Positions 1-37,634 of a stretch of DNA of 37,634 nt are shown here, piece after piece. Each line of letters opens with the position of its first letter. The stretch's first letter is position 1. The stretch is from NCBI GenBank assembly GCA_030620515.1, contig JAUXEM010000011.1, positions 1-37,634 of the forward strand, given 5' to 3'. Below the pieces are notes generated by a model. It was given only the letters and a program-made list of their open reading frames with translations. It ran no database searches and was not told the origin of the DNA. Origin of the DNA: Salinivirgaceae bacterium. GTDB taxonomy: Bacteria > Bacteroidota > Bacteroidia > Bacteroidales > SZUA-534. Made by a program: the position numbers and the translations under genes.

Positions 1-2418
1 AGTATTGTTAAAAATAAGATTTTAAAAATATTTGTTTTATCAAAAGCTTTTTATGTAATAGGATGGTTTTTTTTAATTATTAGAGGACTTGTTCCCGATG
101 TTATTACAATTTTACTTGCAAATGTATTTATATTAATTGCTTTTGGTATTGAGATGCTTGCAATAACAACTAGTGATGAGAAAAATTTAAAACATAAAGC
201 AAAATTTTATTTATATGTTATTTTAGTTCTTGTTATAGGTTTTATTAGCATAATAAAAGTTCAAGATTTTTATAGAATTGCATATATGTCGGCATCTATT
301 TTTATTTTGCATAGTATAGCAAGTTATCAGTTTATTGTAAAAAAAGAGTATAGAACTAAACTAAAACTTACTGTAGGAGTACTATATTTAACATTTGCTT
401 TAGTGGCCTTAATACGAGTATATGGCGCCCTGTTTTTATACGAGAGTCAAACATTGTACGATACTAATGTTATTCAATCAATTGCTTTTTCGTCAATATT
501 TATATCGAATTTTATAGGCGTTATAGTGTTGCTGATTTTTTTAAAAGAGGAAGATGAAAAAAAGATAGGTTTAAGTGAGGCGAAATTTAGAGATTTTACT
601 AATTCGATACCACAAACTGTTTTTGAGGTTGATACAAAAGGTAGGTTGGTATATTTAAATAAATTCGCCTCTAATTTTACTGGTTATGAGCAAAGTGATT
701 TAGAAAAGGGATTAAGTATTAGAAGTGTAATTGCTAACGAAGACGCTGATAGAATTTTTCATAATTTAAGGTGCGTTATGGATGGCAGTGAAGAGTCGGG
801 TAATGAGTATGTTTTTAAAAAAAAGACAGGTGAGTCATTTCCAGGCATCATTTATTCATCTCCAATAGTTGAAAACAATATTATCATAGGGCTACGTGGT
901 ATAATTTTAGATATATCGGAAATAAAAAAGAGCGAGCAAAGAATTAAGTTACTATCAACCGCAGTGGAGCAAAGTTCAAATACAATTGTAATTACCGATA
1001 CCAATGCTTTTATTGAATATGTTAACCCAAGGTTTGAGCAGTTAACGGGTTATTCAAGAACCGAGGCTATAGGTTTAAATCCTAAAGTGTTAAATGCGAG
1101 AACACAAGCTAAAGAATATTATGAAAATTTGTGGAAAACTATAACAGCAGGTGAAACATGGAAAGGAGAATTTCATAATAGAAAGAAAAATGGCGATTAT
1201 TTTTGGGAGAATGTTACAATAACACCTATAAAGGATGATGAGGGTAAAATAATAAACTTTCTTGCAATAAAGGAAGACGTAAGTGACAAAAAAATAATAG
1301 AGCAAAAACTAAAGGATAGTGAAGATAAATTCCGAAGTATTGTTGAAACTGCTAGCGACTGGATATGGGAAATTAATGCTGATAAAGAATATACATATTC
1401 GAGTCCGAAAGTATTTTCTATTTTAGGATATACTGTTGATGAGATATTAGGAAAAACACCTTTTGATTTAATGAGTAAAGAAGAGGGTAGTAGGGTTTCG
1501 GATATATTTTTGGAAATTTCAAAGCAACATAAAGCTATTGAAGATATTGAAAATGTAAATATCCATAAAAATGGTAGTAGTGTAATAATAGAATCGACAG
1601 GAGTACCCTTTTTTGACTCGAATAATATTCTGCTTGGTTACCGTGGTATTGACAGAGATATTACAAAGAGGAAAAGAATTGAGCAAGAAATTGTTATGCA
1701 AAATGATATATTGAAAGACCTTGTGGCTACTAAAGATAAGTTCTTTTCTATAATAGCTCATGATTTACGTAGCCCAATTGGCTCAATAGTAGCTTTTTCA
1801 AAAATATTGATTGATAACTTTGATGAGTTTAAAATTGATAAACAAAAAGAGTTTGTAAATATTTTGCATAACAGCGCCGATAAAACTTTTAAATTGGTTG
1901 AAAATCTGCTTTTGTGGTCTAGAACACAACAGGGTAAACTGTCGTTTAATTTAGAAAACGAAAACCTCTTTTTGCTAGTAAAAGAAAATATCGATTTGCT
2001 AATACAGGCTGCTGAAAGTAAAAAAATAGTATTGGAAAATAATATTCCACATAATTTGTTTGCAAATGTTGATAAAGATATGATATTAACAGTTTTCAGA
2101 AACTTATTAGCGAACGCAATAAAATTCACTAATAAAGGTGGAGAGGTGACTATTTTTGCAAGGGAGACAAAAAACGAAAAAGGTAAAAATATTATTGAAG
2201 TTATTATTAGTGATACTGGCGTGGGAATAACAAAAGAGATTCAAAAAAAACTATTTAAGATAACGGAAAGTTATTCGTCGAAAGGTACCAATAATGAAAC
2301 AGGAACAGGATTAGGATTAATACTCTGTAAGGAGTTTGTTGAAAAACACAATGGTAATATTTTTATTAAAAGCGAAGTAGGTAAAGGGAGTAAGTTTATT
2401 TTTACTCTACCAATATAA
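1..2418 (+). CDS. Membrane PAS-domain sensor histidine kinase (5' truncated by window edge)
   Basis: The frame is open from base 1, so the ATG at 154 in the ORF track is probably internal and the gene begins outside the window; 805 residues are visible. The first roughly 185 visible residues are a series of hydrophobic helices forming a membrane sensor. Three PAS/PAC units follow (about ORF-track residues 140-260, 265-385 and 390-515), each ending in a charged linker. The HisKA phosphoacceptor box is IIAHDLRSP (His at ORF-track residue 536), followed by the N box (RNLLANAIKF) and the G boxes (SDTGVGI, GTGLGLILC) of the ATPase domain. No receiver domain is attached. It is expected to autophosphorylate in response to an unknown signal. 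No cognate regulator lies next to it in the window. The next gene converges on it. Confidence 0.93.
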   Translation, partial: SIVKNKILKIFVLSKAFYVIGWFFLIIRGLVPDVITILLANVFILIAFGIEMLAITTSDEKNLKHKAKFYLYVILVLVIGFISIIKVQDFYRIAYMSASIFILHSIASYQFIVKKEYRTKLKLTVGVLYLTFALVALIRVYGALFLYESQTLYDTNVIQSIAFSSIFISNFIGVIVLLIFLKEEDEKKIGLSEAKFRDFTNSIPQTVFEVDTKGRLVYLNKFASNFTGYEQSDLEKGLSIRSVIANEDADRIFHNLRCVMDGSEESGNEYVFKKKTGESFPGIIYSSPIVENNIIIGLRGIILDISEIKKSEQRIKLLSTAVEQSSNTIVITDTNAFIEYVNPRFEQLTGYSRTEAIGLNPKVLNARTQAKEYYENLWKTITAGETWKGEFHNRKKNGDYFWENVTITPIKDDEGKIINFLAIKEDVSDKKIIEQKLKDSEDKFRSIVETASDWIWEINADKEYTYSSPKVFSILGYTVDEILGKTPFDLMSKEEGSRVSDIFLEISKQHKAIEDIENVNIHKNGSSVIIESTGVPFFDSNNILLGYRGIDRDITKRKRIEQEIVMQNDILKDLVATKDKFFSIIAHDLRSPIGSIVAFSKILIDNFDEFKIDKQKEFVNILHNSADKTFKLVENLLLWSRTQQGKLSFNLENENLFLLVKENIDLLIQAAESKKIVLENNIPHNLFANVDKDMILTVFRNLLANAIKFTNKGGEVTIFARETKNEKGKNIIEVIISDTGVGITKEIQKKLFKITESYSSKGTNNETGTGLGLILCKEFVEKHNGNIFIKSEVGKGSKFIFTLPI

Positions 2419-2559
2419 AGGATGAAAGCCATAAACTAATTGCTACGTGTAATAGAATTTTTTATTGGTCATAATTATTACTATGCAAGGGTGTGTATTA
2501 TGCTAATGTAACACTTTAACTCTACAATAGTAATTTTGATATAGATAATTTGGCATGTA

Positions 2560-2599
2560 AATTTAAAATCCTGAAATTAATACATCAGGATTTTAAATT
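2560..2599. terminator. Bidirectional terminator-like hairpin
   Basis: A perfect 15-bp inverted repeat (arms 2560-2574 and 2585-2599, loop of 10 nt) lies between two converging genes. Arms begin and end in A/T runs, so either strand could give a stem followed by U residues. It sits 6 bp beyond the stop of the minus-strand FISUMP gene and about 140 bp beyond the histidine kinase stop. Confidence 0.75.
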
Positions 2600-2605
2600 A
2601 AAAGT

Positions 2606-3601
2606 TTAGTCTTTAATACATCTAACCGACATTCCCATATAAGCGTGATTACCTCTTTCATCGGATACTTCATTGGAACGAAGGTCTAATGTTCTTCTAT
2701 ACCCATAGCGTTTCCCACTCATCGATGAATTATATCCTTCGCTTGTCCAGAACCATGCCATGTAACCTATTGACGAAAAATCACCTGATGCTGTTAAGCA
2801 GCCACCTGGAAGTGCTGTAAACCCACTTTCATTAGTTCCTTTATTAACTGATGTTGTTAATGTGCTAGTCCAATGCTTCGAGCCTGCTTCTTTCATTTTG
2901 CCACCGGCAACATCTGCGCCACCCAGATATTTGATTAATATTTTAAAATCATCTTTAGTAGGAACATGCCATCCTTTAGGACACAATTCTCTTGAGTCTT
3001 CAACTGCATAAAAATTATATAAATTCCCGTAAGTATCTCTATTAGTTGCACTATTGTCGTAGTTACAATAGCCTCCTGCTGTTAGTGCATCCCAACCATC
3101 GCCAGTTGTAATGCCTGAAAGAGCATCTCCGTTTCTATAATGTGTAGTTTTTAAATTCTCTACCATCCATATCTGAGAACCTATCTGAACAGTTTTATAA
3201 ACATTCCCATCGAAATCAGTTACTGTTATTGGAGCAGTAATTTCTACTGTTATTTCCTTGCTGCCATTTTCCTTATCGTCATTAAAAGCAACAAATTTTA
3301 AAGTGTGATTTCCTTCTGATAAATCGGAAGTATTAAAAGTAAAATTAAATGGGAAGCTATTAGATTTCCCCTTTTCCATATTATCTACCATCACTCTTAC
3401 TTCTGTTACCGTTTCATCTTCAATATCTACTCTAATATTAACACTTGCTCCTTTCATAATGCTTATTTCGGCATCTATACCTGAAACAATAATTTTAACA
3501 TCTTGTTTTTTAACTTCAATGTCATCGTCTTTATCGCAACTTATACTTATTACTGCAAAAAGAAAAATGATTGCAATTGTAAAGAGGTTTTTTGTTTTCA
3601 T
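2606..3601 (-). CDS. FISUMP-domain lipoprotein with Ig-like N-terminal domain
   Basis: The N-terminus is a lipoprotein signal (lipobox ISISC, Cys22) followed by an acidic DKDDD stretch, which suggests surface-exposed lipidation in Bacteroidota. Residues about 33-123 look like a bacterial Ig-like domain, with the pattern SFPFNFTFNTSDLSEGNHT typical of that fold. Residues about 126-331 form a FISUMP domain (Fibrobacter succinogenes major paralogous domain): DFDGNVYKTVQIGSQIWM, ENLKTTHYRNGD, CPKGWHVPT, the WTSE block and the terminal SVRCIKD are all recognisable. FISUMP proteins are abundant, often paralogous surface proteins without a proven biochemical function. It is the distal gene of the minus-strand surface cluster but is set apart from its neighbour by 404 bp, so it may be transcribed separately. 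A decayed copy of part of its Ig-like region lies at about 5531-5597. Confidence 0.9.
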   Translation of the reverse strand: MKTKNLFTIAIIFLFAVISISCDKDDDIEVKKQDVKIIVSGIDAEISIMKGASVNIRVDIEDETVTEVRVMVDNMEKGKSNSFPFNFTFNTSDLSEGNHTLKFVAFNDDKENGSKEITVEITAPITVTDFDGNVYKTVQIGSQIWMVENLKTTHYRNGDALSGITTGDGWDALTAGGYCNYDNSATNRDTYGNLYNFYAVEDSRELCPKGWHVPTKDDFKILIKYLGGADVAGGKMKEAGSKHWTSTLTTSVNKGTNESGFTALPGGCLTASGDFSSIGYMAWFWTSEGYNSSMSGKRYGYRRTLDLRSNEVSDERGNHAYMGMSVRCIKD

Positions 3602-4005
3602 TCGTTTAAAAATTAGTTATTTGTTTCAATTTTAATAATATCCTTATGTGCCTGCCCGACTAAGTGATTCAGGTTGCCTAGTCAGTCGACAATGCGGACG
3701 AGTTCGGCTTTAAATATTTGAAATTACTATTTTTGTAAACTTGCGTAACCTTATGTCGTCATTCGGTAATAACTAAACGGAGCGATTTGGATTAAAAAAG
3801 ATTGTCTATGCTGTGGCACAAAAAGAAATTCATAAAATTTGAAACCACCTTGTTGGTGGTAGATAATTTTTGAACTTTCTTATTGTGCTGCATGATTGGT
3901 AATATTTAAAGTTTTAAATCGCTCAATTTAGGTAATATTCAAATAAAGTTGATATTACGCTTTTACTTAAAAAATTCGGTGCTGTACGGTTAAATAGATA
4001 AATAG
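3602..4005. other. Intergenic region without a gene
   Basis: No coding potential was seen. It should contain the promoter of the FISUMP gene, but I could not find a convincing TAnnTTTG element. A 6-bp hairpin (ACCACC/GGTGGT, 3844-3860) and a distant 9-nt inverted pair (GAGCGATTT at 3780-3788, complement at 3916-3924) are present. The 11-mer TGTGCCTGCCC at 3647-3657 recurs at 7460-7470, and a TGCCTGCCCG variant recurs at 7510-7519. This suggests a dispersed intergenic repeat family rather than a regulatory site. Confidence 0.5.
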
Positions 4006-4953
4006 TTAAAAAGCCCGAACTGCACGCACTGAGGCTATGGTGCTCTTGGTGCCGTCGTGCTGAAAGCCATTAGCGAAACTTATCCACCATGCTTTGCTAT
4101 TATTGGATTCGGTAGAACTCCAATAGGCACTTACAGCAAAACCAGTACCACTGTTTGCTTTAGCTGTTGCAACAATTGTTGATTTATTTAGGTACATTAA
4201 ATTCAGTTCCTGTTTTGAAGGTAAATACCAATCGCCATAAGTTTTACCTCCTTCTGTTATTTGTAATTCGTTACAAAGACGTGCAGCATAAGTATCACCA
4301 TCATCTCCAATAGATACTTGTGATGATATAATTATTGATGTATTTAATTCGCCTGCATAAGGACCATTTCCTTTTGCTTGTGTAGCTCCGTTAGTACCTG
4401 CGTGCCATCTTATTTTACTTCCTCCATTTTGGTCTTCTTTGACACAAACTAAGCCGTGTTCGCCTGTTTTGTCGAGCCAAAATACTATGCCGCCCTGTAC
4501 AAAATCACCTACATGGTATTTTGTTCCTGTAACTGTTTCTGCTGTTTTTGCATGCAATGCATAGGGCACGCTCAATAGTTGGCTTACTCCTGTTATGTTA
4601 TAATTTGTTCCACCTGCTGGGTCGGTTTCCGTTTTTATAAAATATATATCAGCCGACCAATCAATTGTGCTAAAATCGTCTGTTGTGGTGCCTGTACCTA
4701 TTCCTAAACTTACCAAGCCATTTGCATTGCTGCTTTGTTTATGGGTTTCTACATATACCGATGTTCCTGTGGCTGACCCTTGCAGTATGCTTATTTGCAT
4801 GCTTACTTCTGTATCGGTTACCAAATTGTTACTTGCATTACGTATTACCGCTTGATAACTTATCTTTTCGGGTGCTTGTGCACTTACCTGCTGTGGCAGG
4901 AACACGCTTGCCGTTAGTAGTAACGCTACTAAAACTGTATAAATCCTTTTCAT
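4006..4953 (-). CDS. Exported DUF1566-like surface protein
   Basis: A signal peptide (MKRIYTVLVALLLTASVF, cleavage likely after SAQA) is followed by an N-terminal domain of about 115 residues (EKISYQAVIRNASNNLV, MQISILQG, LLSVPYALHAKTAE). That domain recurs at the N-terminus of many Bacteroidota exported proteins. The C-terminal half (about 145-315) matches the DUF1566/Lcl-C pattern: GGIVFWLD, WYLPSKQELNLMY, YWSSTE and the ending SVRAVRAF. This fold is related in layout to FISUMP. No T9SS sorting domain is attached, so export to the surface is not shown. Its upstream neighbour, 50 bp away on the same strand, is a tiny T9SS-sorted protein and the two are probably co-transcribed. The DNA is visibly richer in G+C than the genes around it (31 of 60 bases in line 4861-4920). 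Function is unknown. Confidence 0.88.
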   Translation of the reverse strand: MKRIYTVLVALLLTASVFLPQQVSAQAPEKISYQAVIRNASNNLVTDTEVSMQISILQGSATGTSVYVETHKQSSNANGLVSLGIGTGTTTDDFSTIDWSADIYFIKTETDPAGGTNYNITGVSQLLSVPYALHAKTAETVTGTKYHVGDFVQGGIVFWLDKTGEHGLVCVKEDQNGGSKIRWHAGTNGATQAKGNGPYAGELNTSIIISSQVSIGDDGDTYAARLCNELQITEGGKTYGDWYLPSKQELNLMYLNKSTIVATAKANSGTGFAVSAYWSSTESNNSKAWWISFANGFQHDGTKSTIASVRAVRAF

Positions 4954-5003
4954 CTCTATTTAATTTTAATGTTTTTAAAAAATTGCCACATTGTGGGTTC
5001 TAT

Positions 5004-5495
5004 TTAATTCTTAACTATTTTAAATACTTTAATTTGTCGATTCTTATCTAATGCTTTTACAAAGTAGTTTGCAGCCGGATAATCCTGTATATTTATACGG
5101 GTTTCGCTTCCTGTACTTTTAACTTGTTGCAAAAGGTTACCCTTAATGTCTAAAATCATATACTGCAAATTTGCTGTATTGTAGTTATTTACTTTTAGGG
5201 TTAAATAATTGGTAGTAGGGTTCGGGTATGCCGAAATGTTAAGGCTTATACCTTTGGCTTCGGGTATTCCTGTTACTACTGAAATTTCAAAGGGCTGTTG
5301 CACACCTTGTGTTATACTGTTGCCATTTGCTCCTGTGTTGGTAGTGTAAAACACTTGTCCTACGGTATAAGTTGCAGAACCTTCGCTTCCGGTTGCTTCT
5401 CCGCCTGTGGCGGGTATGGCTTCTTGTGCTTGCAAACTGCTTAATCCGAATACCAAGATTATTACATTTATCAGTTTTTTTGCTGTTTGTTTCAT
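5004..5495 (-). CDS. Small T9SS type A sorting-domain protein
   Basis: This 163-residue protein has a signal peptide (MKQTAKKLINVIILVFGLSS, cleavage near LQAQ) and a short middle segment with the patterns SATYTVGQVFYTT and SITQGVQQPFEI. The final 80 residues are a type A T9SS C-terminal domain: SAYPNPTTNYLTLKV, MILDIKGNLL and IKVFKIVKN. So almost the whole mature protein is the secretion signal plus a roughly 55-residue cargo. Such proteins are expected to cross the outer membrane by the type IX system and be attached at the surface. It lies directly upstream of the DUF1566-like gene (50-bp gap). The start is supported by an AAGGAG Shine-Dalgarno 5 nt before the ATG, which is unusual in this window. 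It is not an obvious fragment because both ends are intact. Confidence 0.88.
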   Translation of the reverse strand: MKQTAKKLINVIILVFGLSSLQAQEAIPATGGEATGSEGSATYTVGQVFYTTNTGANGNSITQGVQQPFEISVVTGIPEAKGISLNISAYPNPTTNYLTLKVNNYNTANLQYMILDIKGNLLQQVKSTGSETRINIQDYPAANYFVKALDKNRQIKVFKIVKN

Positions 5496-5500
5496 ATTAT

Positions 5501-5506
5501 CTCCTT
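5501..5506 (-). promoter_or_regulatory. Strong Shine-Dalgarno before the T9SS protein
   Basis: On the minus strand the sequence reads AAGGAG, then five bases, then the ATG at 5495. Most starts in this window have no Shine-Dalgarno, as usual in Bacteroidota, so this site stands out and fixes the start. Confidence 0.6.
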
Positions 5507-5530
5507 TCTTATGTGGGTTATCGACTGATG

Positions 5531-5597
5531 TATGGTTTCCTTCTGACAGATATGAAGTATGAAAGCTAAATCAAAAGGGAAACTATTAGAGCTTTCC
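5531..5597 (-). pseudogene. Decayed fragment of a FISUMP-type Ig-like domain gene
   Basis: This intergenic stretch aligns to the inside of the FISUMP gene at about 3303-3370. By hand I count 49 identical of 61 aligned positions with one single-base gap, both on the minus strand. The frame encodes a remnant SNSFPF next to KES, matching KSNSFPF of the intact Ig-like domain, and TCAGAAGGAAA is shared exactly. The single-base gap shifts the frame downstream of that match. The match ends just after the stop of the small lipoprotein gene (5598). It is best read as the remains of a paralogous FISUMP-like gene lost by recombination. Hand alignment only. Confidence 0.65.
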
Positions 5598-6110
5598 TTA
5601 TAGTGATGTTGTTATCGACGAATCAAAATCTAATTCAACTGATAGTTGCATTGGAGCATAGGTAGATTCGCCAATAGTTTTTATAATTAGTTTTTTATTT
5701 GTAAGTAAAGATGTAGAAACAGTTTTAAGCTTGTCGGCACTAATTTTCAATACTGCTTCTGTATTATTTTCTGAAAGTTTTAATAGTTGAACATTAAAAT
5801 CAGTCTGTTCTATTGCTATGTTTAGTTTAGTAATTGTTTCACCTTTAGGAATACCATTTAAACTATAACTAATTTCGTTTATAACAATTTCATTTAGTAA
5901 ATCAATATACTTTTTCAAATCTTCATTGTCCTCTAAATTTAAAGTGTCAATCGATTCAAAAGGGAAGGCATTTGATTTAAGGGAATTGTCTTCAATGTCA
6001 ATAATAGTTGTTTGTTTAAGAGTAGTGTCAAACTTGTACGTTAAAACATCCTCGTCGCATGACCAAAACATGGCTATTACACCAAATAGTAAAAATAATT
6101 TTGTTTTCAT
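5598..6110 (-). CDS. Small lipoprotein of unknown function
   Basis: The 170-residue product begins with a lipoprotein signal, MKTKLFLLFGVIAMFWSC, lipid attachment expected at Cys18, followed by acidic residues (DED). The mature part has alternating hydrophobic residues suggestive of beta-strands and no motif I recognise. Similar short Bacteroidota lipoproteins exist without assigned roles. It is the first gene downstream of the stand-alone LytTR gene (97-bp gap) and 102 bp upstream of the T9SS protein. The latter gap is partly filled by the FISUMP remnant. The N-terminal segment KSNAFPFES is loosely like the KSNSFPF of the FISUMP Ig domain, but the similarity does not extend. Confidence 0.75.
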   Translation of the reverse strand: MKTKLFLLFGVIAMFWSCDEDVLTYKFDTTLKQTTIIDIEDNSLKSNAFPFESIDTLNLEDNEDLKKYIDLLNEIVINEISYSLNGIPKGETITKLNIAIEQTDFNVQLLKLSENNTEAVLKISADKLKTVSTSLLTNKKLIIKTIGESTYAPMQLSVELDFDSSITTSL

Positions 6111-6207
6111 TTTTTAAATATTTTAGGTTAAATAATGTGCTAAGGTATTTATGCGTACTGTATTTAGTATTGTAAATTTGAAAGTGTAATGATAAAGTAT
6201 GAAAGCG

Positions 6208-6540
6208 CTATAGCTTTTCAATTATTTGAAATAGCTCTTGTTTTTTGCTACTGTCAACACTTATTGTTATTTGGTTTTTAAGAACAATTGCCACTTGCTT
6301 TAAAGTTGTTATTTTGTCAACGTAGCTCATGTTAATTAACTGATAATTATTTGCTTTAAAGAATTTTGGGGTATTGAGTTGTGATTTGTATATAGCAATA
6401 TTCTTATTAGATTCGATAGCTTCGTTACTTGCTAAATAGAATATAGTTTTGTTAGAATATATTTGACAATACATTACTTGCTGTAGGGGAACAAAGTAAT
6501 TAGAGTTTTTTGTTGATACTATAATTGTGTTCATGTGCAT
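6208..6540 (-). CDS. Stand-alone LytTR DNA-binding domain protein
   Basis: The 110 residues make up one LytTR domain and nothing else: a VMYCQIYSNKTIFYL strand-turn-strand, FFKANNYQLINMSYVDKI in place of the usual FxRxHrSyLVNl block, and a C-terminal SVDSSKKQELFQIIEKL helix. There is no receiver, so activity cannot be controlled by phosphorylation of this chain itself. It is diverged from the canonical pattern (NNYQLIN instead of H-S-Y-L-V-N), which may alter DNA contact. It lies 87 bp downstream of a full LytTR response regulator, on the same strand and just before the surface-protein genes. A start at the second Met (MNTI) is equally possible. Confidence 0.82.
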   Translation of the reverse strand: MHMNTIIVSTKNSNYFVPLQQVMYCQIYSNKTIFYLASNEAIESNKNIAIYKSQLNTPKFFKANNYQLINMSYVDKITTLKQVAIVLKNQITISVDSSKKQELFQIIEKL

Positions 6541-6559
6541 TTTTTTATAATAATATGCA

Positions 6560-6567
6560 CAAATGTA
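6560..6567 (-). promoter_or_regulatory. Putative -7 element (TACATTTG) of the stand-alone LytTR gene
   Basis: The minus strand carries TACATTTG, matching Bacteroidota TAnnTTTG, 20 nt upstream of the first ATG. I see no good TTG at the -33 position, so this is a weak call. Confidence 0.35.
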
Positions 6568-6627
6568 TATTTAAGATTTAAGTTATAGTCTTCATGTATG
6601 GAAATAAGCAGGGTGCTCTAGTAAGCG

Positions 6628-7374
6628 TTATAGTTTATCTAAAATTTGCATAAGAACATGTTTACGACGAGTTGAAACAGGAATTTCTTTTCCATTATTC
6701 ATAATAATAAAACCACCATCTGATTTATCAACCTTTTTAATAAAGTTGAGATTAACCAAATATGATTGGTGTGGGCGAAGAAAGTCGTAATCCTCTAATA
6801 GTTCAGAGAATTCTTTTAGGGTTCTTGAAACTATAATTTTTTTACTATCAGACAAATAGAAGCTAGTATAGCTATTGTCGCTTTGGCAATAAATAATATC
6901 TGAGATATCTATAATATGCATTGCCTCGCTGGTGCGAAGTACTATTTTTTTCGACTGGGTTTTCTTTTCGTAATGATCAAAAAAATTGCTAACCTGTTTT
7001 TCCATTTCATGGCTTTCAATTTTCTGCAAAGTATTTTCAATGGCGTTTATAAATTCAAACTCGTTTACAGGTTTTAATATATAATCGATAGCACTAAATT
7101 TAATAGCTTTTATTGCGAAATGATTAAATGCAGTAATAAATACAAGCTTAAAATTATAGGATTTTACTTTCTGTAGAATATTAAAGCCTGTACCTCCTTT
7201 AATCTCAATGTCAAGCAGTACAATGTCCGGGTTTGAGTTTTTAATAAGTTCAATGCCAGAGTTAACGGAGTCTGCTTCGCCAACTATTTCAATATTCGGG
7301 AAGTTATCGTTTAGTAATGAGCGATTTATATCTCTTAGTGCCGACTCGTCGTCAATAATAACAGCTTTAATCAT
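6628..7374 (-). CDS. LytTR-family response regulator
   Basis: An N-terminal receiver domain (about 1-120) carries the acidic pocket IIDDE (Asp8/Asp9), the phosphoacceptor Asp55 in IVLLDIEIKGGTG and the conserved Lys in DYILKPV. A C-terminal LytTR DNA-binding domain (about 145-246) follows, with the typical FLRPHQSYLVNLNFIKKV and EIPVSTRRKHVL. Length (248) is normal for the AgrA/LytR-like AlgR group. It is downstream of a matching LytS/YehU-type histidine kinase on the same strand, but 196 bp separate them. That gap contains repeat sequence, and a promoter overlaps the end of the kinase gene, so the two may be transcribed partly independently. The likely targets are unknown; the adjacent surface-protein genes are a guess. 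Confidence 0.93.
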   Translation of the reverse strand: MIKAVIIDDESALRDINRSLLNDNFPNIEIVGEADSVNSGIELIKNSNPDIVLLDIEIKGGTGFNILQKVKSYNFKLVFITAFNHFAIKAIKFSAIDYILKPVNEFEFINAIENTLQKIESHEMEKQVSNFFDHYEKKTQSKKIVLRTSEAMHIIDISDIIYCQSDNSYTSFYLSDSKKIIVSRTLKEFSELLEDYDFLRPHQSYLVNLNFIKKVDKSDGGFIIMNNGKEIPVSTRRKHVLMQILDKL

Positions 7375-7451
7375 TTTCTAGACTTTATTTTATTCGTAAA
7401 AAAGCAGATAAGTGCTTTGTTTAAATCTTTCCTTCCCAAAGCAAGTTCGGG

Positions 7452-7533
7452 ACAAGTCTTGTGCCTGCCCAGCTATGTCATTCTGGTGGGCAAGCTATGT
7501 TAAAACATTTGCCTGCCCGTATTCAGGCGGGCT
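7452..7533. repeat. Small dispersed palindromic/CCTGCCC repeat cluster
   Basis: The kinase-regulator gap holds ACAAGTCTTGT (perfect 5-bp-arm palindrome, 7452-7462), two copies of TGCCTGCCC (7462-7470 and 7510-7518), and GCCCG/CGGGC arms around TATTCAGG. The same TGTGCCTGCCC word occurs at 3647-3657. The G+C content is locally high compared with its surroundings. This looks like an intergenic repeat family; no function is visible. Confidence 0.5.
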
Positions 7534-7560
7534 TCTCTCGCATTAGAGTTTTGTGTTTGG

Positions 7561-7591
7561 CAAATGTACATTACTCCATAATTATTGGCAA
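7561..7591 (-). promoter_or_regulatory. Promoter of the response regulator gene, overlapping the kinase 3' end
   Basis: On the minus strand a TTG (7589-7591) is followed after 20 nt by TACATTTG (7561-7568). This fits the Bacteroidota -33/-7 pattern. The element overlaps the last codons of the kinase gene and would give the regulator mRNA a leader of nearly 190 nt containing the repeat cluster. Confidence 0.5.
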
Positions 7592-9517
7592 GCAAACCAC
7601 TACTTTTGTTCCTGTTTTGCCAATATGTTTTAAATCTTGAATTATTGGTTCAGGAATGCTATTGTATTTCTTTTGAAGAATCTTCATTCTTTGTTTAAAT
7701 ATCCCTGTTGCTTTTGATTTGTGCTTGGTGTCTTTGTTTTCTTGTGCAGAATTTATTCCAACCCCATTATCAGTAATTGTAATGGTAATTTGAGTTTCAG
7801 TTTCCGAAAAATCAAGGTTAATAATTCCATCTTTGTCAATGTTTTTTAGACCATGTTTTATTGAATTTTCCACAAAAGGTTGTAGCATCATTGGCGGTAT
7901 AAAAATAAATTCACTGTCAATTTCATCGGGTATGTTAATTATATATTCAAAAGTCGAATTCATTCTCATCTTTTCTAATTCTAAATAATTTTGAATTGTG
8001 CTTACTTCTTCTTCAAGAGAAATGCTTTCGGCATCTGAATTATTCAGTATAGATCGTGTAAGTGATGCAAAATTACCCATAAAAGCAGCAGCCTTTTTCG
8101 CATCATTTTTATACATATAGCTCTGAATACTTGCAAGGGCATTAAAAATAAAATGTGGGTTCATTTGCGAGAGCATAAGCTGCTGTTTTAATTTATCTTG
8201 TGTTAGCGATGCTTGACGTTTGCGCATTATTTGAACATAAATTCCCAAAACAATACTTATTAATAGAATAGATATTAATCCGATTCCTAGTTTTATACGC
8301 TGATTTTTATTCTTATTTTCAATAGACAATAGTTTTATTTGTTGTTCTTTTTTATTGGTTTCGTATTCAATTTCTAAAGATTGTAATTGTTGTGCATTTT
8401 TGTTGTTTAAAATGCTATCTTGGTATAAATGACTTTGTTGCAATGCGTTAATAGCGTTTTGCCAGTTAGCCGTTTTGTTGTATAACTCAAATAAGGCATC
8501 GTTTATTAAAATAATATTTTCGAATGAGTGAATTGCAAGCGCAATACCAATAGCTTTTTCTAAATAATATTCAGCACTATCGACTTGATTTATTTTCGTT
8601 TTAATTTTCCCTAAATAGGCATTGCATAAGGCTTGGTATCTAGTGTTTTTATTTTTATTATGCATGATTAATGCCTTACGAAAATACTTTTCAGCTTCTT
8701 CAATTTCGTTTAAAGCGTAATTAGCTTGTCCAATTAAATGATCTGACACTGCAAAGCCTCGTTTGCTACCCAACTTAACTAATAATTGTTTCGATGCAAC
8801 AAAATAGTGCATAGCCGAATCATTTTGGTTTTTTAAAAGAAACACCTCGCCCATTGAACCGTAATTATATGCAAGAGTTCGTTTGTCATCAATTTTTTTT
8901 GCTATTGCTGCCGATTTATTAAAATACAACATAGCTTGGTCAAACTCTTTTTGTACCACGTAAGTTGCTCCTAAACTATTCATTGTAAACGACGATATTT
9001 TTATTTCGCCTGTTGCTTCAGTTATTTTCAAAGCCTTATGGAAATACCTTATTGCTATTACATTTAAATCTTGCATTCGATACACCTGACCTAGATTATT
9101 GTAATTGTAGTATAGCTGTGTGCTGTCTTTTTTTTCAAGAGCCATACTTAATGAGAGATTGTGGTAATAGATTGAAGAGTCAAAAACAGAATTGAATCTG
9201 TACTGTAATCCAATTCTATCGTAAGCAATTATTTGTCCCTTATGGTATTCGTGTTTGCTGCATTTGTTTGCATAAATATGTAGCAAAGGCAAATATTCTT
9301 GTTTGAGTTTTCTTCTGTTTTTTATAATCGACAAATAAATTGCATCAAACTCCAATGTATCATTTTTATTACCAGTTAATAAATTGTGAAGACTGTCGGC
9401 TAGCAATGAATTATTTATTGGCAAATAAGCTTCTGTTTGACTTGTTTTACCGGTAAGGCTTAGTAAAAAAAAACTTAAAAATATTATTATGGGTAAAATA
9501 GTATTTTTAATATTCAT
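7571..9517 (-). CDS. TPR-containing LytS/YehU-type sensor histidine kinase
   Basis: A signal-like hydrophobic N-terminus (MNIKNTILPIIIFLSFFLLS) is followed by a periplasmic tetratricopeptide region (about 60-390; YNNLGQVYRMQD, YNYGSMGEVFLLK, CNAYLGKIKTKI are TPR-like). A single membrane helix lies at about 410-430, then a short coiled coil. The His_kinase domain carries MNPHFIFNALASIQSYMY, with phosphoacceptor His455. The ATPase part shows MLQPFVENSIKHGLKN and ITDNGVGI. This architecture is the standard partner of LytTR response regulators in Bacteroidota, and one lies immediately downstream. A consensus promoter ends about 30 nt before the ATG, which supports the start. The ligand sensed through the TPR domain cannot be deduced. 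Confidence 0.93.
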   Translation of the reverse strand: MNIKNTILPIIIFLSFFLLSLTGKTSQTEAYLPINNSLLADSLHNLLTGNKNDTLEFDAIYLSIIKNRRKLKQEYLPLLHIYANKCSKHEYHKGQIIAYDRIGLQYRFNSVFDSSIYYHNLSLSMALEKKDSTQLYYNYNNLGQVYRMQDLNVIAIRYFHKALKITEATGEIKISSFTMNSLGATYVVQKEFDQAMLYFNKSAAIAKKIDDKRTLAYNYGSMGEVFLLKNQNDSAMHYFVASKQLLVKLGSKRGFAVSDHLIGQANYALNEIEEAEKYFRKALIMHNKNKNTRYQALCNAYLGKIKTKINQVDSAEYYLEKAIGIALAIHSFENIILINDALFELYNKTANWQNAINALQQSHLYQDSILNNKNAQQLQSLEIEYETNKKEQQIKLLSIENKNKNQRIKLGIGLISILLISIVLGIYVQIMRKRQASLTQDKLKQQLMLSQMNPHFIFNALASIQSYMYKNDAKKAAAFMGNFASLTRSILNNSDAESISLEEEVSTIQNYLELEKMRMNSTFEYIINIPDEIDSEFIFIPPMMLQPFVENSIKHGLKNIDKDGIINLDFSETETQITITITDNGVGINSAQENKDTKHKSKATGIFKQRMKILQKKYNSIPEPIIQDLKHIGKTGTKVVVCLPIIME

Positions 9518-9548
9518 GTGGCAAGCTAATTAAGTGGTATGTGTTTGG

Positions 9549-9578
9549 CAAAGATAAGTGGAAAGCTCTTATTTGCAA
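9549..9578 (-). promoter_or_regulatory. Consensus Bacteroidota promoter of the LytTR-system kinase
   Basis: The minus strand reads TTG (9576-9578), 19 nt, then TATCTTTG (9549-9556). This is an exact match to TTG-N19-TAnnTTTG. The predicted start site leaves a leader of about 25 nt before the ATG at 9517. Confidence 0.75.
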
Positions 9579-9649
9579 TATTATCGATATCTAATATTTG
9601 CGGATTTGTGGTAACGCTTATTTACTGTGTTTATTTTTCTGTTACAGTT

Positions 9650-10018
9650 CGCCCGGTATGCCATAGCTGGCAAGCTAAGAAATAAATATTATAGTTCACG
9701 CTCTTACAGGGCTTGTGTTATGCGCAATGAATTCACCAAGGGCTATTGCCCTTGGCTGCTTGCTTATAGCCCTGCCTGCCGTCCTTTAGATTTACAATGT
9801 CATATTTTAAAAAAGAAAAATAATTACAAAGACTGATGATTATGATGAATAGATTTATTTTTTTGCAGGTAGGCTTTCAGTCTAAAAAAAGGCTTAAGGC
9901 CTTATAGCATCTACCCTGTGCAGCGCACAGGGTAATCTAAGAGTCTTAATAACAGGACTGTAAGGGCGTAAACCTTTCGTCTGCTTGACGGCTATGCCCT
10001 GAATGCTAAAGGTTTACC
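9650..10018. repeat. Cluster of near-perfect palindromes (REP-like or dead mobile element)
   Basis: No credible gene lies here, but hairpins are dense: TGCCA-TAGC-TGGCA (9659-9672); CCAAGGGC-TATT-GCCCTTGG (9736-9755); the palindrome TAAGGCCTTA (9895-9904); TACCCTGTGC-AGC-GCACAGGGTA (9912-9934, 10-bp stem); and GTAAACCTTT paired with AAAGGTTTAC (9968-9977 with 10008-10017), which encloses a smaller CGTC/GACG stem. Short, G+C-rich stems in an AT-rich intergenic region resemble repeats handled by REP-associated or IS200-like Y1 transposases, but no transposase gene is present. The 69-codon plus-strand ORF here is not credible. Confidence 0.6.
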
Positions 10019-10307
10019 TTAACAATAGTTCAGTAAGTTTTATAATGTATTGACAATCAAACTAGTGTAAAATATTGGTATTTTCTTATAAATATCTAAA
10101 ATTCAAATAATTACAATTTCACCTTTCTGTTGTTTACAGGTCTAACGGTCAATTACCTTTATGTAGGCTGTTTTATTTGGGTAGTTCTCGTAAATGAACT
10201 GATTACTGTCAGACTGGTTACTGCCTACTAAAACTGTATTGCATTCTTTATGTGAGTGGGTTTAATCTAAATTGAACGATTGTGTTCAATAATGATAAAT
10301 TCTTTTG
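10019..10307. other. Gene-free stretch before rlmD
   Basis: AT-rich sequence with no plausible coding region. A distant 6-nt pair GTAGGC/GCCTAC (10163-10168, 10223-10228) is too weak to call. The last bases lead into the rlmD promoter. Confidence 0.4.
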
Positions 10308-10315
10308 CATCTTTG
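10308..10315 (+). promoter_or_regulatory. rlmD: Putative -7 element of rlmD (CATCTTTG)
   Basis: CATCTTTG differs from TAnnTTTG at one position and lies 19 nt before the GTG start at 10335. It overlaps the TTG start used in the ORF track (10305), which therefore cannot be the start of the protein made from this promoter. The -33 element is weak. Confidence 0.45.
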
Positions 10316-10334
10316 CAAAAAAAAATATAGTAAG

Positions 10335-11741
10335 GTGGGACGAAGAAAGAAGAATAATCCGTTTATAGAGAAAGTGCTTATTGAGGATGTTGCTGCAGAA
10401 GGTAAGGCAATTGCAAAGTATAACGATTGTGTCGTTTTTGTTCCCTATGTAATTCCGGGTGATGTGGTTGACTTGCAAGTTACTAAAAAACGTAAAAGCT
10501 ATATGGAAGCCCGAGTGGAAAAAATACATGTTTTTTCGAAAGATAGGGTAGATGCTTTTTGCGAACATTATGGAACTTGTGGAGGATGTAAATGGCAAAT
10601 TCTGCCTTATGAACTTCAGTTAAAACACAAACACCAGCAAGTTAAAGATGCGTTAACAAGGATTGGGAAAGTAGAATTGCCTGAATTTGAACCAATATTG
10701 GGGAGCGAAAAAACACAATATTATAGAAATAAATTAGAATTTACCTTTTCTTGTAAGCGTTGGTTAACAAAAGAGGAAATGGGTAGCGATATTCAAGATA
10801 TGGATGCGCTAGGTTTTCATATACCCAAGTTATTCGATAAAATTATTGATGTTAAGCATTGCTATTTACAACCAGAACCTAGTAATAAAATACGCTTGGC
10901 AATAAAAGAATTTGCAAAGGATAATAATTACAGTTTTTATAATCAACGTGCAAATGAAGGCTTTTTACGTAATGTAATTATTCGTACTACTTCAACTAAC
11001 GAGGTTATGGTTATAGTAGTTTTTGGTTCAAATAAAGCTGAAGAAATAAATAGTTTACTTGAACATTTAAAAGTGAAATTTGAAAATGAATTAAGCTCTT
11101 TACTTTACGTGATTAATGAAAAACCAAACGATACAATAGGGGATCAAGAAATACTCCATTATTATGGAGCCAATGAAATTTATGAAGAGATGGAAGGACT
11201 TAAATTTAAAATTGGTCCAAAATCGTTTTATCAAACAAATTCTGAACAAGCTTATCAATTATATTCAATAGTACGCAATTTTGCCGAATTAACAGGCAAA
11301 GAATTAGTTTACGATTTATATACCGGAACAGGAACAATAGCTTGTTTTATTGCTAATAGAGCAGAAAAAGTTATTGGTGTTGAGTATGTTGAAGATGCAG
11401 TTGTTGATGCTCGCAGTAATGCTGAATCGAACAAGGTTAATAATGCAACATTCTATGCTGGAGATATGAAAGATGTATTGAATGATGAGTTTATTAAAAA
11501 TAATGGAACTCCCGATGTAATTATAACAGATCCACCACGCGCAGGAATGCATACTTCAGTTGTGGAAACCATATTACGATGCTCGCCCCAGCGGATAGTA
11601 TATGTGAGCTGTAATCCAGCAACGCAGGCACGTGATATAGAGTTGCTTAGTAGTAGGTACAAAGTGGCTAAAGTTCAACCCGTAGATATGTTTCCACATA
11701 CGCATCATGTAGAGAATGTAGTCTTACTTGAAAAGGCTTAA
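10335..11741 (+). CDS. rlmD: 23S rRNA (uracil-5-)-methyltransferase RlmD-like
   Basis: I start the protein at GTG 10335 (MGRRKKNNPFIEK), the usual N-terminus of Bacteroidota members; the ORF-track TTG lies in the promoter. The enzyme transfers a methyl group from S-adenosylmethionine to C5 of a uridine in 23S rRNA. An N-terminal TRAM RNA-binding domain (about 5-65) is followed by the [4Fe-4S] ligands Cys76, Cys82, Cys85 (CEHYGTCGGC) and Cys176. The C-terminal methyltransferase has YDLYTGTGTIACF for cofactor binding, DPPRAGMH, and the catalytic Cys426 in YVSCNP. TRAM plus the cluster cysteines favour RlmD over TrmA, but the exact uridine (or a dual-specific RlmCD-like role) cannot be told from sequence. 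It is followed by a Crp/Fnr gene with its own promoter element. Confidence 0.9.
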   Translation: MGRRKKNNPFIEKVLIEDVAAEGKAIAKYNDCVVFVPYVIPGDVVDLQVTKKRKSYMEARVEKIHVFSKDRVDAFCEHYGTCGGCKWQILPYELQLKHKHQQVKDALTRIGKVELPEFEPILGSEKTQYYRNKLEFTFSCKRWLTKEEMGSDIQDMDALGFHIPKLFDKIIDVKHCYLQPEPSNKIRLAIKEFAKDNNYSFYNQRANEGFLRNVIIRTTSTNEVMVIVVFGSNKAEEINSLLEHLKVKFENELSSLLYVINEKPNDTIGDQEILHYYGANEIYEEMEGLKFKIGPKSFYQTNSEQAYQLYSIVRNFAELTGKELVYDLYTGTGTIACFIANRAEKVIGVEYVEDAVVDARSNAESNKVNNATFYAGDMKDVLNDEFIKNNGTPDVIITDPPRAGMHTSVVETILRCSPQRIVYVSCNPATQARDIELLSSRYKVAKVQPVDMFPHTHHVENVVLLEKA

Positions 11742-11794
11742 TATAAGCCATTAAATAATGGTGTTTTTATAGTTATAATGTGATTAAGTTTTTA

Positions 11795-11802
11795 TATTTT
11801 TG
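11795..11802 (+). promoter_or_regulatory. Putative -7 element of the Crp/Fnr gene (TATTTTTG)
   Basis: An exact TAnnTTTG match 37 nt upstream of the ATG at 11840. No clear TTG is present at -33. Confidence 0.4.
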
Positions 11803-11839
11803 TCCATTAATATGTTTTTCAGCATAATAGTGAAGTGAT

Positions 11840-12541
11840 ATGATTCAAAAAAATATTGATTGCGAAAAATGTTTTGCAAGTCCAGATGCCATTTTTTCTT
11901 TGTTGACACCCGAAGAGCTTGAGTATGTAAAAAAGCATCATTCATGTGCATATTATAAGAAAAATGATATTCTTTTTAAAGAGGGCGATGAGCCAATAGG
12001 TTTATTGATGTTAAGCGATGGTAAGATTAAGGTTTTTAGAGAGGGTGTTGGCAGGCGCGAACAGATTGTTCGTATGGTAAAGCCTTTCGGTTTAATGGGC
12101 TTTAGGGGCTTATTTGCCACTGAAAACCATATTGCAACTGCCGTGGCCTTGGAAGATACTGTGATTTGTATTGTTGACAAAGACGACTTAATGAAATTGA
12201 TTCGTGAAAATAGCAATTTTGCTATTGGAATTATTCAAGCGTTAGCAACTGAGTTGGGTTTTTCTAATAGAAGAACCGTAGCATTAACTCAAAAGCATAT
12301 TAGAGGTCGTTTAGCCGAATCCCTACTTTTTTTAAAAGATACTTATGGTTTGGAGGATGATGATGCAACAATAAAAATATATTTATCGCGTGAGGATATT
12401 GCTAACTTGTCGAACATGACAACATCGAATGCTATTCGAACATTATCAACATTTGCAAGTGAAGAAGTGATATCAATTAGCGGAAGGAAAATAAAAATTA
12501 TTGATTTGAAGAAATTAGAGCGAATAAGTGCTTTAGGATAA
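11840..12541 (+). CDS. Crp/Fnr-family transcription regulator with FNR-like cysteines
   Basis: The 233-residue protein has a cyclic-nucleotide-binding-type beta-barrel (about 20-120; ILFKEGDEPIGLLMLSDGKIKVF), a dimer helix, and a winged helix (about 155-225; LSREDIANLSNMTTSNAIRTL). It contains Cys8, Cys11, Cys36 and Cys110. Cys110, in EDTVICIV, falls at the position of E. coli FNR Cys122 (ETSMVCEI), and the Cys11-Cys110 spacing of 99 equals FNR Cys23-Cys122. The third cysteine is displaced, at 36. This invites a redox or oxygen-sensing role through a metal cluster but does not prove it. In the recognition helix, SNAIR replaces the VETISR of FNR, so an FNR TTGAT site should not be assumed. A strong terminator follows directly. 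Upstream neighbour is rlmD. Confidence 0.9.
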   Translation: MIQKNIDCEKCFASPDAIFSLLTPEELEYVKKHHSCAYYKKNDILFKEGDEPIGLLMLSDGKIKVFREGVGRREQIVRMVKPFGLMGFRGLFATENHIATAVALEDTVICIVDKDDLMKLIRENSNFAIGIIQALATELGFSNRRTVALTQKHIRGRLAESLLFLKDTYGLEDDDATIKIYLSREDIANLSNMTTSNAIRTLSTFASEEVISISGRKIKIIDLKKLERISALG

Positions 12542-12544
12542 GAT

Positions 12545-12573
12545 AAATAGCTCTTGAGAAAGAGCTATTTTTT
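12545..12573 (+). terminator. Rho-independent terminator after the Crp/Fnr gene
   Basis: An 11-bp stem (AAATAGCTCTT / AAGAGCTATTT) with loop GAGA runs into a T tract (six consecutive T at 12568-12573). It begins 4 bp after the stop codon. Confidence 0.9.
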
Positions 12574-12712
12574 ATTGCATGTATCAAGGTTTTGTATAAG
12601 ATGGGTGCTTTTATAAAGGTATTTCCAAAAGAGGAAATTATATTTTTCACCTTTTGTTATATATTTTAGGAGTTAAGTATCTAAATTTAATATGTTTTAA
12701 CTATTTTAGCCG

Positions 12713-12720
12713 TATTTTTG
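12713..12720 (+). promoter_or_regulatory. purH: Putative -7 element of the purH-mre operon (TATTTTTG)
   Basis: Exact TAnnTTTG match 28 nt upstream of the purH ATG and the only good candidate between the preceding terminator and purH. It probably drives the whole purH-mreBCD-mrdA-rodA run, since later genes are spaced 0-33 nt apart or overlap. The -33 region lacks a clean TTG. Confidence 0.5.
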
Positions 12721-12748
12721 TGCTGAATTTTCAAGCTAGAGGAATTTA

Positions 12749-14335
12749 ATGAATAAGAGAATTAAAAATGCCTTAATATCAGTTTATCATAAAGATAATC
12801 TTGATAAAATTGTAAAGGAATTGAATGAGTTAGGAGTTAATCTAATTTCTACAGGAGGGACGTATGATTTTATCGAAAAATTAAATATTCCTGTTAAAGC
12901 TGTAGAGGAATTAACTACATACCCATCTATTCTAGGAGGAAGAGTAAAGACATTGCATCCAAAAGTATTTGGTGGCATTTTAGCTCGTCGCGATAATGAA
13001 AGTGATATTAAGCAATTGGACGAATATGCTATTGATGAAATAGATTTAGTAATTGTTGACTTATATCCTTTTGAAGAAACGGTTAAAAGCGACGCATCTG
13101 AATCTGATATTATTGAGAAAATTGATATAGGAGGAATATCTCTTATACGTGGTGCTGCTAAAAATTTTAACGATGTGCTTATTGTAAGTTCAATGCAGCA
13201 GTACGATGAATTTTATGAAATGCTGCTTGCGCAAAATGGAGAGACAACACTTAAACAACGTAGTAAATTTGCTAAAGATGCATTTAATATTTCGTCGCAT
13301 TACGATACGGCTATTTTTAATTATTTTGCAGCAGACGAAAATCTTGTTGAAGAAAAGATCGAATTATCAAACGGTAGCGTGTTAAGGTATGGTGAAAATC
13401 CACAACAGGAAGCCACAATTTATAAAATAAACAATTCACAATTAACTAATACACTTGCTAACGCTAAGGTTTTGCAAGGTAAAGTATTATCATATAACAA
13501 TATGTTAGATGCCGATGCTGCTTGGAAATCGTGCAGCGATGCATATCATGCAGTTTCAGGAATCGATAATAAAGTTGCAGTATCAGTTGTTAAGCATCTT
13601 AATCCTTGTGGATTAGCTGTTTCTAATGATGTTAAAAAATCATTAGAGCTTGCATGGGCTGGCGATCCAATATCTGCTTTTGGTGGTATAATAGGTTTCA
13701 CTGCTGAAATTACAGCTGAAATAGCAGATTGGTTTACCGATAAATTTATCGAAATAATTATAGCTCCATCATTTACAGATGAAGCAAAACAAATACTCGC
13801 GAGGAAAAAGAATTTGCGAGTCTTGGAAACGCCTGTTAAGCCAGAAATTACTGGTGAAAAATTATATCGTTCGGTTAATGGTGCAATACTTGTGCAGGAT
13901 GAAGACGAGGGTATGGACCTTGAGTACAAGGCGGTTACTAAAAAATCGTTTAGCGATAAACAATTAGATCTTGCAAAATTTGGAACACAAGCATGCAAGC
14001 ATTTAAAGAGTAATGCCATTGCTTTAGTTTCGCAAAATACAGATGGTTCTTATTGGTTAACGGGAGCTGGAATGGGTCAGCCTAACAGACTGGATAGTTT
14101 ACGTTGGTTAACAATTCCTCGATTTGAGCAAAAAAATAATTTGAATATTCAGGAAGCTGTACTTATTTCAGACGCATTTTTCCCATTTAAGGATAGTGTT
14201 GAGGTAGCCAATGAATACGGAATAAAATATATTGTTGAGCCAGGTGGAAGTATAAGAGACGAAGATGTAATATCTGCTTGTGATGAGTTTGGTATTGCTA
14301 TGGTATTTACTGGCAAAAGACATTTTAAACATTAA
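12749..14335 (+). CDS. purH: Bifunctional AICAR formyltransferase / IMP cyclohydrolase
   Basis: PurH catalyses the last two steps of de novo IMP synthesis: formylation of AICAR with 10-formyl-tetrahydrofolate, then ring closure. The N-terminal MGS-like cyclohydrolase domain (about 1-135) shows ALISVYHK, LISTGGTYDFI, GGRVKTLHPKVFGGIL and VDLYPFEETV. The AICARFT domain (about 140-528) shows RYGENPQQEA, SVVKHLNPCGLAVS with the catalytic Lys-His pair, GDPISAFGG and the C-terminal FPFKDSVEVANEYGIKYIVEPGGS. At 528 residues it is full length. It is the first gene of a run with the cell-shape genes, only 26 bp before mreB, an arrangement common in Bacteroidota. The ATG is preceded by a modest AGAGGAA. 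Confidence 0.97.
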   Translation: MNKRIKNALISVYHKDNLDKIVKELNELGVNLISTGGTYDFIEKLNIPVKAVEELTTYPSILGGRVKTLHPKVFGGILARRDNESDIKQLDEYAIDEIDLVIVDLYPFEETVKSDASESDIIEKIDIGGISLIRGAAKNFNDVLIVSSMQQYDEFYEMLLAQNGETTLKQRSKFAKDAFNISSHYDTAIFNYFAADENLVEEKIELSNGSVLRYGENPQQEATIYKINNSQLTNTLANAKVLQGKVLSYNNMLDADAAWKSCSDAYHAVSGIDNKVAVSVVKHLNPCGLAVSNDVKKSLELAWAGDPISAFGGIIGFTAEITAEIADWFTDKFIEIIIAPSFTDEAKQILARKKNLRVLETPVKPEITGEKLYRSVNGAILVQDEDEGMDLEYKAVTKKSFSDKQLDLAKFGTQACKHLKSNAIALVSQNTDGSYWLTGAGMGQPNRLDSLRWLTIPRFEQKNNLNIQEAVLISDAFFPFKDSVEVANEYGIKYIVEPGGSIRDEDVISACDEFGIAMVFTGKRHFKH

Positions 14336-14361
14336 TATACAAGTATAACATTATTAGATAC

Positions 14362-15387
14362 ATGGGACTTTTTTCATTTTTAACGCAAGAAATTGCAATT
14401 GACCTAGGAACAGCAAATACAATTATTATTCATAATGATAAAATTGTTGTTGATGAGCCTTCGATTGTGGCTGTTGATGCAAGTACTCAAAAACTTATTG
14501 CAATAGGCGAAAGAGCTCGTCAAATGCATGGTAAAACACACGAAAATATAAGAACTATTCGTCCATTACGCGACGGAGTAATTGCTGATTTTGATGCTGC
14601 TGAGAAGATGATTCGAGGTATGATTAAAATGATTAATAACAATAAAACACAGCTTTTTAGCCCAGCTCTTAAAATAGTAATTTGTATTCCATCTGGTTCT
14701 ACCGAGGTTGAAATTAGAGCGGTTCGTGATTCATCGGAGCATGCAGGAGGACGCGAGGTGTTAATGATTTGGGAGCCAATGGCAGCAGCTATTGGAATGG
14801 GAGTTGACGTTGAAGCCCCTGAAGGAAGCATGGTTGTTGATATAGGTGGTGGTACTACTGAAATTGCAGTAATTTCATTGGGTGGTATTGTTTCAAATCA
14901 GTCTATACGTATTGCTGGCGATGATTTAACTGCTGATATCCGTGAATACATGCGTCATCAACATAACATTAAAATTGGGGAAAGAACTGCCGAAGATATT
15001 AAAATAAATGTTGGTTCGGCATTGCCTGATTTAGAGGATCCACCGGCAGATTATATCGTTAGAGGACCTCATCAAATGACAGCACTTCCCATGGATATTC
15101 CTGTATCTTACCAAGAAATTGCACATTGCTTAGATCGTTCTATTAGTAAAATTGAGGCAGCAATATTAGTTACACTTGAACATACGCCACCTGAGTTATA
15201 CACCGATATATATGAAAAAGGAATCTTTTTAGCCGGAGGTGGTGCATTGCTTAGAGGACTTGCCAGAAGATTGCAAGAGAAAACAAGAATTCCATTTCAT
15301 GTAGCTGAGGATCCTTTACACGCAGTTGCACGGGGAACTGGTATTGCGTTAAAGAACTCAGACAAGTTTTCGTTCTTAATCAAATAA
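14362..15387 (+). CDS. mreB: Rod-shape actin homologue MreB
   Basis: MreB forms ATP-dependent membrane-associated filaments that position lateral cell-wall synthesis. The N-terminus has the actin-fold phosphate-1 loop AIDLGTANTIIIHNDK, the middle has phosphate-2 VVDIGGGTTEIAVISLGG, and the C-terminal adenosine motif is IFLAGGGALLRGL. Length (341) is standard. The N-terminal MGLFSFL is a short hydrophobic stretch compatible with membrane contact. It sits between purH and mreC (33-bp gap), with all genes on the same strand. Confidence 0.97.
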   Translation: MGLFSFLTQEIAIDLGTANTIIIHNDKIVVDEPSIVAVDASTQKLIAIGERARQMHGKTHENIRTIRPLRDGVIADFDAAEKMIRGMIKMINNNKTQLFSPALKIVICIPSGSTEVEIRAVRDSSEHAGGREVLMIWEPMAAAIGMGVDVEAPEGSMVVDIGGGTTEIAVISLGGIVSNQSIRIAGDDLTADIREYMRHQHNIKIGERTAEDIKINVGSALPDLEDPPADYIVRGPHQMTALPMDIPVSYQEIAHCLDRSISKIEAAILVTLEHTPPELYTDIYEKGIFLAGGGALLRGLARRLQEKTRIPFHVAEDPLHAVARGTGIALKNSDKFSFLIK

Positions 15388-15420
15388 TTATACATGGCAT
15401 TCTAAAAGAATAATTCTAAT

Positions 15421-16251
15421 ATGAGAAGTTTAATAGACTTTATTTATAAATACCATTATTTTATATTATTTATCCTTTTAGAGTGCCTTTCTGTTTTTTT
15501 AGTAATACAGTATAATAATTATCAGCACTCCTCGTTTATTAATTCTTCAAATAATGTTTCAGGAAATGTTTATAATTCTTTGTATGGAGTTACGCAGTAT
15601 TTTGAATTAAAAGCAAAGAACGACGAGCTTGTTAATAAATTAGTTAGTTATCATAATCAGAATAAAAAGGCTTATAAAAGCAATAATGTAACTCTTTCTG
15701 AACTATATGACTCAATTTATATCCAGCAATTTGAGCACGTAGAAGCGAATGTAATTAACAATTCAGTTAATAAACAAAATAATTACCTGACCCTTAATAG
15801 AGGATTAAAACACGGGGTTAGTAAAGGTATGGCTGTGGTTTCCCAATATGGGGTTGTTGGGATTGTTAAAGATGTATCTGAAAATTATGCATCAGTAATA
15901 AGCATTTTGAACCAAAATTTGAAAATTAGTGCCATGGTAAAAAAGAATAATTATTTTGGCACCCTTCAATGGGAGGGAGGTAGTTACCAATATACCACTC
16001 TTTATGATTTACCTAACCATATTTCATTACAAAAAGGCGATACAATTATAACTAGTGGCTATTCAGCAGTATTCCCCAAAGGAGAATTGTTAGGAATAGT
16101 TAATAAAGTACAACAAAGAGATGGAGGGGAATTTCTTTATGTCCAAGTAAAGTTTACTGAAGACTTTAAGAAATTAACAAATGTGTTTGTTGTCAAAAAT
16201 CTACTTAAAGATGAGCAAATTGCTCTGGAAAGGAGTTCTTTAAATGATTAA
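15421..16251 (+). CDS. mreC: Rod-shape-determining protein MreC
   Basis: MreC links the cytoplasmic MreB filament to the periplasmic PBP2/RodA machine and activates PBP2. The protein has one N-terminal membrane helix (about 13-30, YHYFILFILLECLSVFLVI), a short coiled-coil-prone segment (about 55-90) and the periplasmic double beta-barrel, with GLKHGVSKGMAVVSQYGVVG and GDTIITSGYSAVFPKG being typical. At 276 residues it is normal for Bacteroidota. Its last 8 nt overlap the start of mreD, which suggests translational coupling. Confidence 0.93.
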   Translation: MRSLIDFIYKYHYFILFILLECLSVFLVIQYNNYQHSSFINSSNNVSGNVYNSLYGVTQYFELKAKNDELVNKLVSYHNQNKKAYKSNNVTLSELYDSIYIQQFEHVEANVINNSVNKQNNYLTLNRGLKHGVSKGMAVVSQYGVVGIVKDVSENYASVISILNQNLKISAMVKKNNYFGTLQWEGGSYQYTTLYDLPNHISLQKGDTIITSGYSAVFPKGELLGIVNKVQQRDGGEFLYVQVKFTEDFKKLTNVFVVKNLLKDEQIALERSSLND

Positions 16252-16750
16252 AGTACTACCGCGCAATATATTTCGTTTTGTTTTTTTAGTTTTACTACAG
16301 GTGATGGTTTTAAATAATATTCAATTTAGCGGATATATTAATCCATACATGTATGTTTTATTTATTTTGCTTTTGCCATTTGAAACTCCTAAATGGTTGG
16401 TATTAGTGCTATCGTTTATTCTTGGTTTATCAGTAGATATGTTTTGCGATACACTAGGGATTCATGCTTCGGCATCTGTTTTTATGGCTTTTTTACGACC
16501 ATTTGTTTTGCGTGCAATTTCGCCTCGTGATGGATTTGAAACGGGAACCTATCCTCGTGTTTCTTTTTATGGTGTAGTTTGGTTTTTAAAATATTCTTTA
16601 TTATTGGTTTTTTCGCATCACTTATTTTTATTTGTAATTGAAGTATTTAAGTTCGATAATTTACATTTAATTCTATGGCGAACTGCCCTAAGTACAATCT
16701 TTACTGTATTTTTAATTATCATTAGTCAATTTGTAATGTTCCGAAAGTAA
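16244..16750 (+). CDS. mreD: Rod-shape-determining protein MreD
   Basis: A 168-residue membrane protein with about five hydrophobic helices, including FRFVFLVLLQVMVLNNI near the N-terminus and a C-terminal LSTIFTVFLIIISQFVMF. Sequence conservation in MreD is weak; the assignment rests on size, topology and position between mreC and PBP2. The pattern SFILGLSVDMFCDTLGIHA resembles the family's G-x-x-x-D segment. It starts inside the mreC end, with AAAGGAG 8 nt before its ATG, and ends directly against the mrdA start codon. Confidence 0.9.
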   Translation: MIKVLPRNIFRFVFLVLLQVMVLNNIQFSGYINPYMYVLFILLLPFETPKWLVLVLSFILGLSVDMFCDTLGIHASASVFMAFLRPFVLRAISPRDGFETGTYPRVSFYGVVWFLKYSLLLVFSHHLFLFVIEVFKFDNLHLILWRTALSTIFTVFLIIISQFVMFRK

Positions 16751-18580
16751 ATGAATCAGTATATTAACCGTAAATATGTAATAGTGGGTATATTCAGCCT
16801 TGTTGTGCTGATATTTATTAGCCGACTGTTTTATTTGCAGGTTATTGATCAATCTTCAAAACTTTTAGCATCTAATAATGTATTGCGACATGTCTCAAAG
16901 TATCCTGCACGCGGTTTAGTATTTGATCGTAATCAAAAGCTATTAGTATATAATGAGGCGGCTTACGATTTAATGATTATTCCAAATCAATTAAGTGAAT
17001 TTGACACTCTAGAGATGTGTGAGATGCTTAATCTTACAAAAGAACAAGTAATACAAAGGTTAAGTAAAGCTAAGGCTTATTCTTATTATAAACCCTCTAT
17101 ATTTGAGAAGCTTATTTCGGCAAGAACTTATGCTCCTTTGCAGGAAAAACTATACATGTATAAGGGCTTCTTTACGCAAACAAGAACATTAAGAAGGTAT
17201 CCTCAGAAAATTGCTGCAAATGTTTTAGGTTATGTTAGTGAGGTGGATGGTAAAATTACTAAAGAAAAAGGCTACTATAAGCTTGGTGACTATATTGGGG
17301 CCAAAGGTGTAGAAAAATCATATGAAAAGGTTCTGCGAGGTAAAAAAGGGGTAGAAATATTCATGGTTGATGTACACAATCGGATTAAGGGCAGGTATAA
17401 AAACGGCAAGTATGATACAGCTGCAATTCATGGAGGAAATATTACACTCACAATAGATGCTGAGTTGCAGATTTATGCAGAGAACTTAATGCAAAATAAA
17501 ATTGGTAGTATTGTTGCTATTGAACCATCAACAGGTGAAATATTAGCACTAGTTTCAAGTCCTTCATATAATCCAGAGCTACTTGTGGGGCGCGTGCGAT
17601 CTAAAAACTATTTAGAATTACAGAAAGATACCCTGAAGCCACTTTTCGATAGGCCCTTAATGGCAAGATATCCGCCTGGATCAACCTTTAAAACCGTAAA
17701 TGCATTAATTGGATTGCAGGAGGAAATTGTACATACCTGGACACGCTTTCCTTGTGTGCATGGATATGTGTCAGGTAGGTTCCGTATGGGTTGCCATCCC
17801 CATAAATCAAATCTAGATTTGATTAAATCTATACAGAATTCATGTAATTCTTATTATGCTCATTTATTTAGGAATCTGCTAGATCATCCTAAATATGGAT
17901 CTTTTGAGAATGGTTTTGAAACATGGCGAAAACACGTTTTGTCATTTGGTTTTGGAAAACGTTTAGGTGTTGATTTGCCAAATGAAAAGCAAGGATATAT
18001 ACCAACGATTAATCGCTATAATAGAATATATGGTGAGGGGCGTATAAAATCATTAAATATTGTATCAATGGCAATAGGGCAAGGTGAATTGCTTATGACA
18101 CCAGTGCAAATGGCTAATATGGCTGCTACCATTTGCAATAAAGGATATTATTTTACGCCACATATTATTAAAGAATTACCACAGGCATTTAATGATTTAA
18201 AAATGCCTCTTACTGTAAAAAGATATTCAGATATTGATAGTGTGCATTTTAATCCGGTAATTGAAGGAATGTATTTGGCAGTTAACGGATTAGATGGAGG
18301 AACAGCAAGAAATGCAGCAGTAAAGGGTTTAGATATTTGTGGAAAAACTGGCACAGCACAAAATCCAGGAAAGGATCATTCTATATTTATTGCTTTTGCT
18401 CCTAAAAATACTCCTAAAATTGCAATAGCTGTATATGTTGAAAATGGTGGATATGGTGCAACATGGGCTGCACCTATAGCAAGTTTGTTAATTGAAAAAC
18501 ATTTATCAGATACTATTACGCGTAAATATTTAGAAAATCATGTTTTAAAAGGAGACCTAATACATGTCATTAAAAAATAA
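16751..18580 (+). CDS. mrdA: Penicillin-binding protein 2 (elongasome transpeptidase)
   Basis: PBP2 cross-links peptidoglycan in the elongation complex with RodA. An N-terminal membrane anchor (about 10-27) is followed by the PBP dimerisation/pedestal region (YPARGLVFDRNQKLLVYNE; YIGAKGVEKSYEKVLRGKKG). The transpeptidase domain shows the catalytic Ser311-Thr-Phe-Lys314 in YPPGSTFK, the SxN motif SCN in IQNSCNSYY and KTGT at 532-535. All active-site motifs are intact; 609 residues is normal. The start codon immediately follows the mreD stop, and its 3' end overlaps rodA by 17 bp. Confidence 0.96.
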   Translation: MNQYINRKYVIVGIFSLVVLIFISRLFYLQVIDQSSKLLASNNVLRHVSKYPARGLVFDRNQKLLVYNEAAYDLMIIPNQLSEFDTLEMCEMLNLTKEQVIQRLSKAKAYSYYKPSIFEKLISARTYAPLQEKLYMYKGFFTQTRTLRRYPQKIAANVLGYVSEVDGKITKEKGYYKLGDYIGAKGVEKSYEKVLRGKKGVEIFMVDVHNRIKGRYKNGKYDTAAIHGGNITLTIDAELQIYAENLMQNKIGSIVAIEPSTGEILALVSSPSYNPELLVGRVRSKNYLELQKDTLKPLFDRPLMARYPPGSTFKTVNALIGLQEEIVHTWTRFPCVHGYVSGRFRMGCHPHKSNLDLIKSIQNSCNSYYAHLFRNLLDHPKYGSFENGFETWRKHVLSFGFGKRLGVDLPNEKQGYIPTINRYNRIYGEGRIKSLNIVSMAIGQGELLMTPVQMANMAATICNKGYYFTPHIIKELPQAFNDLKMPLTVKRYSDIDSVHFNPVIEGMYLAVNGLDGGTARNAAVKGLDICGKTGTAQNPGKDHSIFIAFAPKNTPKIAIAVYVENGGYGATWAAPIASLLIEKHLSDTITRKYLENHVLKGDLIHVIKK

Positions 18581-19991
18581 TAATATTTGGTCTGATATTG
18601 ACTGGCCGACTATTGGAATATATTTTCTACTAGTTGCTTTAGGGTGGTTTAATATTTACTCAGCAGTTTACAACGAAGATCAACATGAAGTGTTTAGCTT
18701 TGCCTCACGGTACGGTAGGCAATTAATTTGGATTGGAGCTTCTTTTGTAATTATTTTAATAACACTCATATTAGATAGTAAGTTTTATTCCGCCTTTTCA
18801 TTCCCTATTTATAGCGTTGTAATACTTCTGTTATTAGCAGTTTTAATATTCGGCGTACGTGTAAATGGTGCAAAATCATGGTTTGTTATTGGTGCAATTC
18901 GTATACAACCGGCCGAATTTGCAAAATTTGCAACATCTTTAGCTCTTGCAAAATATTTAAGTCAGTATAATTTTAAGCCAGAAAAAATTAAATTCTTTTT
19001 GGGGTTCTGTCTTATTACTTTTTTACCTGCGGTTTTAATTCTAATGCAAAACGATACTGGTTCTGCACTGGTATTTATCATCTTTTTTCTAGTGTTTTTT
19101 CGTGAAGGAATGCCATCTGTATATCTTTTAGTAGGATTCTTGGCAGTAACTCTTTTTATTTTATCGTTGCTCTATGAGATACCTGTTGTTATAATAGTAC
19201 TCGAGTTTTTTGGATTATTATCTTTCTATCTGCTAAGGAGGGAGTTAAAATGGACTTTTAATGCAGCCATTGTTATTGTAGTTTTAAATGTAATAGCATG
19301 GCAAATTTCCGTAAGATTATTTCCTGAGCTATCACTAACATATCCATTACTTGTATCGCTTGCATTGTCGGTTTTATGGTATTTAACAAAAATATATAAG
19401 CATAAATTAAAAGAATCATATTTGCTTATTACCATTTTATTTGCCTCTTTAATGTTTACATATTCTGTCGATTATGTATTTAATAATGTGCTTGATGATC
19501 ATCAGCAGCGACGAATTAACCATTTGCTCGGAATAGAATCAGATCCATATGGTGCAGGGTACAATGTGAACCAATCAAAAATTGCCATAGGTTCTGGTGG
19601 AGCTTACGGAAAGGGATATTTGCAAGGAACGCAAACAAAGTTCAAATTTGTACCCGAACAAAGCACCGATTTTATATTTTGCACTGTTGGCGAGGAGTGG
19701 GGCTTTGTTGGAACTTCCGTTGTATTACTACTTTTCTTGCTATTAATGATACGGCTGGTTTTCTTGGCCGAAAGACAAAAATCAGTATATAGTAGGGTAT
19801 TTGGATATGCTGTTACGTGTATAATATTTTTCCATGTTGCAATTAATGTTGGAATGACCATTGGATTAGCTCCTGTAATTGGTATTCCTTTGCCATTTTT
19901 TAGTTATGGAGGCTCATCACTTTGGGGTTTTACCTTCCTATTATTTATTTTCTTGAAATTAGACACTAATAGGAACGAATTGGTAAACTAA
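18564..19991 (+). CDS. rodA: SEDS peptidoglycan polymerase RodA, with enlarged middle
   Basis: RodA is the glycosyltransferase that polymerises lipid II during elongation. Conserved SEDS parts are present: VNGAKSWFVIGAIRIQPAEFAKF, LPAVLILMQNDTGSALVF, the catalytic-loop aspartate (Asp369) in PEQSTDFIFCTVGEEWGF, and PFFSYGGSSLWGF near the end. At 475 residues it is about 100 longer than E. coli RodA. The extra length lies at about residues 190-300, where additional hydrophobic helices (FFGLLSFYLLRR, AAIVIVVLNVIAW, LLVSLALSVLWYL) precede the conserved QQRRI loop. I believe a longer form is common in Bacteroidota. Translation begins within mrdA, with AAAGGAG about 10 nt upstream of the ATG. Confidence 0.95.
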   Translation: MSLKNNNIWSDIDWPTIGIYFLLVALGWFNIYSAVYNEDQHEVFSFASRYGRQLIWIGASFVIILITLILDSKFYSAFSFPIYSVVILLLLAVLIFGVRVNGAKSWFVIGAIRIQPAEFAKFATSLALAKYLSQYNFKPEKIKFFLGFCLITFLPAVLILMQNDTGSALVFIIFFLVFFREGMPSVYLLVGFLAVTLFILSLLYEIPVVIIVLEFFGLLSFYLLRRELKWTFNAAIVIVVLNVIAWQISVRLFPELSLTYPLLVSLALSVLWYLTKIYKHKLKESYLLITILFASLMFTYSVDYVFNNVLDDHQQRRINHLLGIESDPYGAGYNVNQSKIAIGSGGAYGKGYLQGTQTKFKFVPEQSTDFIFCTVGEEWGFVGTSVVLLLFLLLMIRLVFLAERQKSVYSRVFGYAVTCIIFFHVAINVGMTIGLAPVIGIPLPFFSYGGSSLWGFTFLLFIFLKLDTNRNELVN

Positions 19992-19993
19992 GC

Positions 19994-20014
19994 ATACTGG
20001 CCAAGTATTTTTTT
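19994..20014 (+). terminator. Weak terminator candidate after rodA
   Basis: A 5-bp stem ATACT/AGTAT with a 5-nt loop is followed by seven T residues. It lies just after the rodA stop. The stem is short, so confidence is low. The rest of the gap to 20305 is AT-rich and contains only the next gene's promoter element. Confidence 0.35.
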
Positions 20015-20258
20015 AATTATTAGTACATTGCTATTATTAACAATAAATAAGGACAATTAGGCTTTTAATTTAATTAATGTTACCAAAATAACGCATTTGC
20101 TTACAATATGATAATTTTAACTGGTTGATATTTAGCATTGCTTTTAGTATTTTTGCGAATTGAATAATGGGGTAGTATTATAGACATATCTGTATAACTT
20201 CGCTTTTGGTAATTCTGACCATGTTAAATTGAGAAAATATTAATCTCTCTAGATTCAG

Positions 20259-20266
20259 TAACTTTG
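20259..20266 (+). promoter_or_regulatory. Putative -7 element of the KamA-like gene (TAACTTTG)
   Basis: Exact TAnnTTTG match 40 nt before ATG 20306. It overlaps the TTG that the ORF track used as start (20264), which is evidence for the downstream ATG pair. No good TTG is seen at -33. Confidence 0.5.
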
Positions 20267-20305
20267 CATCCCATTAAAAATATAATAATATTAAAAGATT
20301 TGCGT

Positions 20306-22498
20306 ATGATGGATTTGTATTACACCGAGATGGATCAAAATAAGATAAGTATCCGTTCATATAAAATGATGTTATCAATTTTAGATGAAAACCCTGAATT
20401 AAAGAATATTTTGAAAACTTCCAAAGGCATTAAAGAGGTTCATGCTAGAATTGATGAGTGGGTTCGCAATATTTTGGGGGGTAATTCAAATGCAATGCGT
20501 TATTTTGAATATAAAATATCGGGTAAAGATGCTTTACTAAATTTAACATGGTCTGAAATTGCTGGAATAAGAATACTTGATTATGTAAAGAATGCTGGTA
20601 AAAAAGTTGAAGACGCCAACTTACTTAATCGAGTTACAGTAATTCAGCCATTTAGAATTTTATGGTTAGCCGCAACAAAAGGAATTGGAGGAGCAAAATT
20701 CGATTTTTTTACTGATATGCAAGAGCTGTTTAGGCAATTTAATGGTACTCAGCAACATTCATTGCCTAGCAAAGAGCAAGTTCTAGGTTGGATGGATAGG
20801 CATTTGGTTGGATCAGATGTAGAAGTATATAAAATTAGACAAAAGAATAAACGCCGTATAATTAAAGTAATTATTAAAAAGATTGAAAGTGGCGAATGGA
20901 AGAGTCCTAAGTATAAATTCCTTAAAGACATTTCAGATAAAGAAAAAACAACACTCGTAGAAAAGTGGTGGAATGATTGGCAATTTCATATTAAATTTGC
21001 CATTCGTGATCCGGAAACCTTGAACGAGATGCTTGGTAATTCAATTACACCTGAAACTATTAGTATTTTTAATCAAGCAAGAGAAGTTGGAATTCCATTT
21101 TTCGTGAATCCTTATTACTTATCGCTATTAAACACCAGGGAATATGAAATTGGTCCGGGTTCCGATCAAATTATTCGCGATTATGTTTTTTATAGTAAGC
21201 AACTAATTGAGCATTTTGGTAAAATTGTAGCATGGGAAAAAGAAGATATTGTAGAACCAGGTAAGCCTAATGCAGCTGGTTGGATTTTACCTTCACAATA
21301 TAATATTCATCGCCGATATCCAGAAGTTGCCATTTTAATACCAGATACAATGGGTAGGGCTTGCGGTGGGCTTTGTGTTTCATGTCAGAGAATGTATGAT
21401 TTTCAAAGTGGTCACTTAAACTTTAATACTGAGAATTTAAAACCTGATAATAGTTGGGATGCCCGACTTGAAGAACTAATGGAGTATTACGAGAAAGATT
21501 CTCAACTACGTGATATCCTTATTACAGGTGGCGATGCTTTTATGAGCTCGGATAAATCGCTTAAGAAAATTCTGGATGCGGTTTATGATATGGCAGTTCG
21601 TAAAATTGAAAACAATAAAGCATTACCAGAAGGAAAAAAACTTGCCGAAATGGTTCGTTTACGCCTAGGAACTCGCTTACCTGTATATTTGCCGCATCGT
21701 ATAACACCTGAGTTAATTAAAGTATTAGCTGATTTTAAAGCGAAAGCTGCTAAAATTGGATTTAAACAATTTGTAGTTCAAACGCATTTTATTAGCTCAA
21801 TGGAGGTTACTCCTGAGGCTATTGAAGGAATTAAACAACTTATTAGTGCAGGTTGGATAATTACCAATCAAATGGTATTTACCGCTGCGGCTTCAGTTCG
21901 TGGTCATGCAAATAAGTTACGTAAAGTGCTGAATGATTGTGGTGTTGTTTCGTATTACACCTTCTCAATAAAAGGATTTAAAGAGAATAGTCATAACTTT
22001 ACAGTTAACGCACGTGCTGTTCAAGAAGCCGTAGAAGAGAAAAGAATTGGTACCATCCCTTCTTCAATTTATAAAGATATAAAGGATTTGTCTTCGGATG
22101 CTGAAAATATTAAGGCAAAAATAGATAGGCTTAGAGACAAAAAAGATTTACCATTTTTAGCTACAGACAGGAATGTAATGAATATTCCTGGAGTGGGCAA
22201 AAGCTTAACATTTAGAACCATAGGTATTACTCGTTTTGGGCATCGTATTCTTGAATTTGAGCACGATACACATAGAAACCATAGTCCTATTATTGAAAAA
22301 ATGGGCAATTTTATTGTAGTTGAGTCTAAAACAGTTCGTCAATATATGCGTCAAATTGAACGAATTGGAGAAAATACTTCAGATTATGTTGATATTTATG
22401 GATACTCTATTGGAGAAACTGAACCACGTATGTCTATTTATGAATACCCAAAGTATGATTTTAAAATAACTTCAGAATATACCAACTTGGAGGTGTAA
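20306..22498 (+). CDS. Long KamA-family (lysine 2,3-aminomutase-like) radical SAM enzyme
   Basis: I use ATG 20306 (MMDLYYTEMDQ; the next codon is also ATG) because the ORF-track TTG sits in a promoter element. The protein has about 730 residues; classical lysine 2,3-aminomutase has about 416. Residues from about 330 onward align with that family: radical-SAM cluster Cys353-x3-Cys357-x2-Cys360 (CGGLCVSC), LRDILITGGDAFMSSD, RLGTRLPVYLPHRITPELI, QTHFISSMEVTPEAI and IPGVGKSL. In the last, Lys632 corresponds to the PLP-binding lysine of GGGGK in the classical enzyme. So both cofactor sites appear kept. The N-terminal roughly 300 residues are unfamiliar. An amino-group migration on an amino acid is likely, but the substrate is unknown. 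It stands alone, with no lysine-fermentation genes nearby. Confidence 0.85.
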   Translation: MMDLYYTEMDQNKISIRSYKMMLSILDENPELKNILKTSKGIKEVHARIDEWVRNILGGNSNAMRYFEYKISGKDALLNLTWSEIAGIRILDYVKNAGKKVEDANLLNRVTVIQPFRILWLAATKGIGGAKFDFFTDMQELFRQFNGTQQHSLPSKEQVLGWMDRHLVGSDVEVYKIRQKNKRRIIKVIIKKIESGEWKSPKYKFLKDISDKEKTTLVEKWWNDWQFHIKFAIRDPETLNEMLGNSITPETISIFNQAREVGIPFFVNPYYLSLLNTREYEIGPGSDQIIRDYVFYSKQLIEHFGKIVAWEKEDIVEPGKPNAAGWILPSQYNIHRRYPEVAILIPDTMGRACGGLCVSCQRMYDFQSGHLNFNTENLKPDNSWDARLEELMEYYEKDSQLRDILITGGDAFMSSDKSLKKILDAVYDMAVRKIENNKALPEGKKLAEMVRLRLGTRLPVYLPHRITPELIKVLADFKAKAAKIGFKQFVVQTHFISSMEVTPEAIEGIKQLISAGWIITNQMVFTAAASVRGHANKLRKVLNDCGVVSYYTFSIKGFKENSHNFTVNARAVQEAVEEKRIGTIPSSIYKDIKDLSSDAENIKAKIDRLRDKKDLPFLATDRNVMNIPGVGKSLTFRTIGITRFGHRILEFEHDTHRNHSPIIEKMGNFIVVESKTVRQYMRQIERIGENTSDYVDIYGYSIGETEPRMSIYEYPKYDFKITSEYTNLEV

Positions 22499-22540
22499 TT
22501 TTAGAAGATAAAATTATGAATGCAGAATATAGAATTAAGA

Positions 22541-22570
22541 AAGGGATTGTCCTTTGCAGGGCAATCTCTT
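22541..22570. terminator. Hairpin between converging genes
   Basis: AAGGGATTGTCC and GGGCAATCTCTT form a 12-bp stem with two G-U wobbles and a 6-nt loop (TTTGCA). No long T tract follows on either strand, so termination is only probable, inferred from its place between two converging genes. Confidence 0.4.
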
Positions 22571-22647
22571 GATGCTTAACCAAAGTATCAAAGTTGCATT
22601 AATTTTATTCGTTTTGTGTTTTTAGTTTATATATTTGATTACTTGAG

Positions 22648-24873
22648 TTATTTTATCTCTTTAGCTTTTGATGCGCTTACAAATAGAATATTTCCTACAT
22701 CGCCATAACCATTAAATAAATCTTCAGAGTTAAGATTGTCCGATTCGTGATAATTGAATCCAACAATAGTCAAGTCTGCATCTATTGAGTATTTTTCAAT
22801 AGTATTCTTTTTACTTGCATTGGGGTTTATAGGTATTAAATTAATGTTAGATGGCGAAATTGGTAAACGTCCCGATTTAATTAACTCCAACAGTTTTTCT
22901 TTTTGTGTTTGTAGCTCTTGCTCTGGGTAAGTTGCAAATATTTTAATAAAGCCTCGTTTCCAATCCGGATGCCCAAGCATTATATAAGCTAATAGAATCA
23001 TAAGATTCGAGTTCTCAAAATCTTCGTAACTAATCCACACATGAATTTCTTTCTTGTATCCAAAACTTTTGTACGATGTATTAAGTACGCATACATCAAA
23101 ATCAGTAGATTCTAAAAGTTGGAAGTTTTTAAGTACCTCATTAATAGAATCAGGCTCAGTTCTACTAAATTCAAACAAAACCATATTGTTTACTTTGCCC
23201 GAAATATTTGTTAATTGAATAACCTGTGCAATGGCTGAGGTGTACGAAGGGCTAATAATTGTATCGAGATAAACTTTGTTTTTACTACCCGAGGCTAAAT
23301 TTATTAAACGACTTCTAACCTCTTTTGACTCTTTGTTGGTTTCCTCGTTTAAAAAGCCTTTTATAAAATGAATGTATGTTCCAAATCCATATTTGTAGGA
23401 AACCCATCTTAGTATATCAAATGCCGATCGTCGTTTAAAAGTATCGGGCGATATGCAAATTGCAAAAGGTCGCCAACTAACTTCTCTGTCTTCTTTATTG
23501 GCGCGTTGAGCAAATATTTGAAGCTGTCGGCTTAATTGAAAAACCACTCCTCTTAAAAGTTTAGCAAGTCCTTTTTTATCGGCACTTGTACGGCTTATTA
23601 TAATGTATAGTAAGCTCATTATTAGTATAGATACAAAGGCATAAGGCGTGTTCATTTTAAACATTACCCAAAACGAAAGTGCTGCACCAATTGCAGATAT
23701 GTACCAACGCGATTTAAATGTAGGTCGGTAAGCAGGGTCGGCAGCAAAGTGTTCTAAAAATGATATAAGACAAATTGCACCGTAGGTAATCATAAAAAAC
23801 ATAGATATTATTTGAGCAACAACATTAATATCTCCAATAAATACGAAGCCAAAAGCAATAGCTATTGTAATAATAGATGCGTTTATAGGTTCGTTGTCTT
23901 TTGCCTTTCCTTTTGCTAGCCAGTTATTAAGCCTGCGGTTTGGTAATATGTGATCCATGCCAATGGCTTGTATAGTGCGTGGCGCAACCATAATAGAACC
24001 CAATGCCGACGATAAACATGCAGCCGCTAAACCAATTGGTATTATTGGGCCCCATGTTGCAATTTTACTCATAATTAGTTGATCGGCATTTAAATCGCTT
24101 GGCAAGGCTGATGCTGAGAATTTAAAAGCAGCAAATATGTAAATTATTAATCCTACTACCGTAGCTGTAATAGTACCATAAGGAATCGATTTTTGTGGAT
24201 TTTTTAAATCGCCAGATAACCCTAATCCAGCTGCTATGCCTGTAAAAGCTGGAAATATAATGGTAAAGACATAAAAGAATTCTGCCGGATTTTCAATATG
24301 CGAGTAGTAATCTATTTTTTGAAAACCTCCTGCAGGTTCGCCAATAAAAAACATTGCCAACGAGGTAAGTAACAATGCTACAACAAAGTAAAGAAACTTC
24401 ATGCCCATATTGGCACCTCGTGTAAGTATTAATGCCGATATTATTATTGTTGAGCCAAGTGTAATCCACGATTTTTCAAGCGTTATTCCATATTTTACTC
24501 CTATTATTTGAATTAAAGGTTCAAATGCCTCGCCAAATGCAATAATGTAAAAAGCAACGCTAATGGCTTGCGATAAATATAAAGCTATACCAATAGCGCC
24601 ACCAATGTTAAATCCGAACGAACGCGATATTATATAGTATGCGCCGCCACCAAGCACTTTTTGGTTAGTGGCTATTTCGGCAACTGCCAAAGCAGTAGGT
24701 ACTGTAATAAGATGACCCAGTATAACAATTCCTAATATACCCAATAAGCCAACATTGCCAATTGCCCAACCAAAGCGCAAGAATAATATGGCTCCTAAAA
24801 TAGTACTTACAGCAGTCATGAAAACCGGAAGAGTGCCAAAATTGGCTGAATGTGTGATTAATTTTTTGGGCAT
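22648..24873 (-). CDS. SLC12-like (cation-chloride cotransporter / APC superfamily) transporter
   Basis: I start at 24873 (MPKKLITHSANFGTLPVF). The ORF track's extra 28 residues (PFAFCFLVFVFC) translate low-complexity T/G-rich sequence and are unlikely. Residues about 10-450 form some 12 membrane helices. The first carries TAVSTILGAILFLRFGWAIGNVG, the characteristic start of SLC12-type carriers, and a later segment reads IIFPAFTGIAAGLGLSGDLKNPQKSIP, diagnostic of this family. The C-terminal roughly 270 residues are soluble and contain ISPDTFKRRSAFDILRWVSY and USP-like segments, as in CCC proteins. Bacterial members are poorly characterised; ions (Na/K/Cl) or amino acids are both possible substrates. 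It has 742 residues and is monocistronic, with convergent (kamA-like) and divergent (ABC-F) neighbours. Confidence 0.88.
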   Translation of the reverse strand: MPKKLITHSANFGTLPVFMTAVSTILGAILFLRFGWAIGNVGLLGILGIVILGHLITVPTALAVAEIATNQKVLGGGAYYIISRSFGFNIGGAIGIALYLSQAISVAFYIIAFGEAFEPLIQIIGVKYGITLEKSWITLGSTIIISALILTRGANMGMKFLYFVVALLLTSLAMFFIGEPAGGFQKIDYYSHIENPAEFFYVFTIIFPAFTGIAAGLGLSGDLKNPQKSIPYGTITATVVGLIIYIFAAFKFSASALPSDLNADQLIMSKIATWGPIIPIGLAAACLSSALGSIMVAPRTIQAIGMDHILPNRRLNNWLAKGKAKDNEPINASIITIAIAFGFVFIGDINVVAQIISMFFMITYGAICLISFLEHFAADPAYRPTFKSRWYISAIGAALSFWVMFKMNTPYAFVSILIMSLLYIIISRTSADKKGLAKLLRGVVFQLSRQLQIFAQRANKEDREVSWRPFAICISPDTFKRRSAFDILRWVSYKYGFGTYIHFIKGFLNEETNKESKEVRSRLINLASGSKNKVYLDTIISPSYTSAIAQVIQLTNISGKVNNMVLFEFSRTEPDSINEVLKNFQLLESTDFDVCVLNTSYKSFGYKKEIHVWISYEDFENSNLMILLAYIMLGHPDWKRGFIKIFATYPEQELQTQKEKLLELIKSGRLPISPSNINLIPINPNASKKNTIEKYSIDADLTIVGFNYHESDNLNSEDLFNGYGDVGNILFVSASKAKEIK

Positions 24874-25199
24874 TATTTTATTTTTTATTCTAAAATAGTA
24901 AAATATTAAGTAACAAATGCAAAAAACAAATACCAAAAAACAAAAAGCAAATGGCAAAAAGGTAAATGACGACTAAAATACAATGTAGGAACGCTCAATT
25001 AAACGAATGATAAATTGATAGATAATCTTTTGAGTTAGTATCGTAATACTTTGTTTAAAACCGCAATTCATCTTATGTGTTTGCTGATTAACAACACAGA
25101 ATGCGGGTTTTATAGGCGAATTCTATCTAAAATGAATCAAAATAGATTAGAATAAAGCCATTATCTTTTATATTTTTGAGGCTTTAAAATAAGTAGAAT
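24874..25199. promoter_or_regulatory. Divergent intergenic region; ABC-F promoter element TATTTTTG at 25171-25178
   Basis: This 326-bp gap separates two divergently transcribed genes. TATTTTTG (25171-25178) is an exact TAnnTTTG match 21 nt before the ABC-F ATG. The half next to the transporter is a low-complexity run of short A-rich words (CAAATGC, CAAATACC, CAAAAAGC, CAAATGGC) around 24915-24965. I found no confident promoter for the transporter and no gene. Confidence 0.45.
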
Positions 25200-27134
25200 A
25201 TGATTTCTTTGAATGGAATTACGGTTGAGTTCTCAGGAGCTCCTCTTTTCGATGATATAAGCTTTTTAATAAATCCAAGGGATCGCATTGGCTTAGCTGG
25301 CAAAAATGGAGCTGGAAAAACTACACTGCTAAAAGTAATGTGTGGCTTGCAAGTGTATGAAAAAGGACAAGTATCTATCCCTAAAGATACTACTATTGGG
25401 TATTTACCGCAGCAAATGACAGTTTCGGATACAAAAACAGTATATAAAGAAACGCTGAGTGCATTTACAGAGATACTGGCTTTGGAAAAGCAGATGACCA
25501 AACTGAATGAGGATATTGCTAATCGGGTGGATTACGATTCGCAAGATTATATGGAGCTAATAAATCAAGTGGCAGAGAAGAGCGATAGGCACGCAATTTT
25601 AGGAGGAGGAAGCGTTGAAGCTGATATTGAAAGTACACTTTTAGGTCTGGGTTTTTTACGTGCAGATTTTAAACGCCCAACAGGCGAGTTTAGTGGTGGT
25701 TGGCGAATGCGTATTGAATTGGCGAAAGTACTGCTTCAAAAACCAGATGTTTTATTACTAGATGAACCTACCAACCACCTTGATATTGAATCGGTACAGT
25801 GGTTCGAAGATATGTTAAAAGTGTATGAAGGTGCAGTTGTGGTTGTTTCGCACGATAAAGCTTTTTTAGATAATTTGACTACGCGAACCGTTGAAATATC
25901 AATGGGGAAAATATATGATTATAAAGTAGCCTATTCTAAATATGTGGAGCTACGAAAGGAAACACTAGAGCAGCAAAAAGCAACCTACGAGAATCAACGA
26001 AAAAAGATTGAGGAAATAGAGCAGTTTGTTGAACGTTTTCGATATCAGGCAACAAAAGCAGTTCAGGTGCAAAGTCGTATAAAAATGTTGGAGCGAATGC
26101 AAAGAGTCGAGATTGATGAAATGGATAAATCATCCATTCATTTTCGTTTTCCGCAGGCACCACATTCAGGTCAAATTGTGGTTGAAACAAAAGAACTTTC
26201 CAAGGCTTTTGGCGACCATTTAGTTCTTGATAAACTAGATTTCATTTTAGAAAAAGGCGAGAAAATAGCATTTGTAGGAAAGAATGGTGAAGGTAAAACT
26301 ACTTTCTCGAAAGTAATTATTGGGCAGCACGATTATAAGGGGAATTTAAAAGTAGGGCCCAATATAAAAATTGGTTACTATGCGCAGAACCAAAGCGAAA
26401 TGCTTAATGATAAGGATACTGTTTTTAAAACCATAGACGATGTAGCAACGGGTGCTATGCGGACAAAAGTTCGCGATATATTAGCTTCGTTCTTATTTAG
26501 AGGCGAGGATATTGAGAAAAAAGTAAGTGTTTTATCAGGAGGTGAACGTGCGCGTTTGTCTTTAGCAAAGTTGCTGTTAGAACCTGTTAATTTATTGGTG
26601 CTAGATGAGCCTACCAATCACTTAGATATGCGCTCTAAAGATATTTTAAAGCAAGCTATAATAAACTACGATGGAACGGTAATATTAGTATCGCACGACC
26701 GTGATTTCTTAGACGGCATTGTTGGTACGGTTTACGATTTTAGAGATAAAAAAATGCGTCAGCATTTGGGTGGTATTACTGAGTTTTTACAAAAGAAGAA
26801 ACTAGAAAATTTAAACCAGCTTAACGAATTAAAGCGACAGAAGGCTAATTCTAAACCCACAGTTCAAAGCAATAGCAAACTAAAATATGAGGAGCGAAAA
26901 GAGCTGGATAAGAAAATTCGTAAAGCGCAACGAATGGTGGATGAAAGCGAAGAGCGAATAATGCAATTGGAAACTAGTGTAGAACAAATGGATGCATTGT
27001 TGGCCAAGCCTGAGAATATTGATGATACCATATTTGAAAAATATGAAAAGCTAAAAAAGAACTTAGAAAAAGAAATGCATAATTGGGAGATATTAAGTCA
27101 CGATCTTGATGAGGTTAAGGCTAGAAAGGAATAG
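25200..27134 (+). CDS. ABC-F family ATPase (ribosome-associated type)
   Basis: The protein has two ABC cassettes and no membrane segment, the layout of ABC-F proteins acting on ribosomes. Cassette 1: Walker A GLAGKNGAGKTT, signature FSGGW, Walker B VLLLDEPTNHLD. Cassette 2: Walker A FVGKNGEGKTT, signature LSGGERARLSLAK, Walker B LLVLDEPTNHLD. Between them (about 240-310) is the charged helical linker (LEQQKATYENQRKKIEEIEQ) that reaches toward the P-site tRNA in this family. The C-terminus (about 545-644) is a charged coiled coil (KKIRKAQRMVDESEERIMQLE) as in Uup/YdiF types. Whether it is a housekeeping factor or gives antibiotic resistance cannot be judged; the lone chromosomal setting favours housekeeping. 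Confidence 0.93.
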   Translation: MISLNGITVEFSGAPLFDDISFLINPRDRIGLAGKNGAGKTTLLKVMCGLQVYEKGQVSIPKDTTIGYLPQQMTVSDTKTVYKETLSAFTEILALEKQMTKLNEDIANRVDYDSQDYMELINQVAEKSDRHAILGGGSVEADIESTLLGLGFLRADFKRPTGEFSGGWRMRIELAKVLLQKPDVLLLDEPTNHLDIESVQWFEDMLKVYEGAVVVVSHDKAFLDNLTTRTVEISMGKIYDYKVAYSKYVELRKETLEQQKATYENQRKKIEEIEQFVERFRYQATKAVQVQSRIKMLERMQRVEIDEMDKSSIHFRFPQAPHSGQIVVETKELSKAFGDHLVLDKLDFILEKGEKIAFVGKNGEGKTTFSKVIIGQHDYKGNLKVGPNIKIGYYAQNQSEMLNDKDTVFKTIDDVATGAMRTKVRDILASFLFRGEDIEKKVSVLSGGERARLSLAKLLLEPVNLLVLDEPTNHLDMRSKDILKQAIINYDGTVILVSHDRDFLDGIVGTVYDFRDKKMRQHLGGITEFLQKKKLENLNQLNELKRQKANSKPTVQSNSKLKYEERKELDKKIRKAQRMVDESEERIMQLETSVEQMDALLAKPENIDDTIFEKYEKLKKNLEKEMHNWEILSHDLDEVKARKE

Positions 27135-27147
27135 CTGTAAAGCTGTT

Positions 27148-27179
27148 GGGTGGGTAATTCAAGTAATATCAAACCACCC
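27148..27179. terminator. Possible hairpin between converging genes
   Basis: GGGTGG (27148-27153) can pair with CCACCC (27174-27179) across a 20-nt loop, between the converging ABC-F and DUF4421-like genes. No T tract is present, so the call is tentative. Confidence 0.3.
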
Positions 27180-27180
27180 T

Positions 27181-27214
27181 CAATCTATTTCAATCTTCTT
27201 CAATCTCTTTCAAT
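27181..27214. repeat. Imperfect 10-bp tandem repeat (CAATCTnTTT) at a gene end
   Basis: CAATCTATTT, CAATCTTCTT, CAATCTCTTT and a partial CAATCC follow one another with an exact period of 10. The last partial copy runs into the stop codon region of the minus-strand gene ending at 27210. Confidence 0.7.
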
Positions 27215-28229
27215 CCAAACTTGTTTGTCTCAAAGGGTTTTTTTTACTGCCAAACCGCCTCCCTAAATAGAATTTAAAAGTATTGGCATTATATCCGGCA
27301 TCGGCATCCGATACGCCTTGCACATTATATGAATTGGCAGTAAACCTTAGCCCGGCAAGCCATTTGTAACTATTGTAACCTGCCGATATTTTCACTTGAT
27401 AACCAGTTGTTAAGTGAAGTTTACTTGTTGGGTTTAAATCTATTTCGTTAATTCCATATACACCAACAGTTTGTGCTCCTATGTGAGAAACCAAATATAG
27501 GTTTAAAAAGAATTTCTTTTTAATTACAAAAGTGTAAGTATAGCCAGCTGAAATACCTAACGACAATAGCCCTATAGACCTAATACTATCGGCTGTGGCA
27601 AAATTATCACGTACTTCGGCAGGCACAATGCTTTCATCGGTTTCTAAGCCATAGCTTGAAATAAAACCACCCAAAAGTGTTGACCCAGCACTTTTATTTT
27701 GTATTTGGTTAAAGTTGTAGGCTGCCTTATATGAAAAGTTATTATTTAATGCACGCAGTAAACTAAAGTTTAACGATACTACAGTTAAGCTATCCATATA
27801 ATGGTATTTTTCACCATCCCAATTTTTTATTATATCTGGGGTGTTTTTAAGATAAAGCCCTTGGTTTACAGAAAGGAGAAAATTGATTAGCCATTTTTCT
27901 GGAGTTAAAGTAACACCAAGGTTAAAGGAGGTGCTTTCACCATATTTATCGATGTTGTTATTAGGGAAAAAGTTTTTTGCAAACCCAATACCTATCCATT
28001 TATATTGACCCGATAATCCAAAGCTTAAATTGTGATTCGGTACATAAGTTAGTCGTTTTTTAGAGTTTTCATCTGATAAGCTAAAGTTCCCACTTTTCTG
28101 AATGCCATAGGTGTTAAGTGTTAAATAATGACTGTAATCTGTAAAGTAAATGGAGCTATCTGTATTTTGGCTAAACGTTGTAATGGTCAATATGACCATA
28201 TATATTAGTATAAAAAACTTCTTTTTCAT
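27210..28229 (-). CDS. DUF4421-like predicted outer-membrane beta-barrel protein
   Basis: The 339-residue protein starts with a signal peptide (MKKKFFILIYMVILTITTFS, cleavage near QN). The rest alternates polar and hydrophobic residues in strand-length segments (NLSFGLSGQYKWIGIGFAKNFF, SLGISAGYTYTFVIKKKFF, GYQVKISAGYNSYKWLAGLRF), as expected of an outer-membrane barrel. The layout of YLTLNTYGIQKSG, YVPNHNLSFG and KWLINF resembles DUF4421 proteins of Bacteroidota, which have no known function. The assignment is from memory of the pattern. It is the last gene of a possible minus-strand run, 61 bp after acylphosphatase. The C-terminus overlaps a small tandem repeat. Confidence 0.72.
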   Translation of the reverse strand: MKKKFFILIYMVILTITTFSQNTDSSIYFTDYSHYLTLNTYGIQKSGNFSLSDENSKKRLTYVPNHNLSFGLSGQYKWIGIGFAKNFFPNNNIDKYGESTSFNLGVTLTPEKWLINFLLSVNQGLYLKNTPDIIKNWDGEKYHYMDSLTVVSLNFSLLRALNNNFSYKAAYNFNQIQNKSAGSTLLGGFISSYGLETDESIVPAEVRDNFATADSIRSIGLLSLGISAGYTYTFVIKKKFFLNLYLVSHIGAQTVGVYGINEIDLNPTSKLHLTTGYQVKISAGYNSYKWLAGLRFTANSYNVQGVSDADAGYNANTFKFYLGRRFGSKKNPLRQTSLD

Positions 28230-28290
28230 CGCTAACTAAATTACGTATTTTTTATTTATAATTATTGACGATGTTATAGGAATTATATTG

Positions 28291-28575
28291 TTATAATGAT
28301 TTTCTAATCTCAAAACTTGCGAAGCCGCACAATGGCTGTTCTGTTATTCTTATGTCAGTAACTTTTGCCCAGTCTGGACCTTTTTTGCACCAAGTTGCAA
28401 ATTGGGTTAATATATTTTCAGCTGCTTCAGCCTCAATATAGACATTGCCATTAGCTTGGTTTTGAACAAAACCGTTTATACCTAATTGCTTGGCTTTTTC
28501 TTGTGTATGGTAGCGGAATCCTACATTTTGTACTCTACCAGCTATGTTTATTTGTATTGATTTTTTGTTTTTCAT
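28291..28575 (-). CDS. acyP: Acylphosphatase
   Basis: A 94-residue cytoplasmic enzyme that hydrolyses acyl phosphates such as carbamoyl phosphate. The signature GRVQNVGFRYHTQEKA contains the phosphate-binding loop and catalytic Arg. The following GFVQNQANGNVYIEAEA supplies the catalytic Asn. The C-terminal VTDIRITEQP...FEIR strand is typical. Full length. It follows the M16 peptidase gene by 63 bp with a terminator in between. TATTTTTG (28580-28587 on the complementary strand) could be its own -7 element, but lies so close to the ATG that the mRNA would be nearly leaderless. Confidence 0.95.
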   Translation of the reverse strand: MKNKKSIQINIAGRVQNVGFRYHTQEKAKQLGINGFVQNQANGNVYIEAEAAENILTQFATWCKKGPDWAKVTDIRITEQPLCGFASFEIRKSL

Positions 28576-28579
28576 TTTT

Positions 28580-28622
28580 CAAAAATAAAAAAGCCCCCAA
28601 TTTAATACATGAGAGCTTTTGT
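28580..28622 (-). terminator. Rho-independent terminator of the M16 peptidase gene
   Basis: On the minus strand AAAAGCTC pairs with GGGCTTTT (one G-U pair) across a roughly 16-nt loop, followed by a T-rich tract (TTTTTTATTTTT). It lies 17 bp past the peptidase stop. The same T tract contains TATTTTTG, a possible promoter element for acylphosphatase. Confidence 0.65.
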
Positions 28623-28638
28623 TTTTTCTTTATAATTT

Positions 28639-31572
28639 TTAGTAATTAAAAACTTGTTCAAGAGTTAATTCATTAATGGTTCCTAAATCTTTAAGAACAT
28701 TAAAATCTATCATCTCTTTATTTCCAATTACTAAATAAACATATTCTTTATTGCTTATGTGCTGGTCAAAAAATGTTTTGAAACTGTTCATATCAGCGGT
28801 TTTCATGTATTCATAAACATCTTTTCTGTTATCGTAATCTAGACCTTTATCTTGTGTTCTAACATAATTCCAGAATATTCTATCTTTAATAATACGCTCG
28901 GTTTCAATGTTTTTCATTATCGATTCCTTTGATAATTCAAACTGCTTACTTGCTTCTGGCATATTTGTAAGCAAGTCTGTCATTGCGTCGCTAGCAATTT
29001 TTAGCTTATCGGGTTGTGTAGCAACATACGAATAGTTATAGTGCGACTTCTCAGGACTATCTGGAACAGTGTAAAATGAGAATACTGAATAGGCTAATGC
29101 TCGGGCTTCGCGTATTTCTTGAAAAACTACAGATGAAAGTCCGGCTCCATAAAATTCATTAAATAAACGACCATTTGGGTATAAATCGTTATTTAATTTC
29201 TCGTCTTTCGATAGTATAAGCATTTGAGTTTGCACCATGTCGTAGTCCACAAAATATACTATAGGCTTATCAATTGTCACTTCAGGATATTTTGTTGGGG
29301 CATTAATCTTTTCGACTTTCTCTGGTAATGCGTGCTTTTCTTTTAATAAAGCTAAAGCTTCATCGGCTGTATTTTGGCCATAATAAAATACCTGATGTTC
29401 TTTTTTAGTTATGCCTTTTATAATTTCAGTAAGCTCTTCAGGGCTTATTGCATTCATTTCTTTGGTTGAAAGCATGTCTCTATAGCCTGAATTCTCCCCA
29501 TGAATACCGTAGTTAAGTAAAGCACCAAATAAAATTTCACTTTTATCTAGTTTTTTGTTAGCACGCTTTTTAACAATCCCTTCCACATATTTAGTATACG
29601 ACTCCTGATCGGCTACAACATTTGCTAACATATGCTCAAGTAATTCAACAGCCTTGTCTACGTTTTCTTCTAAGCCATTAATATAAACATAGGAACGTTC
29701 GTTGTTTGTGTTTACACCTAAGGTTAAGCCGTATTTAAAGAATTCTTGTTGTAGTTCTGCCGGTGTAAATTTATCGGTACCTAAAAACGGCAAATAATCA
29801 ACAGCAAGGGCTAGTTTTTTGTCATGGTCTTTACCCATATCAACAATGTAAATTAGCTTGAATAATTTATTGGTTGGGTTTTTTATGTAACTGAATTTTA
29901 CACCTGGAGCAATTTCTTTCTCAGTTATGGTATTTGTATAATCTAAAAATACTGGGCTAATTCGTTCCGATTCCTGACTAGTTAACTGCTTAAAGAATTC
30001 CGATTGATTTTCGCGTTGTAAATCAATGGCAGTAATAGTTGGTTTGTCTACTTTAACAGTGTTTTTATCTTCACCTTGACGTTTGTAAACAACAACATAA
30101 TTATTGGCATATCTTTCTTTTGCAAAGAGCATTACTTGTTCGCGTGTTACTGTCTCCATTTTGTCGTAAAAGCTCAACATGTTTTCCCAAGGAACCTCAT
30201 TGGCAAAGCTCATGGCAAACTTATGAGCACTCCAAATGCTTTCTTGTGCTTTAACTTCGGCAAGCTTCATGTTGTTTATAGATGCTTCAATTAACCAATC
30301 TTCAAATTCGCCAGTTTTAATTTTTTCAATCTCACCTAGCAATAGGTCACGAACCTCTTCAAGAGTTTGTCCTTCGCGTGGTGTTCCGTTAAAAGAATGA
30401 AAGCCGTAATCTTTCATGAAATTTGGATTGCAGCCAGCTTGTAATACCTTTTGCTGTTGGTTAAGATTTAAGTCTATTAATCCGGCATTTGAGTTGGCTA
30501 ACATATAATCAATTAAAGAAACCATTAATTCGTCGTTTGTATTTACACCATCAAAGCGAAATGCCATCATCAGACTTTCTTCTTCTGGTCCAAAAATTTC
30601 GCCTTCTTTAATCTCAGTAATTGGGCTTTCTTTAGGATGAGTAACTGGTTCAACTGCCTTGCTGTCAAATTTTCCAAAGTATTTGTCAATTAATTTAATG
30701 GTTTTTTCTGGTTCAAAATCACCCGTTAAGCATATAGCCATATTATTAGGCACGTAATATGTCGACCAATATTTATTAATATTTACCATAGATGGGTTTT
30801 TCAAGTGCTCTGCTTTCCCGATAGTGGTTTGTTGTCCATAGGGGTGATTTGGGAACAATAAGTCGAGCATTTTAAAATACTGTTTTGTTCCATCTCGGTC
30901 TTGTCCCATATTAAACTCTTCGTAAACAGTTTCTAGTTCAGTATGAAAAACTCTTAAAACTAAATCGTAAAAACGTTCCGATTCTAATTGTAACCACTTT
31001 TCTAGTTCGTTAGATGGTATGTTATTCATATACACCGTGCGTTCATTTGTAGTATATGCATTAGTGTATTTTCCACCAAGTGCACCTATTGTTAAATCGT
31101 ATTCGTTTGGTGCTACATATTGTGCCGCTTTTTGCGATACTTGGTCAATTTTCTTATAAATCTCTTTTTTCTTTTCAGGGTCTGCTTCCGCTTTGTGTTG
31201 TTCAAATAAATCGGAAAGTTCTTGAATTAGCACTTTCTCTTCTTCCCAATTAACAGTACCTAATTTAGATGTTCCTTTAAACATCATGTGTTCTAAATAG
31301 TGTGCTAATCCCGTATTGTCTTTAGGGTCGTAGGTTGAGCCAGCTTTTACAGGAATAAAAGATTGAATACGTGGCTCGTCTTTGTTTACGCATAGGTAGG
31401 CTTTAAGTCCATTGTCTAGTGTGTAAATCTTAAGATTGTAAGGGTCGTTTGTAACTGTTTCATACTTGTAGCCATTGGCGTCGGTGTGCTTTACGGTTTC
31501 GTAGTTACTGGTTGTGCATCCTGTAATAAAAGCAATAATTGCAATAAGGATAATCCAGGTTAATCTTTTCAT
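28639..31572 (-). CDS. M16-family zinc metallopeptidase lipoprotein
   Basis: The 977-residue protein begins with a lipoprotein signal (MKRLTWIILIAIIAFITGC, Cys19), so it is probably anchored in the cell envelope. The M16 inverted zinc motif HYLEH lies at residues 91-95 (His91, Glu94, His95). The third ligand is expected in ELETVYEEFNMG, about 75 residues on. A second M16-like half (from about 540) lacks HxxEH, as in pitrilysin/insulinase-type enzymes, where the C-terminal half is a structural partner that closes the chamber. Substrates are likely peptides. The typical size and organisation suggest an active enzyme. It lies downstream of pnp but after a strong terminator, so it needs its own promoter, which I could not identify. 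Confidence 0.95.
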   Translation of the reverse strand: MKRLTWIILIAIIAFITGCTTSNYETVKHTDANGYKYETVTNDPYNLKIYTLDNGLKAYLCVNKDEPRIQSFIPVKAGSTYDPKDNTGLAHYLEHMMFKGTSKLGTVNWEEEKVLIQELSDLFEQHKAEADPEKKKEIYKKIDQVSQKAAQYVAPNEYDLTIGALGGKYTNAYTTNERTVYMNNIPSNELEKWLQLESERFYDLVLRVFHTELETVYEEFNMGQDRDGTKQYFKMLDLLFPNHPYGQQTTIGKAEHLKNPSMVNINKYWSTYYVPNNMAICLTGDFEPEKTIKLIDKYFGKFDSKAVEPVTHPKESPITEIKEGEIFGPEEESLMMAFRFDGVNTNDELMVSLIDYMLANSNAGLIDLNLNQQQKVLQAGCNPNFMKDYGFHSFNGTPREGQTLEEVRDLLLGEIEKIKTGEFEDWLIEASINNMKLAEVKAQESIWSAHKFAMSFANEVPWENMLSFYDKMETVTREQVMLFAKERYANNYVVVYKRQGEDKNTVKVDKPTITAIDLQRENQSEFFKQLTSQESERISPVFLDYTNTITEKEIAPGVKFSYIKNPTNKLFKLIYIVDMGKDHDKKLALAVDYLPFLGTDKFTPAELQQEFFKYGLTLGVNTNNERSYVYINGLEENVDKAVELLEHMLANVVADQESYTKYVEGIVKKRANKKLDKSEILFGALLNYGIHGENSGYRDMLSTKEMNAISPEELTEIIKGITKKEHQVFYYGQNTADEALALLKEKHALPEKVEKINAPTKYPEVTIDKPIVYFVDYDMVQTQMLILSKDEKLNNDLYPNGRLFNEFYGAGLSSVVFQEIREARALAYSVFSFYTVPDSPEKSHYNYSYVATQPDKLKIASDAMTDLLTNMPEASKQFELSKESIMKNIETERIIKDRIFWNYVRTQDKGLDYDNRKDVYEYMKTADMNSFKTFFDQHISNKEYVYLVIGNKEMIDFNVLKDLGTINELTLEQVFNY

Positions 31573-31690
31573 AATAAATAGGTATTTAGTTGATAATATT
31601 TTAATAACGGTTAAATAGCTAATCTAGTATGTTTTGTTAAATAAACATTATTAAACTCCAAAAATTTAAACAGCTTCTTATATAGCCAGC

Positions 31691-31726
31691 AAAAAAAAAG
31701 CCACCCTAATTTCTTAGGATGGCTTT
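31691..31726 (-). terminator. Strong rho-independent terminator of pnp
   Basis: On the minus strand AAAGCCATCCTAA pairs with TTAGGGTGGCTTT (13 bp, one G-U) with loop GAAA, followed by a run of T residues. It begins 22 bp after the pnp stop. Confidence 0.93.
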
Positions 31727-31748
31727 CGTATGTGAAAAAGTAGTTTTC

Positions 31749-33875
31749 TTAATTCTTTCTTTCAGGTCTTGGTAGTAATGCTTTACGAGAAAGCTTTAAT
31801 TTACCAGACTTATCAACGTCAATTAATTTAACTTCAACTTCGTCTCCTTCTTTAAGTACTTCGTCTACCTTATCTAAACGACGCCACTCAATTTCTGATA
31901 TGTGAAGTAAACCTTCTTTGCCAGGAAGTATTTCAACAAAAGCACCAAAAGCAACAATAGCTTTCACTTTTCCTTTGTAAACTTCACCAACTTCAGGAAC
32001 AGCAACTACACCTTTAATGCGCGCTAATGCAGCTTCAATATTATCTCTATTGCTAGCCACAACTTCAACTCTTCCTTGGTTATCAACCTCTTCAATTATG
32101 ATAGTTGTTTCAGTAGAAGCTTGTATCTCCTGAATAATTTTTCCACCAGGACCAATTAATGCACCAATACAATCTTTAGGAATAGTTAATTTAACAACTC
32201 TTGGAGCGTAAGGCTTAAGCTCGGCTCTAGGAGCATCAAGTGTTTTGTTAATCTCATCTAAAATATGAAGACGACCTTCTTTAGCTTGCTCTAAAGCTTG
32301 AGCCAAAACTTCGTAAGGTAATCCGTCAACTTTAATGTCCATTTGTGTAGCAGTAATACCGTCTTTAGTACCTGTTACTTTAAAGTCCATGTCACCTAAG
32401 TGGTCTTCATCGCCTAAAATATCGCTAAGTACAGCAAATTTATCGCCTTTGGTAATTAAGCCCATTGCAATACCAGTTACCGGTTTCTTAATTTGAATAC
32501 CAGCATCCATTAAAGCAAGTGTTCCTGCACAAACTGTTGCCATAGATGAAGATCCGTTTGATTCTAAAATATCAGAAACAATACGAATTGTATATGGATT
32601 ATCGTCGCCAGTAGGTAGCATGTTCTTAAGTGCACGGTGAGCTAAGTTTCCATGTCCAACTTCACGACGACCTGTTCCGCGATTCATTCTTGCATCACCA
32701 GTCGAGAATGGAGGGAAGTTATAATGTAATAAGAAATTGTCTTTTCCTTGACGTAATACTTCGTCAATAATTTTATTGTCAAGCTTAGTTCCTAAAGTTA
32801 CTGTAGTTAACGATTGTGTTTCACCACGAGTAAAAATTGCTGAACCGTGTGCCGATGGTAAATAATCAACCTCGCTCCAAATAGGGCGAATCTCGTCAGT
32901 TTTTCTACCATCAAGGCGAACTCTTTGGTTTAATACTAAATTACGAATTGCTTCTTTTTCAACATCGTGGTAATATTTACCTACTAATGTTTTGTTTACT
33001 TCAGCTAATTCTTCTTCAGAGTATTGCGCTAAAAATTCTTCTTTAACAGCTGCAAAGTCGTTAATTCTTTCGTGTTTATTTGCATTGCATTTAGCAGCAA
33101 CAGCATAAACTTTATCATAAGTTTCTTTCCAGATTTTTTCTTTTAGCTCTTCGTCTTTAGCTTCGTGGCAGTATTCGCGTTTTTCAGTAGCGCCTACTTC
33201 ATTAGCCATGTCAATTTGAGCCTGGCATTGAACCTTAATAGCTTCGTGTGCAATTTTAATGGCTTCTAATATTTCGGCTTCCGAAACTTCTAACATTTCG
33301 CCTTCAACCATTAATATATTATCTATGGTTGCTCCAACCATAATCTCAAGGTCTGCTACTACAAGCTCTTCCCTTGTTGGGTTAACAATAAATTTGCCAT
33401 CTACACGTCCAACTCTACATTCTGAAATAGGTCCGTTAAATGGAATATTTGATACTGAAAGTGCTGCAGATGCTGCTAATCCAGCCATTGCGTCAGGCAT
33501 AGTGCTTTTGTCACCTGAAATTAGGCTAATATTTACAAATGTATCTGCGTGATAATCATCGGGGAATAGAGGTCTTAATGCACGGTCAATTAAACGAGAT
33601 ACTAAAATCTCTGAATCATTCGGTCTTCCTTCACGACGTAAAAATCCTCCAGGGAATCTGCCTGCCGCCGCGTAGCTTTCTTTGTAATCAACTGATAGTG
33701 GCATAAAATCCACATCAGCTTTAGCCGCTTTTGCTGATACTACTGTTGCCAATAGCATTGTGTTACCACATTTAACAACTACTGAACCGTCGGCTTGTTT
33801 TGCAAGCTTTCCGGTCTCAATACTAATAATTCGGCCGTCGCCTAAATCGATTTCTTTGGTTACAATTTTCATCAT
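31749..33875 (-). CDS. pnp: Polynucleotide phosphorylase (PNPase)
   Basis: PNPase degrades RNA 3' to 5' using phosphate and is part of RNA turnover. I start at the ATG-ATG pair (33875; [15 protein letters not shown]); the ORF track began at a TTG 51 nt upstream. Two RNase PH domains (about 5-220 and 320-545) are linked by the all-helical domain. Catalytic-core motifs include [43 protein letters not shown] and [19 protein letters not shown] domain has [12 protein letters not shown], and an S1 domain ([19 protein letters not shown]...[11 protein letters not shown]) closes the protein. Complete. It has its own consensus promoter and a strong terminator. rpsO, often directly upstream of pnp, lies on the same strand but beyond an opposing gene. 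Confidence 0.97.
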
Positions 33876-33954
33876 TTCTTGTTTCTTTGCGACTTGCCGG
33901 TTTCTTTCTTTTCTTCTATCTGACAAGCCATTTATTTATATATTATTTCAGTCG

Positions 33955-33985
33955 CAAACTTACGTGATTTTTGCAAACTTCACAA
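33955..33985 (-). promoter_or_regulatory. pnp: Consensus promoter of pnp
   Basis: On the minus strand TTG (33983-33985), 20 nt, then TAAGTTTG (33955-33962). It predicts a leader of about 75 nt and explains how pnp is expressed independently of rpsO. Confidence 0.65.
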
Positions 33986-34110
33986 GCCCTTCTGTTTTTG
34001 AAAAAGGGATACCTAAAAGTAAGAGCAATTATAGCTGTATTGTTATGCTGTTGTAATTGCATGTAAATAAATATTATTAAGTTCAATGATTAGAGAATCA
34101 AAAAAGTTCC

Positions 34111-34118
34111 TAAATTTG
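34111..34118 (+). promoter_or_regulatory. Putative -7 element (TAAATTTG) of the 34-kb exported protein
   Basis: Exact TAnnTTTG match 31 nt before the ATG at 34149. It lies inside the longer ORF-track version of the gene, arguing for the shorter start. The -33 region has no TTG. Confidence 0.45.
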
Positions 34119-34148
34119 GGTAGATTCAATAATTTAAATTATGATAAC

Positions 34149-35516
34149 ATGAAAACTGCTTTAGTTATACTCTTATTACTTGTAAGTAATATTGTAATTT
34201 TTGCTCAAACTAATTTCGAGCTTTATTCTATTGAGGATACTTATCCAATATGTGTATCAAGTAATAATAAGGTTTTTTATGGTTTAACCTGGAGTGAAAA
34301 TAAAGCTATTGTAAAGGCTTATGACTTGGTTACAGGTAAGGTAGTTAAGAAATTTATAAGTGTACTGCCTGAAAATCCTATTAAACTAATGTTGGCTCAT
34401 CCTAGTAAAAATTTGCTTTATTTAATAAGCACACGAAAAATTGATGATACGGAAAATAGGTACATTGATGCAGTGTATAGTTTGAATATTAAGAGTGATA
34501 AACTTAAACTTCTACGTAAAGTGTATTATAATTATAAGATACCCAATAAAATTGGATTTGTAGAAAATAATTTGGTTTTTACCACCCTTCAAGAGCCTAC
34601 TTATTTGTTTAATTTAAAAAAGAATGATTTTTCGCTTTTAAATCCAAATACCGATTACCAACTTTTAAGTATTGCACCAAAACAAAAAGGATTTTTAATG
34701 CTAAATATTAAGGAAATAAGCCAAAGAAAGGTGCCTATTTATTTTATGGATATGGGAAGAAAAATTTCGGACAGAATAGCTTATGTGAACCCTTATGCTA
34801 TAATTAAATCGGAGGTTCGGAGTATTCAATTACAAACTATTACATTGGAAGATAGTTCATACAGTTGGATTTTAAATGCAGTTAGATTCAACTGTTTTCC
34901 TCTTTATAATTTTCAAATTGCAATGCGTCCGTTTTGGCTAAAGCATTCCACTACACTAGATAAAGCATATGCTTTATCAGGAGTTTTATTTGCTAATGAT
35001 ACCTACATGATTACTCGTGTTGGTAAAAGTATTTCTGTTTATAATTACACAGAGCCAGGCAATTCAGCACCATCAAATATAACAGATGCAGATATAGCTA
35101 AAATAGAAGAGTATCTTAACCAAAGAAACACCTTAGATAGGGAAATTATTACATCGGAATTTTTGGAAAGTGTTTTTGATGGTTTATTCTATCAGGTTTA
35201 TTCAAAGAATAAATTAAAGCATATTGCCGTTCAACAGCATGGTAGTTATTTTGAATTGAAAGATTATAGCATGTTGATTTCATTGATAAAAGCTGATTTT
35301 AAACTTACGGACGATAAACAAGCTAAGCTATTTCAAGATGCGCTTAATGTCATTTTTCCGGTAGATGCTTATAATAAAAAGAATGTTGAAAACTATAAAG
35401 TAGAAAACGAATGGGTTTTTGTTAGAGGGGAGGCTTTTGGGAATAAAGTTGGAATAATTGCTAAGTTAAATGATTCTGGCGAAATATTGGAAATAGTATA
35501 CAAGTCGGCATTATAA
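34149..35516 (+). CDS. Exported protein of unknown function between pnp and rpsO
   Basis: I start at ATG 34149, which gives a clear signal peptide (MKTALVILLLLVSNIVIFAQ); the ORF-track start 63 nt upstream adds a polar stretch and lies before a promoter element. The mature roughly 435 residues are not recognised. Residues about 25-180 have repeated strand-like segments with a rhythm similar to beta-propeller proteins (KAYDLVTGKVVKKF, LYLISTRKIDD, VYSLNIKSDKLKLL), but no repeat is clean enough to call. The C-terminal roughly 100 residues end in EAFGNKVGIIAKLNDSGEILEIVYKSAL, strand-rich. There is no lipobox and no T9SS signal. The gene is transcribed against its neighbours pnp and rpsO and shares a bidirectional terminator with rpsO. 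Periplasmic location is inferred. Confidence 0.75.
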   Translation: MKTALVILLLLVSNIVIFAQTNFELYSIEDTYPICVSSNNKVFYGLTWSENKAIVKAYDLVTGKVVKKFISVLPENPIKLMLAHPSKNLLYLISTRKIDDTENRYIDAVYSLNIKSDKLKLLRKVYYNYKIPNKIGFVENNLVFTTLQEPTYLFNLKKNDFSLLNPNTDYQLLSIAPKQKGFLMLNIKEISQRKVPIYFMDMGRKISDRIAYVNPYAIIKSEVRSIQLQTITLEDSSYSWILNAVRFNCFPLYNFQIAMRPFWLKHSTTLDKAYALSGVLFANDTYMITRVGKSISVYNYTEPGNSAPSNITDADIAKIEEYLNQRNTLDREIITSEFLESVFDGLFYQVYSKNKLKHIAVQQHGSYFELKDYSMLISLIKADFKLTDDKQAKLFQDALNVIFPVDAYNKKNVENYKVENEWVFVRGEAFGNKVGIIAKLNDSGEILEIVYKSAL

Positions 35517-35566
35517 AAACCGAAATTAAACAATGCAAGTATTGAGAAGTACTTAGAGTTGGATAT

Positions 35567-35602
35567 AAAAAAAAGGAGCAATTTATTTGCTCCTTTTTCT
35601 TT
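35567..35602. terminator. Bidirectional terminator between the exported protein and rpsO
   Basis: A 12-bp perfect stem (AAAAAGGAGCAA / TTGCTCCTTTTT) with a 5-nt loop has A and T tracts on both sides, giving a stem plus U tract in either direction. It ends 2 bp before the rpsO stop. Confidence 0.92.
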
Positions 35603-35603
35603 A

Positions 35604-35873
35604 TTATTTTCTTAGACCTAAAGCCTTAACGATTTCACGATATCTTACAATATCTTTATTTTTTAGGTAGTCTAATAAACTACGTCTTTTACCAACTAAA
35701 GCTAATAGTGCTTTTTGAGTACTATAGTCTTTTTTGTTGCTTTTTAAGTGCTCAGTTAAGTGAGCAATTCTATAGCTAAATAAAGCTATCTGTCCTTCTG
35801 TTGACCCTGTGTCAGTTGCAGATTTTCCGAATTTTGCGAAAAATTCTACTTTCTTTTCTGATGTTAAGTACAT
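35604..35873 (-). CDS. rpsO: 30S ribosomal protein S15
   Basis: S15 binds the central domain of 16S rRNA early in 30S assembly. The 89-residue product is full length and has the family signature TGSTEGQIALFSYRIAHLTEHLKSNKKDYST, here cited by its parts TGSTEGQIA and RIAHLTEHL, followed by the KRRSLLDYLKNKD segment and the final helix YREIVKALGLRK. A consensus promoter lies about 55 nt upstream. The leader includes a small ATAGG/CCTAT hairpin, which could take part in autoregulation as known for S15 elsewhere, but this is only a possibility. Confidence 0.97.
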   Translation of the reverse strand: MYLTSEKKVEFFAKFGKSATDTGSTEGQIALFSYRIAHLTEHLKSNKKDYSTQKALLALVGKRRSLLDYLKNKDIVRYREIVKALGLRK

Positions 35874-35929
35874 AACCGTTTTGTTTTTTAATTTAACAAT
35901 ATAGGCATATCCTATAAAATTTTGAGGGG

Positions 35930-35959
35930 CAAAGGTAGATAATTCTTTTTAAGAGGCAA
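35930..35959 (-). promoter_or_regulatory. rpsO: Consensus promoter of rpsO
   Basis: On the minus strand TTG (35957-35959), exactly 19 nt, then TACCTTTG (35930-35937). This is one of the best matches in the window to the Bacteroidota -33/-7 consensus. Confidence 0.78.
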
Positions 35960-35979
35960 GCGGTTTTGGTGTTTTTATT

Positions 35980-36236
35980 AACCGCTGAGGTCGCAGAGGT
36001 GCGCTGAGGTTTTTTTATTTTGTTCTCTGCGTTTCTCCTTTTCTCTGCGGTTTATTTTATTTTTTATTTTTCTCTGTGTTGCTCTGCTTCTCTGCGGTTT
36101 AATTTTTTTATAACCGCTGAGGACGCTGGGGTACGCTGAGGGTTTTTTTTTTGTTTTTTTCTCTGCGTTACTCCTTTTCTCTGCGTTTTAGTTTATTTTT
36201 TATTTTTCTCTGCGTTGCTCTGCTTCTCTGCGGTTC
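35980..36236. repeat. Two direct copies of an A-B-B' repeat module
   Basis: Unit A (about 30 nt, AACCGCTGAGG then CGC-rich) occurs at 35980-36009 and 36112-36141. Each A is followed by unit B (CTCTGCGTT-CTCCTTTTCTC type; 36024-36053, 36160-36190) and B' (CTCTGTGTTGCTCTGCTTCT type; 36071-36100, 36207-36236). A is a diverged inverted version of B, so each module could fold back. Spacers are T-rich. The two modules are direct repeats of about 125 bp. They lie at the 3' side of the GxxExxY gene. Confidence 0.85.
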
Positions 36237-36246
36237 AAGTTTTTCT

Positions 36247-36630
36247 TTATTCACTATAATTATTTACTACTCTTTTTATCCCATGTTTTAAACGGGCTAC
36301 GTTAAAATTAATAAGTAATCCCACTTCATTATTGCTTAGTTTTAAGTAGGTTAATATTTGAGCCATATGTACATCATTTAAAGCTTCAATAGCTTTTAAT
36401 TCAACAACCACCTTATCTTCAACTAACAAATCAATACGGAATCCACATTCTAGTTTTACCTCGTGATAAATTACAGGTAGAGCCTTTTCCTTTTCCACTT
36501 TAATGCCTTGTTCCTTTAATTCGAAATACAAACATTCCTGATAAACAGACTCTAATAACCCAGGACCAAGCTCTGTATGTACCTTTATTGAGCAATCAAT
36601 AATTATTCCGGTAATGTCGTTTATTTTCAT
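36247..36630 (-). CDS. GxxExxY protein (PD-(D/E)XK-like)
   Basis: The 127-residue protein has the family motif G24-x-x-E27-x-x-Y30 in LGPGLLESVY. Beyond the name-giving motif it shows residues in the order expected for a PD-(D/E)XK nuclease fold: Asp67 in RIDLLV, Glu77-x-Lys79 in VVVELKA, and Gln91-x3-Tyr95 in MAQILTYLK, similar to the Gln/Tyr motif of Cas4/AddB-type nucleases. Databases often list such proteins without function. No signal peptide is present. It is enclosed by repeat modules on both sides, the nearest starting 16 bp upstream of its ATG and 11 bp past its stop, so any promoter must lie in or across repeat DNA. Nuclease activity is an inference. Confidence 0.88.
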   Translation of the reverse strand: MKINDITGIIIDCSIKVHTELGPGLLESVYQECLYFELKEQGIKVEKEKALPVIYHEVKLECGFRIDLLVEDKVVVELKAIEALNDVHMAQILTYLKLSNNEVGLLINFNVARLKHGIKRVVNNYSE

Positions 36631-36645
36631 AGTTTATGCTTTTTT

Positions 36646-36806
36646 AACCGCTGAGGACGCTGGGTTACGCTGAGACTTTTATTTTTATAACCGCTGAGAT
36701 ATCAGAGGTGCGCTGAGGTTTTTTTATTTTGTTCTCTGCGTTACTCCTTTTCTCTGCGGTTGAATTTTTTCTATTTTTCTCCGTGTTACTTTGTTTCTCT
36801 GCGGTT
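36646..36806. repeat. Solo A unit plus a third A-B-B' module
   Basis: A units lie at 36646-36675 (followed by no B) and 36689-36718. B at 36733-36761 and B' at 36778-36806 complete the second one. Units and order match the modules on the other side of the GxxExxY gene, with more substitutions in B'. The whole array therefore reads ABB', ABB', gene, A, ABB'. Confidence 0.85.
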
Positions 36807-37034
36807 GAATTTATTTTCTATGTTACCTTACGGTTTATTCGTTTTTAAGTATCACTGCTTTTGTGCTGTTTGTATTATAGCCATTTAAAGATATGTAATT
36901 AATCTATTTTGCAAAAAGAAACTATTATGTTAGTGGACTTATTTGCTGTTTACCGTGAAATAATCGGCTTATACCGAATAAAACTTTATATATAAAATTT
37001 TGTTTTGTTGTTTTGTTGTTCAAAATTATAATTT

Positions 37035-37634
37035 ATGAAGCACCTCACATTTCTTATCTTTTTCATAGTATTTATTGGTATTTACTTTTTAGGCAATTGG
37101 TATATTTTTAATAGGGGAATGCAAGCCTTGCCAGTCGGATCATTTCGTGCAGTGTTCCCATGGATATTCTGGATTACGGCCGCTACATTTGTCGTTGGGC
37201 AATTTCTGGAACGTGGTCATTTCACATATTTTAGTCAAGTAGTTACATATATTGGGTCCTTTTGGTTGGTAATTGCTTGGTATGCTTTATTGCTAGTAAT
37301 TGCTATAGATTTATTTAGAGTAGCAAATCATTTTCTTCATTTTATTCCACAAGCCTGGGTAGTATGCTTTTTAAGTGGGAAAATTCTCTTTATAGGAGTC
37401 TCTTTTGTTTCACTCTCGCTAGTTACTTATGGTGCCATTAATGCATATATTCCAAAAATTAGAAATGTTGAAATTGAAATAGATAAACCCGCAATAACAC
37501 AAAAGGAGATTAAAATAGCTCTGGTTTCCGATATTCATATGGGTTTCATAATTGGGAACAATCGGATAAAAAGATTGGTGAATAGATTAAATGGAGTTAA
37601 ACCTGATATTGTATTGCTTGCCGGCGATTTAGTC
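37035..37634 (+). CDS. Membrane metallophosphoesterase, 5' part (runs off the window)
   Basis: Absent from the ORF track because it has no stop in the window. The ATG at 37035 opens a frame of exactly 200 codons to the last base. The first roughly 145 residues contain four membrane helices (HLTFLIFFIVFIGIYFLG; AVFPWIFWITAATFVVG; YIGSFWLVIAWYALLLVIAI; LFIGVSFVSLSLVTYGAI). The calcineurin-like phosphoesterase domain then begins with ALVSDIHMGF (Asp and His metal ligands) and reaches the second metal motif AGDLV at the edge. This matches YaeI/YkoE-type membrane phosphoesterases; substrate is unknown. The 228-bp gap before it holds no gene, and I found no convincing promoter. Confidence 0.92.
   Translation, partial: MKHLTFLIFFIVFIGIYFLGNWYIFNRGMQALPVGSFRAVFPWIFWITAATFVVGQFLERGHFTYFSQVVTYIGSFWLVIAWYALLLVIAIDLFRVANHFLHFIPQAWVVCFLSGKILFIGVSFVSLSLVTYGAINAYIPKIRNVEIEIDKPAITQKEIKIALVSDIHMGFIIGNNRIKRLVNRLNGVKPDIVLLAGDLV

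Follow-up and report, generated by a model that had tools for sequence, protein, structure and literature searches.

GxxExxY nuclease-like genes boxed by inverted, periodic-word repeats: a candidate minimal chromosomal element

Across many phyla, genes of the GxxExxY family (PF13366) are often found enclosed by short repeats that share a grammar rather than a sequence. We propose, with a probability of about 0.58, that gene and flanking repeats together constitute a minimal chromosome-borne element of ~0.5-0.8 kb, similar in kind to the REP/RAYT systems, in which a PD-(D/E)XK protein acts on its own arms. The unit itself and its turnover are well supported by the comparisons below; that the protein binds or cuts its own arms, that cutting drives copying and which form of DNA serves as substrate are steps that we infer. 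To our knowledge, GxxExxY is a widespread family with no established function. The open-access literature offers only passing mentions of it, in two papers, and, for the repeat words and PF13366, nothing relevant; we found no published description of the arrangement there, although subscription papers and preprints could hold one.

A GxxExxY gene inside a modular repeat array

In the window (the whole 37.6-kb stretch of DNA analyzed), an array at 35980-36806 comprises four A and six B/B' units, arranged in two clusters around one GxxExxY gene (36247-36630, minus strand). All units were located on the plus strand by a mismatch-tolerant scan, the B and B' units also by a genome pattern search. 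Module 1 consists of A at 35980-36009, B at 36025-36052 and B' at 36072-36099, and module 2 of A at 36112-36141, B at 36161-36188 and B' at 36208-36235, the last being the unit closest to the gene on its 3' side. A solo A unit (36646-36675) lies 15 bp upstream of the gene start, and module 3 (A, 36689-36718; B, 36734-36761; B', 36779-36806) also occupies the 5' side. The initial annotation had described three A-B-B' modules and a solo A around a single ORF, and this description is exact. The same scan detected no further A or B/B' units in the rest of the window. Genome-wide counts, here and below, come from pattern and profile searches: a B-type 28-mer with up to three mismatches matches seven times in the 3.93-Mb genome, six times in the array and once alone on another contig, and its reversed control pattern has zero matches there.

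A and B had been read as inverted versions of one unit. This reading holds with a refinement: each 28-30-nt unit is itself composed of three degenerate ~9-nt words of the CRC-x-GAG type, so the similarity between A and B stems in part from internal periodicity. The inverted pairs of the window (A with B) sit inside the modules, and the modules are copied on both sides of the gene. When folded as single-stranded DNA, as had been suggested, the modules reach z -1.5 to -5.4, ahead of most or all of their dinucleotide shuffles; folded as RNA, the whole unit gives z -3.9.

Upstream of rpsO, two relatives (G003 and G001) resemble the window at the nucleotide level, a similarity that stops at 35966-35968. 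The array begins ~12 bp past this point (left junction, 35966-35980) and is absent upstream of rpsO in both relatives. In the window, rpsO and pnp are separated by a 476-aa ORF (34086-35516, plus strand) that matches neither Pfam nor NCBIfam; several relatives (L094, L095, L097, L103) have the two genes side by side. None of the scanned neighbors, which included rpsO and pnp, is a cas gene, and we rejected a CRISPR-Cas reading of the array, whose 4+6 units are degenerate, inverted and irregularly spaced.

The 127-aa product matches PF13366 (E=5e-45, 153 bits; cut-off 22) and the TIGR04256 GxxExxY profile (E=1e-46, 158 bits; cut-off 35), and together with the predicted structure these matches mark it as PD-(D/E)XK (PDDEXK_3) nuclease-like. 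The candidate nuclease residues listed in the initial annotation (D67, E77-x-K79 and Q91-x3-Y95) are all present: Y30, D67, E77, K79 and N108 are invariant in 65 relatives, and Q91 and Y95 are at least 90% conserved. Absence of a nuclease core from a predicted structure had been named as grounds for abandoning the idea. In a confident AlphaFold2 model (pLDDT 94.8), the conserved D...ExK core is located in a predicted alpha-beta fold, as in the PD-(D/E)XK superfamily, and the best PDB folds are those of lambda exonuclease and Cas4 (Foldseek E ~1.5e-3, TM up to 0.58). A Cas4 profile in a defense library also matches weakly (E 8e-4), and neither a single-sequence nor a profile search identified sequence relatives in the PDB. 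By residues and predicted fold, the protein resembles a small Cas4/RecB-type PD-(D/E)XK nuclease. In two close pairs of GxxExxY genes dN/dS is 0.03 and 0.11, indicating that the protein is kept by purifying selection. Some copies are decayed, with stops or truncations, and the distribution is patchy, at 0-16 copies per genome.

Flanking repeats and their grammar across phyla

The association of gene and repeat extends well beyond the window. We examined 73 GxxExxY genes from public genomes, a sample that leans toward the window protein's part of the family because it was collected by similarity to that protein, and treated neighboring ORFs alike. Taking an inverted match with a score of at least 13 between the 200 bp on either side as the criterion, 53% of the 73 genes have inverted repeats across them, as against 3.5% of 629 neighboring ORFs (MWU p=5e-17). 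At 45 of 68 loci, the arms beat every same-geometry control window in their own locus, and among relatives of the source genome 82% of 22 loci carry inverted arms, compared with 1.2% of control windows. These fractions rest on modest samples; with the cassette replacement and empty sites described below, they support the earlier proposal that repeats and protein act as one unit. Arms were found in Bacteroidota, Verrucomicrobia, Acidobacteria (Terriglobales) and Alphaproteobacteria, and also in Spirochaetia, Bacillota, Zixibacteria, FCPU426 and other groups. Another subset has no inverted arms across the gene and, like the window, carries whole modules directly copied on both sides.

Individual loci display further variation. 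Orthologous loci of Neomarinimicrobiota and a marine MAG (L019, L021, L024) have hairpin modules of ~90 nt as direct copies flanking the GxxExxY gene. In Alkalitalea and Natronoflexus (L060, L061), many more copies of the flanking repeat lie within a few kilobases, suggesting local array expansion.

The source genome encodes five PF13366 genes, each flanked by a different repeat: AACCGCTGAGG... in the window, ACACTGATTTATTATGATT... at L002, ACGCAAAGATTCGCAAAG... at L003, CACTAATTTTACGAATTATC... at L004 and CCACCAAGACACAAAG... at L005. Arms are clearly inverted across the gene at L002, L003 and L005; L004 carries its main repeat as a direct copy on one flank, and the other flank has a weaker version. 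Since each of the five loci has its own repeat, the conserved feature is the kind of arrangement and not the letters. The initial annotation had proposed testing how often A/B-type repeats lie near GxxExxY genes; taken literally, such a test would fail on the A/B letters, as every locus has its own word, and it is the grammar that is conserved.

That grammar is one of degenerate periodic words. At least two CRCNRAK words occur in 81% of 106 arms, compared with 0.5% after shuffling, and arm self-similarity is highest at lags of 8-10, corresponding to a word period of 8-10 nt. Arms had been selected solely because they match each other, with neither periodicity nor words taken into account. Arm similarity also increases with protein similarity (Mantel rho 0.27, 0/2000 permutations), a signal that is modest and from which shared ancestry was not removed.

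A second family, met unsought at GxxExxY sites, is organized in a comparable manner. S23/IVP genes (PF05635), which encode a four-helix bundle, are known from 23S rRNA intervening sequences (Leptospira, Coxiella). Inverted repeats box 72% of 36 such genes, versus 1.4% of controls. Their arms show a strict heptad periodicity (0.52 at both lags 7 and 14, compared with 0.30 when shuffled), and the CRCNRAK word pair is found in 0 of 50. These genes (L230-L243 and L280-L308), of which the source genome contains 14, lie in heptad-periodic inverted repeats of their own. Published surveys of CRISPR-RT and CRISPR-adaptation modules place GxxExxY or 23S rRNA IVP genes beside those modules (PMC8934634, PMC10910872); such genes may be boxes inserted between genes as opposed to functional partners.

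Turnover at fixed sites and gene-less arms

A comparison of close relatives for empty sites, proposed in the initial annotation, revealed both empty sites and box replacement at two intergenic sites in one genus (g5, 11 genomes). At locus A, flanks are 87-97% identical among these genomes, and the site is empty in G019, where a stop, 8 bp and a start adjoin. Three GxxExxY types occupy it elsewhere, each with its own arms (G004/G008/G010, G016/G018 and G014/G017) and with proteins 34-49% identical to one another, and in G012, G013 and G015 it holds an S23/IVP gene with other arms. Locus B lies between leuC and leuD (gene names from translations). It is empty in G013, retains a short arm remnant and no gene in G014 and G016, contains a GxxExxY box in G008, G010 and G012, and contains an S23/IVP box in G004 (contig C18). 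S23/IVP boxes thus occupy the same sites as GxxExxY boxes of related species. At locus A, the box of G004 differs from that of G008 by 0 substitutions in 592 bp, compared with 104 in 2740 bp of flanks; here the box is therefore of more recent origin than the DNA around it. Site replacement could in part reflect allele exchange via flanking homology; such exchange does not explain how different boxes came to a single site in the first place. Mobility is what these species comparisons suggest. GxxExxY had no match in phages and appears in 8 of 72,556 plasmid records, and we dropped a phage or plasmid origin on these grounds. Given this near-absence from plasmids and lack of phage matches, movement, if any, would take place mostly within chromosomes or by homologous exchange.

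The sharing of sites with S23/IVP genes bears on the main rival explanation, an element that acts at the RNA level in the manner of the 23S rRNA intervening sequence. Here, the arms would pair in the transcript, and RNase III or the encoded protein would excise the insert; excision from operon mRNA would render insertion between co-transcribed genes tolerable, and movement would be rare, possibly via RNA. The common sites and architecture of the two kinds of box are in keeping with this, as are boxes inside operons (leuC-leuD, for example) and the folding of the unit as RNA (z -3.9). In Coxiella, moreover, the S23 intervening sequence has terminal inverted repeats with GACAGAT heptads and is excised by RNase III, and S23/IVP itself has no established role (PMC4990558). 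Nevertheless, we regard an RNA-level element as unlikely. A co-transcription bias, considered as support for an RNA mechanism, was not found, with co-direction with neighbors at 77% and 70% against 69% in the control. Many arms form a complete inverted pair on either side of the gene instead of a single stem around it, an Rfam scan of the window locus and others (about 20 loci) detected no RNA family above the gathering score and no location in rRNA, and the protein resembles DNA nucleases.

Arms also occur without the gene. Each g5 genome has 3-32 gene-less arms like those of locus B, against zero matches for the reversed control pattern. One solo arm occurs in G004, G012 and G019 and is missing between flanks that still align in G013, G015 and G017; G010 and G016 have a longer nested hairpin in its place. 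In each of these hairpins (L315 on G010:C13 and L322 on G016:C118), one inverted pair lies nested within a second that has different words, as would result from insertion of one element into another. G013 and G015 have no PF13366 match yet retain a few gene-less copies, indicating that these need no resident gene to persist. Gene number correlates with solo-copy number across the 11 g5 genomes (rho 0.63, p 0.04), which is no more than suggestive, the genomes being few and related. One solo site and two cassette sites, all with diverged junctions, showed no target-site duplication.

The strongest objection to our preferred explanation also comes from gene-less repeats. In 297 Bacteroidota genomes we found six strict CGCAGAG arrays, none of them within 1.5 kb of a GxxExxY gene. 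Occurrence of the repeats away from the gene had been put forward as a reason to discard the link between them, and it is in part what these arrays display; the notion that repeats are found only near the gene is rejected. Gene-less arrays away from the gene fit non-autonomous copies and also fit independence.

Two further explanations must be weighed against these observations. The protein might be a sequence-specific DNA binder, or a restriction-like or regulatory protein, for which the words form an operator array, gene-less arrays serve as distant binding sites and turnover reflects allele exchange. A word period near one DNA turn, the tracking of protein similarity by arm similarity, purifying selection and the weak Cas4 match in the defense library are all compatible with such a role. 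We nonetheless judge it improbable, more so than the RNA-level element: it predicts neither inverted symmetry across the gene, nor S23/IVP replacement at the same site, nor presence and absence of solo arms, and the catalytic residues D67, E77 and K79 are invariant. Least probable of all is that the repeats arise independently of the gene, as terminators or as intergenic repeats spread by other machinery, and that small selfish genes accumulate or survive in such non-essential places; the abundance of gene-less arrays, the six strict arrays remote from the gene and the copies in genomes without it speak for independence, and the five different arm types of five genes in one genome, together with an arm grammar that sorts by family (CRCNRAK arms, 81% for GxxExxY and 0/50 for S23/IVP), speak against it. 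This sorting by protein family is left unexplained by both the operator array and independent repeats.

Proposed mechanism and comparison with known systems

In the REP/RAYT-like element that we favor, the GxxExxY protein would recognize arms of two to four degenerate 8-10-nt words at a spacing of about one DNA turn; such arms either face each other across the gene in opposite orientations or form complete inverted pairs. It would cut or trim DNA at these arms, probably once they are extruded as hairpins. Host repair would then copy the arms, yielding gene-less MITE/REP-like copies in intergenic spaces, and would sometimes copy the whole box into such a space. Each gene type would evolve with its own word, which would account for several independent types in a genome that replace each other at one site.

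We tentatively extend this proposal to a new class of elements, in which inverted arms of periodic words box a small protein and the period is set by the family (8-10 nt for GxxExxY, 7 nt for S23/IVP). The array would be read by repeat register and not as a fixed site, so that words could drift fast while gene and arms stay matched, and element types would be mutually blind and compete for intergenic sites. The tie between gene and repeat gives GxxExxY and S23/IVP proteins a testable role, the binding and cutting of their own arms, and the grammar of the arms would account for an abundant class of repeats between genes. Repeat-boxed genes would then be a larger class to which the 23S rRNA intervening sequences plausibly belong as one branch.

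With Cas4, lambda exonuclease and RecB-type PD-(D/E)XK nucleases, the protein of the proposed element shares the predicted fold and the D, ExK and QxxxY pattern; it differs from them in being a 127-aa minimal core, encoded at a locus with no cas genes or CRISPR array. The gene-less copies resemble MITEs in being short, in their inverted parts and in their presence/absence polymorphism, but no classical transposase partner is involved, the ends are periodic words instead of a fixed terminal sequence, and target-site duplications were not seen at the diverged junctions. The 23S rRNA intervening sequence likewise consists of a small ORF within terminal inverted repeats of short-period words; the window ORF, however, belongs to PF13366 and not PF05635, and the period is 8-10 nt as opposed to 7 nt.

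The closest parallel is with RAYTs (TnpA-REP), small chromosome-borne genes flanked by short repeats associated with the local gene, with dispersed gene-less copies, often as intergenic inverted pairs, and more than one type per genome (PMC3116915). GxxExxY genes likewise have flanking repeats that also occur as scattered gene-less copies, frequently in inverted pairs, and their boxes are chromosome-borne, with several types per genome. The differences lie in the enzyme and the repeat. A profile search of the window protein returned only the PDDEXK_3/GxxExxY match and no HUH domain; the element is therefore not a RAYT, which employs an HUH/Y1 enzyme in place of a PD-(D/E)XK protein. Tandem degenerate 8-10-nt words, spread here over many phyla, take the place of the palindromic REP 16-mer. 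The GxxExxY boxes would thereby add a PD-(D/E)XK-based parallel to REP/RAYT.
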